64,000 nucleotides of DNA from Haloferax marinisediminis (GTDB taxonomy: Archaea > Halobacteriota > Halobacteria > Halobacteriales > Haloferacaceae): the NCBI RefSeq assembly GCF_009674585.1, contig NZ_WKJP01000001.1, forward strand, positions 868,001-932,000. The letters are read 5' to 3'. The position numbers were made by a program, and so were the translations under genes. Under the pieces are notes generated by a model. The model was not told the origin of the DNA. It made no database searches and was given only the letters and a program-made list of their open reading frames with translations. This document shows, one piece after another, positions 1 to 64,000 of this stretch (the stretch's first letter is position 1; each line of letters begins with the position of its first letter).

Positions 1-2
1 GG

Positions 3-2282
<2,280 letters not shown>

Positions 2283-2340
2283 AAACGGAGCGAGACCGCC
2301 GACAGAAACGCGCCCGACAATCGGGCACGGAATTCTAGTT

Positions 2341-3633
2341 CTAGTAGTAGCCTTCGCCTTCGCCCTCGCGGTCTGCCTGTTCCCACCACGAGGTGGGGAG
2401 CGATTCGCGTGGAAGTGGCAGGTGGCCGTGGTCGAGGGTGTCGACGATGTTCGTCTGGTCGCCGTCGAGGCCGAGACAAACTGTGGGGGCGAGCGTGCCG
2501 CCGAAGCGTCGCATCTGCTCTTCGGGGGGCAGAAGCGACACGTCGTCCAGACTCGCCCGGTTGTAGTCGTAGTAGTTGAAGAACGACGTGACGAGCAGGT
2601 CGTCCCCGTGGTCGTAGACCAGCCACGAGTACGCCTGGAAGGGCGCGTTCGATGGGTTGGTGAGAACCATCCCGTGACCGTTCAGCGGTTCGTACTCGCC
2701 GCGGAGATCGTCTGCGACGAAACCATAGAGTGCGTCGTAGCCCTCCAGACCCGGCGCGAACGTGTGAACGTGGCTGGAGATGAAGAGGTAGTAGGTACCG
2801 TCTCGGACGACGAAGTGCGGTCGTTCGAGTTCCTGATTCACACAGACGGCGTCGAGAAGCGGTGGCCGAAGCTCGAATTCGGTCGGGTCACCGGTCGGCG
2901 AGTGGGCGATGCCGATGCTCCCGTTGAACTCCTCCCAGACTGGGTCGTCGCACTTGCCTGCGCCTTCGGGAACGGGCGTGTTGGCTTCGAAGAGGAGGTA
3001 GGTCTCGCCCGACTGCGGGTCCTCGAAGAACCACGGGTCGCGGAAGGTGTATATCATCCCACGAGATTGGTCTTCGCGCTCGTACCAGTCACCGTCAGGC
3101 GTGAGGAGGATTTGGTGGTCCCACGGGCCGTCGATGCGGAGTCCCGACTCGTCGGTGTGGACGGTTCCGCCCGTCGCAAGCGCGAGGCGCTGCGTGTAGG
3201 TCAGTTCCTCGGCGTCGTCTTCGCCGGCAGCAGTGTAGTAGAAGTACACCTCGCCCTCGTCGCCGTCGGGGTCGTACATCGCAGACCCGGCCCACTGGCG
3301 TTGCCCGAGTGCGCCGTCGTCGAAGATGCGGCCACCGGTCGTCCAGTTCTCGCCATCGGTCGAGTAGAAATAGCGGATGGTCGCCACGTCGTGGCGCTTC
3401 CCGGGGAGGAGGTCCGAGGGTGACGTGAGCGCAAAGATGATGCGACGGCCGTCGATTTCGGCGATAGAACCGTCTCGGTTACGGAGCAACCACGTGTCCC
3501 AGATGTGGAGGTCTTCGTCTACTCGTTCGTCCGGTGGGTAGATTATCGGCGCGACGTTCGAGTCGTCGCGGCGGAGTCCAGCAGCGTGCTCCCGCGTCCA
3601 CGCCGGCGTGTCTCCTGCGAACTCTTCACTCAT
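2341..3633 (-). CDS. GH68 family levansucrase/inulosucrase
   Basis: Predicted fructosyltransferase that splits sucrose and transfers fructose to a growing fructan or to water. All three GH68 catalytic motifs are visible: IWDTW (nucleophile Asp46), FRDP (transition-state Asp199) and ELERPH (acid/base Glu270). At 430 residues it has the size of a catalytic domain alone, without the long N- or C-terminal extensions of some bacterial enzymes. No signal peptide is seen, so either the enzyme is intracellular or export uses an unrecognised route. ATG 3633 was chosen; ATG 3672 is in frame but adds 13 unremarkable residues. Convergent with the GH32 gene. Levan versus inulin specificity cannot be read from the sequence. 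Confidence 0.88.
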   Translation of the reverse strand: MSEEFAGDTPAWTREHAAGLRRDDSNVAPIIYPPDERVDEDLHIWDTWLLRNRDGSIAEIDGRRIIFALTSPSDLLPGKRHDVATIRYFYSTDGENWTTGGRIFDDGALGQRQWAGSAMYDPDGDEGEVYFYYTAAGEDDAEELTYTQRLALATGGTVHTDESGLRIDGPWDHQILLTPDGDWYEREDQSRGMIYTFRDPWFFEDPQSGETYLLFEANTPVPEGAGKCDDPVWEEFNGSIGIAHSPTGDPTEFELRPPLLDAVCVNQELERPHFVVRDGTYYLFISSHVHTFAPGLEGYDALYGFVADDLRGEYEPLNGHGMVLTNPSNAPFQAYSWLVYDHGDDLLVTSFFNYYDYNRASLDDVSLLPPEEQMRRFGGTLAPTVCLGLDGDQTNIVDTLDHGHLPLPRESLPTSWWEQADREGEGEGYY

Positions 3634-3817
3634 AGATGGATGAACTTTGTCGGGTGGGATATGTCTCACCATTCTAGTTCGTCACCACTGACGGTCGCCA
3701 CTCGCGCTCGCCGCCGAATAATTGCGACCAGAATCCAGCGAATTTTGCCCTTTCGTGGGCTGTCGCGGCCGATGCACAACCGAACCCCTTTGAACGTTGA
3801 CGGCAAACGAGATGGTA

Positions 3818-4735
3818 ATGACGAAGGTCGAGGTTTCGCTTCCGGAAGACGCCGAAGATGGGTTGCAGGCCTTCATCGACGACGTAGACGAACGTCTCTC
3901 GTCGGAGGAAGACACGTGTACAGTCGTTCAAGAGACCCTCATCGACCTCTTCGGCGACCGGGAAGCGTGGGAGCGATGGCAGAGCGGGAAACCCGTGTCA
4001 CCGGCGACACGAGTTCGGCTACAGGGGTACGACCCCTGCAACGCGACTCTCGAAGCCGAGTACTACGCCGAGAAAGACGACGAGAAGTTCAAACGATCGA
4101 AACACCTCCAGTGGCTCTGGCGGCAGTTCGACGCAACGCCGATGGCCGACAACGTCGATTTCGCCCTCCGGTTCCGTCAGATGCTCGCCAACCATCTGTT
4201 CGAAGAGGCGGGTGACAACCTCCGCATCTTCAAGGGTGTCACCTTCTCCTACGGCCACAACATCACCGTCGGCGACAACACTGTCATCCACGACGACGTC
4301 CACCTCGACGACCGCGGCAAACTCACCATCGGCGACCGCGTCTCCATCTCCGACAGCGTCCACATCTACAGTCACGCACACGACGTCGTCGACCAGACCG
4401 AAGTCCGAAACTACCACACGAAAATCGGCGACGACGCTCGGCTCACCTACGATGCGATGGTGAACGCCGGAAACCACGTCGGTGAGAACGCAATCGTCGG
4501 CGCCCGTGCCATCGTCCAGGGAGACGTCCCAGCCCACCACATCGTCGTCGGCGCACCTGCCAAGAGCGTGAAGATAAAGCCTGGATTCGAAGACGTGGCC
4601 GAACCGCTCGACGCAGGAGGCGAACACTTGGCCGACGACCGAGAGATTCCCTACGACCTCCCGGACGACATCGACGCGTTCGACGAGTTCGGCCGTGACC
4701 TCGGTGGCCCGGTCAAACCACACCGCACTGAGTAG
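3818..4735 (+). CDS. Acyltransferase of the left-handed beta-helix (hexapeptide repeat) family
   Basis: Residues about 125-240 carry hexapeptide repeats (for example ITVGDN, LTIGDR, NAIVGA, HIVVGAPAK), the signature of maltose/galactoside O-acetyltransferase-like enzymes that transfer an acyl group from acyl-CoA. A roughly 110-residue acidic, helical N-terminal region precedes the helix and is not recognised. The C-terminus is acidic and low in complexity. ATG 3818 is preferred over ATG 3812 and TTG 3797. The gene stands alone, divergent from the GH68 gene. The acceptor (sugar, lipid or other) is unknown, although the fructan genes next door make a carbohydrate acceptor possible. Confidence 0.75.
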   Translation: MTKVEVSLPEDAEDGLQAFIDDVDERLSSEEDTCTVVQETLIDLFGDREAWERWQSGKPVSPATRVRLQGYDPCNATLEAEYYAEKDDEKFKRSKHLQWLWRQFDATPMADNVDFALRFRQMLANHLFEEAGDNLRIFKGVTFSYGHNITVGDNTVIHDDVHLDDRGKLTIGDRVSISDSVHIYSHAHDVVDQTEVRNYHTKIGDDARLTYDAMVNAGNHVGENAIVGARAIVQGDVPAHHIVVGAPAKSVKIKPGFEDVAEPLDAGGEHLADDREIPYDLPDDIDAFDEFGRDLGGPVKPHRTE

Positions 4736-4758
4736 ACCGACCTCTCTCTGCCGTCTTG

Positions 4759-4764
4759 TTTTTT
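4759..4764 (+). terminator. T-run after the acyltransferase gene
   Basis: Six consecutive T lie 24 bases after the acyltransferase stop codon. Short T-runs are the usual termination signal in archaea. No stem is needed and none is seen. Confidence 0.4.
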
Positions 4765-4869
4765 GACAGCCGCATTCCGCCCCACAGGTCCCCGTTCGTT
4801 CCGCCAGCCATTGCAATCTGACATCCGACCGAAGAACCGATATAGCATGCTAACGTAGGTCAATGTGTG

Positions 4870-5166
4870 ATGGACGTCTGGGGGTGGATCGTCATTTACG
4901 CGCTCGGATTGACCCTGCTCCAGCTACTGGTCTATCGATATCTCGTCAACGGAGGGGAACCGACGATTGGCGATGGCTCCGGTCGAGACGCCGACCGTGT
5001 CGACCGATACGTCCACCCCGAAATCGCGGCGACCTTCGACGACCGCTCTCGCATGCGCGTGCAGACGACGCAAACTGGAGAGCGTATCTGCCCCGACTGC
5101 GGCGCGACGAACGAAGCCGACACGACGTTCGACCTCTGTTGGAACTGTACTCGACGCCTTCGATGA
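4870..5166 (+). CDS. Small membrane-anchored zinc-ribbon protein
   Basis: A 98-residue protein with one hydrophobic N-terminal segment (residues about 3-25, WGWIVIYALGLTLLQLLVY), an acidic linker, and a C-terminal four-cysteine zinc ribbon, CPDCGA followed after about 15 residues by CWNC. The zinc ribbon would lie in the cytoplasm. Such short anchored zinc ribbons are common in haloarchaea and lack an assigned function. The start is ATG 4870; GTG 4867 directly before it is equally possible. It is followed after 51 bases by another tiny gene on the same strand. Confidence 0.7.
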   Translation: MDVWGWIVIYALGLTLLQLLVYRYLVNGGEPTIGDGSGRDADRVDRYVHPEIAATFDDRSRMRVQTTQTGERICPDCGATNEADTTFDLCWNCTRRLR

Positions 5167-5217
5167 CCGGCGTCGGGCCGGACCCGTTTTACAGTCCCCC
5201 GTCAATCTTCCAGTAGC

Positions 5218-5397
5218 ATGGCCGAAAACCAAGACTTCCACGACGAACTCGATACGCTTGCATCCGACATCGAGCGGGCGATTCGCGAATTCGACGCCGC
5301 TCTCGAACGTCACGCGATGGTTCGACAGCGTGCACGAGACCCCGTGTTCCGTTCGGAGTCGGCCGAATTCGACGACGTACAGGAACTGTTCTTCTGA
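5218..5397 (+). CDS. Small acidic hypothetical protein (59 aa)
   Basis: A 59-residue open frame starting ATG at 5218, easily missed because of its size. It is strongly acidic and predicted to be mostly helical: residues 8-31 form an amphipathic helix rich in D, E, L and A. It contains no cysteine and ends in Glu-Leu-Phe-Phe. Third-codon positions are mostly G or C, as in neighbouring genes, which supports real coding. It follows the zinc-ribbon gene by 51 bases in the same direction and could be co-transcribed. No family is recognised. Confidence 0.6.
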   Translation: MAENQDFHDELDTLASDIERAIREFDAALERHAMVRQRARDPVFRSESAEFDDVQELFF

Positions 5398-5446
5398 GGC
5401 TGACTCTCCTGCGGTCGCGTTCTGGGCGTCTCGTTTCCTCCCACTG

Positions 5447-5597
5447 GACTCGGAGCCATCGGCTCCTCGTCTGGTTCCGTTCAGAAGATGCGCCGACTGG
5501 GAGTTCACTGAGCGACGCGAAGTGAACGTTAACGAGATGGAACCTCGTCAGGACTGAGCAAACTGAAGGTTTGCGAAGGTCGGTCGGCAAACGACCG
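5447..5597. repeat. Three inverted repeats in the 5398-5604 intergenic space
   Basis: The 207-base gap between the 59-aa gene and tRNA-Gly holds three small inverted repeats. GGAGCC-atc-GGCTCC lies at 5452-5466, with flanking GAC/GTC pairing at 5447-5471. GTTCACT at 5503-5509 pairs with AGTGAAC at 5521-5527. CGGTCG-gcaaa-CGACCG lies at 5581-5597, just past the 3' end of the tRNA. The first may end transcription of the small genes and the last may mark the tRNA 3' side. No gene is seen here. Confidence 0.45.
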
Positions 5598-5604
5598 GAG
5601 GGAG

Positions 5605-5675
5605 TGCGCCGACCGGGAATTGAACCCGGGCTTCGAGCTTGGGAAGCTCGTGTCCTACCACTGGACCATCGGCGC
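5605..5675 (-). tRNA. tRNA-Gly (anticodon CCC)
   Basis: A 71-nt cloverleaf on the minus strand. The acceptor stem GCGCCGA pairs with TCGGCGC and the discriminator is A. The D arm contains GGTCCAGTGGTAGGAC. The anticodon stem CGAGC/GCTCG holds the 7-base loop TTCCCAA, giving anticodon CCC. The T arm CCGGG-TTCAATT-CCCGG is complete. No intron is seen and CCA is not encoded. It reads Gly GGG codons. Confidence 0.95.
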
Positions 5676-5731
5676 TCATTACATTCGCTTCGTGCATCAC
5701 ACCGCTTCGCGCTGTGATACATCGGCGCTCA
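5668..5731. repeat. 11-bp direct repeat of the tRNA-Gly 5' end
   Basis: ATCGGCGCTCA occurs at 5668-5678, covering the first bases of tRNA-Gly, and again at 5721-5731, 42 bases outside the gene. Between them lies an inverted repeat, ATCACA (5696-5701) and TGTGAT (5713-5718). Duplicated tRNA ends can mark old integration sites, but only 11 bases match and no integrase is nearby. Confidence 0.4.
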
Positions 5732-5844
5732 CTGCGTTCTGAAGCAAAAATCCGTAGACTGCGGGGACACTTGAACGTAGCGCTTCACCAGAACCTACCC
5801 CAGACGGAACTGGACGCCCGTCCACTCTTTCTCGCCGACGAGTG

Positions 5845-5852
5845 ACTATTTG
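5845..5852 (+). promoter_or_regulatory. Candidate TATA box for nadE
   Basis: ACTATTTG lies 25-32 bases upstream of the nadE ATG. This is the distance expected for a leaderless archaeal transcript. Confidence 0.35.
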
Positions 5853-5876
5853 CCCTCCCAGTCCTAATCGGATTCA

Positions 5877-6707
5877 ATGACAGATATCGACGTCCTCTCT
5901 GACAGTGCGCCTATCGACCTTCGCCTCTCGGAGGCAGAACTCGAAGCCCACCGCGAGCACATCACGACGTTCATCCGCGACACCGTCGACGCCGCGGGTG
6001 CCGACGGTGCGGTTCTCGGCCTCTCCGGTGGTATCGACTCGACGCTCACTGCGTTCCTCGCCGTCGAAGCACTCGGGGAAGACGGTCTCCACGGCCTCGT
6101 CATGCCGAGTGTTGCGAACGCCGAAGACATGATGAGTGACGCCGAGGGTGTCGCCGAGATGCTCGGAATCGAGTACGACGTCGTCGAGATTCAGCCCATC
6201 GCAGAGACGTTCTTCAACACGTTCCCGGAGGCAGCGAACGACCGGATGGCCGCAGGCAACGTCTACGTCCGTACCCGTGGCGTCCTCAACTACTTCGTCG
6301 CGAACCACGAGAACCGAATCGTTCTCGGCACCGGAAATCGCGCAGAGGCGATGACTGGATACTTCACGAAGTACGGCGACCAAGCGGTCGACTGCAACCC
6401 GATCGGGAACCTCTACAAGCAACAGGTCCGCCAACTGGCCGCCCACGTGGGCGTTCCCGAGGACCTCGTTCTGCAGACACCCTCTGCGGAGATGTGGAGC
6501 GGTCAGACCGACGAGTCCGAACTGGGACTCACCTACGACGTGCTCGACGCCATCCTCGCACTCCACGTGGATGGTCCCCTCTCGAAGTCCGCTACCGTCC
6601 GGAATTTCGACGTGACTGAAGAACAAATCGACCGCGTCGTCGAACTCTACGAACGGAGCGCCCACAAGCGTTCGATGCCGCCCGCACCGACCGAACTCGA
6701 CCTGTAA
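5877..6707 (+). CDS. nadE: NH3-dependent NAD(+) synthetase
   Basis: Catalyses the last step of NAD synthesis: deamido-NAD plus ammonia plus ATP gives NAD. The N-type ATP pyrophosphatase P-loop SGGIDS lies around residues 48-53, followed by family motifs around GTGNRAEAMTGYFTKYGD and the C-terminal RSAHKRSMPP. The protein has 276 residues, the size of the short ammonia-using archaeal form, with no glutaminase domain. ATG 5877 is supported by the start of a typical acidic N-terminus and by a TATA-like box about 30 bases upstream. It stands alone between tRNA-Gly and a convergent enoyl-CoA hydratase gene. Confidence 0.96.
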   Translation: MTDIDVLSDSAPIDLRLSEAELEAHREHITTFIRDTVDAAGADGAVLGLSGGIDSTLTAFLAVEALGEDGLHGLVMPSVANAEDMMSDAEGVAEMLGIEYDVVEIQPIAETFFNTFPEAANDRMAAGNVYVRTRGVLNYFVANHENRIVLGTGNRAEAMTGYFTKYGDQAVDCNPIGNLYKQQVRQLAAHVGVPEDLVLQTPSAEMWSGQTDESELGLTYDVLDAILALHVDGPLSKSATVRNFDVTEEQIDRVVELYERSAHKRSMPPAPTELDL

Positions 6708-6752
6708 CGTTGGTCCTGTAACGTTGGGGTGCGCGGGTGCGCGCTGTGTCAG

Positions 6753-7448
6753 TTACTCTTCTCGCGACGATGCGATGTCGTCGACGTTCGCTCGGTGGAG
6801 CGCCGCGAACCCCTCGGCCTCCGCGGCAAGTCGCTCGTCGTCTCCACGCTGGTCGCGCAACCGTTCTTTGATGATTCGAAGCGACTGGTGGTCGTTTTCG
6901 GCCATCGAGGTGGCAACCTCACGGGGGTCGTCGACGATACGTGAGACGAGGCCCATCTGGAGGGCTTCGTCGGCGTCGACGACACGGCCGGACAGTGAGA
7001 ACTCCAGTGCGTGCCCTTCGCCGACGATGCGCGGGAGTCGGACCGTGCCGCCCCACGCGCCGAAGAGGCCGATTTTGACGCCCGGTTCGCCAAGCGTCGC
7101 CCGCGGCGTAGCGACTCGAACGTCGCAGGCGAGCGCGAGTTCGACACCACCGCCACGGGCCGCACCGTCGATACCAGCGACGACGACAGCCGACGACTGC
7201 TCGATGGTGTTCGCGACGCGCTGTCCGTGTCGGGCGAACGCCTCCGGGTCAGCGAGGTCGGCCACACTGTCGAGGTCAGCACCGGCGCAGAACGCCGGCC
7301 CGTTCCCGCGCAGGAGGACGACTGGGGCGTCCGTGTCTTCGATTGCTGCCTCTAACGCGTCGAGGTCTATCGGTCTGAGGGCATTTCGACGGTCTGGTCG
7401 GTCGATAGTCACGACCCGGAGGGAGCCATCGTCTTCGGTCCGTATCAT
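6753..7448 (-). CDS. Enoyl-CoA hydratase/isomerase (crotonase family)
   Basis: Crotonase-fold enzyme of 231 residues, expected to hydrate or isomerise an enoyl-CoA. The CoA and oxyanion-hole region reads NGPAFCAGADLDS. The first catalytic position is in ARGGGVELALACD, with a Glu as in true hydratases. The second region is LGEPGVKIGLFGAWGG, where Glu is followed by PG. The C-terminal helical region is shorter than in the 260-residue enzymes. It could take part in fatty-acid oxidation with the thiolase and acyl-CoA synthetase elsewhere in the window, but no operon links them. The gene is divergent from the next gene, with 60 bases between starts. Confidence 0.85.
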   Translation of the reverse strand: MIRTEDDGSLRVVTIDRPDRRNALRPIDLDALEAAIEDTDAPVVLLRGNGPAFCAGADLDSVADLADPEAFARHGQRVANTIEQSSAVVVAGIDGAARGGGVELALACDVRVATPRATLGEPGVKIGLFGAWGGTVRLPRIVGEGHALEFSLSGRVVDADEALQMGLVSRIVDDPREVATSMAENDHQSLRIIKERLRDQRGDDERLAAEAEGFAALHRANVDDIASSREE

Positions 7449-7508
7449 ACCCCCGTTGTGCCGTGGTTTTCCAAAGGTCTTTGGCCTCCCAACCGTAAGT
7501 CTCGGCCG

Positions 7509-8186
7509 ATGGACGACGCCGTGCGAGCCCGTGAGGCTGCGCGTGAGGCCTTGTCGGATATCGAGCCCGAGGCCCTACGCGCAGCGCTGGACGAACGCCT
7601 CGACGCCGCCTCGATGACACCGGCGGTGCTCACGTTCGTGAGCGCGCGGGCTGTCGAACCCAACGTCGACCTGAACGGCATGGCAACGCGTGCCGCCGGA
7701 GTACAACTCATCTACGAGGGGCTTCGACTCACTCGGCTGCTTGCTCGCGACGAACCGTGGACTCACCTCGACTCGTCTGAGGACGACACCGAGGCCGACT
7801 TGGATATTCTCGCTGCGGACGTACTCGTCTCGCGCGGATTCTATCTGCTCGCACGGACGGAAGCGGCCGACCACGCCGTCGAGACGGTTCGTGCCTTCGG
7901 ACGCGACCAGACCCAACTGCGTACTGCCTCCGACGCAGACCGCCCGGCCCTCGACGGGAACCTCGAAGTGAACATCTGTACCCTCGCAGTCGTCGCCGGA
8001 ACGACTGCAGTCGGGCCACTGCCACCGGCCGCACTCGTCGAATACGCGGCCGGACTGGCGAACACACGAGATGGGAGCTTCCCACCTGCTGCCGAGACGG
8101 TCTCCGAATCGACTGTCGAGCGTATTGCGGCGCTGTACCGAGGCGGGTCTGGAGACGACCCAGTCACCTCGACTGCTGACCGCTAA
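7509..8186 (+). CDS. Haloarchaeal all-helical protein, distantly polyprenyl-synthetase-like
   Basis: A 225-residue acidic and alanine-rich protein predicted to be almost all helix. Segments such as GVQLIYEGLRLTRLLARDEP and DLDILAADVLVSRGFYLLA resemble helices of polyprenyl synthetase or prenyltransferase-like folds, but the DDxxD motifs of active prenyl synthases are absent. It is therefore either a non-catalytic relative or another helical family. ATG 7509 is preferred because the 17 upstream residues are basic and unlike the rest. It lies just before tRNA-Thr. Function unknown. Confidence 0.6.
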   Translation: MDDAVRAREAAREALSDIEPEALRAALDERLDAASMTPAVLTFVSARAVEPNVDLNGMATRAAGVQLIYEGLRLTRLLARDEPWTHLDSSEDDTEADLDILAADVLVSRGFYLLARTEAADHAVETVRAFGRDQTQLRTASDADRPALDGNLEVNICTLAVVAGTTAVGPLPPAALVEYAAGLANTRDGSFPPAAETVSESTVERIAALYRGGSGDDPVTSTADR

Positions 8187-8222
8187 TCGACATACGCTAC
8201 CATGGTTCCGGGTCGTTTCGAA

Positions 8223-8245
8223 TCGAAACCCCTAAAGAGTAACCC
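8223..8245 (+). promoter_or_regulatory. Promoter of tRNA-Thr
   Basis: The segment CGAAACCCCTAAAGAG, about 25-40 bases ahead of the mature tRNA, has the layout of a haloarchaeal stable-RNA promoter: a purine-rich BRE-like stretch followed by a TATA-like CCTAAAG. Confidence 0.4.
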
Positions 8246-8264
8246 GGACAACGAAGGAATGCGT

Positions 8265-8336
8265 GCCTGGGTAGCTTAGCGGTAAAGCGCGTCCTTGGTA
8301 AGGACGAGAGCCCGGGTTCAAATCCCGGCCTAGGCT
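8265..8336 (+). tRNA. tRNA-Thr (anticodon GGU)
   Basis: A 72-nt cloverleaf. The acceptor stem GCCTGGG pairs with CCTAGGC with one G-U pair, and the discriminator is U, as is usual for archaeal tRNA-Thr. The D arm is TAGCTTAGCGGTAAAGC. The anticodon stem CGTCC/GGACG holds loop TTGGTAA, giving GGU. The T arm is CCGGG-TTCAAAT-CCCGG. CCA is not encoded and no intron is seen. Five T (8336-8340) follow and can terminate transcription. Confidence 0.95.
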
Positions 8337-8551
8337 TTTTACGAAACCCACCTCTCCGAGCGGTGCATCTCATCGGGGTGTGGTCTGACACCTATCGAAC
8401 CCACGAGTGAACAGACGACGGACTCCGAGTCGAGGGCACTGAGACGGCAATAGTTTAAAAAATAAAACAAGCCACAAAATATCCGGACAGTATACTCTAT
8501 ACGTCACGTTCTATTTCGTCTCACACTACGTACGTATCACTGGTGGTGGAA

Positions 8552-9190
8552 ATGGCAGTATCAATCACACCGGGGCGTACAGCACTTCTCATAACCGACC
8601 CGCAGGTCGACTTCCTGAAACCGGAGAGCGTCGTCTGGGACCACGTCGGTGAAACCGTAGAAGAGAACAACGTCGTCGACAACCTCGTCAAACTCCGTGA
8701 TGCTGCCCGTGAGGGTGGTATCAGAGTGTTCTACTCGCCGCACTACTACGAGAGCGACGAGTACGAGAACTGGACGCACCTGAACAGTATCGACCAGATA
8801 ATGTTCGACACTCGGATGTTCGACCGTGCAGGCTCGGGCAGCGCGTTCATCCCGGAACTCGAACCGGACGAGAACACCTTCGTCTGCGCACCGCACAAGC
8901 AACTGAGTGGCTTCTGGAGCAACGACATCAACACCCAACTCCGGCAGCGCGGTGTCGATAGCATCGTGCTGGCTGGGATGAGCGCGAACCTGTGCGTCGA
9001 ATCACACCTTCGTGACGCTGTCGAGGCCGGGTTCGAGGTACTGGTGGTCACCGATGCAACCGCTGCTGCTGGGAGGGAGGCACTCAAAGCCGCCTACACC
9101 AACTACGGCTTCATCGCCCACGAGACTGCGACGACCGACGAGGTCACGCCACGTCTCGCCCAGAAGGAAGTCGCCTCGGCTGACGACTAA
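8552..9190 (+). CDS. Isochorismatase-family cysteine hydrolase
   Basis: A 212-residue alpha/beta hydrolase of the isochorismatase/nicotinamidase superfamily. The catalytic triad is visible: Asp16 in TDPQVDF, Lys116 in PHKQLSGF and Cys148 in SANLCVESHLRD. The cis-peptide region before the cysteine is VLAGMSANLC. No nicotinamidase-type metal DxH motif is evident, so an amide, carbamate or other substrate is equally possible. ATG 8552 is used; GTG 8543 and 8546 are in frame. The 215-base upstream region is very AT-rich (8450-8520) with several TATA-like stretches, so the gene probably has its own strong promoter. Confidence 0.82.
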   Translation: MAVSITPGRTALLITDPQVDFLKPESVVWDHVGETVEENNVVDNLVKLRDAAREGGIRVFYSPHYYESDEYENWTHLNSIDQIMFDTRMFDRAGSGSAFIPELEPDENTFVCAPHKQLSGFWSNDINTQLRQRGVDSIVLAGMSANLCVESHLRDAVEAGFEVLVVTDATAAAGREALKAAYTNYGFIAHETATTDEVTPRLAQKEVASADD

Positions 9191-9356
9191 CCGGACCGAA
9201 CCAGCCCCTCACCGCTTTTCTGCCGAGACAGTGAGAAACACGACTCTCGAACTTGCCTCCCGAACTGGGACACTCACGGCCCAGAGCGGCTGAACGGAGT
9301 TCACACGTCGCCAAAACGAATTACTCTGTTGGCTGAGATACCTGATTGAACAGACC

Positions 9357-9926
9357 ATGAAACTGAACCGAAGAACCTGGTTACGGGTGGTGGGGTCGCT
9401 CGGCGTTGCGGTCGGTGTCGCAGGATGTTCGTCAGGGGCGCTGGACGGCGACGGTGACACGCAGGAGACTGATTCGCGGGAGACGGCCACGACCACGACA
9501 GAATCCCAACCCGAGACCCAAACGACGACGGAAACGACGGAGACGACGACCGAGGAGGCGACTGCGCCCGCCGACTTCGGCGAGTCTGTTGGGTCACAGG
9601 AGAAGGGACCGAACCCCGCCGCGACCGACGAAACAGGAACCGTCGCGACAGACAAACTGACGAGTGGGCTCACGTTCACCGACCACTATCACTACTCGAT
9701 GAACGGCGTCGAGGGCGTCGCTGGGACGGTCGAAAACGAGAGCGAAACGACGTTCGAGACGGTCACCATTCACGTGACGGTCGACCCCGGTGGTGCTGGA
9801 CCCTACACGAAAACGCTGAAATCGTCGCTTCCGGCGGGCGAAACACAGCGATTCCAGTTCAGGTTCGGTGACGATGCGCCCGAAGAAGTCGACTCGTACA
9901 CCATCTGGGCGACCGGGGAGCAGTAG
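9357..9926 (+). CDS. Tat-exported lipoprotein with FxLYD-like domain
   Basis: A 189-residue surface lipoprotein. The N-terminus has a Tat motif (NRRTWLR), a hydrophobic stretch and the lipobox VAGC with the lipidated cysteine near residue 24. A 60-residue Thr/Glu-rich linker follows, typical of haloarchaeal cell-surface proteins and a likely glycosylation target. The C-terminal about 90 residues form a beta-rich domain resembling FxLYD modules (GVAGTVENESETTFETVTIHV, SLPAGETQRFQF). It is convergent with the alcohol dehydrogenase gene. The ligand or partner is unknown. Confidence 0.75.
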   Translation: MKLNRRTWLRVVGSLGVAVGVAGCSSGALDGDGDTQETDSRETATTTTESQPETQTTTETTETTTEEATAPADFGESVGSQEKGPNPAATDETGTVATDKLTSGLTFTDHYHYSMNGVEGVAGTVENESETTFETVTIHVTVDPGGAGPYTKTLKSSLPAGETQRFQFRFGDDAPEEVDSYTIWATGEQ

Positions 9927-9944
9927 GTGTGCTTCGGTCCCTCG

Positions 9945-10985
9945 TTACGGCGTAATCACCGCCCGTCCTTCGATTTCACCGTGTTCGAGTCGTTCGGCGA
10001 CGGTGTTCACCTCGTCGAGGCCGTACCGAGTCGTTCGGAGTTCGACGTCGCCGCGCTCGACGAGCGCCACGAGTTCTTGTAACTCCGTGTACTGGCCGAC
10101 GAGCGTCCCACGGAACGAGAACTCGCCGTTGACGAGTGCCTGCGACGGTTCGTGGACGTGTCCACCGTAGCCGATGATATGGTGGTCACCGCCGGCGGCG
10201 ACGATGTCAGGCGCGTATCCCGTCGTCTCGTCCGCGCCGACGAAGTCGAGCACCTGTGCCGCCCCGGTGCCGTCGGTGAGCGCCTCGATTTCGGAAACCA
10301 CGTCCGCCGTCGTCGGGTTAATCGTGTGGGTCGCACCGAGGTCTGTGGCGAGGTCCAGCGCCTCGTCCTTCACGTCGACGGCGACGATATCTGGTGCACT
10401 CATCGCGTCCACGCACTGGAGTCCGATGTGTCCGAGGCCACCGATTCCGATGACGACGGCGGTGTCACCCGGGTTCAGTTCGTGAACCGCCTTCTTCGCA
10501 GCGTGATAGGCGGTGATGCCGGCGTCAGCGTGAGGCGCGATATCGACGGGGTCGACACCGTCTGGAAGCGGAATGACGGCACGCTCGTTCGTGTGCAGGT
10601 ATTCGGCGAACCCGCCGTCTGTCGTGAGACCGTTGAACATACTGTTCTCACAGTACATGTCTTCACCCTGCCGGCACGGCCGACAGATGCCACACGTCTG
10701 GACGGGGTGACAGATGACTGGGTCGCCTTCGTCGACGAGTTGGACTTCGTCGCCCGTCTCGACGACAGTCCCGGCGTTCTCGTGGCCGAGTGTCATCGGC
10801 AGCGGTTGGTCGACGTACTCTGCCCACATCCCCTCGATGATGTGGTTATCAGTCTGGCACCACCCCGCGCCTTCGACTTCGACGATGACCCCGTTCGACG
10901 CCGTAATCGACGGCCGCTCGACCTCGTCGATCTGCAATGCCGTGCTCATCTCGTCAGTGTACTCGTGGAGCCTCGCTGCTTGCAT
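9945..10985 (-). CDS. Zinc-dependent medium-chain alcohol dehydrogenase
   Basis: A 346-residue MDR-family NAD(P)-dependent oxidoreductase. The catalytic zinc ligands are in GWCQTDNH and LGHENAG. The structural zinc is held by the four-cysteine lobe CGICRPCRQGEDMYC. The cofactor site is GIGGLGHIGLQ, followed by an acidic residue in VAVDVKDE, which favours NAD. Substrate is not predictable; short-chain alcohols or aldehydes are most likely. ATG 10985 was chosen over a start 11 residues upstream because MQAARLHEY is the standard family N-terminus. It is convergent with the lipoprotein gene. Confidence 0.88.
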   Translation of the reverse strand: MQAARLHEYTDEMSTALQIDEVERPSITASNGVIVEVEGAGWCQTDNHIIEGMWAEYVDQPLPMTLGHENAGTVVETGDEVQLVDEGDPVICHPVQTCGICRPCRQGEDMYCENSMFNGLTTDGGFAEYLHTNERAVIPLPDGVDPVDIAPHADAGITAYHAAKKAVHELNPGDTAVVIGIGGLGHIGLQCVDAMSAPDIVAVDVKDEALDLATDLGATHTINPTTADVVSEIEALTDGTGAAQVLDFVGADETTGYAPDIVAAGGDHHIIGYGGHVHEPSQALVNGEFSFRGTLVGQYTELQELVALVERGDVELRTTRYGLDEVNTVAERLEHGEIEGRAVITP

Positions 10986-11335
10986 GGTAACATATGTCAA
11001 ATCATCGTAGAGACACAAAAATCCTCGTTGCTGTCAGATTCAGTGAGAGTCGGTGTCTCGACTCAGGTCGTCAACGAACGATTCCGACTCACGAACCTGT
11101 CGCGTTCACGCCGCACCACGTGTCGGTCTGGCCCTCTCCCTAGCATCCGGATACAGTACGCCGACGACAACCCATTCTTCCGAGTCATGCGTTCCTTGGC
11201 CGCTTCGCCACCGGGTCGGCTTGGTGACCCGATGACCCGGTCGAAAATTGGATGACCCCTCGACACACGTGGGTCTCCTCGCTCACCCCTCGGTCCCACG
11301 ATAGACATTTACACGCGCACTTTGACACCTGTGTC

Positions 11336-12661
11336 ATGGCACGGTTCTCGATTCGGGCACATCCGACGCGCTGGCGGTGGGTACTGTGGGCACTCCTCGC
11401 AGTCGGATTCCTCCTCGTCAGTTTCCACCGGGTGACGACGGCCGTCCTCGCAGACGACCTCTCGCGGGCGTTCGACACCACCGGTGCAGAACTCGGCTTG
11501 CTGCACGCCTCGTTCTTCTACATCTATGCAGGGTTGCAGTTGCCTGCGGGTATCCTCGTCGACAGAGCGGGGTCGCGGCGAGTCGCTGCTGCTGGCCTCG
11601 CGGTGATGTCACTCGGTGTGTTCGGGTTCGCGCTGGCACCGACCTACGGCATCGCGTTCGCCTCACGCGCACTGTTAGGACTCGGCGGGAGCGTCCTCTA
11701 CACGGCGACGCTTCGGTTCCTCGCGAACTGGTATCGTCCGGACGAGTTCGCCACGATGACGGGGTGGACCGTCGCTGCGGCGGGGATGGGCGGTGTCCTC
11801 GCAACCACACCGCTGGCGATTGCTATCGACAGTGCAGACTGGCGAGCGGTGTTGCTCGCCATCGGTGTCGGGGGACTCGGCCTCGCAGCAGTGACGTTCT
11901 TCGTGATTCGTGACCGCCCGCGAGACGCTGGTTTCGAACCAGTAGACGGCGTTCATCCCCCGACGTCGAGAATCGAGTTTTCGACCGTCGTCGAGAACAC
12001 GAAACGGGTGCTGAAAGAGGGTGAGACGTGGTTGATGGGGACGATGCTGTTTCTCGTCTTGGGGACGAACTTCACCGTCCTCGGGCTCTGGGGCGTCCCC
12101 TACATCGCGGACCTCTACGACGTGTCGGTCCGGACGGCGTCGATGTTCGTCTTCGTCGGCAACGTCGGGTTCCTCCTCGGGTCACCCATCATGGGAACGC
12201 TCTCGGACCGACTGGGCCACCGAACCGAACTCATCCTCGGGTCCTGTGTAGTGTTCACGCTCGCGTACGGTCTCATCTTCTTCTTCGTCACCCCGCCGTT
12301 ACTCGTCGCCGGCGGGTTGCTCTTCGCTGCACTGTTCGTCATGGGTGGGTCCGTCATCGCCTTCACCGTCGCCAAAGAACGGCACGTTGCGTCTGCGAGT
12401 GCGACTGCCACGGGCGCGATAAACAGCATGGGCTACTTCGGTGCTGCCGTTTTCCCCGCAGTCATGGGGTACGCCCTCGACACCTACTGGACCGGCGAGA
12501 CTCTCGCCGGTGCCCGGGTCTACACCCCTGCTGGTTATCGTGTCGCGTTCGGCATCGCCACCGCCGCGGGCGTCGTCGCCGTCGTGTGTGCCTATCTGCT
12601 CCACCGGCGTGTGTCCCGTGTCGAGTCGGCTCCGACCAGTCACCCCGAACCGACCGACTAA
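11336..12661 (+). CDS. Major facilitator superfamily transporter
   Basis: A 441-residue MFS carrier with about 12 predicted membrane helices. The motif between helices 2 and 3 appears as GILVDRAGSRR and its repeat in the second half as LSDRLGHRTE. The central loop after helix 6 carries RDRPRDAGFEPVD. The overall pattern resembles nitrate/oxalate/sugar-phosphate antiporter-like MFS proteins with unknown substrate. ATG 11336 is supported by the immediate membrane-protein N-terminus and by ATTTACA at 11307-11313, about 26 bases upstream, as a leaderless promoter. It converges on the DNA methyltransferase gene. Confidence 0.85.
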   Translation: MARFSIRAHPTRWRWVLWALLAVGFLLVSFHRVTTAVLADDLSRAFDTTGAELGLLHASFFYIYAGLQLPAGILVDRAGSRRVAAAGLAVMSLGVFGFALAPTYGIAFASRALLGLGGSVLYTATLRFLANWYRPDEFATMTGWTVAAAGMGGVLATTPLAIAIDSADWRAVLLAIGVGGLGLAAVTFFVIRDRPRDAGFEPVDGVHPPTSRIEFSTVVENTKRVLKEGETWLMGTMLFLVLGTNFTVLGLWGVPYIADLYDVSVRTASMFVFVGNVGFLLGSPIMGTLSDRLGHRTELILGSCVVFTLAYGLIFFFVTPPLLVAGGLLFAALFVMGGSVIAFTVAKERHVASASATATGAINSMGYFGAAVFPAVMGYALDTYWTGETLAGARVYTPAGYRVAFGIATAAGVVAVVCAYLLHRRVSRVESAPTSHPEPTD

Positions 12662-12691
12662 GCGACGAGCGTCAGAACTGGTACCGGTGGC

Positions 12692-15600
12692 TTACCGCCT
12701 GTCGCCGACTGCCCGCAACCGGTCCAGTTTTTCGAGCGTCTCTTCGATTACCATCTCACGGATGTCGAGTACGTCTAACACCGTTCTCGCCTCGTCTCGC
12801 GTCAGTCCGTAGCGGTCGAAGACGGTCGCATCGAGTTCCATCTGTGCATCTCTCATTGCAGTCTCTATCGCCACGATATCGGTCCGTGTCGACGCTCGTG
12901 TGTCGACGTTCTCTGTGCTGTCGTCCACCTCGCGTTCGACCGCACGAATCACGTCCACCGCCGGGTCGACCGTCGATTCGCCGGCAGTGGGGACGATGGT
13001 TTTGTTCAGGACGTGTTCGAGCGTGTCGACGTTCGTCCGCGAGTCGAACAGGTTCGCCAGCGACAGATAGCCCATCTGGAGCAGTTCGCGGTTCCGAAAC
13101 TCCACTCGGAGCAGTTCTTCTTCGACGGTCGAATCGAGGCCGTACACGACGACAGACGGTGTTTCGGTGTCGCCGACGACAGTGAACGCCTCGTACGCAG
13201 TTTCGAGTTCGGCAGCATCGCCACCAGGGTCGACCGAAGACGCCACAGTCCACGTTTCTGTGTCCCCGTTCCGAATCGCCGCTTTGTCCGTCCGGAGAGT
13301 CTGTCCGAGACTTCGACCTTCGGTGTCCAGTGTCTCGACTCGGCGGTTCCACGCACGGCGGAAACAGTGCTGCCGTTCCGAGAGCGCTTCGAGTTCTTCG
13401 ACGAGCGGGGTCAACTGTGTCGTCCCGTCGATAGCGAGTCCTCGAAGTTGCGTCAGCGACACCCGTGGGAACAGGCCTTGACTCATCTTCTCGCCAGTGA
13501 CGAGTGACTGCAGATACAGCAGTCTGCTGTTCAGTAACCCGAGTAGGTGTTCGTAGTCGTACTCGTCGTCGGTCAACACGACCGAAATCACCGACTTTGG
13601 GAAGAGTCGCTTCGTCTCAGAGCGGGTGGCTATCAACCCCGTCTCTCGCTTCGACGGCACCTCTCGCACCAGGAGCTTTTCACCGTCGAGGAACCTGTCC
13701 GGTGGGATTCGGAAGAACTCCGCAGTCGTGTCCACGTATCGGGTCGCAGAGCGGTCGAGGTGATATCGGGTGAGCGCGCTCGACCGGGTGTCGGGGACGT
13801 ACCCGGCGTGTTCCTTCTGCGCCGAGTGGAACACCTCGTCCGTGATTTGTCCTGCGGTGTGGATGCTCTTGTGATAGAGTTGGTAGCCGACGGTCAGGTC
13901 GGCGATTTCACGCAACGTCGTCGCGCCCGCCGCCATCTTCGCGCTAATCGCGTACTCGTCAGTTCCGACGTAAGGATTGACGTGGTACGCCGGTGGCTCG
14001 ATACTCGATGCTGGGACGGTTCGCTGCTGCCGGAAGGCACCGTCGGTCCCGAGCGTCCCGACGCGAATCTCGGGATGGTCGTCTCCACTCGACTCTCCGA
14101 GCGTGGATGGACCGCGCGTGTCGACGACGACCGCGATGCTGTTCTGGCCAACACCGACGAACGCCGAATCCGGAACGAATGCAATCTTCGAGAGTCGTGC
14201 AGTGTCTAACAGGACGCGTCGGAGGTCCCGTGCACCCGGAATCGACAACCACGTGTTCGGCGTCACCATCCCCAATCGCCCCGCCGTCACCGCGAGTGAT
14301 TTTTCGAGGAAGTATCGATAGAGGTCTGGTTGCCCCGCCTGATACGCGTACGTCTCGGCGAGGAACTCCTTGGTGTGTGGGTTTCCTTCTATCACCCACG
14401 GCGGGTTCCCGACGACACAGTCGAATCCGTCTGCATCGCGGTACACGTGCCAGAACTGAAGCGGCCAGTAGAACGGCGTGGTCTCGTCCAGAAGCGCATC
14501 TGACGACTGTGTCTCTTCGACACACTCCTCGAACATCGAATCGAGGTCCGTCCGTATCTGGGTCAGAACCTTCGCTGCCCGCCCGAGGACATCTCGGTTG
14601 CTCAGGTCTTCGACGGCGGTATCGCGCGCGTGGAGAACCTGTTCCAGCTCCGCGTCGTACTGTTCGTGCAATGTCGTTCGCACACGCTCGTCGGGAAGGC
14701 CGACGAGTGAGTCGCCGCACCCGAAGTTCAGTTCTAACTCGGGTGAGAGGGTTCTGCCACCCACAGAAGCGTCGCTGCGGCGGTCGTCAGGGTCGCTGCA
14801 GTAGCTGGCAGGGGCACGCTCGACGGCTTCGAGCCAGATGTTTAGCTTCGCGATGTCCAGCGCGTGTCGGTCGAGGTCGACCGCGTGGAGGTGTCGGAGA
14901 ACGAGTTTCGAGACCAGCCTTCGTTCTCGGAGAATGGTCTCTCCTCGCTCGTCTTCGATGCACCCGAGTCGCCGCTGAAGCGTGTCGATACGTTCGATTC
15001 CATCGTCGACTGCTGTATCTGGGCGTGTTCCTTCGTCTGAATCGCGCCGACGTGACTGGCGCTGGTCGTCGAGAAATGCGAACAGTCGGTCGTACTCGTC
15101 TCGGATGACGTCGAACGCCGCGACGAGGAACGACCCCGTCCCGCACGCAGGGTCGAGAACCCTGAATTCGGTGAACTCCGTCGCGGCGGCCATCGCATCG
15201 TCCCACGACTCCGTTACGACCGCGTTCTCGAATCGAGTTGCGATGTCGTCCAGCTGGACGCCGACCGTGTCGGCGACGAGCGACCGCGAGACGTACCGTG
15301 GCGTGTAGTAGATACCTCGGCCGTCCCGCCCTTCTGCGAGGTACTGCTCGTAGATGTGGCCGAACACGTCCTCGTCTATCGTAGAGAAGTCCTCACTCGT
15401 GAGTGCCGTCGTATCCGCACAGTCCTGCGTCGCGTCAAGTCCAAGCACTGCCACGACGGTCTGCGAGAGCAGTTCGACGTTCGCGTCCGATTGTTCGACT
15501 TCGGCGTAGACGTCTCGTGTGAAGTGTTTGACGTCGCAGTACGCTCGGACCTCTGCAGTTACCGCTTCGAAGAAGCCGCTGAGAACTGCCTGTCTGTCTT

Positions 15601-15814
15601 CGTGGCCTCTCTCTCGTTCGTGTCTCTCCCACGTCTCTCGAAGCCATTCGGCGTCGATGACACCGACGTCGGACAGCGTCTGGACGAACACGAGTTGCGT
15701 GAGGAGTGTGACCACGTTCTCCGTGTGTTCGTCGTCGCTCGGGTCACCGACGAACTCGACAGTGTCGAACGCCGCAACCCACCGGTCGAAGCGCTGGAAG
15801 AATGGGTCGGTCAC
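12692..15814 (-). CDS. Eco57I-type adenine-specific DNA methyltransferase (solitary, type IIG/BREX-like)
   Basis: A 1040-residue N6-adenine methyltransferase. The SAM motif is DPACGTGSF (Asp221), preceded by the typical GIYYTPRYVSRSL. The catalytic motif is NPPWVIEG (Asn470). A long C-terminal half, containing regions like GYQLYHKSIH and LLGLLNSRLLYL, looks like the TaqI/Eco57I-type target-recognition domain and ends in a helical segment. The N-terminal about 150 residues show no clear PD-(D/E)XK motif. No restriction subunit or other defence gene lies beside it. The start can only be GTG 15814, because a stop codon lies 12 codons upstream. That GTG overlaps the stop of a 36-codon ORF. Confidence 0.85.
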   Translation of the reverse strand: MTDPFFQRFDRWVAAFDTVEFVGDPSDDEHTENVVTLLTQLVFVQTLSDVGVIDAEWLRETWERHERERGHEDRQAVLSGFFEAVTAEVRAYCDVKHFTRDVYAEVEQSDANVELLSQTVVAVLGLDATQDCADTTALTSEDFSTIDEDVFGHIYEQYLAEGRDGRGIYYTPRYVSRSLVADTVGVQLDDIATRFENAVVTESWDDAMAAATEFTEFRVLDPACGTGSFLVAAFDVIRDEYDRLFAFLDDQRQSRRRDSDEGTRPDTAVDDGIERIDTLQRRLGCIEDERGETILRERRLVSKLVLRHLHAVDLDRHALDIAKLNIWLEAVERAPASYCSDPDDRRSDASVGGRTLSPELELNFGCGDSLVGLPDERVRTTLHEQYDAELEQVLHARDTAVEDLSNRDVLGRAAKVLTQIRTDLDSMFEECVEETQSSDALLDETTPFYWPLQFWHVYRDADGFDCVVGNPPWVIEGNPHTKEFLAETYAYQAGQPDLYRYFLEKSLAVTAGRLGMVTPNTWLSIPGARDLRRVLLDTARLSKIAFVPDSAFVGVGQNSIAVVVDTRGPSTLGESSGDDHPEIRVGTLGTDGAFRQQRTVPASSIEPPAYHVNPYVGTDEYAISAKMAAGATTLREIADLTVGYQLYHKSIHTAGQITDEVFHSAQKEHAGYVPDTRSSALTRYHLDRSATRYVDTTAEFFRIPPDRFLDGEKLLVREVPSKRETGLIATRSETKRLFPKSVISVVLTDDEYDYEHLLGLLNSRLLYLQSLVTGEKMSQGLFPRVSLTQLRGLAIDGTTQLTPLVEELEALSERQHCFRRAWNRRVETLDTEGRSLGQTLRTDKAAIRNGDTETWTVASSVDPGGDAAELETAYEAFTVVGDTETPSVVVYGLDSTVEEELLRVEFRNRELLQMGYLSLANLFDSRTNVDTLEHVLNKTIVPTAGESTVDPAVDVIRAVEREVDDSTENVDTRASTRTDIVAIETAMRDAQMELDATVFDRYGLTRDEARTVLDVLDIREMVIEETLEKLDRLRAVGDRR

Positions 15815-15921
15815 TGCGCGCTGTCCTCGCGTAGACGGACCGGCTCGGTCTTACAGCACAGTCTCGGGTCGGCCAGCAGGACGTCTCTTCGAGACAGGTC
15901 GTGGTCCGACGGCGAGAACAT
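15811..15921 (-). CDS. Candidate 36-aa ORF coupled to the methyltransferase gene
   Basis: An ATG-initiated 36-codon frame that ends with TGA overlapping the GTG start of the methyltransferase (GTGA overlap). This arrangement suggests translational coupling. The peptide is charged, with LSRRDVLLADPRLCC in the middle and an adjacent Cys-Cys pair, and ends REDSAQ. It might be a real small protein, a control leader, or an N-terminal piece split from the large gene by a frameshift. No family is recognised. The region upstream to 16171 (250 bases) is AT-richer and may hold the promoter. Confidence 0.4.
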   Translation of the reverse strand: MFSPSDHDLSRRDVLLADPRLCCKTEPVRLREDSAQ

Positions 15922-16171
15922 GACAAACACCTCTGCCGGACGAGTGATTAATCACCCGGTCAGCGACCCCTCACGACGGTCCGTCTCGGAACTGTCGTCA
16001 GTTCTCGCCATACCTGTCTCGAACCGCGCGACGTTGGTCTGTCATCGGTGGAACGGCGTTACGTGTGTCCGCAACTGGCGTGAATAAATGTCTTCTCCCG
16101 GATAGTGGGGGTTGGGCAGGCACAGAGCCGTAACTCTCGAGTCGAGAAAACAGTGAGAAGGTCGGGTTCGT

Positions 16172-16783
16172 CTACCGAAGGTCCCGAACGAACCGCTCGG
16201 GCACGTGGTCGATGAGGTGGTCGGGAATCGCTGCGACGGTGCGTTCGGCGATTGCGACCATCGGCTTTCGGAGGAGCACGTAGACGCCCGAGATGGCGAC
16301 TGCGCCGATGACGAGCGTCTGGGCGAGACCGTCGAAGACGACGACTGGTGGCACGGCGAAGGCCAGCGTCAGTGCGAGGTCTTCCGGAGAACCATCGTAC
16401 CGGACGTAGCGTTTCGGGGCGAGCCATCGGCCGTTCCAGTGGTCGTACACGGCGCGTTCGGACGTTCCGAGCCACGGCTTGAGTTCGAGGCCGCCGCCGA
16501 GCACGTCAGACGCGGAGTGCAGCGCTGCTGCGGCGAGGAACAACGCGACAGCGAGCGTCGTCGTCGTCGGGTTCAACGCGGCGATTGCTACTGCCGGAAC
16601 CGCGAGCGCGCTGAAGTACACTGGGAAGTGAAGCGTCTTGCGGTGGCCGGCGTACAGGTCAAAGTCAGGAAACAGGCCGCCGAGTGCGGCCGCAAGGACC
16701 GGGAGCATCCCGGCCTCGGGGACCAACGCCCAAACGGCGGTGCCGAGCACGACACCCGCAAGGGCGTGAGTGGTGGCCATCAT
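16172..16783 (-). CDS. Membrane-bound metal-dependent hydrolase-like protein (YdjM/DUF457 type)
   Basis: A 203-residue integral membrane protein with about four to five helices. It carries the N-terminal MATTHALAGVVLG motif and FPDFDLYAGHRKTLHFP, where His and Asp residues in the first helices and the GHR..LHF loop match the family of membrane-bound predicted metal-dependent hydrolases. Later motifs are ALHSASDVLGG and WNGRWLAPKRYVRYDGSPEDL. Function is not established for the family. ATG 16783 and 16780 are equally good starts. It is divergent from the next gene. Confidence 0.7.
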   Translation of the reverse strand: MMATTHALAGVVLGTAVWALVPEAGMLPVLAAALGGLFPDFDLYAGHRKTLHFPVYFSALAVPAVAIAALNPTTTTLAVALFLAAAALHSASDVLGGGLELKPWLGTSERAVYDHWNGRWLAPKRYVRYDGSPEDLALTLAFAVPPVVVFDGLAQTLVIGAVAISGVYVLLRKPMVAIAERTVAAIPDHLIDHVPERFVRDLR

Positions 16784-16882
16784 CGAAGGTGCGTATGTAA
16801 CCCGAGGGAAAAACAATGTCGGTGGTCGTGCTAGCTAGTGCCACGGCGCAATTTAGCAGTCATACGACGTACTCGTACGTAC

Positions 16883-17500
16883 ATGCACTCACGGCATATC
16901 GAGCGGATTGCAAGCCGATTTATCCAGCTCGTCATCGTGCTCATCTTCGTCGCCGGAGTGTACACGCGAAACCTCAGTGTCGTCGTCAACGCGCTCGTCG
17001 CCCTCGGTGCGACGTTTCTTCCGGCGATACTTCGCCGCGACTGGCAGATACGACTCCATCCGTTCTTGGGGATGTGGTTGACGACCGCTGTCTTGTTGCA
17101 CGCGATTGGAATGCTCGGCCCGTACCACTCCATCAGCTGGTGGGACCACGTCACGCACACGCTCTCTGCGAGTGTCGTCGCCGCTGTCGGATACACGGCG
17201 GCGCGAGCAGTCGAAGCGCACAGTGACGCCGTCCACCTTCCCCAGCGGTTCATGTTCGTCTACATCCTGTTGTTTACGCTCGCCGCTGGCGTCCTCTGGG
17301 AAGTTCTGGAGTTCGGTGCGCGCCTCACGGCCGAAGCGGCGGGCAGCGAGGCCATTCTCGTGCAGTACGGCCTCGACGACACCATCGTAGACCTCCTCTT
17401 CGACTCCATCGGTGCGGTTCTCGTCGCCCTCTTCGGGACGGCAACCCTCTCTGACACGATCGATTCACTCACTGAGCACTTCGAGCGAATGCGACCCTGA
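16883..17500 (+). CDS. DUF2238/YjdF-like integral membrane protein
   Basis: A 205-residue membrane protein with about six helices. The conserved elements ISWWDHVTHTLSASVVAAVGY and VLWEVLEFGARL followed by DTIVDLLFDSIGAVLVAL match the pattern of the YjdF/DUF2238 family, in which W, D, H and E residues lie in membrane helices. No biochemical role is known. ATG 16883 is preferred over 16838 because it puts a short basic N-terminus before the first helix. It is followed closely by the RCK gene on the same strand. Confidence 0.65.
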   Translation: MHSRHIERIASRFIQLVIVLIFVAGVYTRNLSVVVNALVALGATFLPAILRRDWQIRLHPFLGMWLTTAVLLHAIGMLGPYHSISWWDHVTHTLSASVVAAVGYTAARAVEAHSDAVHLPQRFMFVYILLFTLAAGVLWEVLEFGARLTAEAAGSEAILVQYGLDDTIVDLLFDSIGAVLVALFGTATLSDTIDSLTEHFERMRP

Positions 17501-17509
17501 CGAGGGCCA

Positions 17510-17517
17510 TCTTTTAG
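17510..17517 (+). promoter_or_regulatory. Candidate TATA box for the RCK gene
   Basis: TCTTTTAG lies about 25-32 bases upstream of ATG 17542, as expected for a leaderless transcript. Confidence 0.35.
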
Positions 17518-17541
17518 CTGACCGGTGTGTATTGTAGTACC

Positions 17542-18195
17542 ATGATAATCGTTATCGTTGGATACGGTCGCGTGGGCTCTCGAACCGCTCGCGTGCTCCG
17601 AGAAGAGGGCCACGACGTGACCGTCGTCGACAACGACGAGAAGAAAGTCGACCGCGCCCTCGACGAAGGCTTCGAGGCAATCTTCGGCGATGGCGGGACC
17701 GAAAGCGTCCTGAAGTCAGCGGATATCGAGGCCGCAGACGCCGTCGGTGGACTCACTGGGGACCCGAACATCAACTTCGCAGCGTGTATGCTCGGAAAGG
17801 AGTTCGGGTGCCGCTCGGTCATGCGAATCAGCGAGGACTACCGACAGGAGATTTACGAGCGCTACGCCGACGACGTGGACGAAATCGTCTACCCAGAGCG
17901 GCTCGGCGCGGCCGGTGCGAAGACGGCACTCCTCGGCGGTGACTTCAACGCCCTCGGTGACCTGACCGACCAACTTCGCCTCACCACGGTGTCCATCCCC
18001 GAAGGCGCACCCATCGTCGGTGAGCACGTCGCCAGTATCGACCTCGGTGCCGACGGACGCGTCTACGCCCACGGCCGAGAGCGAGAACCGATGACGATTC
18101 CACTCCCCGGAACCGTCGTCGAACCGGGTGACCAACTCGCACTCCTCACCGAACGTGACGCGCTGGACCGGGTTCGGGCGCAACTGCTCGGCTGA
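17542..18195 (+). CDS. TrkA/RCK-type potassium channel regulatory protein
   Basis: A 217-residue cytoplasmic protein with two domains. Residues 1-130 form an RCK_N Rossmann fold with GYGRVGSRTARVL and the acidic end of strand 2, VVDND, typical of NAD(H) binding. Residues about 140-217 form the RCK_C (TrkA-C) domain with the ending PGDQLALLTERDALDRV. Such proteins gate K+ uptake or efflux channels (Trk, Kef) in response to nucleotides. No channel subunit is adjacent, so the partner lies elsewhere. ATG 17542 starts directly at the Rossmann strand. Confidence 0.85.
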   Translation: MIIVIVGYGRVGSRTARVLREEGHDVTVVDNDEKKVDRALDEGFEAIFGDGGTESVLKSADIEAADAVGGLTGDPNINFAACMLGKEFGCRSVMRISEDYRQEIYERYADDVDEIVYPERLGAAGAKTALLGGDFNALGDLTDQLRLTTVSIPEGAPIVGEHVASIDLGADGRVYAHGREREPMTIPLPGTVVEPGDQLALLTERDALDRVRAQLLG

Positions 18196-18254
18196 CGCGT
18201 CGCACCTGTTGAACAGCGCGTATTCTCACGGCTATCGGGTGGTTACAAATGACG

Positions 18255-18350
18255 GCGCCCTGGTGGTGACGCCGTCCGGAATGACAGCGCCCTGGTGGTG
18301 ACGCCGTCCGGAATGGCGGCGCTTTGGTGGTGACGCCGCCGTCGTGCCGG
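18255..18350. repeat. Tandem repeat, three copies of 32 bp
   Basis: Copies begin at 18255, 18287 and 18319, each starting GCGC and containing TGGTGGTGACGCCG. Copies 1 and 2 differ in only a few bases at their ends; copy 3 is more diverged. The period of 32 is not a multiple of three and no frame carries it, so it is non-coding. It lies between two convergent genes, where a terminator or a recombination-grown repeat is likeliest. Confidence 0.85.
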
Positions 18351-18365
18351 GGGAGGCCGGAACGG

Positions 18366-18371
18366 TTTTTT
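18366..18371 (+). terminator. T6 run downstream of the RCK gene and repeat
   Basis: Six T follow GC-rich sequence after the tandem repeat, on the strand of the RCK gene. Confidence 0.35.
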
Positions 18372-18541
18372 GGTGGTGTGCCGGGCGCGCGGGTGGGAGG
18401 ATGGGAACTGAGGCCGAGAGTGCGCGCCCAACCGACGGATATGTAGCACGGACCATAAACCTGCGTCAGACGGCAGTCACACATCGGTTCGAAATGCCAC
18501 GTTTCGTGCGTCTCACTGGCCGTACCCGTCATATGACGGTC

Positions 18542-19369
18542 TCAGTAGACGAGCTTTCCGTCGATGAATCGCCGGACTCGGTCGTCGGCCGGCCGTTCGA
18601 ACACGCGCTCGGTCGGTCCGGATTCGATACACGTCCCGTCGAGAAGCACCGCCGTTCGGTCCGACACACGTCGTGCTTGCTGCATATCGTGTGTGGCCAA
18701 CGCGACGGCGATGCCGCGGTTTCGTGCCTCTCGCATCGCCGATTCGATCGCGGCGGTGTTTCGCGGGTCGAGGTTCGACGTCGGTTCGTCCAAGAGCAAC
18801 ACGTCCGGGTCGGGTGCGAGCGCGCGGGCGATTGCGACACGTTGGGCTTCGCCGGCGGACAGCGACCGCGCGTCACGGTGGAGCTTGTCTCCCATCCCGA
18901 CGGTCTCCAGTGCACGTTCGATAGTCGGCGCGGGGTCGTTCCGACCGAGTGCAGCTTCGATGGCGGTCCGTACTCGCGTCCCCCACGACTGCCGAACGCG
19001 AAGTCCGTAGGCGACGTTGTCGGCGACGGTCGCAGAGAACAGACTCCGGGTCTGGAACCCCATCCCGATACGGCGCCTGACGGCGAGTCGCTGGTCGTCC
19101 GACATCTCCCAGACGTCTTCGCCATCGACTTCGACTGTGCCGCCGTCTGGCGGCTCGAACATCGCGAGTAGTCGGAAGAGCGTGGTCTTTCCCGTCCCCG
19201 ACGGCCCAACGACGGCGAGTATCTCACCCGGTTCGACAGCGAGCGAGATATCTTCGAGAACGGTACCGTCACCGAACCCGTGGCCGAGGTTGCGTGCGGC
19301 CAGACGCGTCAACGTCCTCGATGCATCGTCGGTCGACGGGTGTTCTCCCAACGGGTTTGCGTCACTCAT
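18542..19369 (-). CDS. tupC: Tungstate-type ABC transporter, ATP-binding protein
   Basis: A 275-residue ABC ATPase. Walker A is GPSGTGKTT, the Q-loop region is GFQTRSLFS, the signature is LSAGEAQR, Walker B is VLLLDEPTS and the switch His is in ATHDM. About 30 acidic residues precede the domain. Its start overlaps the permease stop by 4 bases (ATGA), so both are in one operon with the binding protein. The operon order binding protein, permease, ATPase, with a TupA-like binding protein, supports tungstate; molybdate cannot be excluded. Confidence 0.85.
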
Positions 19370-20058
19370 CGGCGCTCACCCGCTGGAGTTTGGTCTCTGA
19401 AGCGTGCGCCGAGCGCGTTCACGGTGAGCACCAGCGCGAGGAGGATGGCACCGAGGGCGATACCGGTCTCGATGTTCCCCTTCCGCGCTTCGACGGTGAT
19501 TGCCGTCGTGAGCGTCCGAGTGAACGAGGTGCTATCCGAGAAGACGATGTTGCCACCGACGATGAGGACAGAGCCAACTTCACTGATTGCGCGGCCGTAG
19601 GCGGCCAAGAGCGCGGTTACGATTCCGTAGCGCGCTTCACGAATGACGAGCAGTCCAACGTCGGCAGACGTTGCACCGGTCGCGAAGGCGGCGTCTCTGA
19701 GGTCCTGTGGGACCGACTGAATCGCGGAGAGCGCGACACTCACGAGGACGGGAAGCGCGAGAATCGTCTGTGAGAGAATCATTGCTTCGGGCGTGAACAG
19801 CAGTTCGAACTCCCCGAGTGGACCGGACCGAGAGAGTGCGAGGAGGACGACGAGGCCGACGACGACGCTCGGAAAGCCCATCCCTGTCGAGATGATGGAG
19901 GTGACGATGGACTTTCCGCGGAAATCGCGGAATCCGACGGTGAGCGCGACTGGTAAGCCAATCGCGGCGCTGAGGAAGACAGCAACCGTACTCACGTACA
20001 GTGAGACGAACGTGATGCTGACGAGATAGGTCAGGTTCAGGTCGCCGAGGCCGAACAC
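19366..20058 (-). CDS. tupB: Tungstate-type ABC transporter, permease
   Basis: A 230-residue inner-membrane permease with about five to six helices. The cytoplasmic EAA loop that docks the ATPase is recognisable around [27 protein letters not shown]. The N-terminal part and the size match TupB/WtpB-type oxyanion permeases rather than two-domain permeases. The start is GTG 20058, 24 bases after the binding-protein gene. The stop overlaps the ATPase ATG. Substrate assignment rests on the neighbouring TupA-like protein. Confidence 0.85.
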
Positions 20059-20082
20059 GAACGAAGGTGGGGTCGGACTGGA

Positions 20083-21105
20083 CTAAAAGTCCTCGGGGAC
20101 GTTCTCGGCGACCCACTGGTCGAACTGTGCGTCCGAGACAGACGCCGAGGCGTTGCCACCGTCGTACTCTTCGGGCACGTATTGGCCGAACTGTGGTGAT
20201 TCAGACAGCGCGTTCGGGAAGAACAACTGCGACCCGTCGACGGTGTAGTTGCTGATAATCTCTTGTCCCTCGGGACTCGTCAGGAACCCGGCGTACGCCA
20301 TCGCGAGCGAGTAGTTCACGTCGGGGTACTTCGCTGGGTTGACCGGAATGACGCCGTAGGGGTTCTTCAGAATCGCCGGCCCACCCTCGAGGGGCCCTTG
20401 CACCTGAATCTGCAGGTCGACGTTGTCTTTCGTCGCGAGATACGTCCCGCGGTCCGAGAGCGTGTACGCCTCCGACTGGTCGGCCTGCACGAGCGTGTCG
20501 CCCATGCCTTTGCCAATCTCGCGATACCACTTCCCCGACGGAGAGACGCCTGCAGCGTCCCAGATAAGCAGTTCCTTCTTGTTCGTTCCAGAGTCGTCGC
20601 CGCGGGAGACGAACGTCGCCTCCGACTCGGCGATAGTCGCGAAGGCGTCTGCCGCACTCGACGCACCCTCGATACCTGCTGGGTCGTCTGCCGGTCCGAC
20701 GATGACGAAGTCGTTGAACATCACGTCGCGGCGGTTGACGCCGTAGCCTTCTTCGAGGAACTCGTCTTCTGCCCCGCGGGCGTGGACGAGGATGACGTCC
20801 GCGTCGCCGTTTCTCGCCGTCTCGATGGCTGCACCGGTTCCCTGTGGGATGGTCTTGATTCGCGCGTTGAACTTCTCTTCGAACACCGGATTGAGTGCGT
20901 CGAGGAGGCCCGTGTCGTACGTACTCGTCGTGGTTGCGAGCGTCAGTTCCTGCTTCGCACCACTCGAGTCACCTTCTTGATTTCCGCCCGACGCGGTTGT
21001 TTCGCCGTTCTCCTGCGACGGCGCCGACTCGCCTGTACATCCACTGAGTCCGAGAATAGCACCGACACCTGCTGCCTGCAAGAAACGTCGTCGCTGTATC
21101 GCCAT
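20083..21105 (-). CDS. tupA: Tungstate-binding lipoprotein of ABC transporter
   Basis: A 340-residue extracytoplasmic binding protein anchored as a Tat lipoprotein: [10 protein letters not shown], hydrophobic core, lipobox LSGC, then a Ser/Gly/Glu linker. The mature N-terminus [20 protein letters not shown] and the later [17 protein letters not shown] are characteristic of TupA-like tungstate-binding proteins. First gene of a tupABC operon. ATG 21105 is fixed by the signal peptide. TATA-like AT stretches lie on the minus strand at 21127-21137 and 21147-21156. A tungsten enzyme candidate (AOR family) occurs at 39-41 kb. Confidence 0.88.
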
Positions 21106-21272
21106 GGTAGTGTCCTTTGCCGAGTGCCAATTAACTGTTTCCCACCTTATGTAATTGATACTAGTTGCGTGGTAACCAAAACTGATGGAATTGAGTCTGG
21201 AAATGGTTTCCTGCCTCACCGTCCGAACGGGAGTGCGTCGGATTCTTTTCGCACGGTAACGTCGTCTCCACC

Positions 21273-21371
21273 ATGACATGGGAGTCGCTGTTCGCCCGCG
21301 CTGCCGAGTACGAGACGACCGACGCCGACATCTCCGAGGCGCTCCGCGCTCGCCGAGGTGGCGATGACTGA
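21273..21371 (+). CDS. Tiny 32-aa protein overlapping a PIN-like gene
   Basis: A 32-codon frame from ATG 21273 with a protein-like, amphipathic composition: [12 protein letters not shown], then [13 protein letters not shown]. It ends with TGA eight bases inside the following PIN-like gene, whose ATG lies at 21364. This is a strong translational-coupling layout. The peptide resembles a single helix-turn-helix hairpin rather than a full antitoxin DNA-binding domain. The genes may form a toxin-antitoxin-like or regulatory pair, which is inference. No family is recognised. Confidence 0.5.
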
Positions 21372-21840
21372 CACCGACCCCGCACCGACGCGCGTCGTCG
21401 CCGACGCAGACGTCCTCGCGTCTGACCTCCTCGTCGGCGGTGCATCCCGCGACGCTCTCGACCATCTCCGCCGCCACTCGTGGACGACGCTCGTCGCCAG
21501 TGAGCAACTCCTCGACGATGCAGAAGCCACCATCGCGACGCTCGCAGACGAGTCACTCGCCGCCGACTGGCGTGACAAAGTCGAAGCGTGGGTCGAACTC
21601 GTGGAACATCCCGAGGGCGACCAACCCGCGCTCGCGTCCGCGTATCGCGGTGGGGCGATGCACCTCCTCACGTTCGACGACCGACTAACCTCTGCGAAGG
21701 CCGGTGCAGCACTCGGCGGCCGATTCCCGGTCAGTATCCGCCACCCACAGGCGTTTGCGACGCTGTTCGCTCCAGAGAGTCTGTACGCAGAAGTTGCAGA
21801 CGACGAGTATCCCGGCCCGGACCGCGACCCGCGGGCGTGA
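21364..21840 (+). CDS. PIN-like domain protein
   Basis: A 158-residue protein with PIN-fold-like features: an N-terminal beta strand and acid, [14 protein letters not shown] (Asp-Ala-Asp), a helical middle with further acidic residues, and a final strand and acid, HLLTFDDRL. These positions match the metal-binding acidic residues of PIN-type nucleases, but the family is divergent and activity is unproven. It overlaps a 32-codon ORF by eight bases. It stands apart from the PIN gene at 28.1 kb, which is a different, ribosomal-context protein. Confidence 0.65.
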
Positions 21841-21852
21841 CGACCCGCGAAA

Positions 21853-22029
21853 CTACGCCGCCAGCACCAACTGTGTCACGGCGTAAATCGCGATGACCGT
21901 CACCAGACCGAATCCGACTGCAACGCCGATGCTCTCCGAGGCCCCCTGAAAGAACACCGCGATGGCGGCGAAGACGGCGATTCCATACCCACCTGCGGCA
22001 CCGGCGGCGACGACCGTCGTTCGGTTCAT
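21853..22029 (-). CDS. Small two-helix membrane protein (58 aa)
   Basis: A 58-residue hydrophobic protein with two predicted membrane helices: about residues 4-28 (glycine/alanine-rich, VVAAGAAGGYGIAVF) and 33-56 (IGVAVGFGLVTVIAIYAV). The short loop FFQGASES lies between them. It ends 12 bases from the convergent PIN-like gene and follows the ACT-domain gene on the same strand after about 80 bases. No function can be assigned. Confidence 0.6.
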   Translation of the reverse strand: MNRTTVVAAGAAGGYGIAVFAAIAVFFQGASESIGVAVGFGLVTVIAIYAVTQLVLAA

Positions 22030-22108
22030 GAGTCCCTCTACGGGCCGAACAGTCGTGGTTCCGACCCCTCGCAATGATGGTCGTTGACGGGTACTGCTGG
22101 TTCGTCCG

Positions 22109-22492
22109 TTATCGCTCGACGGCACAGCCCAACGCTTCGAGCTTCTTCGTGGCTACTGGGACATCTTCCTCTTTGACGAGAACGTGGTCGGTCGAATACG
22201 CAGAGATGGCGAATATCGAGATATCTTCGTCGGCGAGCGCGGTTGCCACCGCCGCGAGAAACCCGACGAGTTCGAACGGGAGGACCATCTCGAATGTGAG
22301 GCGCTTCCACCCGGGTTCCGATTCGATGACGTTCTCGCCGCTGACGGTTCCCGCTTCGGCAACCACCGTCGTCTCGTTCTCGTCCTGAATCGTCGCAAAC
22401 GCGGCCGACTCCGGATGTTCGGTCTTGTAGACGGTGTACGTCTCGTCGGAGACGGTGACTGTGCCGCCGTCGAGGAACTCGGTGGGATTCAT
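22109..22492 (-). CDS. ACT domain protein
   Basis: A 127-residue protein. It consists of an N-terminal beta-rich segment (TVTVSDETYTVYKTEHPE) and a C-terminal ACT-like domain, with MVLPFELVGFLAAVATALAD forming the first helix after the effector loop and ISIFAISAYSTDHVLVKEED the following strands. ACT domains bind amino acids or similar small molecules. The free-standing two-domain form is known in bacteria and archaea without fixed role. ATG 22492 is the first start that yields a compact domain; longer frames add unrelated residues. Confidence 0.75.
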   Translation of the reverse strand: MNPTEFLDGGTVTVSDETYTVYKTEHPESAAFATIQDENETTVVAEAGTVSGENVIESEPGWKRLTFEMVLPFELVGFLAAVATALADEDISIFAISAYSTDHVLVKEEDVPVATKKLEALGCAVER

Positions 22493-22776
22493 ACAGAGAG
22501 TGTCGCACCTGTCTGTGTAAACGATACGTTCGGTGCCTGCTTCTGCTCCTGTGTGGCGGTACTCGTGAACCACATTGGTCACCAAATGAAACCCCCGGTC
22601 ACCATACGAATCCCTCTGTCAGCAAGCGCACAAATGGACGAACGTCGACAGCGGGCTGGTTTGGCACGCTCCAATTGAAAGAAATTGGTCGACACCGTCG
22701 TCCAATGTTGAATGTCCTCGAATATTGTGCGAATCATTATGCGTTCAGAAAGCAATCTTTCGATAGGGGTGAACAA

Positions 22777-23595
22777 ATGATGAGTTCCATCTCAGAACGT
22801 TCCAATCAGTACATGTTGAAGTGGCCGCTCCTGTTCGCGGTCGCGATTATCGTCGGCAAGACGGTCATCGAAACGGCTGGCGTCATCGCCGGTGGGGCGG
22901 TCGGTCTGCCCGAACCGGCACTCCCTGTCATCGCGCTCCTGCTCGCGTCGGCCATCGCCCTCGGCCTCGTCTGGTGGTCCGGGTGGTGGCGTGACTCCGG
23001 CTTCGTCACGACCGTGCGAAATCTCCCTGCTCTGACGGTGCCGTTCCTTCTCCTGTTCCCCATCGTGATTTACTTCGGGGTGGTCGAGATTGACGGCCCA
23101 GTCTTCGGGTTCCTCCTCCTGCTGTTCTTCCTCACCGGATTCTCCGAAGAGGTGTTCTACCGTGGATTCCTCCTCCGATTGTTCCTGCCGCGCGGCCGGG
23201 TCTACGCGGTGGTCGTCACGGCGGTCCTGTTCGGGCTGAGCCACCTGCCGCAGTTGCTTCAGGGGTTGACACTCACCGACAACGCCATCCAAATCGCTCA
23301 GGCCATCATCTTCGGCCTGCTCTACGGGGCTGTCCGCCTCCGAATCGACAGCATCTGGCCGCTCGTGTTCATGCACATGCTATTCGACGTGACCGCTGCG
23401 ATAGGTGGGGTGTTCGGGCCCACCGCGGTCCGGACCATCTCCGACATCCCGCTCGCCCTCTGGCTGGTCATTCTCGTCCCGAGTCTCATCGCGGCGGGCT
23501 ACTACCTCTGGAAGCCGAGTACGGCGACAATCGACGGCCATCCAATCTCCGAACAGCCCGAACCGATAGTCGGTGATGTAGCGCGACCGGGATAA
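22777..23595 (+). CDS. CPBP-family intramembrane protease (CAAX-like)
   Basis: A 272-residue membrane protein with about eight helices and the three CPBP/Rce1 motifs: EEVFYRGFLLR (paired Glu and Arg), FGLSHLPQLL (His) and VFMHMLFDVT (His and Asp). These form a glutamate-type intramembrane protease site. Substrates in archaea are unknown; bacterial relatives mature peptides or act in immunity to them. ATG 22777 follows a purine-rich AGGGGTGA ribosome-binding-like stretch. The 284-base upstream gap is AT-rich and contains GAAAG-caat-CTTTC at 22748-22761. Confidence 0.82.
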   Translation: MMSSISERSNQYMLKWPLLFAVAIIVGKTVIETAGVIAGGAVGLPEPALPVIALLLASAIALGLVWWSGWWRDSGFVTTVRNLPALTVPFLLLFPIVIYFGVVEIDGPVFGFLLLLFFLTGFSEEVFYRGFLLRLFLPRGRVYAVVVTAVLFGLSHLPQLLQGLTLTDNAIQIAQAIIFGLLYGAVRLRIDSIWPLVFMHMLFDVTAAIGGVFGPTAVRTISDIPLALWLVILVPSLIAAGYYLWKPSTATIDGHPISEQPEPIVGDVARPG

Positions 23596-23661
23596 TCGCT
23601 CGACGGACGCTTCGCGCCCGACGAGGCATACCTCGCTCACTCTGTTCGCTCGCTATACTTC

Positions 23662-23680
23662 TGGAAATCGTAGATTTCCA
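23662..23680. terminator. Perfect hairpin between convergent genes
   Basis: TGGAAATC and GATTTCCA form an 8-bp stem with a 3-base loop, midway between the convergent CPBP protease and ITPase genes. It may act as a bidirectional terminator; no long T-run follows. Confidence 0.45.
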
Positions 23681-23692
23681 ACGTTTGCTTCG

Positions 23693-24325
23693 CTACCGCT
23701 CAGCAAACCACGTCGCAAACTTCGCTAGCGCCCGCCCGCGGTGCGAGATACTGTTCTTCTCTTCGGTGCTCATCTCGGCCATCGTCTTGCCGTCGTGTTC
23801 GAAGATCGGGTCGTAGCCGAACCCTCCCTCGCCACGCGGTGGGACGATACGGCCGTTGATGACGCCTTCGAACAGTTTCACGGGGAGCGCTTCGGTCTCT
23901 TCTGCACTCTGTTCGGCACCGCGGGCGGCCGCGACGGTCCGGTCGTCTTTGTCCACGGGGTCGGGACTCGCTTCGAACGGTTCGCCGTCACAGTACGCGA
24001 GGACGCACCGGAAGGACGCGCGACGGGGTTCGTCGAGTTCGGCGGCGGCGAGTCGATAGACTGCCTCGACGCCGAGTGTGTCTTCGACGTAGGCGGAGTA
24101 CGGCCCGGGGAAGCCCTCGAAGCCGTCGATAAAGAGACCGGCGTCGTCGACCAGTACGGGTTCGCCGGCGTAGCGGTAGGCTTCACGGGCGCCGTGGGCC
24201 GCGATGGGGCCGAGTTCGGAAGCCTGCACCTCGGTGTAGTCGAAGTCGAGTTGCGTGACGTCGTCGTCGAGATAGTCGAGGGCCTCGCGGACCTTGCCCT
24301 CGTTCGTGGTGACGTACCGGAGCAT
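23693..24325 (-). CDS. XTP/dITP pyrophosphatase (RdgB/HAM1 family)
   Basis: A 210-residue house-cleaning nucleotide hydrolase that removes inosine and xanthosine triphosphates from the pool. The N-terminal substrate motif is TTNEGKVREA, in place of the usual T.N..K. The catalytic acidic region is VLVDDAGLFIDGFEGFPGPYSAYV, and the C-terminal RGEGGFGYDPIF and SHRGRALAKF are family hallmarks. The start is ATG 24325, giving MLRYVTTNEGK. A loop around residues 115-150 is acidic, a halophilic insertion. It lies downstream of the DUF5808-like gene. Confidence 0.93.
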   Translation of the reverse strand: MLRYVTTNEGKVREALDYLDDDVTQLDFDYTEVQASELGPIAAHGAREAYRYAGEPVLVDDAGLFIDGFEGFPGPYSAYVEDTLGVEAVYRLAAAELDEPRRASFRCVLAYCDGEPFEASPDPVDKDDRTVAAARGAEQSAEETEALPVKLFEGVINGRIVPPRGEGGFGYDPIFEHDGKTMAEMSTEEKNSISHRGRALAKFATWFAER

Positions 24326-24376
24326 ACCCGCCCATCTGCGGGCGGGCGTCGAAAAGTCGTCGGTGTGTCGTGCGCG

Positions 24377-24655
24377 TTAGTCGACGATGACTTCCACGGG
24401 GCCATCGTCGGCTTCTGCTGCTTCTTCTTTCTTCTCGCGGCTCTGGCGCTCGTTCCAGAGGAGGCCGCCGGCGACGAGGAGGACGAGCCACGAGCGCCAG
24501 CTCGCGAGGTTCAGCGTGTAGCCGATGCCGAACGGCTTCTCGACGAGCATGCCTTTACCCGGTTGCCAGTACGACGACAGGAGTCGCCCCGCGCTCGGGC
24601 GCTCGAAGTTGTAGGGGATGCCGAAGAGCGTTCCACTTTGAGGTTTGTCTGCCAT
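24377..24655 (-). CDS. DUF5808-like small protein
   Basis: A 92-residue protein starting MADKPQSGTLFGIPYNFERP. The segment GTLFGIPYNFERPSAGRLLSSYW matches the DUF5808 family as I know it. A second repeat-like segment (MLVEKPFGIGYTLNLASW) and one hydrophobic helix (SWLVLLVAGGLLW) follow, then a charged tail. It is probably a membrane-associated protein of unknown role. ATG 24655 is used; an upstream in-frame start adds a basic stretch. It lies between the ITPase and KEOPS genes. Confidence 0.7.
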   Translation of the reverse strand: MADKPQSGTLFGIPYNFERPSAGRLLSSYWQPGKGMLVEKPFGIGYTLNLASWRSWLVLLVAGGLLWNERQSREKKEEAAEADDGPVEVIVD

Positions 24656-24744
24656 ACGAGACAGGTACGCCCGCTGACGATAAATCATTTTGGCCTTCCG
24701 ACCAGTTTCGGTGGAGTGCCCCACCGACTCGCTTTCTCGGACGA

Positions 24745-26403
24745 TTACCGGTACCGCCCGCGCGACTCGACTTGCCGGAGGCGAGCGATGACTTCTGGTG
24801 ACCCGACAGATTCGTAGCCTGCTTCGAGCGCGTCGACCAGCGGCGCGGCGTCGTCCGCGGTGCCTTCGACGCTCTGGGCGAACACGTGGAGGTCCATCGC
24901 GTGGTCTTCGACGTGACCAGTGTGGTATCCGAGTCCGAAGTCGATGAGGTGGACTTGCGTCTCTCCGTCGGGCCCGGTCCCGACGCGGACGTTCCGAGTC
25001 GTCGGGTCGCCGTGGACCATGCCCGCCTCGTGGATTCGCGCGAGGTACTCGCCGACGATGCGAACCGCCTCTGGTTCGAGTCGTTCTGCGAGGTCTGCGT
25101 CGCCGACTTTCTGGAAGGTGATGACACCTTCGACGGGGTCGATGTCGTGGATGATGGGCGTCCGAACGCCGGCGCGGCGGGCGTCACTCACCAACCGTGC
25201 TTCGGCCTTCGTCCGCTCTCTGCGGAGTTTGTCGTCGAGTTCCGGGTGTCGGTACGTCTTCGGGACACGGCGCTTCACGACGTCGTCGGCGCCGATGTCG
25301 ACTGTCGCTTCAGCCCCACGAATCTCACCGTCGTCTGTGTAGGCACGAGCGACGGATTCGTCGGTGCCGCGCCACGTCACGTCGACCTGGTCGGGGCGGA
25401 AGTTCGGGTCGACGGCGGAGTCTTCGACTGGGAGCGTGTCGCCCGCGGCGAACATCCGCGCGCCGCAGAGGGCAATCATCCCGGCGTTGTCACCGAGGAA
25501 CCGCGGTTCGGGTGCGTGGAATTTCGCGCCGCGCTGGTCGCACATCTCGGCGAGCATCTCGCGAAGGCGAGCGTTGTTCCCGACGCCGCCGCCGAGAACG
25601 AGTTCGTCCGTCCCCGTGAGCGAGAGCGCGCGTTCGGCGACTTCCGTGAGCATGCCGAAGATGGTCTCTTGCAACCCGGCGGAGATGTCTTCGACGGGTG
25701 TGCCGGCGTCCGCTTCGTCCTTCGCGGCGCTCATGATGCCCGAGAACGAGAAGTCCATCCCCTTGACGACGTACGGTAAATCGACGTACTCGCCGTCTTT
25801 GGCAGCCGCTTCGACTTTCGGGCCGCCGGGGTGTTTCCACCCGACGTGGCGGGTGAACTTGTCGATAGCGTTGCCCACGCCGGTGTCCATCGTCTCGCCG
25901 AGGACGCGGTACCGGCCGTTGTGGTAGCCGAGCAGGTGCGCGTTCGCGCCCGAGGCGTTCAGACAGACGGGTGACTCGAACCCAGACTGGTAGCGCCCGA
26001 TTTCGAGGTGAGCGACCATGTGGTTGACGCCGACGAGTGGGACGTCGAGCGTCTGGGCCACAGACCGGGCCGCAGTGCCGACGATACGGAGACACGGACC
26101 GAGCCCCGGCCCGCGAGAGAACGCTACAGCGTCGACGACAGGGCCGTCACCGTCGTGTCGCTCGGCGGCGTGGCCGAGCGCGACTTCGACCACTTCGGGG
26201 ATGGCACTGCCCATGTGTTCGGCCGCCTCGCGCGGGTGGATGCCGCCGCTGTCCGGCTGGTAGGGGTTCGATTCGATGAAGATGTGGTCTGCAGAGGGGT
26301 CCGGTGTTCGGTCGGTCCCCACGCGGAGGGCGTCGGGGTCGTCCGTCTCGAAAACCGCTGCGCTCGCGGCCCAAGCAGTACCTTCGATTCCGAGAATGCG
26401 CAT
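24745..26403 (-). CDS. Kae1-Bud32 fusion: tRNA threonylcarbamoyladenosine synthase and kinase/ATPase of KEOPS
   Basis: A 552-residue fusion of two KEOPS subunits that make t6A37 in tRNAs reading ANN codons. Residues 1-330 are Kae1: MRILGIEGTAWAAS, the metal-binding NHMVAHLEIGRY, and LVLGGGVGNNARLR. Residues about 350-552 are the Bud32 kinase-like domain: VVKRRVPKTYRHPELDDKLR, catalytic HGDPTTRN and metal-binding LIDFGLGYHTG. The fusion is typical of many euryarchaea. It stands at the end of the aIF2-gamma/rpo7/spt4/S24e gene row, with 36 bases to rps24e, consistent with co-expression with translation genes. Confidence 0.96.
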   Translation of the reverse strand: MRILGIEGTAWAASAAVFETDDPDALRVGTDRTPDPSADHIFIESNPYQPDSGGIHPREAAEHMGSAIPEVVEVALGHAAERHDGDGPVVDAVAFSRGPGLGPCLRIVGTAARSVAQTLDVPLVGVNHMVAHLEIGRYQSGFESPVCLNASGANAHLLGYHNGRYRVLGETMDTGVGNAIDKFTRHVGWKHPGGPKVEAAAKDGEYVDLPYVVKGMDFSFSGIMSAAKDEADAGTPVEDISAGLQETIFGMLTEVAERALSLTGTDELVLGGGVGNNARLREMLAEMCDQRGAKFHAPEPRFLGDNAGMIALCGARMFAAGDTLPVEDSAVDPNFRPDQVDVTWRGTDESVARAYTDDGEIRGAEATVDIGADDVVKRRVPKTYRHPELDDKLRRERTKAEARLVSDARRAGVRTPIIHDIDPVEGVITFQKVGDADLAERLEPEAVRIVGEYLARIHEAGMVHGDPTTRNVRVGTGPDGETQVHLIDFGLGYHTGHVEDHAMDLHVFAQSVEGTADDAAPLVDALEAGYESVGSPEVIARLRQVESRGRYR

Positions 26404-26439
26404 CGAGAGTCGGTTGAAAACGGCGATTCGAAGCCGAGT

Positions 26440-26745
26440 TTAGGCCTCTTCGGCCTCGACTTCGGCGTCGGTAATCTTGTTGCGTTCGAGCATGTGTTCC
26501 TGTTCGACGTCGCGGGCGAACTCGGGGCTCTCGTAGACCTTCGCGTAGCCAGCGGTCTTGCGCATGCCGAACTTCGTGTCGAGTTCGTGGACGACGACTT
26601 CGTCAGAGTCCTTGTTCAGCTTGGCCGCGAGAGAGTCGCGAACCGACAGACGGGAGGGCGTCGCTTCCTCGTGGACGATCTCGAAGCGAACGTCCGAGCG
26701 GTGCAACATGGGGTTCTCCTCCTCGGAGATGATTTCGATTTCCAT
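26440..26745 (-). CDS. rps24e: 30S ribosomal protein S24e
   Basis: A 101-residue ribosomal protein found in archaea and eukaryotes. The N-terminus MEIEIISEEENPMLHRSDV and the core HELDTKFGMRKTAGYAKVY are diagnostic. The C-terminus is acidic, as expected in a haloarchaeon. It lies between the dephospho-CoA kinase gene and kae1-bud32 on the same strand. The 67-base gap upstream contains an AT-rich stretch (GTTAGTTACCCGTAATTG on the plus strand) that may be an internal promoter. Confidence 0.95.
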   Translation of the reverse strand: MEIEIISEEENPMLHRSDVRFEIVHEEATPSRLSVRDSLAAKLNKDSDEVVVHELDTKFGMRKTAGYAKVYESPEFARDVEQEHMLERNKITDAEVEAEEA

Positions 26746-26812
26746 GGTTAGTTACCCGTAATTGCCCGCGAAGCAAGTAAAAGGATTTCGAAGGGAGAGG
26801 AGAGTCCGCTAG

Positions 26813-27352
26813 TCAGGCCTCGATAGGGGCAAGAACCGTCTCGGTATCGCCGTCGAATTGGAAGAGCAGGTCGCGCATCTCCGTCTTGGCCGCCTCGTCG
26901 ACGGTGATGCGGACCATTCCCTCGTCTGGTTGGCCGTACACGACAGTCGACCCGAGTGGTGCGGCGAGAACCGCAGGAAGCGTCGCGAGGTCCTCTTCGC
27001 CGTCGACGAGGAGGGTCGTCGGTCCGTCTGCGGCGAGTGCGTCGACGAGTGCCGCGACGAGGTCACGCGAAATCGTGCCCGGTTCGTTGGTGACCTCGAC
27101 GAGGCGACCCGTCTCGACCGCGCGACGAATCTCGTCGCTGACGGCCTCTCGCTTGGTCTTGCCGTCGACGACTGCGACGTCCGGCGGTCGCTCGGCGCGA
27201 CGGAGGTAGAAGGTGACGACGTCGCCGACGGCGACGAGTGGTGCGTTCGTCTCCTCGCTCGATGCGTCTGCGAGGAGTGCCTCGGCGTCCGTGTAGACGG
27301 GGCCGAACGGCTCTTTGAACGCTGCGCGGAGCGCCGTCGGCAGGGTGAGCAT
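26813..27352 (-). CDS. GTP-dependent dephospho-CoA kinase (archaeal)
   Basis: A 179-residue protein of the archaeal family that phosphorylates dephospho-CoA with GTP in the last step of CoA synthesis. Recognisable are RAAFKEPFGPVYTD, VGDVVTFYL, VVDGKTKREAV and TNEPGTISRDLVAAL, the segments conserved in this family, and LLVDGEEDLATLPAVLAAPLGS toward the C-terminus. The position directly after spt4, with two bases between stop and start, is the conserved archaeal arrangement and supports the call. Confidence 0.9.
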   Translation of the reverse strand: MLTLPTALRAAFKEPFGPVYTDAEALLADASSEETNAPLVAVGDVVTFYLRRAERPPDVAVVDGKTKREAVSDEIRRAVETGRLVEVTNEPGTISRDLVAALVDALAADGPTTLLVDGEEDLATLPAVLAAPLGSTVVYGQPDEGMVRITVDEAAKTEMRDLLFQFDGDTETVLAPIEA

Positions 27353-27354
27353 TC

Positions 27355-27552
27355 TCAGCGGACCTTGAGGGCGTAACCGCCGGGTTCGGTGACTTTCATC
27401 TCCGTGGCGATTTCGCTCTGTTCGGGGTGGGTGATGACGACGTAGCCCGCCCAGTCTTCGGTGAGACTGCTCGACCCGCAGTTCTCACACGTCTGTTTGT
27501 CGGGTTCGTTGACGAAGTGACACTCTCGGCAGGCGAGGCGCTTCTTCGCCAT
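27355..27552 (-). CDS. spt4: Transcription elongation factor Spt4 (RpoE2)
   Basis: A 65-residue zinc-binding elongation factor that pairs with Spt5 on RNA polymerase. The zinc site is visible as CRECHFV and CENCGSSSL (four cysteines). It is followed by SLTEDWAGYVVITHPEQSEIA, which holds the W and the acidic contact used for Spt5. The start overlaps the rpo7 stop by ATGA, implying translational coupling. Confidence 0.95.
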   Translation of the reverse strand: MAKKRLACRECHFVNEPDKQTCENCGSSSLTEDWAGYVVITHPEQSEIATEMKVTEPGGYALKVR

Positions 27553-28124
27553 CAGTTACCCTCCGCCGAGGCCTCGCTCTGCTGGCGCTTCTTCTCGAGC
27601 CAGCCGTGCTTGCCGAGCCCCGGCTGTTTCGCGGTGAGGCCAATCTTCGAGTCGCGCGGGTTGCGCTCGTCGATACTCTTCGTGACGATGCGGGCGCGGA
27701 CCTCGTCGTCCACGGCGAGCGTCTGGTTGGACTCGGTCGACGCGAGCTGCTGGTTCTCGCCGTCGTAGGCGAGGTATTCGTCGGAAATCTGCGAGACGTG
27801 GAGCAGTCCGTCGACCGGTCCGATGCCGACGAAGGCACCGAACTCGACGACTTCGACCACGATCCCGTCGACGACCTCCTGCATGTCTGGGTCGTAGGTG
27901 ATCGCGTCGAACTCGGCTTCGTAGTAGACGCCGGGGCGGTTGGGCAACACGGTGCCCTCACCGATGTCGTGGACGTTCACGACGCTCACGACGCTTCCAA
28001 CGTCTTCGTCCATCCGTCCTTCCAGTTTGTCCTGCAACAGTCGCTTGACCCGCTCGGGCGTCACATCGCCCAGGTGGCGTGGCGGGACTTCGACTGTGTC
28101 TTTGAGTCGTACCCGTTTGTACAT
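27552..28124 (-). CDS. rpo7: DNA-directed RNA polymerase subunit Rpo7 (E')
   Basis: A 190-residue stalk subunit of archaeal RNA polymerase. It starts MYKRVRLKDTVEVPP, with the tip/RNP domain up to about residue 80, then an S1 domain (VVDGIVVEVVEFGAFVGIGPVDGLLHVSQI). A charged C-terminal tail (KKRQQSEASAEGN) ends the protein. With Rpo4 it binds nascent RNA and aids initiation. ATG 28124 is the family start. Seven bases separate it from the PIN-domain gene upstream in the row. Confidence 0.96.
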   Translation of the reverse strand: MYKRVRLKDTVEVPPRHLGDVTPERVKRLLQDKLEGRMDEDVGSVVSVVNVHDIGEGTVLPNRPGVYYEAEFDAITYDPDMQEVVDGIVVEVVEFGAFVGIGPVDGLLHVSQISDEYLAYDGENQQLASTESNQTLAVDDEVRARIVTKSIDERNPRDSKIGLTAKQPGLGKHGWLEKKRQQSEASAEGN

Positions 28125-28131
28125 AGTTTCG

Positions 28132-28521
28132 TTAAGGTTCCGTGACCGCCAGTGTGGCGTGCCCCCGGATGCCGATGACGGGAATCCCGCATTCGAGCAC
28201 CCTGTCACGGAGGGGCTTGTCGTTCGTGACGACGTAGTCCGTCTCGCCCGATTCGGCGAGTTCGACGATTGCGTCGTCGGCGTACGATTCCTCGGTTTCG
28301 ACCGCACGGCACCGAGTCGCTAGGTCCACACCCACGCTCGCGGCGATGGCCTCGGTCCCGCCGCCCGTCGAGAGCTTCTCCAGCTCGTCGAGGACGGCCG
28401 TGGGGACGACGAGGTCCGCGTCGGCCGCGAGTAACCGGTCGAGTTCGTCGAACACGCGAACGTCGAGTTCGACCGGCATCATGAGTGCGTTCGTGTCCAT
28501 AACGACTACGGTGGCGGTCAC
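28132..28521 (-). CDS. PIN domain protein (FCF1/Nob1-like), ribosome-gene context
   Basis: A 129-residue PIN domain. The first acidic residue is in VVVMDTNALMMPV, the second in VLDELEKL, later acids in SYADDAIVELAE, and the last in YVVTNDKPLRDRV. All four are the expected metal ligands of a PIN nuclease. Position between aIF2-gamma and rpo7, conserved in archaea, suggests an rRNA or RNA-processing nuclease rather than a mobile toxin. I use GTG 28521, which leaves a one-base gap after the aIF2-gamma stop; ATG 28500 is a shorter alternative. Confidence 0.85.
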   Translation of the reverse strand: MTATVVVMDTNALMMPVELDVRVFDELDRLLAADADLVVPTAVLDELEKLSTGGGTEAIAASVGVDLATRCRAVETEESYADDAIVELAESGETDYVVTNDKPLRDRVLECGIPVIGIRGHATLAVTEP

Positions 28522-28522
28522 G

Positions 28523-29755
28523 TCACTTGAGCGTCCCGATACCGATGAGGCGCCAGCGAGCGCCAACACGACGGTTGATTGCTATCTTCGCACCCTCTGC
28601 CGCACAGACTGGGCGCTTGAGCTTAACTTCTGCCTCGCCGCTGCGCGCACTCGTCACCGCACCGACGGTGGTCGCGGTGCCGACGGTGAGCATCAGCGGT
28701 TCGCCAGTCGAAATCTCGTCGACGCTGTCGTCTTCGCTGCCGACGACGCGGTCGAGCAGGTCCACGTCCATCGTGAACTCCTCGCGCGTCGGTGGGAGCG
28801 TGCCGGGCTTGCCGGCGACCTGTCCTGCGAGCGCGTCACCTTTCGTGACACTCGGGTCGAGGCCGGTTCCGACACCACAGAGACCACCGGGCTGGACTTC
28901 GTCGACCATGTTGCCGCCCGCTTGCAGCGACCGAATCTCGGTCGTGATGGAGCGCCACTCGGTCTGGCCTTCTTCGTCGACTTCGCGGCCGGGACGGAGT
29001 TCGAGTTCGTCGCCCTCTTCGAGTTTCCCGGCGACGACGCTGCCGCCGATGACGCCGCCCATGAGACCCTCCCAGGTCGTCCCCGGGCGGTTGATGTCGA
29101 AGCTGCGTGCGACGAACATTCGGCTGTCTTCGGTCTCGTCGCGGTCCGGGGTCGGGATGTTCTCCTCGATTGCCTCGATGAGAACGTCGAGGTTGACCTC
29201 TTGCTGGGCGCTGATGGGGACGATCGGTGCGTCTTCGGCGACCGTTCCCTTCACGAACTCCTTGATCTGTTCGTAGTTGTCGACCGCCCGTTCGCGGTCG
29301 ACGAGGTCGACCTTGTTCTGCGCGATGACGATGTTCTCGATACCGATGATATCGAGCGCCATCAGGTGCTCTGCCGTCTGCGCCTGGGGGACATCTTCGG
29401 TGGCGCTGACGAGAAGAACGGCGCCGTCCATGATGGCCGCTCCAGAGAGCATCGTCGCCATGAGCGTCTCGTGACCGGGCGCGTCGACGAACGAGACGGT
29501 ACGCAGGACCTCAGTTTCGTCGCCGTCTTCGGTCTCTTCTTCGACTGTGTAGCACTCCGGTGCATCGGCACCGGGAATCTTTCGGAACGTCGCGTCGGCG
29601 TAGCCGAGGCGGATGGAGATACCGCGCTTCATCTCCTCGGAGTGTTGGTCCGTCCACGACCCAGACAACGCCTGGACGAGCGTCGTCTTTCCGTGGTCGA
29701 CGTGACCGACGAGTCCGATGTTCACCTCCGGTTGCTGTGGATTTTTCGTCACCAT
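28523..29755 (-). CDS. eif2g: Translation initiation factor aIF2 subunit gamma
   Basis: A 410-residue GTPase that brings initiator Met-tRNA to the ribosome. The G motifs are [10 protein letters not shown] (G1), VDAPGHE (G3) and NKVDLV (G4), followed by two beta-barrel domains ending [11 protein letters not shown]. It is first in the row eif2g, PIN, rpo7, spt4, DPCK, rps24e, kae1-bud32. The 190-base upstream region contains GATAAAG on the plus strand near 29801 (TTTATC on the minus strand), a likely TATA element. Confidence 0.97.
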
Positions 29756-29947
29756 TGACCTCCTGAGAGTAATCTTGGGTAAACTTGGCCCCGAACGACT
29801 GATAAAGGTGCTGTTCTCGGAGCACTGGCGCTGTGGCTACGTCGGGCGGTCACACACAGCGTGGACCGATTCAGCGGCCAGTCCACCGTCGTGGGACTCG
29901 GAGTGCCCACACCGTCTGTCACTTCTGGTCGTGCTCCGACAGGAGCC

Positions 29948-30757
29948 TCACTCGACTGCCGTGACGAGCGACCGAAGCTCCTCGCGGTAGGCGTCTGGGG
30001 TGAGTCCGAGGTCGATATCGACCGACACCTCGATGGCCGAGGTGGGCTCTTTGGTCACGCCCAAATCGAGGTTCTCGCCGGGGTGTGCACCACCTGCGAT
30101 GAGAATCGAGCCGTCGTGTTCCCACACGGCCAGGAGGCCGCTCACGCCGAGTTTCTTCCCGTCGATTTCTAGCTGTTTCTCCTCGGTCAGTGGGAACGTG
30201 ATGCCTTCGAACGGGAACGCGGCGCTGTAGTTGGTCACTCGCGCAGTTTCGCCCGTCTCGACGGTCAGCGACCCCGACGACGCCTGTTCGATGTCTGTGA
30301 GGCCGGCAGACTCCAACTGCGATTCGAACTGTTCGCGCGCTTGTGTTTCGACCTGTTCGACCACTGGTCCCCGTGCTGCGTCAGGGAGCGTCGCCAGACT
30401 CGGGTCGAGCGTCACGCGCGTGGCGAAGAACATCGAGAACTGGCCTTCGGCCTGTCCGAGCGTCTTCTCTTTCAACTCGGTCGCCAGTTCGATGTCTTCG
30501 AAGACGAGCGTCCGAAACGCCGCCGAGACGCTCACTGGCCCGAACGACTGCTCGAACGCTGGGTCACGAGTCTGTTCGTCGACCTGTTCCCACCCGCCCT
30601 CGTCGAGTTTCGACTCTGGTACCTTCGGTGGGCCGCGCGCTGCGGTGGCCGTACTCCCAGAACTGCACCCTGCGAGACCCGCGAGTCCTGCACTCGCTGC
30701 CACGCCGAGGTAGGTCCGTCGCCCTAACCGCCTGTCTGCGTCGTCCTGCCCGGACAT
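29948..30757 (-). CDS. Haloarchaeal Tat lipoprotein (DUF6517-like)
   Basis: A 269-residue exported lipoprotein: Tat motif RLGRRTYLG, hydrophobic segment and lipobox LAGC near residue 31. The mature part is beta-rich with few cysteines. It has conserved-looking stretches WEQVDEQTRDPAFEQSFGPV and GVSGLLAVWEHDGSILIAGG, and resembles the DUF6517 family as I know it. No function is known. It is divergent from the predicted nuclease gene, with 116 bases between. Confidence 0.68.
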   Translation of the reverse strand: MSGQDDADRRLGRRTYLGVAASAGLAGLAGCSSGSTATAARGPPKVPESKLDEGGWEQVDEQTRDPAFEQSFGPVSVSAAFRTLVFEDIELATELKEKTLGQAEGQFSMFFATRVTLDPSLATLPDAARGPVVEQVETQAREQFESQLESAGLTDIEQASSGSLTVETGETARVTNYSAAFPFEGITFPLTEEKQLEIDGKKLGVSGLLAVWEHDGSILIAGGAHPGENLDLGVTKEPTSAIEVSVDIDLGLTPDAYREELRSLVTAVE

Positions 30758-30873
30758 TACTCGGAATTGATTCGTCTTCGTTCAAATAGGTACGGGTGGA
30801 CTGAATCTCTGATTCCAACGACTGTTCCGCCCCGAGAGCGAGATTTTTCACCGTCGCACTCTCAGTTCGTATC

Positions 30874-31857
30874 GTGCCCGCACCGGTCTCGTCGCCGTCG
30901 GAGTTCGCCTTCGAACTGGCACTCTGTGCCCACCTCGAACAGACGACAGACTGGCTTCCCGCCCGCCAACTCGGCGCGTCCGTCGCCTCGCCGGGGAGTC
31001 GAATCATCGATATCTGTGCCGTCGTCCCCGGCCCCGAATTCGACGACCGAACGCGCATCTCTGCACGCGACATCCCCGCGACGGCCATCGAGAGCGATGT
31101 CGGCGTCGGCCGTGCAGTCTTCTGGCGCGACGCGTTCGACTGTCACCCTGCCCGTGCCCGACGCGCGACAGACCGTGCCGTCGAGGCTGGCTTCCTCGAA
31201 TCAGAACGTCGCCGCGGCCGAGAGTACGTCCGCCGTGCGACCCGCTACCCAGACGAGTGGTTCTCTCGCCTCGTCGGCATCGAGAACAAACCGGACCTCG
31301 GCGAACCCGGCGACCTCTTGCGGCAACTCCGTCTCGACGTGAGTCTCTCGCTCTTCGACGAAGTCGTCCTCGCCACGGAGAGTTACGTCACGGGCGCGCA
31401 CCTGAACCGTATCCCAGAGGAGGTTGGCGTCTGGCGCTTCGACCCCGAGACGGGCGAGCGAGAAGTCGTCCGCGAGGCCGACACACTCGCCGCCGACGCA
31501 ATCGGTGTCGAACCCGTCGAGTACGAATCGCTCCACACTGACGTCGCACTCGTCTCTCCTGCCGACAAACGAACCGCTCGCCTCCGACTCGCAGAACGCG
31601 CCTACGGAAAGGGCTGGCGGCGATACGACCTTCCGGGGTGCGCCCACGCCAGCGTCGATTCCGATGGCCGACCAGTCTGCGAACACTTCGGCCGCGTCGT
31701 CGACCCGGGGTCTGAGTGCGGAAGCACGTGCGGCGGATTCACGCCGGCAGATGCGCCAGCATTCGACCGAGAAGGACTCCGAGCGTCTCGAACTGGGTGG
31801 GTCGCAGACCCGCACGGCGTCGCTCGAAGACAGTCGGGTCTCGACCGCTTTTCGTAG
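30874..31857 (+). CDS. Predicted PD-(D/E)XK nuclease with C-terminal four-cysteine cluster (DUF5787-like)
   Basis: A 327-residue protein of a haloarchaeal family without assigned function. Residues 42-48 read RIIDICAV (Asp46), and residues 134-142 read VGIENKPDL (Glu137-x-Lys139), followed by a helix LRQLRLDVSLSLFDEVVLA. This D...E-x-K layout is that of PD-(D/E)XK nucleases. The C-terminus has Cys256, Cys269, Cys282 and Cys286 in a compact segment that could hold a zinc or 4Fe-4S cluster, as in Cas4/AddB-like nucleases. A winged-helix-like middle (residues 90-125) separates the parts. GTG 30874 is the start. The nuclease call is inference. Confidence 0.62.
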   Translation: MPAPVSSPSEFAFELALCAHLEQTTDWLPARQLGASVASPGSRIIDICAVVPGPEFDDRTRISARDIPATAIESDVGVGRAVFWRDAFDCHPARARRATDRAVEAGFLESERRRGREYVRRATRYPDEWFSRLVGIENKPDLGEPGDLLRQLRLDVSLSLFDEVVLATESYVTGAHLNRIPEEVGVWRFDPETGEREVVREADTLAADAIGVEPVEYESLHTDVALVSPADKRTARLRLAERAYGKGWRRYDLPGCAHASVDSDGRPVCEHFGRVVDPGSECGSTCGGFTPADAPAFDREGLRASRTGWVADPHGVARRQSGLDRFS

Positions 31858-31869
31858 ACTATCGGGGAC

Positions 31870-32082
31870 TCACTCTGCGTCGGCACGTTGCTCGACGGAA
31901 CCCCAGTAAGTGACGAGCAATGCACCGACGATTGCGACGAGGACGACGAACCCGACGAACCCGACGATGTCTGTTTTCCCCGTCTCGACGTAGCCGATGA
32001 CGAGGTTGAGCAGGCCGACGAGGATGCCCGCCACCATGAGATATCTGAACGCCGTGTCGCCAGCAATCGTTCGGAGGCTCAT
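31870..32082 (-). CDS. Small two-helix membrane protein (70 aa)
   Basis: A 70-residue protein with two predicted membrane helices: residues about 11-32 (AFRYLMVAGILVGLLNLVIGY) and 38-59 (IVGFVGFVVLVAIVGALLVTY). The ends are charged and polar. The start ATG 32082 lies 23 bases downstream of the end of a long inverted repeat (32106-32233), which would form the 5' leader of its transcript. It is convergent with the predicted nuclease gene. Function unknown. Confidence 0.65.
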   Translation of the reverse strand: MSLRTIAGDTAFRYLMVAGILVGLLNLVIGYVETGKTDIVGFVGFVVLVAIVGALLVTYWGSVEQRADAE

Positions 32083-32105
32083 GTGCTGTCCCTCGTCGGT
32101 GCCGT

Positions 32106-32233
32106 GAGAAGCCAGAGACGGACTGTACCGAGCGATGTCGAGGGGAAGAACATGCCCTCTCTCGTCGCGCTGAGCGCAAAAATCTACTCACGAGAGACTG
32201 ACTCTCTCGGTGTTCGGACCGTCTCTGGTTCTC
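32106..32233 (-). repeat. Long-range inverted repeat in the leader of the 70-aa membrane protein gene
   Basis: GAGAA-g-CCAGAGACGG (32106-32121) pairs with CCGTCTCTGGTTCTC (32219-32233): 15 base pairs with one bulged G, enclosing 97 bases. Inside is a second perfect hairpin, CGAGAGA (32191-32197) and TCTCTCG (32203-32209). The element is a candidate structured RNA leader, or a decayed small inverted-repeat mobile element. No coding sequence is inside. Confidence 0.65.
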
Positions 32234-32265
32234 CCTCGTTCGCCGCACTGCACCCAACACGTGAC

Positions 32266-33090
32266 CTACAACTCGTACACTTCACCGTCAGTCGCCAACG
32301 GCTCTTCGAACGCCTCGTCCGGCGGGTAGTAGTGGGCGACGTGGACGAGGCGGGTCACGTCGGCGTTCAGGTCTTCGCCGAGCGAAATCGCTCCTTCTCT
32401 GGTCATGTGCTTCGTGCCGAACGTTCGCGGGACGCCGTTCTCGTCGAAGTCGTCGCCGCCGGCAGGGTGATACTCACACAGCGACGCGGGGACGATTGCC
32501 TCCGCGAGGAGAAGGTCGGGGTCGGCGAGGACCGCCCGCGACTCCTCGGGAATCGCATAGGTCGAATCGCCGGAGATAGAGAGTTTTGCACCCGTTTCGG
32601 GGTCTTCGATGGCGACGCCGTAGCACAGAAGCGGCGGGTGGACGACGGGGACGAACGTCACGTCGAACCCGCAAGTGCGGAACGATTCGAGGGGCGTCTG
32701 GTCGTGAACGTCGATACGGTCTAAGTAGTCGAACTTCGAGCGAATCGTGTCCGCGACGCTCTCGTCGGTCAGCGGGTCGACTTCGTCTGTCGCGTGCACG
32801 TCGAGGTGGTCGAGCAGGCGGTAGACGTTGCCGAGGCCGTCTAAATGGTCGAAATGGATGTGGGTAACCAGGGCCGCGTCGGGAAGCGGCGTCTCCTGTG
32901 TGAGAAACTGGTGGCGGAAGTCGGGACTGAAGTCCACGAGGAGCGATTCGTCTGTTCGCTCGTTGTAGACGTGGACCGAGAAACGCGTCCGCTCGATGCC
33001 GCGCTCGCGGGCCTCGCGACAGGTGTCGCAGTCGCACCCGACAGTCGGCGTGCCGGTCGTATCGCCCGTCCCGAGGAGGGTCACACGCAT
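32266..33090 (-). CDS. Metallo-beta-lactamase-fold phosphodiesterase, PhnP-like
   Basis: A 274-residue MBL-fold hydrolase. The N-terminus MRVTLLGTGDTTGTPTVGCDCDTCREA carries the extra cysteine zinc site seen in PhnP-type enzymes. The active-site motif is THIHFDHLDGLG; further ligands lie around SGDSTYA and HMTREGA. PhnP cleaves cyclic ribose phosphates in phosphonate breakdown; haloarchaeal relatives may act on other cyclic phosphodiesters. It lies alone between the membrane-protein leader and the AAA ATPase gene. Confidence 0.82.
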   Translation of the reverse strand: MRVTLLGTGDTTGTPTVGCDCDTCREARERGIERTRFSVHVYNERTDESLLVDFSPDFRHQFLTQETPLPDAALVTHIHFDHLDGLGNVYRLLDHLDVHATDEVDPLTDESVADTIRSKFDYLDRIDVHDQTPLESFRTCGFDVTFVPVVHPPLLCYGVAIEDPETGAKLSISGDSTYAIPEESRAVLADPDLLLAEAIVPASLCEYHPAGGDDFDENGVPRTFGTKHMTREGAISLGEDLNADVTRLVHVAHYYPPDEAFEEPLATDGEVYEL

Positions 33091-33242
33091 TGGTGAGAAG
33101 TCAGAGACGGCGGGGCTTAAGGGTGGGTGGACCGCGGTGGCGAGTTACTCGTCTTCTGTCTCCCGGTCAACTACCTGGAGCGCGTCGGCTGAATCGGTCC
33201 GACTGACTGCCAACGACGGGGGTAGAAAGTAGGTGGTCGAGA

Positions 33243-34661
33243 TTACTGCGCTGCGCCGGCGTCCTTCTGCGTCTCGCCTTCGTGTTCGTCGGCGTGGTCG
33301 TGGTCGTGGTCGTGATCGTCGTGACTGTGGTCGTGTCCATCGCCTGACCCGGCGACGAGTTCCGACGAGTCCGACATCATGTCGAGGTTCTTCAGGTTGT
33401 CACGCTCTTCGAAGTCGGCGACTGCTTCGAGCAGGTCGTCCTGTGTGAGTTCCATCCGCTCTTCGGTGAGGGCTTCGAGGACGGCCTCACGAAGCACGAG
33501 TCGGAGGTCAGAACCGGTGAGCCCTTCCGTCACGTCGGCGATGGCCTCGGGGTCGAACTCGTCGATTTTCATCCGGTTCGTGATGACGCGCAGGATGTCC
33601 GCGCGCATGCCACGGTCCGGTTTGGGGAAGTTGACGATTTCGTCGAAGCGCCGCCACGCAGCGGAGTCGAGCTGGTCGGGGTGGTTCGTCGCCCCGATGA
33701 GGATGACCTCGTCGCGAATCAGCGAGATGTCGTCGATGCTCTTCAAGAGTGTGTTGACGGCGCGCTTGAGCGCGGCGTGTTCGTCCGACCGCCGGGTCTT
33801 GGCGACCGAGTCGAACTCGTCGATGAAGAGGATACACGGCGAGAGTCGCTTGGCGACTTCGAACGTCTTCTCGACGTTCTTGGCCGTCTCACCGAGGTAC
33901 TGACTCGTAATCATCGAGAGTTTGACCTCGACGAAGGGGAGTCCGAGTTCGTGTGCGAGGGCACGGGTGACGGTCGTCTTCCCGGTTCCCGGCGGACCGA
34001 CGAAGAGAATCTTCCCAATCTCACGGAGGCCAATCTGCGCGAGGTACTCGCGGTGTTCGATGGCCTTCATGAGCTTGTGAATCTCGCCTTCCTGGTCGGT
34101 CGTGAGCACGAGGTCTTCGAGCGTCATCTCGATTTCCTCGGGTGCGCGGACCTGCACGAGGTCGAGCATCTCTGCGTCTTCCTCGTCGTCGAAGTACTCG
34201 TCGAGGAGGCTGTCTATCCACACGCGGTCGGCGTGGATCGGTCGCGTGTGGTCTCGTGCCTCAGCGTGTGTCACGTCCACGTCGTCGCGGTCTTCGACCG
34301 ACTTCGCAATCGTCGGGTTCGTCACCAACTGGTCGTGGTCGGCACGTTTGACGAACCACTCCAGCGCCATCTCGGGTTGCGTCAGCGAGAGGCGGCCAGA
34401 GAAGTCCTCACGTTGGGTGAACATGAGGTCCGAAATCGCGTCCCAAGGGTGTTCGACTCCTGTCGCCTTCCGCGCAATCGTGTCGGTTACCACGAGCGGT
34501 CGCTCGATGCCGCCCGTCGACGAATCGTCGTCATCGGCGGCGTCTGCCCAGAAGACACGCCGATACCGCGGGGGAAGGTCGTTCTCGTCAAGCGTTCGGT
34601 CGTCGGTGTAAAGGTGGGCCGTCAGCAGAAATTCGACAACCTCGAGCGCCCGTTCACTCAT
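33243..34661 (-). CDS. AAA-family ATPase with histidine/aspartate-rich C-terminus
   Basis: A 472-residue ATPase. Residues 1-185 form an unrecognised N-terminal region, and the AAA module begins around residue 195. Walker A is VGPPGTGKTT, Walker B is ILFIDEFDS, sensor 1 is ILIGATNHPD, and the arginine-finger region is AWRRFDEIV. The SRH and lid helices follow to residue 430. The C-terminus is a His/Asp-rich stretch (DHSHDDHDHDHDHADEHEG) likely to bind metal ions. It is related to proteasome-type/CDC48-like single-AAA proteins. ATG 34661 gives MSERALEVVEFLL. It is divergent from the NasA-like gene. Confidence 0.82.
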   Translation of the reverse strand: MSERALEVVEFLLTAHLYTDDRTLDENDLPPRYRRVFWADAADDDDSSTGGIERPLVVTDTIARKATGVEHPWDAISDLMFTQREDFSGRLSLTQPEMALEWFVKRADHDQLVTNPTIAKSVEDRDDVDVTHAEARDHTRPIHADRVWIDSLLDEYFDDEEDAEMLDLVQVRAPEEIEMTLEDLVLTTDQEGEIHKLMKAIEHREYLAQIGLREIGKILFVGPPGTGKTTVTRALAHELGLPFVEVKLSMITSQYLGETAKNVEKTFEVAKRLSPCILFIDEFDSVAKTRRSDEHAALKRAVNTLLKSIDDISLIRDEVILIGATNHPDQLDSAAWRRFDEIVNFPKPDRGMRADILRVITNRMKIDEFDPEAIADVTEGLTGSDLRLVLREAVLEALTEERMELTQDDLLEAVADFEERDNLKNLDMMSDSSELVAGSGDGHDHSHDDHDHDHDHADEHEGETQKDAGAAQ

Positions 34662-34849
34662 CCGCGAAGGATTGCCGGGCGAGACGCATAAGAGCGTCGG
34701 ACTGCGCGTCACCGCGTGTTGGGGGTTACCAGCACTCTCTATCCACGATTGCGCTGGGAAGCTGACGAAACGACGGGGTCGAGTCGGCGTTCGCGCCTCG
34801 ACACTCGGTGTTTTTACCGCTGGTTTCCCACAGACTCACAGGTGATGAG

Positions 34850-36916
34850 GTGTCGAAACAGGTGAGAAACCCCGTCTCGTCTACGTGTATGCGCTGTGCG
34901 GTCGGCTGTGGTCTCGTCGAAACCGCTCACGAGCACGGCCACGGTCTCGAAGCGGCCCGTGGTGACCCAGCGAACCCAGTGACTCACGGGGCGGCGTGTC
35001 GCCGTGGCATCCGAGAGACTGTGCATCCGACTGGTGAGCGACTCACCCAGCCACTCGTCAGAGACGGTGGCGAACTCGTCCCAACTTCGTGGCCGGATGC
35101 GCTGTCGCGGGTCGGCGAGGCCATCACCTCCGCGATGGCGACTACCCCAGACGACGTCGCGATACTCGGCAGCGGGCAACAGACGAACGAAGCGGCGTAC
35201 CTCCTCGGAAAGCTCGCCCGCGCCGGAATCGGGACTCGTCACTACGACGCGAACACGACGCTGTGTATGGCGAGTGCCGTCACCGCGTACTACCGGGCGT
35301 TCGGGAGCGACGCACCGCCACCAACCTACGAAGACATCCCCGAAGCCGAGACGCACCTCGTCTGGGGGGCGAATCCCGCGGTCGCACACCCCGTGTTGTT
35401 CCGGTGGATTCGCCAGTCTGCTGCCGACGGCCGACTCATCGTGGTCGACCCCGTCGAGACGAAGACGGCCGCCGCCGGGGACGAACACGTCTCAGTCGAA
35501 CCGGGTGCTGATTTCGAACTCGCGCGCGCCATCCTCGCGCACCTCGTCACGACCGACCGAATCGACGAGTCGTTCGTCGACGCCCACACGACCGGATTCG
35601 ACGCAGTAGTCGAGACGCTCCCAACGGTCGACGACGCCGCGGCCGACGCAGGCGTCTCGCTCGAAACTGTCGAGTTACTCGCCGATGCACTGACCGACTC
35701 GACGCTCGTCTACTGGGGCATGGGCGTCAACCAGAGCGTCCGCGGCACGGCGACGGCAGGCGCACTCATCGACCTCTGTCTCGCGTCCGGAAATCTCGGG
35801 CCGGGGACAGGCCCGTTCTCTCTCACCGGGCAGGCGAACTCGATGGGCACGCGCGTCTGTTCGTCGAAGGGAACGTGGCCGGGCCATCGCCCCTTCGACC
35901 ATCCCGACCACCGACAGGTGGTGGCAGACGCGTGGGACATTCCCGTCTCCGCACTCCCGGACGACTCGGGACCCGGACCCGTCGGCATCCTCGACTCCTC
36001 GCCGTCGGTCGTCTGGACAGTGGCGACGAATCCAGTCGCTGGGATGCCAGCGGCCGACCACGTCCGCGAACGTCTGGACGACGCGTTCCTCGTCGTGCAG
36101 GACGCGTTCCGGACCGACACCGTCGAACTCGCGGACGTTGTACTCCCGGCCGCGACGTGGGGCGAGACTGACGGGACGACGATGAACATGGAACGGACGG
36201 TTTCGCGTGTCCGTGCAGCCACCGACCCACCCGCTGACGCCCGGTGCGACCTCGACATCGTCGCCGACGTCGCCGCACGAGTCGCGCCCGGACTGCTCCC
36301 CGAATCGCCGGTCGACGCGGCGGCAGTGTTCGACGAGTTCGCCGCGCTCACGGAGGGGACGAACGCAGACTGCTCGGGTCTCTCGTACGCCCGACTGGAC
36401 GACGAACACGCCGTCCGGTGGCCCGCACCCGACCCAGACACTGCTGGAGTCTACCGATATTACGATGCCAACACCGGGTCGTGGTCCTTCCCGACGCCGT
36501 CTGGAACGGCGCAGTTCAGCACGCTCGATGGTGGTCCCCTCCCCGAACCGACAGACGCCAACTACCCGTTGACTCTTACGACGGCACGTGGCCCGGACGA
36601 CTACAACACCGCCGTTCGCTCCCGTGGGGACGACACTCGCTCTGACCTCGTCGCTCGCGTTGCTCCCGAGACGCTCGAAACCTACTGCGACGCTGTCGTG
36701 GACGGCTCAGAGGGAGCGAGAGCCATACTCGAATCTCGTCGGGCATCCGTCACCGTGACGCTCGCCCCCGACGATGCAGTCCCGCGTGGACTCGTCTGGC
36801 TCCCTATCCACCACCCGGCGATGAACAGACTGACGACTCCGGCGGTAGACCCCGAATCGAACGAACCGAACTTCAAGCAGTGTGCAGTCCGGTTTCGTCG
36901 TCTCGAACGGTCGTAA
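34850..36916 (+). CDS. Molybdopterin oxidoreductase, assimilatory nitrate reductase (NasA)-like
   Basis: A 688-residue DMSO-reductase-family enzyme. The N-terminal 4Fe-4S site is TCMRCAVGCGL, with a fourth cysteine in GAACRRG. Mo-cofactor motifs include GQQTNEAAYLLGKLAR, the region GMGVNQSVRGTATAGALIDL, and GPFSLTGQANSMGTR, which closely match assimilatory nitrate reductases. The C-terminal domain has LTLTTARGPDDYNT and GLVWLPIHHPAMNRLT. No transporter, nitrite reductase or ferredoxin gene is adjacent, unlike known nas operons. GTG 34850 follows a GGTGATGAGG purine stretch; GTG 34808 is an alternative. Formate- or other oxyanion-type substrates are possible. Confidence 0.8.
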   Translation: MSKQVRNPVSSTCMRCAVGCGLVETAHEHGHGLEAARGDPANPVTHGAACRRGIRETVHPTGERLTQPLVRDGGELVPTSWPDALSRVGEAITSAMATTPDDVAILGSGQQTNEAAYLLGKLARAGIGTRHYDANTTLCMASAVTAYYRAFGSDAPPPTYEDIPEAETHLVWGANPAVAHPVLFRWIRQSAADGRLIVVDPVETKTAAAGDEHVSVEPGADFELARAILAHLVTTDRIDESFVDAHTTGFDAVVETLPTVDDAAADAGVSLETVELLADALTDSTLVYWGMGVNQSVRGTATAGALIDLCLASGNLGPGTGPFSLTGQANSMGTRVCSSKGTWPGHRPFDHPDHRQVVADAWDIPVSALPDDSGPGPVGILDSSPSVVWTVATNPVAGMPAADHVRERLDDAFLVVQDAFRTDTVELADVVLPAATWGETDGTTMNMERTVSRVRAATDPPADARCDLDIVADVAARVAPGLLPESPVDAAAVFDEFAALTEGTNADCSGLSYARLDDEHAVRWPAPDPDTAGVYRYYDANTGSWSFPTPSGTAQFSTLDGGPLPEPTDANYPLTLTTARGPDDYNTAVRSRGDDTRSDLVARVAPETLETYCDAVVDGSEGARAILESRRASVTVTLAPDDAVPRGLVWLPIHHPAMNRLTTPAVDPESNEPNFKQCAVRFRRLERS

Positions 36917-36970
36917 CTCGTCTCTCGCTCCCTCGAAAAAACTCTTGACGACGAGTTGTGGGTTCTAAAC

Positions 36971-36978
36971 TATTTATG
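36971..36978 (+). promoter_or_regulatory. TATA box of the thiolase gene
   Basis: TATTTATG lies 25-32 bases before ATG 37003, in a local AT-rich patch inside GC-rich DNA. This is a convincing leaderless promoter position. Confidence 0.55.
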
Positions 36979-37002
36979 GTGTTCGAACTCTGATGTTGTG
37001 GC

Positions 37003-38136
37003 ATGTCAGAGCCAGTCATTGTCGCCGCGTACCGTACCCCCTTCGGGAAAGCAGGCGGCGTCTTCGCAGACGTTCGAAGCGAAGACCTGTCTGTCGCCCT
37101 CATCGACCACATCCTCGACGAACACGACGTCGACGCCGACGAGGTAGAGGACCTGATGTGGGGCGTCGCACAACAACGCACCGAACAGGACAACAACGTC
37201 GCTCGCGTCATCGCCCTTCTCTCTGAACTCGGCGAGGGCGTCCCCGCGACGACCATCAACCGCTGGTGTGCCTCCTCGATGCAGTCTATCATCTCCGCAT
37301 CGGACGCCATCGCCGCCGGCAACCGCGAGTGCATCATCGCGGGCGGGGTCGAGAGCATGTCCCGGATTCCGATGGACGGCGACTCCTACCAGCACCTCCA
37401 CCCTGAACTGAGCGAGCGCTACAACCTCTTCCAACTCCAGATGGGGATGACTGCCGAGAAGGTCGCAGAAGAGTACGAGGTCTCCCGCGAGGCCCAAGAC
37501 GAGTTCGCCCTTCGGAGTCACCAGCGTGCCGCCGAGGCGACCGACTCCGGCCGCTTCGACGACGAAATCGTCCCCATCGAGACCGAGGATGGCGTCGTCA
37601 CCGAAGACGAAGGCATCCGCCGCGACACCTCGCTGGAAGTCCTCGGCGGCCTCGACCCGGCGTTCTCCGGCAGTGGCTCGGTCACCGCAGGCAACTCCTC
37701 GCAGATTACCGACGGCGCGGCCGCCGTCCTCGTAACCTCCCGCGAGTTCGCCGACGAACACGGCCTCGACGTCCTCGCCTCCGTCGGCACGAACAACGTC
37801 GCCGGTGTGGACCCAACGGTCATGGGCATCGGCCCGGTCCCGGCATCACGTGGACTCCTCGAACGCGCCGGCAGCAGTATCGAGGACTACGACCTCGTGG
37901 AGATCAACGAGGCGTTCGCGAGTCAGTGTGAGTACTCCCGCCGCGAACTCGGCATCGACGAAGACAAACTCAACGTCAACGGCGGCGCAATCGCCCTCGG
38001 CCACCCACTCGGTGCGTCGGGTGCCCGCCTGCCCGTGACGCTCATCCACGAGATGGTCAAGCGCGACGTTGACCGTGGTCTCGCCACGCTCTGTGTCGGG
38101 TTCGGACAGGGTGCGGCAATCGAGTTCAGTCGGTAA
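37003..38136 (+). CDS. Thiolase family protein (acetyl-CoA C-acyltransferase)
   Basis: A 377-residue thiolase that condenses or cleaves acyl-CoA. The acylated nucleophile is Cys in INRWCASSMQS. The His motif is GGAIALGHPLGASGAR and the second Cys is in ATLCVGFGQGAA near the C-terminus. The GGVESMSRIPM segment is typical of the degradative and biosynthetic thiolase clade. Chain-length preference is not predictable. It has its own strong TATA box and stands alone, followed by T5 at 38154-38158. It could act with the enoyl-CoA hydratase and acyl-CoA synthetase in this window. Confidence 0.93.
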   Translation: MSEPVIVAAYRTPFGKAGGVFADVRSEDLSVALIDHILDEHDVDADEVEDLMWGVAQQRTEQDNNVARVIALLSELGEGVPATTINRWCASSMQSIISASDAIAAGNRECIIAGGVESMSRIPMDGDSYQHLHPELSERYNLFQLQMGMTAEKVAEEYEVSREAQDEFALRSHQRAAEATDSGRFDDEIVPIETEDGVVTEDEGIRRDTSLEVLGGLDPAFSGSGSVTAGNSSQITDGAAAVLVTSREFADEHGLDVLASVGTNNVAGVDPTVMGIGPVPASRGLLERAGSSIEDYDLVEINEAFASQCEYSRRELGIDEDKLNVNGGAIALGHPLGASGARLPVTLIHEMVKRDVDRGLATLCVGFGQGAAIEFSR

Positions 38137-38485
38137 GGACCGACGCAACTGAGTTTTTGGTCCAGATTTTTCGGGCTGTGCGGTAGCGGTTTCACAAAAA
38201 AGCGGCTGGTTGCTGCAGCCTTCGAATCCAGTCGGTCGGACCCGATTCCCCCGTTTCGGGTCCTGAACTCAACTGCTGGGTGACAGGCCGTCCCACAAAC
38301 CTGTTCTGGCGCCAGCGGGGGAGCCAATCGCACCCAACCAATTCGTCACCACCGGGTCGGGCACCCCGGTCAGATGACTTGCCGGTGTTTTCTGTCAGAG
38401 GCACTCCGGCCTCGAAGGGTATGGTTACACCGCTGTTCAACTCGTCGCCTAATATGTTCGGTATGCGAATCGCCCTCCTCCGACT
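38137..38485. other. 349-base intergenic region
   Basis: Between the thiolase gene and a convergent lipoprotein gene. It begins with a T5 run (38154-38158) that likely ends the thiolase transcript. A small hairpin, GGCTG (38204-38208) with CAGCC (38216-38220), follows. Open frames here have non-haloarchaeal composition and are not supported as genes. Confidence 0.5.
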
Positions 38486-39145
38486 TTACGAGTGCTGAAG
38501 GACGACGTGTCGTGCGTATACCGGCACGTCCAGTTGCGTCTCTCGCTCGCCGAACACGTACGTCGCGTGTACTGTCCTCGGCGTCGCCGCGACGAGCGTC
38601 TCGAACGCGACGCCAGTCTCGTGGACGAGGTTCCCGTCCCAGTCGTAGGTTTCGACCGATTCGACGACTGCGGCCGACCGTTCGCCCTCTACTCTGCTGG
38701 AGACCCCGCCGCTAATCGAGCGAGGGTCTGCCACATCCAGTTCCGTCCGGACGTGGTCGGCAGCGGCACGTGCGGCCGCGAAGGTACACCGACGCGCTGC
38801 CCATTCCGTGAACGGAAGCGTGTCGTAGACTGCCTCACGCTCAGGTTTCTCTCCTGCTTCGACTGCCTCGTGGTTCGTGTGCCGCCACGCGGAGACGTAG
38901 CGGATGGTGTCGTTTTCCGGGATGTACGCGATGTTTTCGCGGTCTTCGACCTCTCGTACGGTGACTTCGGCGTCGCTCTCGCCACGAACTGGTCCCTTGC
39001 CGTCCGGGAGGGAAGCTGTGTTTCCGCCCGACCCACCGCCGGCTTCGGCACGTTGGACGGCGTTCGAACCGTCGGCTAAACAGCCACCAATGAGGGGGAT
39101 AGGAAGTGCTGTCCCGGCCGCGACGAGGACCCCGCGACGTTTCAT
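38486..39145 (-). CDS. Haloarchaeal lipoprotein
   Basis: A 219-residue exported lipoprotein: MKRRGVLVAAGTALP, then lipobox IGGC near residue 22, then an Ala/Gly/Ser-rich linker. The mature domain has one further cysteine (AARRCTFAAARAAADHV) and a helix-plus-strand pattern, with VSAWRHTNHEAVEAG and RTVHATYVFGERETQLDVPVYARHVVLQ. No family is recognised. It precedes the AOR gene by an 60-base gap on the same strand sense (its start is at 39145, and AOR ends at 39206), so read-through from AOR is possible. Confidence 0.65.
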   Translation of the reverse strand: MKRRGVLVAAGTALPIPLIGGCLADGSNAVQRAEAGGGSGGNTASLPDGKGPVRGESDAEVTVREVEDRENIAYIPENDTIRYVSAWRHTNHEAVEAGEKPEREAVYDTLPFTEWAARRCTFAAARAAADHVRTELDVADPRSISGGVSSRVEGERSAAVVESVETYDWDGNLVHETGVAFETLVAATPRTVHATYVFGERETQLDVPVYARHVVLQHS

Positions 39146-39205
39146 GTAAGTGAGTTTGAAAATTCGAAGTATATGTTTTCTGGAGGCGAGAAGAGCGGAC
39201 TGTTT

Positions 39206-40900
39206 TCAGTCGTCCGCTGGCGCCGCTCCACTCACGCCGTCGACTGCCGATTCCGGCACGACACCGTCCTCACTCCACCCGCGAATCTCGTAGTACTTCG
39301 AGAGCGCGTGCGGGAAGCCGGGGATGTCGAACGGAAGCACGTCGTCGCTCCGGTCGAACCCGCGCTGGTTGTTGAAGTGGCGTTCGAGGGTGACGATGCG
39401 TTCGCCGATGTCCTGGAGGTGGTCGTAGGTCGTGTCGAACAGGAGACCAAGCAGTTCCTCGTCGATGAAGTCGCGGGAGAACTTGCAGACGACGCCGCTG
39501 TCGAGGACGGCGTTGTGGTTCTCTTTCTCCACGAGACGCTGTGGTTTCCCGTCGAATCCGTTCGGCGGCATCGCCTTCGACTTGTGCACGTAGGGGTACT
39601 CGATGGCGTAGAACGAGGCGTACATGTGGTCGGCCCCGCGGTTCGAAGTCGCAAAGGAGAGGCCCTGTCCGTGGAGATGGCGGCCGTCGTGTGCCGGGAA
39701 CTCCATGCCCTTGACCGTCCAGTCGGTGACGCCGAGTTCGTCGGCGACACGGTGGGTTCCCTCTGCGAGCAGGTCGCCGACGCCCTCGCGGTAGCCGATT
39801 TGTTCGACCAGTTCGTGGATGAGGTCGACGTTGCCGAACTCGTCTTCGGCCATCAGGTAGGCCGCGATGGTGTCGCCGGCGGAGATGGTGTCGAGGCCGA
39901 GGCGGTCACACAACTCGTTGGACTTCATCACGGCGACGACGTCGTCGACGTCACAGTTCGACCCGAAGGCCATCGACGTCTCGTACTCGGGGCCTTCTGT
40001 CTCGATGCCCGACTCCTCGTCGCGCGTCGGGAGTTTGCACGCGAAGGCACACTGCGAACAGGTTCCCTTCTTGTACTTCTTCGACTCCACGGCGTCGCCG
40101 TTGATTCCCTCGATCCCGTCGAACTGACGTTCGGTGAAGTAGCGCGTCGGGAGGGCCTCGACGGAGTTCGCGTAGTCGGCGCCGGCGTTCGTGCCCTGTC
40201 GCTTCATCGTGTGGTCCGAGGTCGCAGCGTTGCGGTGGACGTCCATCGTCTCGCTGGGGAACTCGAGTTCCACGCCGGGGGCGGCGTCGCCCGCGAAGGT
40301 GACCACTTTGAGGTTCTTCGCGCCCATGACCGCGCCGAGGCCGCCGCGGCCGAACGCGCGCGATTCGGTCGTCATCACGCACGCGAACCGGACGAGATTC
40401 TCACCAGCCGGTCCGATGCAGATGAGTTGCTCGGCGTCGAGACCCCACTCTTCCTCGGCGTACTCGGTGACTGCAGGAACTTCCGCGCCGTCGAGTTCGG
40501 GTACTGGCTCGAATTCGACACCGTCTGGTCGGACGTGAACTGCGAGCAGTTCGTCCGCCTCGCCGGTGAACTCGATGGCGCTGTAACCTGTTCCGACGAG
40601 GTGTCGTGAGAGGAACCCGCCGGCGTTCGACGAGACGATGCCGTTCGTCAGCGGTGAGACGCCCGTCAGGTTCACCCGGCCGGTGAAACTCATCCGAGAC
40701 TGTTGCATCGGTCCTGCAGCGAGAACGAGTCGGTTCTCCGGTCCGAGCGGGTCGGCGTCGAACGGAACGCTGTCGTGGACGAGTTTCGTGGCGACGCCCC
40801 GTCCGCCGAGGTACGATTCGAGAATGTGGTCGATATCGCTCGTGTCGGCCGTCCGTGCCCCGAGGTCGACCGAACACAGCGGGCCCTCCGTGTGTCGCAT
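39206..40900 (-). CDS. aor: Aldehyde:ferredoxin oxidoreductase family (tungsten pterin enzyme)
   Basis: A 564-residue enzyme that oxidises aldehydes to acids using a tungsten bis-pterin cofactor and a 4Fe-4S cluster, with ferredoxin as electron acceptor. The N-terminal region (SYLGGRGVATKL, AAGPMQQSRMSFTGRVNLTG, FGRGGLGAVMGAKNLKVV) is typical for the family. The cluster cysteines CSQCAFAC and a distal Cys in GVVCKFS are present. The closest subfamily and substrate are uncertain. A TupABC-like tungstate importer is in the same window. Divergent from a small membrane-protein gene, with palindromic sequences between. Confidence 0.9.
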   Translation of the reverse strand: MRHTEGPLCSVDLGARTADTSDIDHILESYLGGRGVATKLVHDSVPFDADPLGPENRLVLAAGPMQQSRMSFTGRVNLTGVSPLTNGIVSSNAGGFLSRHLVGTGYSAIEFTGEADELLAVHVRPDGVEFEPVPELDGAEVPAVTEYAEEEWGLDAEQLICIGPAGENLVRFACVMTTESRAFGRGGLGAVMGAKNLKVVTFAGDAAPGVELEFPSETMDVHRNAATSDHTMKRQGTNAGADYANSVEALPTRYFTERQFDGIEGINGDAVESKKYKKGTCSQCAFACKLPTRDEESGIETEGPEYETSMAFGSNCDVDDVVAVMKSNELCDRLGLDTISAGDTIAAYLMAEDEFGNVDLIHELVEQIGYREGVGDLLAEGTHRVADELGVTDWTVKGMEFPAHDGRHLHGQGLSFATSNRGADHMYASFYAIEYPYVHKSKAMPPNGFDGKPQRLVEKENHNAVLDSGVVCKFSRDFIDEELLGLLFDTTYDHLQDIGERIVTLERHFNNQRGFDRSDDVLPFDIPGFPHALSKYYEIRGWSEDGVVPESAVDGVSGAAPADD

Positions 40901-40984
40901 GGTCGTCCTTAGACGACCTAGTGAATAATCGTTAGTGTCGGTGCCATTCACGCGATTCGTGTTCGGCGTGCGTCACGAGCCCTG

Positions 40985-41034
40985 TATAGTTCGGCCAACT
41001 ATAATGAACGTACATGCATCTTTCGTCACGTTCA
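40985..41034. promoter_or_regulatory. Two inverted repeats in the AOR divergent promoter region
   Basis: TATAGTT-cggcc-AACTATA (40985-41003) is a perfect 7-bp inverted repeat whose right arm overlaps a TATA-like CTATAATG. TGAACGT (41005-41011) and ACGTTCA (41028-41034) form a second perfect pair. They lie between the AOR gene (minus, start 40900) and the 59-aa membrane-protein gene (plus, start 41063). The pattern suggests operator sites for a dimeric regulator. A minus-strand TATA-like GATTATTC at 40921-40930 could serve AOR. Confidence 0.55.
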
Positions 41035-41062
41035 TACTGGAGAGGTGAAGACTAGTCTGACG

Positions 41063-41242
41063 ATGAATCTCTCGACGACTGTACTGACAGGGGTGGTTAT
41101 GGTTCTCGCTGCGGCCGGTGCCGCGTCGGTGGGAGTCGTTCCGAGACCCGACCTCGGAGCACCTGTCTGGTACGTACTCGTCGCGCTTACGGTGGGATAC
41201 TGGGCCGTCTTTCTGCGGTGGGCCCGACGTTCTGCGAACTAA
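41063..41242 (+). CDS. Small membrane protein (59 aa), divergent from AOR
   Basis: A 59-residue protein with two predicted hydrophobic segments: residues about 5-26 (TVLTGVVMVLAAAGAASVGVV) and 33-51 (VWYVLVALTVGYWAVFL). A positively charged C-terminus (RWARRSAN) suggests a cytoplasmic end. ATG 41063 is preferred over GTG 41045, which adds six residues. It is divergent from AOR and shares the palindromic promoter region, so it may be co-regulated. Function unknown. Confidence 0.55.
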   Translation: MNLSTTVLTGVVMVLAAAGAASVGVVPRPDLGAPVWYVLVALTVGYWAVFLRWARRSAN

Positions 41243-41263
41243 AACGGTCGGCGAGGACGGTGA

Positions 41264-43171
41264 CTATTCGGGGTGGACGAGTCTCTCTGCGGTGCGGACG
41301 GCGTCGCGCCCACCGATGATAGTGATACGGTCACCCTCCTGCAGGGTGAAGTCGGCGTCGGGGACGTTCGTGTCGCCGTTTCGGGAGACGAGCGCGACGA
41401 GACAGCCACTCGGGAGTTCGGGGCCGACTTCGCGGATGGTCCGCCCGATGAGGCTCTCGGCGGTGACTTCGACTTCTTGCACGTCGCCCGAGCGGCCGAT
41501 TTCGCCCATCCAGTTGGACATCGTCGGGCGCTCGATGTAGTTGTCCATCGCCTGTGCGGTTGCGATGGTCGACGAGATGGTCCGGACGCCGAGTTCTTCG
41601 AACGCATCCACGTTGTCCGGGTTGTTCGCCCGTGCGAGCACGTTCTCCGGTTCGAACTTCGAGTTCGCGAGTTGCGAGACGAGCAAGTTCACGTCGTCGT
41701 CACCGGTGGCGGCGACGACGACTTTGGCGTTGCCGGCGCCCGCCGACCGGAGGACGTCCGTGTCGGTGCCGTCACCGTGATGCACGGTGAACCCTAGATT
41801 TCGGGCGGTCTGGACTACTTCCTGGTTCTCTTCGATGAGAACCACGTTCTCTCCACGGTCTTCGAGGCGTTCGGCGAGCGCACGGCCCACCTTCCCGCCT
41901 CCGATTACAAGTACACGCATTGGTATGACGTCGAGGTATTCTGCTATTTGGCGAGCGAGTCCGGCCTCGAAGAGGACAGTCATGAGGATGACTAAGAAGA
42001 CTGTCCCGACGAGAACCGAGGCACTCTCGTTCAGGACGGCGGCCTGTTGGGTCATCCCTTCGGCGGCGAGTCGCGTCGCTTCCTCACGGAAGGCGATGGC
42101 GAACAGGGTCGCAACCGACGCTGGGATAATCCCGCGCGGGCCGACGAAGCTCATGAAGAGCTTCTCTCCTCTGGTGAAGCGGTCACCCGCCGTCGAGACG
42201 AAGACGAGAAGCGGGCGGATGACGAGTGCGACGGCGGCGACGACGGCGAGACCGCCGACGCCGAGTGCGAGGAGGTTCTCGAAGTCGAGCAACGCCGCGA
42301 GGGCGATGAAGACGAACGAGAGGACGAGCAAGGTGATGTCACCTTTGAACGCCGAAATCTCCTTTTCGTACGGCACGTCGGCGTTTCCGAGGAGGATACC
42401 GGCAGTCGCGACGGCGGCGATGCCAGCCTCGGTGGCGACGAAGTCGGCCGCGCCGTAGGACACGAGTGCGCCCGCGAGGACGAGCAACCGGGCGTTCTGC
42501 GGGGCGTTTCCGGGCGAGAGGTCGACGTACTGAAGCGCGTAGTACAGTGCTCCCGCGACGATTGCACCGACGATGACGCCGACACCGAGTCGCTCGGCGA
42601 ACAGCGTCACGAGCGCGTTGGGACTGCTGACCCCTTCGAGAATCGCCTCGAAGATGACGACAGCGACGATAGCGGCCGTCACGTCGTTGACGATTCCCTC
42701 GGTGTCGAGTGCCGCGCCGACGCGGTCACGAACCGGGACGACTTCGAGAATCGGTGCGATGACCGTCGGACCGGTTGCGACGAGCAGCGCACCGACGAGG
42801 AACGACACCGCCCACGGCGCACCGAGCGCGTAGTGGACGACGAGTCCCGTCCCGATGAAGGAGATAACCGCTCCTACCGTGACGAGACGGAACGTCGCCG
42901 AGGGTGCCTCGCGGAGTTTGTCGATTCGAAGGTGGAACGCTCCTTCGAACACGATAATCGCGACTGAGAGCCCGACGATTGCTTGCAGTGCATTCCCGAA
43001 CGAGTCGGGAGAGATGATGCCGAGGACCTCGGGGCCGAGTAAGATTCCTGCCGCGATGAGAAACACGACACTCGGAATCCTAAACCGGTCCGAAAGCACC
43101 TGCGAGATGACGCCGATGCCGATGATTGCGGCGACGAGCGGGATGAGATTCGCTCCTCCTGCTGCGGCCAC
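41264..43171 (-). CDS. Cation/proton antiporter with C-terminal RCK (TrkA) domains
   Basis: A 635-residue CPA-family Na+ or K+/H+ exchanger. The first 400 residues hold about 12 membrane helices with GIGVISQVLSDRFRIPSVV, a likely ion site in VGLSVAIIVFEGAFHL, and TEGIVNDVTAAIVAVVIFEAI. Residues about 415-540 form an RCK_N domain (VLVIGGGKVGRALAERL, LIEEN). Residues about 555-635 form RCK_C ending TIIGGRDAVRTAERLV. The fusion suggests nucleotide-gated ion efflux. GTG 43171 is the start. Minus-strand TATA-like stretches lie at 43211-43220 and near 43270. Confidence 0.9.
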   Translation of the reverse strand: MAAAGGANLIPLVAAIIGIGVISQVLSDRFRIPSVVFLIAAGILLGPEVLGIISPDSFGNALQAIVGLSVAIIVFEGAFHLRIDKLREAPSATFRLVTVGAVISFIGTGLVVHYALGAPWAVSFLVGALLVATGPTVIAPILEVVPVRDRVGAALDTEGIVNDVTAAIVAVVIFEAILEGVSSPNALVTLFAERLGVGVIVGAIVAGALYYALQYVDLSPGNAPQNARLLVLAGALVSYGAADFVATEAGIAAVATAGILLGNADVPYEKEISAFKGDITLLVLSFVFIALAALLDFENLLALGVGGLAVVAAVALVIRPLLVFVSTAGDRFTRGEKLFMSFVGPRGIIPASVATLFAIAFREEATRLAAEGMTQQAAVLNESASVLVGTVFLVILMTVLFEAGLARQIAEYLDVIPMRVLVIGGGKVGRALAERLEDRGENVVLIEENQEVVQTARNLGFTVHHGDGTDTDVLRSAGAGNAKVVVAATGDDDVNLLVSQLANSKFEPENVLARANNPDNVDAFEELGVRTISSTIATAQAMDNYIERPTMSNWMGEIGRSGDVQEVEVTAESLIGRTIREVGPELPSGCLVALVSRNGDTNVPDADFTLQEGDRITIIGGRDAVRTAERLVHPE

Positions 43172-43300
43172 CTATATCGCCTCCATTGATTCGGTCCATG
43201 TGTCGACGGAAGATAAAACCATACATCTCCGATGGCATTTCCGCGTTCTTGCCGGAACGTTCGTGCAGATATATGGGGAAAAAGTTTAATCTGTCAGATT

Positions 43301-45304
43301 TTACTGTGTCGCGGCCTGGTCGCTCCCGGTTCGCTCTTCGGTTCGGTGGTCTGACTCCTCGTAGATGAGCGACACCTCGTCGGCATAACGGTCGAGGATG
43401 TTGCGCCGTTTCTTCTTCATCGTCGGCGTCATCAGGTCGTTGTCTTCGGAGAACTCCTCGGGGACGATGCGGAACTGCTTGATCTGTTCGTAGGACTCGA
43501 AGTTCTCGTTCGCCTCGTCGACTTCCTGTTCGATTCGTGCTTGGACTCGGTCGTCGCGGCAGATTTCCTTCGGGTCGTCGGGGAGGTCGATTCCTTCGGC
43601 GTCGGCCCACTTCTGGAGCCCATCGAAACTCGGGACGATGAGCGCAGAGATGAACCTGTGACCGTCTCCAAGAACCATACACTGCTCGACGATTGGTGAC
43701 GAGGCGAAGGCATCTTCGATGGGGCCGGGTGCGACGTTCTTGCCCGTCGAGAGGACGAGAATCTGCTTGGCACGCTCCCGGAAGGTGATGTAGCCGTCGG
43801 GCCGGAGTTCGACCACGTCGCCGGTGCGGAACCAGCGGTTCCCGTCGTCGTCTTCGACGAACGCCGCCTCGGTCTCTTCGGGGAGGTTCCAGTAGCCACT
43901 CGTGACGTTCGGCCCGCGAACGAGTAGTTCGCCGACTTCGCCGCCCGCAGCACCCAGTTGGTCACCGACGACCGTCTTGTCGAGTTTGAGTTCGACGTCC
44001 CGGAGCGGGTAGCCGATGGTGCCGATTTTGGGTTCTTCTGGTGGGTTGACCGTGATGACGGGCGACGTTTCGGTGAGGCCGTAGCCTTCGTAGATTGGCA
44101 GCCCCATCGCGTGGTAGAGCGCACAGAGTTCCGCCGAGAGACTGCCACCGCCACTGATGAAGAAGTCGAGGTTGCTACCGAGTGCGTCTCGGACCTGCTG
44201 GAAGACGAGTCGGTCGGCGAGACGATGCTTCAGTGTGAGACCGATGCCCGGCGACTCCGTCGTGTGGTACGTTTGGCCGACGTCGACGGCCCACTCGAAG
44301 ATGCGCTGTTTGACGGGTGATTCGCTCGCCTGTGTTCGAATGGCGTCGTAGAGTTTTTCGTACACTCGGGGGACGCTCGTCGCGCTCGTCGGCCGAACGA
44401 GTTGGAAGTCCTCGCGGAGCGTGTCGGGACTCTCTGCGTAGGCGACGGACCCGCCCGCCGCGAACACCAGGAAGTGGCCGGCCATCCGCTCGAAGACGTG
44501 TGCAAGCGGGAGGAACGAGAGGCCAACCGTGTTGGTTCCGAACACCGGCAGGCCGTCCTTGTCTGGGCGGGGACCGAACCGTCGATACGCCTCGTTGACG
44601 TTCGACCGGAAGTTCCAGTGGGTGAGTTGGACGCCCTTCGGTTGGCCGGTGGTTCCGGAGGTGTAGATGAGACTCGCGAGGTCGTCTACGTCGCGCTCGT
44701 TCAGCCACGACTCGTACTCCGCCTCGTCGAAGACCTCCTTCCCCCGGTGATACAGTTCACCGAACGTCAGGATGTCGTCGCGGTCGTCGTACCCCTCGTA
44801 CTCGTCGATGACGACGATGAATCTGAGGTCGAGGTCGTCTTCGACAGCGACCACGCGGTCTAAGAGTTCCTGATTTTCGACGACGACCGCGTTCGCGCCG
44901 GGGTCGGACAGGAGGTACTGCACCTGCCGTTCCGACGACGACGTGTAGACCGTGGTGACGACGCCGCCGGCAGCGAGAATCGCGAAGTCAGACTGTGCCC
45001 ACTCCATCCGCGTGTGGGCGAAGATTCCGACACGGTCGTCCGTCTCCAAGCCGAGGTCGCGGAAGCCGGCGGCGAGGTTTCTGACGACGTCTCGCATCGA
45101 CTCGTAGGTTAGCTCGCCGTAGTCGCCGCTGGGTGCCGCCGGCACGACGCCAGATTCGACGAGGGACCTGTCGTAGACCCCGCCTTTGTAGCGTTGTGCG
45201 ACTCGCGAGGCGTTGCGGGCCGCGCTCTCTTCGAACATCTGTGGGAGAGTCGTCCGTGCGATGACAGGGTCATCGAACGCCGCCTCTGCGTCGCGCCAAT
45301 CCAT
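43301..45304 (-). CDS. Long-chain acyl-CoA synthetase (AMP-forming)
   Basis: A 667-residue ANL-superfamily ligase that activates fatty acids to acyl-CoA via acyl-AMP. The P-loop-like AMP motif is LIYTSGTTGQPKGVQLTHWN. Others are YEGYGLTETSPVITVNPP, WFRTGDVVELRPDGYITFRERAKQ and the catalytic Lys region LSTGKNVAPGPIED. It resembles the FadD15/FAA-type eukaryote-like branch in size. The last 20 residues are polar and vary in this type. TTTAAA at 45328-45333 lies about 25 bases upstream of ATG 45304 as a leaderless promoter. It likely feeds beta-oxidation or lipid remodelling. Confidence 0.94.
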   Translation of the reverse strand: MDWRDAEAAFDDPVIARTTLPQMFEESAARNASRVAQRYKGGVYDRSLVESGVVPAAPSGDYGELTYESMRDVVRNLAAGFRDLGLETDDRVGIFAHTRMEWAQSDFAILAAGGVVTTVYTSSSERQVQYLLSDPGANAVVVENQELLDRVVAVEDDLDLRFIVVIDEYEGYDDRDDILTFGELYHRGKEVFDEAEYESWLNERDVDDLASLIYTSGTTGQPKGVQLTHWNFRSNVNEAYRRFGPRPDKDGLPVFGTNTVGLSFLPLAHVFERMAGHFLVFAAGGSVAYAESPDTLREDFQLVRPTSATSVPRVYEKLYDAIRTQASESPVKQRIFEWAVDVGQTYHTTESPGIGLTLKHRLADRLVFQQVRDALGSNLDFFISGGGSLSAELCALYHAMGLPIYEGYGLTETSPVITVNPPEEPKIGTIGYPLRDVELKLDKTVVGDQLGAAGGEVGELLVRGPNVTSGYWNLPEETEAAFVEDDDGNRWFRTGDVVELRPDGYITFRERAKQILVLSTGKNVAPGPIEDAFASSPIVEQCMVLGDGHRFISALIVPSFDGLQKWADAEGIDLPDDPKEICRDDRVQARIEQEVDEANENFESYEQIKQFRIVPEEFSEDNDLMTPTMKKKRRNILDRYADEVSLIYEESDHRTEERTGSDQAATQ

Positions 45305-45325
45305 ATCCTGTTACTAATGATTCAA

Positions 45326-45335
45326 CATTTAAAAC
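45326..45335 (-). promoter_or_regulatory. TATA box of the acyl-CoA synthetase gene
   Basis: The minus strand reads TTTTAAATG here, 24-31 bases before ATG 45304, in an AT-rich patch. Confidence 0.5.
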
Positions 45336-45398
45336 TATGCACGTTGAGTCGGTTGAAACCCCACAGTATCGAGGAAGGGAGTCGAAGGCGGCCGTTTT

Positions 45399-46307
45399 CT
45401 ATTCTTCGTCGCCGATGTAGTCGAGGTAGCCGAGGACGCCGCGTGTGTTCAGTCGCTCTTCGTCGTGGGCTTTCCGGACGCCCCAGACCTCGTCCATCCG
45501 CGAGTGTTCGACGAAGTGCGAGATGACTGCCTCGTCGTCGTCCAGTTCCTCGCGTTTCTGTCGGATTGCTTCGACCCACTCGACGAGGACGCGTTTGTAC
45601 TCCTCGGCGAACTCCTCCGAGTACGGGTGTGGCCCGAAGTGACCGAAACAGAGCGTCTCGGGGGCGATGTCTTCGACGGTTCGCACGTCGTCGAGCGCCT
45701 TCTCGAGGTGGAACTGCGCCGGCGGCGAGGTCTGTCGCAGCGTCTCCGTCTTCGGTTCCCAGATGCCCATCGCGTCGCCGACGAAGAGGACGTCGTCTCC
45801 GTCGTCGTGGAACATGACCTGATGCGGGGCGTGTCCCGGTGCGTGGTAGACGGTGAGCGTCCGGTCGCCGAGGTCGATTTCGTCACCATCGGTGAGCGGT
45901 TCCACGCGGTCTTCGTCGATTGGAAGCGGTTCGTCGTAGAAGCGCCACTGGTCTTCCACGGCCGCTTTCGTGCCTTCGACGAGTCGCGTCGGGTCGACGA
46001 GGTGAGGCGCACCGATTTCGTGTGTCATCACCGTGGCGTCCGGATACCGTTCGGCGAGATAGCCTGCGCCGCCGGCGTGGTCGAGGTGGACGTGTGTCGG
46101 GAGGATGTATTCCAGGTCGTCGACGCCGACTTCGTCGAGCAGTCCGAAGACTGCCTCACGGTCGGCGGCGATTCCAGTGTCGATGAGCGCCGGTCGCTCG
46201 GCGTCGATGAGGAACACCGACCCGTACTGTTCGACCTCGTACATTCCCGTATCCACGTAGTACACGTCCGTGCTGTTCGGCACGGGTTCGACGTCGCCAA
46301 TGGCCAT
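45399..46307 (-). CDS. Metallo-beta-lactamase-fold hydrolase
   Basis: A 302-residue MBL-fold protein. The zinc motif is THVHLDHAGGAG, with later ligands in HAPGHAPHQ, FVGDAMG and GHFGPH. A roughly 70-residue acidic, helical C-terminal extension (RVLVEWVEAIRQKREELDDD) is present, as in a set of haloarchaeal and bacterial relatives. Glyoxalase II-like thioester or lactone substrates are possible, but there is no specific evidence. ATG 46307 starts the conserved MAIGDVEPVP. It lies divergent from serS. Confidence 0.82.
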   Translation of the reverse strand: MAIGDVEPVPNSTDVYYVDTGMYEVEQYGSVFLIDAERPALIDTGIAADREAVFGLLDEVGVDDLEYILPTHVHLDHAGGAGYLAERYPDATVMTHEIGAPHLVDPTRLVEGTKAAVEDQWRFYDEPLPIDEDRVEPLTDGDEIDLGDRTLTVYHAPGHAPHQVMFHDDGDDVLFVGDAMGIWEPKTETLRQTSPPAQFHLEKALDDVRTVEDIAPETLCFGHFGPHPYSEEFAEEYKRVLVEWVEAIRQKREELDDDEAVISHFVEHSRMDEVWGVRKAHDEERLNTRGVLGYLDYIGDEE

Positions 46308-46419
46308 AGTTGACGGCCGTCGTGGGGGAGTAAAAGCGTTCGGTCGGTCGTGAGACACCGGTCGACCGGGACCCGCCGATGCGATACGATTTTGCCGACG
46401 GCCCGGGAACCACGAATCA

Positions 46420-47805
46420 ATGATTGACAGGCAACTGCTCCGTGACGAACCGGAGCGAGTCCGTGATGCACTCACGGCACGCGGCATGGAGGACGTGGAC
46501 CTCGACCACATCCTCGACGTGTACGACGAGTGGCGCTCGCTGAAAGCCGAAGGCGACAACCTTCGACACGAGCGCAACGAGGTCAGCCAGAAGATTGGCA
46601 AACTGAAACAGGAAGGCAAAGACGAGGAAGCCCAGCAGGCTATCGACCGCTCGGGCGAACTCAAAGAAGAACTGCAGGAACTCGAAGCACGGACGACCGA
46701 CCTCGAATCGGAACTCGACCAGTCGCTCCTCGAACTCCCGAACCTCCCGCACGAGTCGGTCCCGCTCGGGACGGACGAATCGGACAACGAGGAGGTCAAG
46801 CGCGTCGGCTTCGACGACCTGCGTGAACTCCCTGACGAGGTGACGCCCCACTACGAACTCGGTGAGAACCTCGACATCATCGACGAGGCACGCGCCGCGA
46901 AGACGACGGGGTCGGGCTTCTACTTCCTCAAGGGCGAGGGCGCGATGCTCGAACACGCGCTCATCCAGTTCATGCTGGACGTGCACCGCGAACAGGACTA
47001 CGTGGACCTGTTCCCGCCGATTCCGGTCAAGACCACCTCGATGCAGGGCACCGGCCAACTCCCGAAGTTCGCCGAAGACGCCTACCGCATCGGCGGGTCG
47101 GAGACCGAAGACTACGAGGACGACGACCTGTGGCTCTGTCCGACTGCAGAGGTCCCGGTTACGAACATGTACGCCGAGGAAATCCTCCTGAAGGACGACC
47201 TACCGCTGAAGCATCAGGCGTACACGCCGAACTTCCGTCAAGAGGCGGGCGAACACGGCACCGAGACGCGCGGCATCGTCCGTGTCCACCAGTTCAACAA
47301 GGTCGAACTCGTCAACTTCGTCGAACCCGAGGAGTCGTACGACCGTCTCGAAGCCCTCGTCGACGAGGCTGCCGAAGTACTCGACCGTCTCGGCCTCCCG
47401 TACCGCGTCCTCTCGCTCTGTACGGGTGACCTCACCTTCGCGTCGGCGAAGACGTACGACCTCGAAGTGTGGGCACCCGGCACCGAATCGGACGACAGCC
47501 CAGAGGGACTAGGTGGCCGTTGGCTCGAAGTCTCGTCGGCTTCGAACTTCGAGGACTTCCAGGCGCGCCGTGCAGGTCTGCGCTACCGCCCCGAGCGCCA
47601 CGAGTCGGCCGAATACCTCCACACGCTCAACGCGTCGGGGACCGCTGTGGGCCGCGTGATGGTCGCACTCCTCGAATACTACCAGAACGAAGACGGCACC
47701 GTGGACGTGCCGGAGGCGCTCCAACCCTACATGGGTGGCCGCGAAGTCATCGAAGGCCACGAACCCGTCGGTGAGTCGGCCGTCGGCGCTGGCAAGAAAG
47801 ACTGA
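46420..47805 (+). CDS. serS: Seryl-tRNA synthetase
   Basis: A 461-residue class-II aminoacyl-tRNA synthetase charging tRNA-Ser. Residues 1-110 form the long tRNA-binding coiled coil (LRHERNEVSQKIGKLKQEGKDEEA). The catalytic core follows: motif 2 region FRQEAGEHGTETRGIVRVHQFNKVE and motif 3 region LNASGTAVGRVMVALLE. It is the ordinary bacterial-type SerRS, not the rare methanogen form. The start is ATG 46420. Twelve C-terminal acidic and basic residues extend beyond the core. It stands alone. Confidence 0.97.
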   Translation: MIDRQLLRDEPERVRDALTARGMEDVDLDHILDVYDEWRSLKAEGDNLRHERNEVSQKIGKLKQEGKDEEAQQAIDRSGELKEELQELEARTTDLESELDQSLLELPNLPHESVPLGTDESDNEEVKRVGFDDLRELPDEVTPHYELGENLDIIDEARAAKTTGSGFYFLKGEGAMLEHALIQFMLDVHREQDYVDLFPPIPVKTTSMQGTGQLPKFAEDAYRIGGSETEDYEDDDLWLCPTAEVPVTNMYAEEILLKDDLPLKHQAYTPNFRQEAGEHGTETRGIVRVHQFNKVELVNFVEPEESYDRLEALVDEAAEVLDRLGLPYRVLSLCTGDLTFASAKTYDLEVWAPGTESDDSPEGLGGRWLEVSSASNFEDFQARRAGLRYRPERHESAEYLHTLNASGTAVGRVMVALLEYYQNEDGTVDVPEALQPYMGGREVIEGHEPVGESAVGAGKKD

Positions 47806-47898
47806 GACTCCCGTCTCCGATTTTCCGTTACGTCCGTCGAACCTGCTGAATCTCTCCAGCGACGAGTGGCACCGAGTACAACACGTGGTCGACGCCGC

Positions 47899-48246
47899 TC
47901 AGTTCGGTGCGCGGGTGAACGTCCGTAACTCAGAAATTTTCCCGTCACGGGCACGAAACCGGTCGAGAAAGACGAACATCTCGTCTCCGGTACTGTCTTC
48001 GAGGTGACCATGGACGACGATTTCGTCGTCAGATTTCGACTGGACGTACCGGTCGATGACGTGTGTCGTGTCTTTCTGCGGTCGGTCGTCGCGCATGAAC
48101 GAGACGAACTCCTCGCGTCCGTCGAGTGTCATGTCTCCCCGGTGTTGAACGAAGTTCGGGTCGAGGAGGTCCCGAAGCGACTCGTATCCGTGTTCGTCTA
48201 TCGCCGTGTAGTACTGCCGTGCGAGATACGTTGCATCGGGATGCAT
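47899..48246 (-). CDS. SnoaL-like (NTF2-fold) protein
   Basis: A 115-residue protein resembling polyketide-cyclase/SnoaL domains: HPDATYLARQYYTAIDEHGYESLRDLLDPNFVQH, with the pattern of an N-terminal helix followed by strands and DGREEFVSFMRD. The ending is KISELRTFT. Such folds serve as small-molecule cyclases or isomerases, or as binding proteins. No substrate can be stated. ATG 48246 is used; the frame continues upstream but with unrelated basic residues. It is divergent from the tsr3 gene. Confidence 0.7.
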   Translation of the reverse strand: MHPDATYLARQYYTAIDEHGYESLRDLLDPNFVQHRGDMTLDGREEFVSFMRDDRPQKDTTHVIDRYVQSKSDDEIVVHGHLEDSTGDEMFVFLDRFRARDGKISELRTFTRAPN

Positions 48247-48354
48247 ACCAGTATATTGTCTTCTACCTAGAAGAATCCGCCGGCAAAATCGACTGTCACG
48301 TCGTGTGCTGCCTTCCTTCGGGACCCTTTTCTCTCGCACCTCCGTAGGCCGGGT

Positions 48355-48852
48355 GTGGACCTGCACGTTCGATACGAGGGTGACGACGACCCGAAAAAGT
48401 GCACGGCGAAGAAACTCGAACGGTTCGACATGGCGGCCCTCCACGGGTCGGACCGGGCGACACCGTACGGTGTCGTGCTCAATCCGCACGCGGAGAAGGC
48501 GCTCTCACCCGCCGACAAAGACACGGGCGCACTCGTCGCGCTCGACTGCTCGTGGGAGTCTGCTGGTGAGGCGATGTTCTCGCTCCCCGGTGAGCACCGT
48601 GCGCTCCCGTATCTCGTCGCTGCGAACCCGGTCAACTTCGGGCGGCCGATGCAGCTGACGACCGTCGAAGCACTCGCGGCAGCGCTCGTCATCTTCGGCG
48701 AGAAACCGCAGGCCGAAGAGATTCTCTCGAAGTTCCGCTGGGGGCACACGTTCCTCGAACTCAACGAAGAACCGCTGCGGCGCTACTCTGAGTGCGAGGA
48801 TTCGACCGAAGTCGTCGAGATTCAGCGCGAGTACCTCGAACGCGGGGAGTGA
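48355..48852 (+). CDS. tsr3: 16S rRNA aminocarboxypropyltransferase (Tsr3)
   Basis: A 165-residue SPOUT-like enzyme that transfers the aminocarboxypropyl group of SAM onto a modified base of small-subunit rRNA. The segments [57 protein letters not shown] and [19 protein letters not shown] follow the Tsr3/DUF367 pattern closely. It is of normal length for archaea. The start is GTG 48355 ([13 protein letters not shown]). It is followed by the convergent DUF5518-like membrane gene. Confidence 0.92.
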
Positions 48853-48879
48853 CACGCGAATCTCCCGGCAGCGCTCGTT

Positions 48880-49242
48880 TTACCCTTTCACCCACGCACC
48901 GACTGCCCCAGCGAGTGCGCTGTCGATGGCGAAGATGAGCGTCAGGATGATTCCGAGGACGAACACGCTGAGCCCACCGAAGAGACTCCCCAGTGGCCCG
49001 CCGGCGAGTCCGATGAGGCCGCCGAGAAACGCTGCAACGAGACTCACGACGATTCCGGAGATGGACCCCGCGACGAGGCCGTTCCACGCGCCGTTGCCGA
49101 GCGAGCCACCGGCGAGATAGCCTGTCGCGAACCCCCCGATGAGGCCGGCACCGATTTGCCCGACAATCGGGATCGCGAGGCCACCGGCACCGACGACGAG
49201 CATGACGACGAACCCGACGCCGACCGCTTTCCAATCAGTCAT
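48880..49242 (-). CDS. Glycine-rich membrane protein (DUF5518-like)
   Basis: A 120-residue hydrophobic protein with about four membrane helices and many glycines (GFVVMLVVGAGGLAIPIVG, GQIGAGLIGGFATGYLAGGSLGNG). The GxxxG-like spacing and the GNGAWNGLVAGSISGI stretch fit the haloarchaeal DUF5518 family. Function unknown. ATG 49242 is used; the longer in-frame version adds 17 polar residues. It is divergent from nog1, sharing a 144-base region. Confidence 0.7.
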   Translation of the reverse strand: MTDWKAVGVGFVVMLVVGAGGLAIPIVGQIGAGLIGGFATGYLAGGSLGNGAWNGLVAGSISGIVVSLVAAFLGGLIGLAGGPLGSLFGGLSVFVLGIILTLIFAIDSALAGAVGAWVKG

Positions 49243-49386
49243 ACCGCGGGATACTGCGTCATCGTGTAAGAACTTCGTGGCGGGGGACGCCACATCGTGT
49301 GGGCCTCTCGCACGCCTAATTCACCTCACGAGCGGCCGAGACCCAAACGAACGCCCTTTTACGCCTCGGCCGTGTAGCCGTGTCCA

Positions 49387-50412
49387 ATGATTTTCGAGTC
49401 TCTCCCGACCACGCCCCGGTCGGACGAACTCATCGACAAGGCCTTTTCGCGGGCTGCACGCTCGGGGCGAGCGAAGCAGAACAAGTTGGAGGCTCAGCAG
49501 TCGATGCTTCAGACGGCGTCGAACATCCTCTCGGACAACCTCGAAAACGTCGTCGTCGAGTGGCCGGACTTCGAACTCGTCGACCCGTTCTACGGCGAAC
49601 TCGCTGACGCGGTCGTCGCGCAGGCGGTGCAGGGCTACGAGACGGACACCGGCGAGACCATCGACGGCGTCGACGCCATCCGGAAGAGCCTCTCTGAGAT
49701 TATGTGGGCATCGCGGCAAATCGACAACATCTCCCGCGAGTACCAGCCGAAACTCCGCAAGACGGACGCGGACCTCGCACGAAAACACCGCAAACAAGCG
49801 TTCGCTCGCATGGCGAGCGTCGTCGAGGAAGTCGAAGACGACCTGCTGTTCGTCGGTGCCGCCCGCGACGCACTGAAGAACCTCCCGGACATCCGCCCCG
49901 ACGAACCGGCAATCGTCGTCGCAGGTTACCCGAACGTCGGGAAGTCGTCGTTCGTCAACACTGTCACCCGCGCGTCGAACGAGATTGCGCGCTACCCATT
50001 TACGACGAAGGGCGTCCAGATTGGCCACTTCGACCGCAACCGCATCCGCTACCAGATTATCGATACGCCAGGCCTCCTCGACCGGCCGGAAGACGAGCGA
50101 AACGACATCGAGCGACAGGCCGTCAGCGCCCTCGAACACCTCGGTGACGCCGTCATCTTCGTCGCCGACGCCAGCGAGGAGTGTGGCTACCCCATCGAAT
50201 CGCAACTCGAACTCCGCGACGCCGTGCAGGCGCGATTCGAAGAGCGCAACATCCCTGTTCTCACCGTCTGCAACAAGAGCGACCGCTCGACCGACATGGA
50301 GGCCGACCTCTACATGAGCGTCGAGACGGGAGAAAACGTGGATGCAGTCCTCGACGCTGCCGCGGACGCCGTCGGGTTCGACCCCGACATCCCGCCGTCG
50401 CGTAACGAGTAA
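49387..50412 (+). CDS. Nog1-type GTPase, ribosome biogenesis
   Basis: A 341-residue OBG/Nog1-family GTPase acting in large-subunit assembly. Residues 1-160 are the Nog1 N-terminal helical region (RAKQNKLEAQQSMLQTASNI). The G domain follows: GYPNVGKSSFVN (G1), TTKG (G2), IDTPGLL (G3), and CNKSDRS (G4). It lacks the long eukaryotic C-terminal extension. ATG 49387 is used. The upstream region includes a short AT-rich element before CGTGTCC. A hairpin at 50483-50504 lies downstream of the stop. Confidence 0.9.
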   Translation: MIFESLPTTPRSDELIDKAFSRAARSGRAKQNKLEAQQSMLQTASNILSDNLENVVVEWPDFELVDPFYGELADAVVAQAVQGYETDTGETIDGVDAIRKSLSEIMWASRQIDNISREYQPKLRKTDADLARKHRKQAFARMASVVEEVEDDLLFVGAARDALKNLPDIRPDEPAIVVAGYPNVGKSSFVNTVTRASNEIARYPFTTKGVQIGHFDRNRIRYQIIDTPGLLDRPEDERNDIERQAVSALEHLGDAVIFVADASEECGYPIESQLELRDAVQARFEERNIPVLTVCNKSDRSTDMEADLYMSVETGENVDAVLDAAADAVGFDPDIPPSRNE

Positions 50413-50482
50413 CCACAGCTCGGCGGCGGCGTGCCATCCGAGTAGTCTCGGTGGAGCCGCACTCTTGATGAGGGACGTGTTC

Positions 50483-50504
50483 GAGGCCTTGTTACATCAA
50501 GGCC
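50483..50504 (+). repeat. Hairpin between nog1 and the histidine kinase gene
   Basis: GGCCTTG (50485-50491) pairs with CAAGGCC (50498-50504) around a 6-base loop, with partial extension outward. It may terminate nog1 transcription or lie in the kinase gene leader. Confidence 0.45.
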
Positions 50505-50586
50505 CTCGGCAGCGAAAGTTTCAGCAGTGAGAACTAGAGGCGTGCCCTTATCTGCTGTCTCTACACAGAAACGGCACCAAGCTGGT

Positions 50587-52350
50587 ATGTACGAACCGAT
50601 ACACGTCCTTCACCTCGACGACAAGCCAGCGTTCGCTGAACTCACGGCGACGTTTCTCGAACGAGAAGAGGACTCTCTCACCGTCGAGACTGAACACTCG
50701 ACGACCGAAGGCATCGACCGATTACGCGAGGACGACTTCGATTGTGTCGTCTCCGACTACGACATGCCCAAACAGGATGGTATCGAGTTTCTCAGAGCCG
50801 TTAGACGAGAATGTCCATCGCTTCCGTTCATCCTCTTTACGGGGAAAGGCTCCGAGGAGGTTGCGAGTGAGGCAATCTCCGCAGGGGTGACGGAGTATCT
50901 CCAGAAGGAACCCGGAACGAGTCAGTACGAAATCTTGGCCAATCGTATCACCAACTCCGTCGAGCAACGTCGGGCACAGGCTGCCGCCGCCGAGGCCGAA
51001 CAGCGACTCCAGTCTCTCACAGGGAACACGAACGACATCCTCTGGATGTTCAACGGTGACTTTAGCGAACTGTTGTTCGTCAACTCACCGTACGAGGAAA
51101 TCTGGGGGAGTTCTATCGAGGAACTTCGAGCGGACTCACTCTCGTTTATCGAGAACATCCACCCAGACGACCGAGAGATGGTGAGATACTATCTGGAACG
51201 GCTCTCTGCTGGCGAATCGGTAGACCATGAGTACCGAGTAAATGCCGCCGAAGGCTACAGCCGGTGGGTCTGGGTTCAAGGTGAGCCGATTTTCGACGAC
51301 GATGGTGACGTCGTCCGAGTTGTTGGATTTGCTCGGGATATCACCGACCGAACCGAGCGAAAACGTGACCTCGAACGCTACGAGTCAATGGTCGAAGCCT
51401 CAGGTGACCCAATCTATACGCTCGACAGTCAGGGCCGGTTTACTACGGTAAACACCGCATTTTCTCAGTTGACTGGCTACAGTGGCGAGTCGATTGTCGG
51501 TAAACACGCTTCGGAGGTTCTCAGTGACGAGTACGTCGCAACAGGTGAGCAGCTCGTCAAATCGCTCCTGTCGTCTCCGAAGGACAACGCGACGTTCGAG
51601 TTGACGCTCCAGACAGCCACTGGAGAATCCATCACGTGTGAGAACCATCTCGCGTTGCTCCCGTTCGAGGACGAGTTCAGAGGTTCCGTCGGTGTCCTTC
51701 GAGATATCTCTGAGCGGGTCACACAGATACGACACCTCAGAAACGAACGTGACCTCCTCGACGAGTTCGCAGGCGTGGTCAGCCACGATTTACGAAGCCC
51801 GTTGACGGTGGCTTCGGGGAGACTCGCGTTGGCCCAAGAGGAGTTCGAAAGCGAGCACCTCGACGCGATCGCGAGTGCACACGACCGCATCGAGGGACTC
51901 ATTCGAGACCTCCTCAACTTGGCTCGAGAGGGTGAGGAAATCGGTGAAACGGAGCCAGTCCGAGTTGCGGACATCGCCACACGTGGTTGGCACACTGTCG
52001 TGGTGAGTGGTGCTACGATTGCCATCGAAACCGACCGTTCGGTCGAGGCTGATGCCAGCCGATTCCAGCAACTGCTGGAGAACCTCTTCCGAAATGCGAT
52101 TCAACACAGTGGTGGCGATGTCACGGTAACCGTTGGCGACATCGAAGGTGGGTTCTACGTGGCAGACGACGGTCCCGGGATTCCGGACGACGAGCGAGAC
52201 CAAATCTTCAAAGCCGGGTACACCACCTCGACCGATGGGTCTGGCCTCGGATTGAATATCGTTCGAGAAATCGCCTACGCCCACGGGTGGGAAATCGAGC
52301 TTTCGTCCACCACAGACGGTGGCGCTCGATTCGAGTTCATCTACGAGTGA
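50587..52350 (+). CDS. Hybrid sensor histidine kinase: receiver-PAS-PAS-HisKA-HATPase
   Basis: A 587-residue cytoplasmic signalling protein. Residues 1-125 are a response-regulator receiver with phospho-acceptor Asp57 (VVSDYDMPKQDG) and Lys in FTGKGSEEV. Two PAS domains follow (about 150-270, 275-390; FAGVVS begins the kinase). The HisKA site is His400 in VVSHDLRSPLT. The ATPase N-box/G1 motifs are LLENLFRNAIQHSG, VADDGPGIPDD, and GSGLGLNIVREI. The architecture, with an N-terminal receiver, is common in haloarchaeal kinases. No membrane segment or cognate regulator is adjacent. ATG 50587 is used. Confidence 0.9.
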   Translation: MYEPIHVLHLDDKPAFAELTATFLEREEDSLTVETEHSTTEGIDRLREDDFDCVVSDYDMPKQDGIEFLRAVRRECPSLPFILFTGKGSEEVASEAISAGVTEYLQKEPGTSQYEILANRITNSVEQRRAQAAAAEAEQRLQSLTGNTNDILWMFNGDFSELLFVNSPYEEIWGSSIEELRADSLSFIENIHPDDREMVRYYLERLSAGESVDHEYRVNAAEGYSRWVWVQGEPIFDDDGDVVRVVGFARDITDRTERKRDLERYESMVEASGDPIYTLDSQGRFTTVNTAFSQLTGYSGESIVGKHASEVLSDEYVATGEQLVKSLLSSPKDNATFELTLQTATGESITCENHLALLPFEDEFRGSVGVLRDISERVTQIRHLRNERDLLDEFAGVVSHDLRSPLTVASGRLALAQEEFESEHLDAIASAHDRIEGLIRDLLNLAREGEEIGETEPVRVADIATRGWHTVVVSGATIAIETDRSVEADASRFQQLLENLFRNAIQHSGGDVTVTVGDIEGGFYVADDGPGIPDDERDQIFKAGYTTSTDGSGLGLNIVREIAYAHGWEIELSSTTDGGARFEFIYE

Positions 52351-52374
52351 GTAGTTGGGAGGGCCGAAGGGGGA

Positions 52375-53112
52375 TCATTCTGCCGTGTAGACCATCTGAA
52401 CAGTCGCCGAGACGGTCACTGGACCGGGCGTGAGTTCAGTCGGTGCACCAGCGCTGGTGGCGCGAGCGGCGTCTTCAGCGTACGCGACGGGGTACGGTCC
52501 GGGTGAGAACCCACCGCCCACGTTGGCCGTGTGGACGCCAGTGATTCGTAGGTCGGCCGCGGCGGCGACGGTGTCGGCGTCAGCCTTCGCCGACTCGACG
52601 GCCTGCGTCAGGGCTTCACTGCGGAGTTCGGCGCGCTTCTCATCGGTGAGCGTGAAGAACACGCCGCGAATCTCGTCTGCACCGGCACCGACTGCGAGGT
52701 CGATGACTTCACCAGCACGGTCGGGTGCGACTTCGACGGTGAGGCTGTGAACGGCACGGTAGCCGATGAGTTCGCGCTCTCCGTTGTAGTTGTACTCGGG
52801 GTAGATGTTGAACCCGGTACTCTGGATGGCGTCTTCAGCGATGCCAGCGTCGGTGAGGGCTGCTCGAACGGCGGCCACATCGTCAGCGACCATTCCGCGG
52901 GCCTCGTCGGCGGAGTCCGCCGTCGCGGTTATCGCGACGTTGACGACGGCGAGGTCGGATTCGGCAGTCACCTCACCGGTTCCGGTCGTCGAGATGGTCG
53001 TCGCGTCTGTCCCATCGGTACTTCCGGGCGTCGTCTGGAGCGGTGCAGAGAGACACCCGGCGAGTAGCACGAGGCCTGCGAGGAGGAGTGGAGCGATGAG
53101 TCGTCGTTTCAT
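52375..53112 (-). CDS. SIMPL-domain (DUF541) lipoprotein
   Basis: A 245-residue exported lipoprotein: MKRRLIAPLLLAGLVLLAGC signal with lipobox at residue 20, then the SIMPL/DUF541 domain. Recognisable elements are ISTTGTGEVTAESDLAVVNVAI, DAIQSTGFNIYPEYNYNGER and AVNGAGADEIRGV-like VGAGADEIRGVFFTL. The family is found in bacteria and archaea on the outer face; roles in stress or signalling are proposed but unproven. ATG 53112 places the signal at the N-terminus. It is convergent with the histidine kinase gene. Confidence 0.85.
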   Translation of the reverse strand: MKRRLIAPLLLAGLVLLAGCLSAPLQTTPGSTDGTDATTISTTGTGEVTAESDLAVVNVAITATADSADEARGMVADDVAAVRAALTDAGIAEDAIQSTGFNIYPEYNYNGERELIGYRAVHSLTVEVAPDRAGEVIDLAVGAGADEIRGVFFTLTDEKRAELRSEALTQAVESAKADADTVAAAADLRITGVHTANVGGGFSPGPYPVAYAEDAARATSAGAPTELTPGPVTVSATVQMVYTAE

Positions 53113-53221
53113 ACCCACTAGAGGGCAGATGAGATATTCAATCCGCGTTAGAGACAAAGAGTCACTGTACCTATCGTAGTCGGCCGGTTCAGGAGGCCGG
53201 AACCGAGCGGTTTCGGGCCGT

Positions 53222-54526
53222 CTAGTCGGCGACAGCGACGTAGCGAACTTCGACTGTCACCTCGTCTGCCCCCCACGGCGAGAGCGGGTCGGGTGCGACC
53301 GAATTCACCCTGTCGGTGAGTTCGGATTGGACTCGTGGTGGGTCGGACCACGGGTCGTGGCCGACGGTGACGACGACTGCCCTCGGTTCCTGCAGTGGTC
53401 CGCTGTCGTATCTGATGTCCATCGCCAACAGTCGGGCGTCCGACGCTGTGAGTACGTCTTCGGTGGCGTCCTGTGCGTCTGCTTGGAACCCGGAATTTCG
53501 GTACGTTGTGTAGGTGACTGCACCGAGGAACGACGACAGAACGAGCAGTCCCATCCCGAGGGCGGCGATACGGATGATGGTTATTCGTCGGGCCTCACTC
53601 CGCCGAAACCATCGCTCCGGGCGGTAGCCCTGTTCCCAGAGAACGGCGATTGCGACGAAGTTGACAGAGAGGATGTTGACGAGCACGAGAATCGCCGACC
53701 CGATGACCGTCTCGGGTGCACCCCACGCGATGCCGATACCGACGACGGCCGTCGGTGGAACCAACGCGGCGGCTATCATGACGCCCACGAGTGCGGTTGA
53801 GACGCCCGACGAGAGTGAGATTGCACCGGCCGCACCGGCACCTAACGCGATGACCAACGAGAGGATGTCGGGCGTGAGTCGTTCGTCGACTTCGGGAATC
53901 GACAGCACCTCTCTGACCGACAACGGGACGGCACCCGTCTCCTTGAGGAGGAAGGCGAACACGGCGGCGGCACCGACGGCCAACACCCCGCCAAGCGCCT
54001 GTAATCGGACGCCTCTGACGAACATCTCGTCGTCGTCGACGACGGTCCCGACGCTCGCGGCCATCGCCGGGCCGACGAGTGGCGCGATGACCATCGAGCC
54101 GACGACGACTGCCGGCGAGTTGAGGAGGAGACCGGCAGTGGCGACGACTGCCGAGATGACCGTCATGACGACGTACATCGGCAACGATGGCGCGAGCTCT
54201 GCGGCCTTCGCCGCCAACTCCTCGCGGGCGATACGGTCGCCGTTCTCGTCGTCTTGTTCGTACTTCTCTACCAGTTCGTCGAATCGCTTCGATGCCACCG
54301 TCTCGGCGTTCACGACGACGGTGTAGGCGTCGCGCTCGATGCCCGCATCCCGTAATCGCGTTAAGACTGGTTCGACCGCCGCCTTCGGAACTGGGAAGGT
54401 GACGACGGCGACGTAGTCACGTCCGGAGACCTCGTCGGAGACGGCGTAGTCGACGCCTTCCTCGTCGAGCGTCCGGATGACCGTCTGTCGCTTCCCTGTC
54501 GGCACCAGCACCTGTACGAGTCGCAC
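53222..54526 (-). CDS. DUF389-family membrane protein (TIGR00341-like)
   Basis: A 434-residue protein. The N-terminal 120 residues are a soluble ferredoxin-like domain (MRLVQVLVPTGKRQTVIRTL, ending ELAAKAAELAPSLP). About seven to eight membrane helices follow (MYVVMTVISAVVATAGLLL, VVGSMVIAPLVGPAMAASVG, ALVPPTAVVGIGIAWG), with the conserved SMVIAPLVGP and ALVPP motifs of DUF389. A roughly 100-residue soluble C-terminal domain ends it. Function in archaea is unknown. The start codon is GTG 54526. Confidence 0.87.
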   Translation of the reverse strand: MRLVQVLVPTGKRQTVIRTLDEEGVDYAVSDEVSGRDYVAVVTFPVPKAAVEPVLTRLRDAGIERDAYTVVVNAETVASKRFDELVEKYEQDDENGDRIAREELAAKAAELAPSLPMYVVMTVISAVVATAGLLLNSPAVVVGSMVIAPLVGPAMAASVGTVVDDDEMFVRGVRLQALGGVLAVGAAAVFAFLLKETGAVPLSVREVLSIPEVDERLTPDILSLVIALGAGAAGAISLSSGVSTALVGVMIAAALVPPTAVVGIGIAWGAPETVIGSAILVLVNILSVNFVAIAVLWEQGYRPERWFRRSEARRITIIRIAALGMGLLVLSSFLGAVTYTTYRNSGFQADAQDATEDVLTASDARLLAMDIRYDSGPLQEPRAVVVTVGHDPWSDPPRVQSELTDRVNSVAPDPLSPWGADEVTVEVRYVAVAD

Positions 54527-54613
54527 GCTCTTACGTCACTCCCGGCGGCCAAATAAGCAGGGGGCGAGGAGGCTCGCTCGCGAACGTGCATCTCGGCTCG
54601 CCGACTGCGCAGA

Positions 54614-55327
54614 TTACTCCGGCCGGAGTCGTTGCAAGACCGGCATCTCGTCGATTTGCTCGTCCGAGAGGACCGACCAGTCGATACCTGACGGGCGCGA
54701 GTACGGCGTCTCGGTTCGAATCGTTCGCTCGGGTGTGACGACGAGGTCCATCGGGACGTCGTGGGTGTCCGGTTCGGGGGCGTCGTTGCGCAGTTGTTTC
54801 TCGTGAACCGTCGTGACGATGGAGGTGGTGTCGTCGACGGCGCCGAGCCCCTGAAGCACCGCGAATTCGAGGTCACTGAACCCCTCGCCTTTGCCGATTC
54901 GGGCACCGGTTTCGGTGACTGCGACCGACCCCGAGACGACGAGGTCGATTGCCGGCAGGGCTTCGGGACCGACCTGCTCTGCGTAGGCTTCGACGTGGGA
55001 CACTGTGGGCGCGCTGTCGAGGGCGTCGTCGTCGAGACGCGCGGGGTCCAGTTCGTAGAAACACTTCTCGTCGCGGAGGCGGGGAACAGCCATGTAGACG
55101 GTTTTCCCTTCCCGGAGCGCGCGACGCCTGACGGGGAGTTGTGGCGAATCGGGATTCGCTTTCACCGTCGTTGCGGCGGTCCACTCGTCCGTCTCGGCGA
55201 GTCGGTCGGCGGCCGTCGCTGCGTCAGCAAAGTTTGGGATGCGACCGTGAGGAGGGAACGGAAATCGGGCCACTCCCGATTCTTCGAGGTCGTCCCACAC
55301 TGCTTCTCGAACGTCTGCTTTGTCCAT
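54614..55327 (-). CDS. 5-formyltetrahydrofolate cyclo-ligase family protein
   Basis: A 237-residue MTHFS-like protein. The N-terminus MDKADVREAVWDDLEESG and the substrate/ATP segments VKANPDSPQLPVRRRALREG, KTVYMAVPRLRDEKCFY and GARIGKGEGFSDLEFAVL match the family. It may make methenyl-tetrahydrofolate, or act on an archaeal C1 carrier; the haloarchaeal enzyme is longer and acidic. ATG 55327 begins the conserved region. It is divergent from a GNAT acetyltransferase gene, with an AT-rich 138-base gap. Confidence 0.85.
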   Translation of the reverse strand: MDKADVREAVWDDLEESGVARFPFPPHGRIPNFADAATAADRLAETDEWTAATTVKANPDSPQLPVRRRALREGKTVYMAVPRLRDEKCFYELDPARLDDDALDSAPTVSHVEAYAEQVGPEALPAIDLVVSGSVAVTETGARIGKGEGFSDLEFAVLQGLGAVDDTTSIVTTVHEKQLRNDAPEPDTHDVPMDLVVTPERTIRTETPYSRPSGIDWSVLSDEQIDEMPVLQRLRPE

Positions 55328-55465
55328 CGGTTAGTGTCTCGTATTCACCCCGGAGAGATACGCTTGTCCCAGTTCGAGATAGATTTTTCTCCGCTTCCGA
55401 GTTATTTTCTTTCACTATCCTATCGGCGCGAAACAATTTTGCGACACCGCCACGAATAGTGTCGT

Positions 55466-55951
55466 ATGTTCGTCCGGACTGCGAGAGAGACCGACGTATC
55501 TGACATCGCACACATCTGCACCAACGGATGGCGCGACGCGATGGGTGGCGCCACCGCAGTGGGCGAAACGGAGGCACTCGTCGAGAGACAGTTCGACGAG
55601 ACGCACCTCAGTCGAGAGCTTCGACAGGCAGGCGGTGACCACGGCTGGGTCGTCGCCGTCGAAGATGACGAAGTCGTCGCGGCTGGCGGTGGCAGGCTCA
55701 CGGACAGTGCGGCCGGAGAGGTGTTCTCGCTCCACACGCATCCCGAGACGCACCGAGTGGAGGCCGGGGCTGCGGTGCTCAGGACGCTCACCGCACAACA
55801 GGTTATCGGGGGAGCACGCGAGCAGTGGGCGTCGTGCCTAGACGGCGACGAGGAGATGCTCTCGTTCTATCGAGAACAGGGGTTCGAAGTCGTGTCATCG
55901 GCCAGTTCAGATGGCTCTCCTGCGTCGCTTCGGTTGGTCAGGCGCATCTAA
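55466..55951 (+). CDS. GNAT-family N-acetyltransferase
   Basis: A 161-residue GNAT domain. The start MFVRTARETDVSDIAHICTNGWRDA is a typical first strand and helix. The core strand is VVAVEDDEVVAAGGGRL, and the acetyl-CoA loop region is VFSLHTHPETHRVEAGAAVLRTL. The standard Q/RxxGxG/A loop is poorly conserved here, so cofactor binding may differ. The target is unknown. The ATG follows a T-rich, TATA-like segment at 55398-55404. The gene ends 17 bases before the convergent Bat-type regulator gene. Confidence 0.75.
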   Translation: MFVRTARETDVSDIAHICTNGWRDAMGGATAVGETEALVERQFDETHLSRELRQAGGDHGWVVAVEDDEVVAAGGGRLTDSAAGEVFSLHTHPETHRVEAGAAVLRTLTAQQVIGGAREQWASCLDGDEEMLSFYREQGFEVVSSASSDGSPASLRLVRRI

Positions 55952-55967
55952 TTCGGTCGAACAGAAT

Positions 55968-56630
55968 TCAGTCCAGGTCGGCCGCAGACCGAGATAACAG
56001 CACTTTCCGGAGAACAGTGTCCGCACCACGTCGAATTCGTTCGGACGCCGCCTGCGGACTGATTCCGAGTTGGTTCGAAATCTCTTTCAGCGTGGTTCGC
56101 CGCGGGACTTCGAAGTATCCCTCGGAAACCGCCACGACGAGTGCCTCCTGTTGTTGGGGCGTGATGTCGAACGTGTAGACGCCCGTCTCTTCCTCTACGA
56201 GGGTGTAGATGCGCTCGACGTGGAAGTCGATATTCTGCTCCTGACAGAGGTTGTGGAACTCGGTGAGCCCGGCGTGGTCGTTGAAGCGAAGTCGGAACGT
56301 CCACGGCGTGTTTCCGTGTGCTTCGAGAATCGTCGCTTCACTCTCGGTGAGAATCGTGGTCAGACTCGAGACAGTGTCTCCCCAGTAGACGTGGTAGAGC
56401 ACGCGGTCTCCGACCTTGGCGACGGCCTGAAGTTCCTCGACGATACGGTTCTCACGGACTGCATGTTCGAACCGCTTGAAGTTGCTCCCTTTCGCCCAGA
56501 AGAACGGCATGACGTCACCCCCGGTCGGGACGACACGCTCCAGTTCGATGTGCATGCCACCTGCGAGAGAGGTGACCCGACCGAGGTCGAAGTCCTCAGA
56601 ATTTATAGTCAACTCAGCAATTACGGCCAT
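55968..56630 (-). CDS. Bacterio-opsin-activator (Bat)-like HTH regulator
   Basis: A 220-residue haloarchaeal transcription regulator. An N-terminal sensor-like domain (about 1-155, AVIAELTINSEDFDLGRVTSL and GTPWTFRLRFNDHAGLTEF-like segments) precedes the HTH_10 domain. That domain holds DITPQQQEALVVAVSEGYFEVPRRTTLKEISNQLGISPQAASERIRRG, in which the last helix is the recognition helix. The ligand is unknown. ATG 56630 starts MAVIAELTI; a longer frame adds MKNRGR. It is divergent from the winged-helix gene across a 357-base gap. Confidence 0.87.
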   Translation of the reverse strand: MAVIAELTINSEDFDLGRVTSLAGGMHIELERVVPTGGDVMPFFWAKGSNFKRFEHAVRENRIVEELQAVAKVGDRVLYHVYWGDTVSSLTTILTESEATILEAHGNTPWTFRLRFNDHAGLTEFHNLCQEQNIDFHVERIYTLVEEETGVYTFDITPQQQEALVVAVSEGYFEVPRRTTLKEISNQLGISPQAASERIRRGADTVLRKVLLSRSAADLD

Positions 56631-56987
56631 TCTTCCCCTATTCTTCATCCAGCCACTTCAACCCAGATGCTGATTCTTACTGGTGACCCCACTTGAACGG
56701 CAGGAGTATGAAAGCACAATGAGAATAGGATTGTGCTAGGTGAATAACGGTGGGGAAGTGAGCGTGACTACACACAGCTATCGACGACCGTACGCAATCC
56801 AGCAGTGCCGTGGGGGCACTTTTGCGTGCGTCCCGTCGAATGGAACTGTCTCGCGTGAGACTCGACAGAAGGTGGTGTCTGCGAGGAACTCCTCGCGAGA
56901 CTCCGTGAACTCCGCCAGTGGGCGCTTCGTTATGGCGTCTGCCCAGCGCCCTGCGGTCCCCGTCAAAGCCCAGTGGGGACTCTGACA
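56631..56987. promoter_or_regulatory. 357-base divergent regulatory region with inverted repeats
   Basis: Between the Bat-like gene (minus) and the DUF7344-like gene (plus). No gene is supported. Two inverted repeats are visible: GTCTC-gcgt-GAGAC (56848-56861) and GCGAGGA-ac-TCCTCGC (56881-56896). They are candidate operators of either regulator. The left part is AT-richer and may hold the Bat-like promoter. Confidence 0.4.
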
Positions 56988-57317
56988 ATGGCGGTGACTC
57001 ATTCCCCTCGTCTAGATGATGCGTTCGACGCCCTCAGAAACATCCATCGGCGACGGTTGCTGATGGACCTCAGTGAGGGCCCGGTCGGACGCCTTGGACG
57101 GGCAACTCAGGTCGTTGCCGATGGTGGTGATGCCGATCACGAGAAGTTGGAGGTGGAACTGTTCCACCTTCATCTCCCGAAGCTTGATGGGTCCGGGTTC
57201 ATCATGTGGGACCGCGAGAGCGGTTCTATCGCACGGGGCCCGCGGTTCGACGAAATCGAACCGATGCTCCACCTGTTGAACCAGAACTCCAGCAAGCTGC
57301 CCGACGCATGGGTGTGA
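56988..57317 (+). CDS. Small winged-helix protein (DUF7344-like)
   Basis: A 109-residue haloarchaeal protein of winged-helix type. It contains DDAFDALRNIHRRRLLMDL (first helices), HEKLEVELFHLHLPKLDGSGFIMWDRESGSIARGPRF (recognition helix and wing, including the HxHLPKL motif of this family) and a helical C-terminus with DEIEPMLHLL. Such proteins are often regulators encoded near signalling genes. The DNA target is unknown. ATG 56988 is chosen over an in-frame start five codons upstream. Confidence 0.75.
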   Translation: MAVTHSPRLDDAFDALRNIHRRRLLMDLSEGPVGRLGRATQVVADGGDADHEKLEVELFHLHLPKLDGSGFIMWDRESGSIARGPRFDEIEPMLHLLNQNSSKLPDAWV

Positions 57318-57390
57318 CGACGCTGTTCGCGTCCTAACCCGCCACACGTACCGGAAGTGACATGCCGTGGGGGCTGTCGTCTCCGGTTCC

Positions 57391-57510
57391 GTGTGTTTTC
57401 GAAGCATTGGTGTCCAACTGCCGTGCCGTAATGCCGGCTGCCGAGTTCTCGACCCGAGTGACGACTGCTGGTTCTGTGCGCGTCGTTTCCGTCTCCCTTA
57501 TCCGTCGTGA
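57391..57510 (+). CDS. Candidate 39-aa zinc-finger microprotein upstream of engB
   Basis: A GTG-initiated 39-codon frame ending 15 bases before engB. It contains a C-x4-C-x9-C-x2-C pattern (LPCRNAGCRVLDPSDDCWFC) followed by ARRFR, the layout of a small zinc knuckle. Haloarchaea have many such zinc microproteins. Codon third positions are only partly GC-rich, and the TATA-like CTTATCC of engB lies within the frame, so the call is tentative. GTG 57367 would give a 47-codon version. Confidence 0.35.
   Translation: MCFRSIGVQLPCRNAGCRVLDPSDDCWFCARRFRLPYPS
57497..57503 (+). promoter_or_regulatory. Candidate TATA box for engB
   Basis: CTTATCC lies 23-29 bases before ATG 57526, consistent with a leaderless engB transcript. 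Confidence 0.35.
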
Positions 57511-57525
57511 TTACGAACCACCGGT

Positions 57526-58143
57526 ATGTTCGAAGACCGACCGAATCGCGACGAAATCGTTCTCGTCGGCCGGTCGAACGTCGGTAAGTCGACCCTGATG
57601 CGAGAGCTGACGGGTCACAGCAAGTTCACGACGGGAAAGAAGCCCGGAGTTACCCGTAAACCGAACCACTTCGACTGGACGTCGGAGAAGTTCATGTTCA
57701 CCGACCTCCCCGGATTCGGATTCATGTCCGGTGTCGACGCCGACACCCGTGAGGCGATCAAGACCGACATCGTCCGCTACCTCGAAGAAAACGCCGACAA
57801 CATCCTCGCAGCGGTGCTCGTCGTCGATGGCAAGAGCGTCGTCGACATCATCGACCGCCACACGACAGACGACTCCATTCCGCACGACGTAGAGATGTTC
57901 TACTTCCTCGACGAACTCGATATTCCGACCGTCGTCGCAGTGAACAAGATGGACAAAGTCGGCGACCGAGACGAACGCCTGAACGACCTCTGTGACCGTC
58001 TCGGACTGTTCCCGCCGTGGAAGCAGTGGCGGAACGTCATCGCACCGATTACCGCCAAGCGCGGCGACATCACGAACCTCGAAGAAGCGCTCCGAAAACA
58101 CCTCCACGAGCAAGGTCGCGACGACCTGTTCAAGTTCGTCTGA
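57526..58143 (+). CDS. engB: EngB (YihA)-type GTP-binding protein
   Basis: A 205-residue GTPase of the EngB family involved in ribosome assembly. The G motifs are [14 protein letters not shown] (G1), [10 protein letters not shown] (G3) and NKMDKVG (G4), followed by [19 protein letters not shown] at the C-terminus. It is of archaeal length. The [11 protein letters not shown] segment corresponds to G2. ATG 57526 is used. The gene ends 107 bases before the convergent dehydrogenase gene, a gap filled with 46-bp repeats. Confidence 0.93.
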
Positions 58144-58157
58144 GTGTTCGGCGACCC

Positions 58158-59182
<1,025 letters not shown>

Positions 59183-59265
59183 TCACACCGACGCACGAAG
59201 GAACTTGCGCCCCCGGTATCGGTGTCCGGGACACACTGCTCAAATACGCTTTCCGAGTGCTTCGG

Positions 59266-60036
59266 CTACGCCGTCTTCGACCACGGCGGCGGAAGTAAGG
59301 CATCGGTCTCGGGATACGCCGCCCGCCACTCGCCCCACGTCGCCACTGTCGACGGGAGGATGCGCAACTTCTCACCCGACTGGGTCCCACAGATTGCCTT
59401 CGCGAGCAACTGGCTCCAGTAGCTTCCTGTGGCCTCGTCGTAGAGCACGAGATTCCCCGAATTTCGAACGTCTGCGTCACCCGACGACGCCGACGCGCCG
59501 AACGTCCGACCGGCTTCGACACTCGCGAACCCATAAATAGCAGGGGGCTGCCAGAGATGTCCAGAGACCTGAAACAGCGCTTCGACACCCCCGACACGGC
59601 GCTCTGCGACCATTCCCGACTGGCAGATGGGACAGTAGGTCACGAGTACGGGGTCACCGCCGAGGGTGTCGTTGACCACCTCGTGCCACCAGAGGATAGA
59701 AAGCGGATACGCCCGGGCCACACCGTTGCGCTCGATGCCGACGACGTAGGCGTCCTCGGAGAGGCCCGGACCCACCTCGTAGCCGAAGCGATACTTCTCT
59801 GCGACGGCCAGTCCTCCCCAGTCGGGACCGACCGCCGGTTCGAGTACCGCCTCGATGCCGATGAACGGGTTCGGCGGGTCGCCACAGACGGTTCCGGGGA
59901 AGCCATGAATCACCGTCGGGTCCGGGTTTTCTGGGGCGGGAAAGCCCGCAATCGGTGGGTGAATGTTCCCCTCGGTGCACCCCGCGAGACCAGCCGTCGC
60001 TCCGGTGAGGAGTCCGAGGAATGCCCGTCGATTCAT
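59266..60036 (-). CDS. DUF3179-family Tat lipoprotein
   Basis: A 256-residue exported lipoprotein: MNRRAFLGLLTGATAGLAGC, with a Tat motif and a lipobox cysteine at residue 20. The DUF3179 domain follows, with DEAYVVGIERNGVARAYPL-like VGIERNGVARAYPLSILWWHEVVNDTLGG, VTYCPICQSGMVAERRV (a CPIC cysteine pair) and SGNLVLYDEATGSYWSQLLAKAICG. The domain occurs in marine bacteria and archaea and its role is unknown. Its ATG overlaps the stop of a 48-codon upstream ORF (ATGA). Confidence 0.85.
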   Translation of the reverse strand: MNRRAFLGLLTGATAGLAGCTEGNIHPPIAGFPAPENPDPTVIHGFPGTVCGDPPNPFIGIEAVLEPAVGPDWGGLAVAEKYRFGYEVGPGLSEDAYVVGIERNGVARAYPLSILWWHEVVNDTLGGDPVLVTYCPICQSGMVAERRVGGVEALFQVSGHLWQPPAIYGFASVEAGRTFGASASSGDADVRNSGNLVLYDEATGSYWSQLLAKAICGTQSGEKLRILPSTVATWGEWRAAYPETDALLPPPWSKTA

Positions 60037-60179
60037 GCAGTCTGTCGGTCAGCGTGAGGGGAAACCGCGACGGGGTCGTGCGTCGATGTCGCACGCGCCG
60101 GGAGATCTTCGTGATGGGTCCCGACTATGCCGTCTTCGACAGCGGTGGCGGCGAGGCCAAGAACCACCCGACGGCCCAT
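60033..60179 (-). CDS. Candidate 48-aa ORF coupled to the DUF3179 gene
   Basis: ATG 60179 opens a 48-codon frame (MGRRVVLGLAATAVEDGIVG at its start) whose TGA overlaps the DUF3179 ATG as ATGA, a classic coupling layout. In another frame the same DNA (60125-60150) reads PPPLSKTA followed by a stop, resembling the DUF3179 protein's own ending PPPWSKTA. The ORF may therefore be a real small protein, or chance coding across a decayed duplicate of the DUF3179 gene end. Confidence 0.35.
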   Translation of the reverse strand: MGRRVVLGLAATAVEDGIVGTHHEDLPARATSTHDPVAVSPHADRQTA

Positions 60180-60566
60180 ACGTACTAGTCGTCGTTTGAA
60201 ACGAAGATGCTAGTCGGGGGTGCGTGTCATCTCACAGGCTTCGTTCGGAGAGGACGTCGGTCCCACTCTTGGACCTTCTCTCACGATACTGTCGCAGCGA
60301 CTGCTCGGCTGCTGTCTGAGAGAACTGTGTCGTCCCGTCGACAATCCGGACGGTAACGGCTGCGCACTCGGTACTGATACCTCGTGTCAGTAAGTGGTGG
60401 CTCGGATGAAATCCATCATCACAAGGGGCTGAGTGGGGGTAACTTTCTTCATCGCCACCGGGTGGTCCTCAGATTTCGAGGCTGATGAATCCATCTCATT
60501 CACGCCACGGCGTGTCGGTCGGTGTCGTCCGTTCTGGTGTGGACTTCATTTCACACCGAGACGGAG
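60180..60566. other. 387-base intergenic region
   Basis: Lies between the DUF3179 gene unit and the halocyanin-like gene stop. It holds an imperfect inverted repeat at 60184-60213 (ACTAG with CTAGT outside, CGTTT with AAACG inside). On the minus strand there is an open stretch of about 71 codons without any start codon (60232-60448), which I do not call a gene. Nothing else is recognised. Confidence 0.5.
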
Positions 60567-61307
60567 TTACGTTCCCTGGCTCAGTGCCGCTTCGACCATC
60601 TGGTTGCGTTGCAGAAGCGTCTGGCGGACACGGTCAGACAACTCTTCTGGCGGGTCTGCAAGAGCGGGTTGTTCGAGGGGGTCAGGTCGGCCGACGATAA
60701 CGCTCCCGATCATCCCCAGCAGTTCGTGCGGAATACAGTAGTAGTGGTAGACGCCTTCGAGGTCGAACGTCTGTTCGAACGTCTCACCGCCCTCGGTGAA
60801 GACGCCGCTGTCCCACGACGCAGCACCATCGGGGACGAGTTGTGGCCTGTCGTTCGCTGGTGAGTACGACGTCGTCGAGTGGAATCCGCTAACGTTGGTC
60901 CATCGGACCGTTCCACCTTCGTTGACCCAGACGACGTGGGGCTCGAAGTGATGCCCCCGGTCTGTCGACACCATCGACACGGATACACTGTCGACTGGGC
61001 CGTCGAGTACTTCATCGTGTTCTCCGTCGGCGTACTCGTCACTCTCGTCGTCGTGGTGTTCTGTATCGTCGTGGTGCTCAGTTTCTTCGTGATGGGTTGT
61101 TTCCTCGTGGTGGTCTGTGTCGTCGTGGTGTTCAGTTTCCTCGTGGTGCTCCGTCTCCTCCGCTGTTTCACTCGTGGTTGTCGACTCGTCACCACTACTA
61201 TCCCCACCCGCGGTTGGGGGTGCTGTCGTACACCCTGCAAGTCCTGTTACCGTCGTCGCTCCCGTAAGAATGAGGAACTGGCGGCGGTGAAGTTCAGTAT
61301 CGAACAT
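60567..61307 (-). CDS. Halocyanin-like blue copper lipoprotein with His-His hexad linker
   Basis: A 246-residue exported lipoprotein: HRRQFLILTGATTVTGLAGC (Tat motif, lipobox Cys26). Residues 51-86 are six hexads of the form acid-Thr-x-His-His-acid (ETEHHE, ETEHHD, DTDHHE...). The blue copper (cupredoxin) domain follows, with WTNVSGFHSTTSY (first His), VYHYYCIPHELLGM (Cys, His, Met) as type-1 copper ligands. A 40-residue helical C-terminal tail ends the protein. Blue copper proteins carry electrons at the membrane surface. The hexads could bind additional metal. ATG 61307 is used; GTG 61316 is possible. Confidence 0.88.
   Translation of the reverse strand: MFDTELHRRQFLILTGATTVTGLAGCTTAPPTAGGDSSGDESTTTSETAEETEHHEETEHHDDTDHHEETTHHEETEHHDDTEHHDDESDEYADGEHDEVLDGPVDSVSVSMVSTDRGHHFEPHVVWVNEGGTVRWTNVSGFHSTTSYSPANDRPQLVPDGAASWDSGVFTEGGETFEQTFDLEGVYHYYCIPHELLGMIGSVIVGRPDPLEQPALADPPEELSDRVRQTLLQRNQMVEAALSQGT
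61050..61157 (-). repeat. Six 18-bp tandem repeats encoding His-His hexads
   Basis: Six in-frame 18-base units encode acid-Thr-x-His-His-acid (residues 51-86 of the halocyanin-like protein). Units vary at wobble and acidic positions, but keep the His-His pair in all six. Confidence 0.85.
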
Positions 61308-61403
61308 CTCATTCACCGTACGTGTAAACTAGGTGTCGAACGGGCATAACGTGTGATAGTCTGAGCGTGAGAGCGAGAGAACGCCTGAAACGAGGGGTTT
61401 GTG

Positions 61404-61766
61404 TTAGCAGCCTCGACCACCGCCGTACATTCCGCCTCGGTCGTACATTCCACCCTGACCGTACATTCCACCGCCACCTCGTCCGGCCATCCACGGTCCA
61501 CGGGCGTGGTCTTCAGCCATGTGCTGGCCCATCTCTTCGACGGTCACGCCCATGTGTGACTCCATCCACTCGACGGCACCGGGTCCCATGTGTTGCGTCA
61601 TGTGGGCTTCCATCCACGCGGTCCACTCCTCGGCGGTTCCACCATACGGTGGCGTGTGGTCTGTCGGTTGACTGGGTCCGTGTGCGCTCACCACGGGGGC
61701 GGTGAACACGAGTCCGACGAGTACGAGTGCCACGAGCAGCCATTGTCTACGAGTAAATCGGGTCAT
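61404..61766 (-). CDS. Secreted Met/His-rich protein with Gly-Met-Tyr repeats
   Basis: A 120-residue protein. Residues 1-28 are a signal sequence (TRRQWLLVALVLVGLVFTAPVVSA; RR suggests Tat). The mature part is rich in Met and His: WMEAHMTQHMG and WMESHMGVTVEEMGQHM repeat a WME-x-HM motif. The C-terminus has three GGMY repeats (GGGMYGQ, GGMYDR, GGMYGG) and ends GRGC. Such Met/His patterns suit soft metal ions, especially Cu(I) or Ag(I). No known family is certain. A GAGAACG direct repeat lies upstream and the regulator gene stands beside it. Confidence 0.65.
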   Translation of the reverse strand: MTRFTRRQWLLVALVLVGLVFTAPVVSAHGPSQPTDHTPPYGGTAEEWTAWMEAHMTQHMGPGAVEWMESHMGVTVEEMGQHMAEDHARGPWMAGRGGGGMYGQGGMYDRGGMYGGGRGC

Positions 61767-61832
61767 TGTCGTTCTCCTCGGTTACTCATAGAACCGCCCA
61801 GTGGTTATCCCCGTGGGCGTGAACAGACGCAG

Positions 61833-61851
61833 GAGAACGTTCGAGAACGTT
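61833..61851 (-). promoter_or_regulatory. Candidate operator: GAGAACGTT direct repeat at the Met/His-rich protein promoter
   Basis: GAGAACGTT occurs at 61833-61841 and again at 61843-61851, ten bases apart (one helical turn). The minus strand has a TATA-like CGATAAAC at 61848-61855, directly next to the repeats, and a related reverse half site (AGCGTTCT) at about 61867-61874. A GAGAACG copy also lies upstream of the halocyanin-like gene at 61377-61383. Likely a regulator-binding site. Confidence 0.5.
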
Positions 61852-61937
61852 TATCGAGCATTCTCAGCGTTCTTCAGCCACAGAATCGTTCGTCGGCCCT
61901 GAATTCGAGGGGCAGGTCACAGACACCGAATGCGTGG

Positions 61938-62528
61938 TCACTGTGTCTGGTTCTGTTCGAGGTCGTCGCTCGGGTAGATTCGGTACGTCCGACCCTGACG
62001 CTCGCGGTACAGCAGTCCGCGCTTTTCGAGTTCACTCACCGTCTGGCTCACTTTACTCTTCGAGAAGTTCGACCGGTCGCGGAGCTCTATCTGCGTGATT
62101 CCCGGCGACGTGAACACCGGTTCGAGGACGCGACGTTCGTCTTCGGGGAGGACATCGAGCAGTCGTGGACGATTCGCCCCACCCACGGTGGTCTTCGATT
62201 CAGCCGGCTCACTACCCGTTGTATCCTCTGTCTCCTCGGATGACGTGGCTTCGGTGGGTGTGTTCTGGACCGCCTCTCCGGTCGACGTGAGCCCGCTTCG
62301 GAAGACGAGATAGAGTCCACCAATCGCGGCCGAAGCGAGGACTCCCCCGACGACGAACCACAGCGGGTTGGTGCCGTGGACTGAAGACATCGAACCGCCC
62401 ATCATCGGCCCCATCATCTCACCTACCGCGCGATTTTGCTGGTCCGCCTGCCAGCCAAAGAAGACGCCGAAGACGAGGGTCGTCGTGGCGATGAGGCCAA
62501 CGACGACATCAGCACGCTGCCGATTCAT
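61938..62528 (-). CDS. Membrane-tethered winged-helix regulator with Met-rich outer segment
   Basis: A 196-residue protein. Two predicted membrane helices lie at about residues 8-26 (DVVVGLIATTTLVFGVFFGW) and 55-76 (LWFVVGGVLASAAIGGLYLVF). Between them is a segment with GEMMGPMMGGSMSSVHG, rich in Met. An acidic, Thr-rich linker follows, then a winged-helix domain (about 125-185): DVLPEDERRVLEPVF, TQIELRDRSNFSKSKVSQTVSELEKRGLLYRERQGRTYRIYPS. This is a single-protein sensor-regulator candidate. Target and ligand are inferred from the neighbouring Met/His proteins. ATG 62528 starts MNRQRADV. Confidence 0.75.
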   Translation of the reverse strand: MNRQRADVVVGLIATTTLVFGVFFGWQADQQNRAVGEMMGPMMGGSMSSVHGTNPLWFVVGGVLASAAIGGLYLVFRSGLTSTGEAVQNTPTEATSSEETEDTTGSEPAESKTTVGGANRPRLLDVLPEDERRVLEPVFTSPGITQIELRDRSNFSKSKVSQTVSELEKRGLLYRERQGRTYRIYPSDDLEQNQTQ

Positions 62529-62646
62529 TTCACCCACCACCGAGAAACGTCCCAGCCAATCATACTGCTACCTTGGTCAGCCATCGTGGTACCTGTTTTG
62601 CTCAGTTTGCCTCGATTTCGTCCGAAATCTACGCGTCGCGTCGGGT

Positions 62647-63888
62647 TCACGAACCCCCCTCAGCGTCGTCCCACGCTGCGAGTGCGGCGTGTTCGGCCGC
62701 AACCGTCGCCACGTCGGTGGCATCGAGGACACCGCCTTCGGTGACGACACCGGCGACGAGGTCAGGAGAGATAACTTCGAAGACAGGGTTCTCTGTCGCC
62801 ACCGGTTCCTCGCCGTCGTACAGTGGGCCACCGTCTTCGCCGACGAACTCGTCGTCGCCGCGTATCTTGTCGCGAGCGCAGACCGCAAACACGGGCACGT
62901 CAGCGCGGGCCGCGGCGAGTGCGACGGGAAAACTGCCGACTTTGTTGACGACTGCGCCAGACGCGAGGACAGAATCGGCACCGACGAGGACGGCGTCGAT
63001 GTCGCCGGCAGCGACGAGGCCAGGAAGTGCTGCATCGGTCGTCAGCGTCACGTCGAGGCCGTCGCTCGCGAGTTCCTCGGCGACAGAGAGTCCTTCTGCA
63101 CCCGGACGCGACTCAGCGACGACGACAGCCGGGCGCGCGTCTTCGAGGGCCGCCACGACAGTGCCAGAGCGAGAAACAGTTGCGACACGGTCGTACTCAC
63201 GGGTTCGGAGGAGCTGTGCTGACTCTGCGGCGGCCCTCCCGTCTGCGGCGACTGCGGCGTCGATTGTCGCTTCGGCACGTCGGCGCACCGTTTCCGGAGC
63301 CTCGTCCGTGTCCGCCATCACCCGGTTCACCCGGTTGGCGACGGCGCTCATGCTTGGTCGTGCGTCGCGGAGTCGACGCCCGAACGAGACGAGCACGTCC
63401 CACGAATCCGCATCTGTAGCGGCATCGCGCAGCACTTCGAGCGCCCGGAGCGATATCCACGCCGACCCGTGTGTCTCGTCTTCGCGGACGGTTTTGACCG
63501 TCGGTGCGACACGGTGATACGTCGCCCACAACTCGGGTACCGTCTCGCGTTCGTTGATGACGGCCGGGTGAACCCACTCCACCTCGGCGAGTTCTTCGTT
63601 CGGGACTACCGCTGGGTCGCTCACGTCGAACATGAACGGGTGGACCGTCCACTCGCGGTCGTCGTCAGTGATGGTCATCGGATGGCCAACACAGGCGAGT
63701 GTCGCGTCCTCGACGCCGACTTCTTCGTGGAGTTCCCGACGGGCGTCCGCTTCGGCATCCTGCGGGTCTCCTTCGATGTATCCGGACACCCCGGCCCACC
63801 GCCCGGCGTACGTCCCGGCATCCTCGCTCCGGCGCGTGAGGAGGACTCGCCCGCCGTGGCGGAGAAACGCGGTAACGACATGAGTCAT
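62647..63888 (-). CDS. NUDIX-IF2B fusion protein
   Basis: A 413-residue protein with two domains. Residues 1-140 are a NUDIX hydrolase-like domain (HVVTAFLRHGGRVLLTRRSE, GYIEGDPQDAEADARRELHE; the Nudix box is slightly divergent because the first Glu is Gln). Residues about 170-413 are an eIF-2B/ribose-1,5-bisphosphate isomerase-like domain (GADSVLASGAVVNKVGSFPVALAAARADVPVFAVCARDK). IF2B-like proteins in archaea act as sugar-phosphate isomerases in nucleoside breakdown, among other roles. The fusion suggests a nucleotide-derived substrate. ATG 63888 is used. Confidence 0.8.
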   Translation of the reverse strand: MTHVVTAFLRHGGRVLLTRRSEDAGTYAGRWAGVSGYIEGDPQDAEADARRELHEEVGVEDATLACVGHPMTITDDDREWTVHPFMFDVSDPAVVPNEELAEVEWVHPAVINERETVPELWATYHRVAPTVKTVREDETHGSAWISLRALEVLRDAATDADSWDVLVSFGRRLRDARPSMSAVANRVNRVMADTDEAPETVRRRAEATIDAAVAADGRAAAESAQLLRTREYDRVATVSRSGTVVAALEDARPAVVVAESRPGAEGLSVAEELASDGLDVTLTTDAALPGLVAAGDIDAVLVGADSVLASGAVVNKVGSFPVALAAARADVPVFAVCARDKIRGDDEFVGEDGGPLYDGEEPVATENPVFEVISPDLVAGVVTEGGVLDATDVATVAAEHAALAAWDDAEGGS

Positions 63889-63948
63889 ATCGTGAACTAC
63901 AGGCGCAACTGACAAAACGACTATCCAGATTGGTGGCGATAGTGACCT

Positions 63949-64000
63949 ATGCGACTCGCTATACTGAGCGATACGCACGTTCCAGGCCGTGCTGAGGCCA
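63949..64000 (+). CDS. Metallophosphoesterase (partial, runs off window)
   Basis: The first 17 codons, MRLAILSDTHVPGRAEA, carry the SDTH motif of calcineurin-like metallophosphoesterases of the YfcE/MJ0936 type. The gene continues beyond the window, so nothing more can be said. It is divergent from the NUDIX-IF2B gene with 60 bases between. Confidence 0.8.
   Translation, partial: MRLAILSDTHVPGRAEA

Follow-up and report, generated by a model that had tools for sequence, protein, structure and literature searches.

Do three adjacent genes of Haloferax marinisediminis constitute a surface cassette for copper-like metals, in which a regulator senses metal outside the cell and controls exported metal-binding proteins? 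The question is raised by a stretch of 64,000 nucleotides (contig NZ_WKJP01000001.1, positions 868,001 to 932,000; hereafter the window), in which three minus-strand genes, here termed REG, MET and CUP, are transcribed in that order. An earlier note had described three same-strand genes in a row for a membrane-tethered winged-helix regulator with a Met-rich outer segment, a secreted protein with GGMY motifs and a final Cys, and a halocyanin-like lipoprotein with six His-His (HH) hexads, and the three genes and their products agree with each of these descriptions.

REG (61938..62528, minus strand, from ATG; a GTG at 62540 is also possible) encodes, in order, a first transmembrane segment (TM1), the outer loop EMMGPMMGGSMSSVHGTNP (62364..62420, minus strand; from the alignment, with predicted topology), a second transmembrane segment (TM2), an acidic linker and a winged helix-turn-helix domain (61977..62144, minus strand; Pfam, alignment and Foldseek). 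The AF2 model agrees with this order, showing helices at residues 2-37 and 54-82 followed by a disordered linker and then by a winged helix that resembles MarR-family structures (Foldseek), with moderate confidence overall (pLDDT 63) and values of 83-89 across most of the winged helix. REG exceeds the Pfam gathering cut-offs of DUF7343 (E 9.6e-9; 35.4 bits vs 27.6), MarR_2 (E 7e-8; 32.9 bits vs 27) and MarR (28.4 bits vs 24.6), which assigns it to the MarR/DUF7343 winged-helix regulators, and falls far below the NCBIfam cut-off for CopY-type copper repressors (TIGR02698; 13.9 bits vs 121.95). With a DNA-binding domain and two hydrophobic helices in a single chain, as seen in sequence and model, REG is organized as a one-component regulator, and it is predicted to reside in the membrane with the loop outside. 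Residues M38, G39, M41, M42, S45, M46 and H50 of this loop are invariant in an alignment of 20 sequences.

The product of MET (61404..61766, minus strand) is rich in Met and His, carries GGMY repeats and terminates in Cys; its sequence predicts a signal peptide. The mature protein contains four MX2H motifs (MEAH, MTQH, MESH and MGQH) and 12% Met, compared with 1.5% in the long open reading frames of the window, and is modelled as a three-helix core at ~90 pLDDT followed by a disordered tail. No family match was obtained in Pfam or NCBIfam, and PDB sequence and fold searches returned nothing credible, the viral proteins listed there being regarded as noise. In an alignment built on homology only, Cys ends all 25 MET-proper proteins, mostly as GHC; the C-terminus in L040 differs, and in L076 and L169 the MET-like partners do not have this Cys.

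CUP (60567..61316, minus strand, GTG start at 61316 or ATG at 61307) encodes a lipoprotein with a Tat motif, a LAGC lipobox and a cupredoxin domain (PF00127; E 3e-11; 43.9 bits vs a cut-off of 21.2) with the type-1 ligand pattern H...C-x2-H...M, as expected of a halocyanin-like cupredoxin, yet it scores below the NCBIfam cut-off for the halocyanin domain (TIGR03102; 44.0 bits vs 93.8). Its six HH hexads lie in an acidic linker at residues about 56-91 (61044..61151, minus strand) and are not kept as hexads in relatives, the closest of which have irregular HH pairs and the more distant ones a His/acidic linker only. CUP starts 87 bp downstream of MET and probably shares the MET promoter as a second exported copper protein. 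In another contig of the same genome (G000:C5:158789-163824), a CUP-like paralogue, spread over two reading frames and interrupted by a stop, accompanies a second CopB-type ATPase. About 530 bp beyond CUP follows a DUF3179 gene (60036-59266) that carries a CPxC-like motif; DUF3179 genes are also found near the same trio in L031 (two copies), L032 and L034 (one each), and a functional link with the cupredoxin is possible.

The earlier note had proposed to check whether the three genes are co-located across haloarchaeal genomes and took a lack of clustering as evidence against the cassette; co-location was confirmed for REG and MET and only in part for CUP. REG was identified in 139 of 391 Halobacteria genomes, about a third of those sampled, often on plasmids common to several genera, and among 295 genomes sampled across the phylum it was found only within the same order. 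MET is present in 112 of the 391 genomes (61 of 148 in the family), of which 107 also encode REG; a Fisher test of this association gives p 1e-59, a value that ignores phylogeny and includes a few matches that are fragments. REG lies within 10 kb of 115 of the 137 MET matches, always upstream and on the same strand in 112, often with a multicopper oxidase gene between the two. This co-location is thus near universal, whereas CUP is a looser companion: REG, MET and CUP were seen as direct neighbours in this order only in four genomes of Haloferax, including that of the window, and in one of another genus (G034), and 22 of 40 MET places have a CUP-like gene no more than 25 kb away, the non-adjacent ones at distances of 1-22 kb. 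As both MET and REG represent families conserved across the Halobacteria, the features of the trio exceed what chance would produce. Many copies of the module are plasmid-borne and patchy in distribution. Furthermore, MET is 100% identical on plasmids of Halobacterium, Haloarcula, Halobaculum and Halobellus (L054, L055, L056, L187 and plasmid matches H21-H25), which points to a recent exchange of the island among these genera.

The DNA in front of MET is also strongly conserved. A 93-bp block (61801..61893, minus strand), with the exact core AACGTTCTCGAACGTTCTC at 61833-61851 (minus strand), represents a candidate REG operator. The 77 distinct copies of this block, located upstream of partner genes, align without gaps and yield the consensus GAACG(A/G)TC - AAACGATTAG - TA.AAACGTTCTCGAACGTTCTCC - GTTCACACCCA - GATAAC. 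Its half-sites lie at columns 8, 27, 47 and 57 and are therefore phased at 19, 20 and 10 bp, which suggests a protein bound to one face of the helix. A position weight matrix detected the block in 117 of 124 loci and nowhere in 743 kb of shuffled sequence, and a pattern scan recovered 121 sites in 101 of 391 genomes, compared with none for a reversed control pattern. At 79 of 80 MET-adjacent sites the block is situated exactly 47 nt before the MET start. The same scan found no site in the five genomes with MET and without REG (G002, G010, G096, G291 and G295). No consensus fold and no credible Rfam match were found for the block, and a riboswitch or other RNA element was accordingly rejected. 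The core gave 38 stretches in viral contigs, where chance matches are expected in a collection so large. In the window's genome the exact core occurs only at 61833-61851; the next-best sites have three mismatches and seem to be chance occurrences, so a wider regulon there was discarded. Extra copies of the block precede SHOCT membrane-protein genes that encode stretches rich in Met (L071, L073, L075, L078, L088 and L089), which are a probable second target, and the weight matrix also places the block before a lipoprotein gene in L071 and L072. Judged by conservation across genomes, the conserved unit is REG, the 93-bp block and MET, not REG, MET and CUP.

Would REG itself bind this block, or does the block serve a different cytoplasmic metal regulator, such as an Lrp/TRASH, AsnC-type or other helix-turn-helix protein of the island, while REG merely travels with MET or controls something else? 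AsnC/Lrp-type and other helix-turn-helix genes do occur in these islands, and REG has no block in front of it. Against this, REG is encoded in all 101 genomes with a block: 112 of the 121 sites lie within 12.5 kb of REG, and the other nine, far from REG or on other contigs, are nonetheless in REG genomes. Moreover, an Lrp-type gene was detected in only 14 of 115 REG loci at the cut-off used, and no other regulator adjoins the trio in the window. We consider a different regulator unlikely. It is very likely that the pairing of REG and MET is real, conserved and regulatory, with a DNA site of its own.

REG loci without MET were sampled separately (20 loci in which MET has no match, and 60 loci of greater diversity). 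Most encode, after REG, a small signal-peptide protein with Met/His repeats and Cys at or beside its end, and the repeats differ widely in sequence (e.g. GEHMADHNH, HHAEHEPGE and GDHHDRNHAH); some have a SHOCT gene alone or no partner. A combined partner test within 2.6 kb was passed by 82 of 116 REG loci, compared with a background of 110 of 900 signal-peptide-like reading frames of the same loci, the partners themselves included. Because this test required a terminal Cys, the count of 82 alone cannot prove that the Cys is conserved, which for MET proper is shown by the homology-only alignment described above. In the mature partners, Met makes up 7.6% and His 11% on average; 81 of the 82 contain exactly one Cys, the terminal one having been selected for. 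The REG loops, taken by HMM alignment, keep Met or His across homologues: those with three or more His go with His-rich partners and those with four to six Met mostly with Met-rich ones. The Met/His content of loop and partner correlates (Spearman 0.43 for 82 loci, 0.54 for 64 unique loops; phylogenetic contrasts r=0.31, p=0.005), a weak relationship that is suggestive and not strong. Exceptions are L084, L085 and L177, in which a Met-rich loop accompanies partners that are low in Met and high in Tyr, Gly and His.

The neighbourhood of REG points indirectly to copper. A CopB-type ATPase was detected in 54 and a CopA-type ATPase in 51 of 115 REG loci, two queries that can match the same gene, followed by DUF302 (46), SHOCT (37), cupredoxin (31), multicopper oxidase (23) and HMA (14) genes. 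An ArsP-type permease with a C-terminal YHS/TRASH-like domain also recurs beside REG (54 of 115 loci, e.g. L062:3667-5061). One CopB-type representative has a CPH motif and a His-rich N-terminus. Close CopB-type genes occupy two places in the 3.49-Mb genome of the window, so their occurrence in 47% of loci of ~11 kb is far above the base rate. On plasmid pNG600 of Haloarcula marismortui, an HMA protein, a P-type ATPase, a permease, REG (RR_RS01540) and MET (RR_RS01545) occur together, with SHOCT, DUF302, SHOCT, thioredoxin and cupredoxin genes further on. In the window itself there is no ATPase or oxidase near the trio. Among the genes that Haloferax alexandrinus induces under silver are two of the plastocyanin/azurin type and one for a SHOCT membrane protein (PMC10694973).

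These neighbours bear on two further explanations. REG could sense redox state, oxidants acting on Met or envelope stress, with MET as a Met-based oxidant scavenger or envelope protein: Met-rich segments are open to oxidation, thioredoxin genes often lie nearby (20 of 115 loci), and a recognised metal marker is missing near 25 of 120 loci. Yet the switch of partners from Met-rich to His-rich fits metal ligands and not oxidant scavenging, and the common neighbours are copper ATPases and oxidases, which makes this explanation unlikely. The module might instead acquire copper and deliver it to exported cuproproteins such as cupredoxin and multicopper oxidase, as MET adjoins a cupredoxin gene in Haloferax and lies near a multicopper oxidase gene in many genomes. 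That it serves in delivery and not in detoxification seems quite improbable, given that few neighbours are as frequent as export ATPases and that plasmid-borne, patchy copies are typical of resistance. A response of the module to soft metals, by comparison, is likely in our judgement. The core of the earlier proposal, an outer-segment sensor that controls a copper-linked surface metal protein, receives strong indirect support from genome comparison, because REG and MET are co-located, a conserved block precedes MET and many loci lie among copper-export and copper-oxidase genes.

We hypothesize that REG, the DNA block and the secreted protein act as a haloarchaeal extracytoplasmic response module of the Cu(I)/Ag(I) type, the reading we favour with some reserve. 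REG would reside in the cytoplasmic membrane, where its Met/His-rich outer loop would bind soft metal at the cell surface. Once metal is bound, the winged helices in the cytoplasm would change state at the phased half-sites of the block and thereby switch on the gene downstream, and the resulting small exported Met/His-rich protein ending in Cys could bind excess metal outside the cell. That the loop senses metal on the outside and REG exerts direct control is rather probable, to a similar degree. Sequence alone establishes the pairing of the genes, the conserved block and its restriction to genomes with REG, and the copper neighbourhood, whereas the topology is a prediction. We infer the binding of REG to the block, the binding of metal by the loop, copper or silver as the metal and the sign of regulation; with a domain of the MarR type in REG, release of repression may be the somewhat likelier mode. 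The chances seem about even for the broader view of a widespread one-component transmembrane Cu/Ag sensor with a multi-site operator and an exported sponge that shifts between Met-rich and His-rich forms while keeping its terminal Cys, the operator being better conserved than the sponge.

Few ways are described for archaea to sense toxic metal before entry, and the copper regulators in the accessible literature searched are cytoplasmic. If the proposed mechanism is correct, a membrane one-component sensor, a defined candidate operator and a secreted effector would make pre-entry metal sensing directly testable, and two gene families whose present annotation goes no further than 'MarR family transcriptional regulator' and 'hypothetical protein' would gain a role.

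Among known proteins, halocyanin/plastocyanin cupredoxins share PF00127 and the H-C-H-M ligand pattern with CUP, which differs by having a long linker of His and acidic residues, including the HH hexads, ahead of the domain and by its score below the NCBIfam halocyanin cut-off. PcoE is a SilE-type exported metal sponge and shares the SilE features that can be likened to MET, and CusF combines Trp with Met and His, a likeness to MET that serves as a lead only. Like MET, SilE is a small exported Met/His-rich protein with MX2H motifs, encoded beside metal efflux genes and controlled by an outward-facing sensor, as is proposed for MET, and in SilE peptides these motifs bind Ag+ (PMC10080550). MET resembles such sponges in being exported, rich in Met and His and equipped with MX2H/HX2M motifs, but has no detected sequence relation to SilE or PcoE (no Pfam or NCBIfam match) and possesses a predicted three-helix core and a C-terminal Cys. 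In contrast to SilRS-type two-component control, REG is a single membrane protein and not a kinase pair. The literature on metal resistance in haloarchaea covers CopA, CopZ, Lrp and ArsR-type regulators (PMC3600143, PMC9240420, PMC12029414, PMC10694973), and in the accessible text of these papers neither a membrane-bound metal regulator nor such a secreted protein was found; the same holds for any archaeal metal regulator with outer ligands in the literature searched. The silver-induced Lrp-copA-copZ genes of Haloferax alexandrinus (PMC10694973) belong to this known repertoire. CopR and Lrp-TRASH regulators of the cop cluster occur with CopA-type ATPase and chaperone genes, a setting akin to that of REG, but are soluble and cytoplasmic, whereas REG is predicted to be membrane-bound and putatively controls an exported protein. 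Bacterial ToxR and CadC resemble REG in having a membrane-tethered DNA-binding domain with an outer segment. The archaeal membrane-bound transcription factor ArnR and its relative ArnR1 are likewise tethered and carry an outer segment (ArnR cited in PMC13286277), although ArnR regulates archaella/pili. Membrane-bound transcription factors of archaea are thus already known, and what looks undescribed is the putative copper/silver module with a secreted partner, in which REG is set apart from ToxR, CadC and ArnR by its C-terminal MarR/DUF7343 domain, its short Met/His outer loop and its setting in copper islands.
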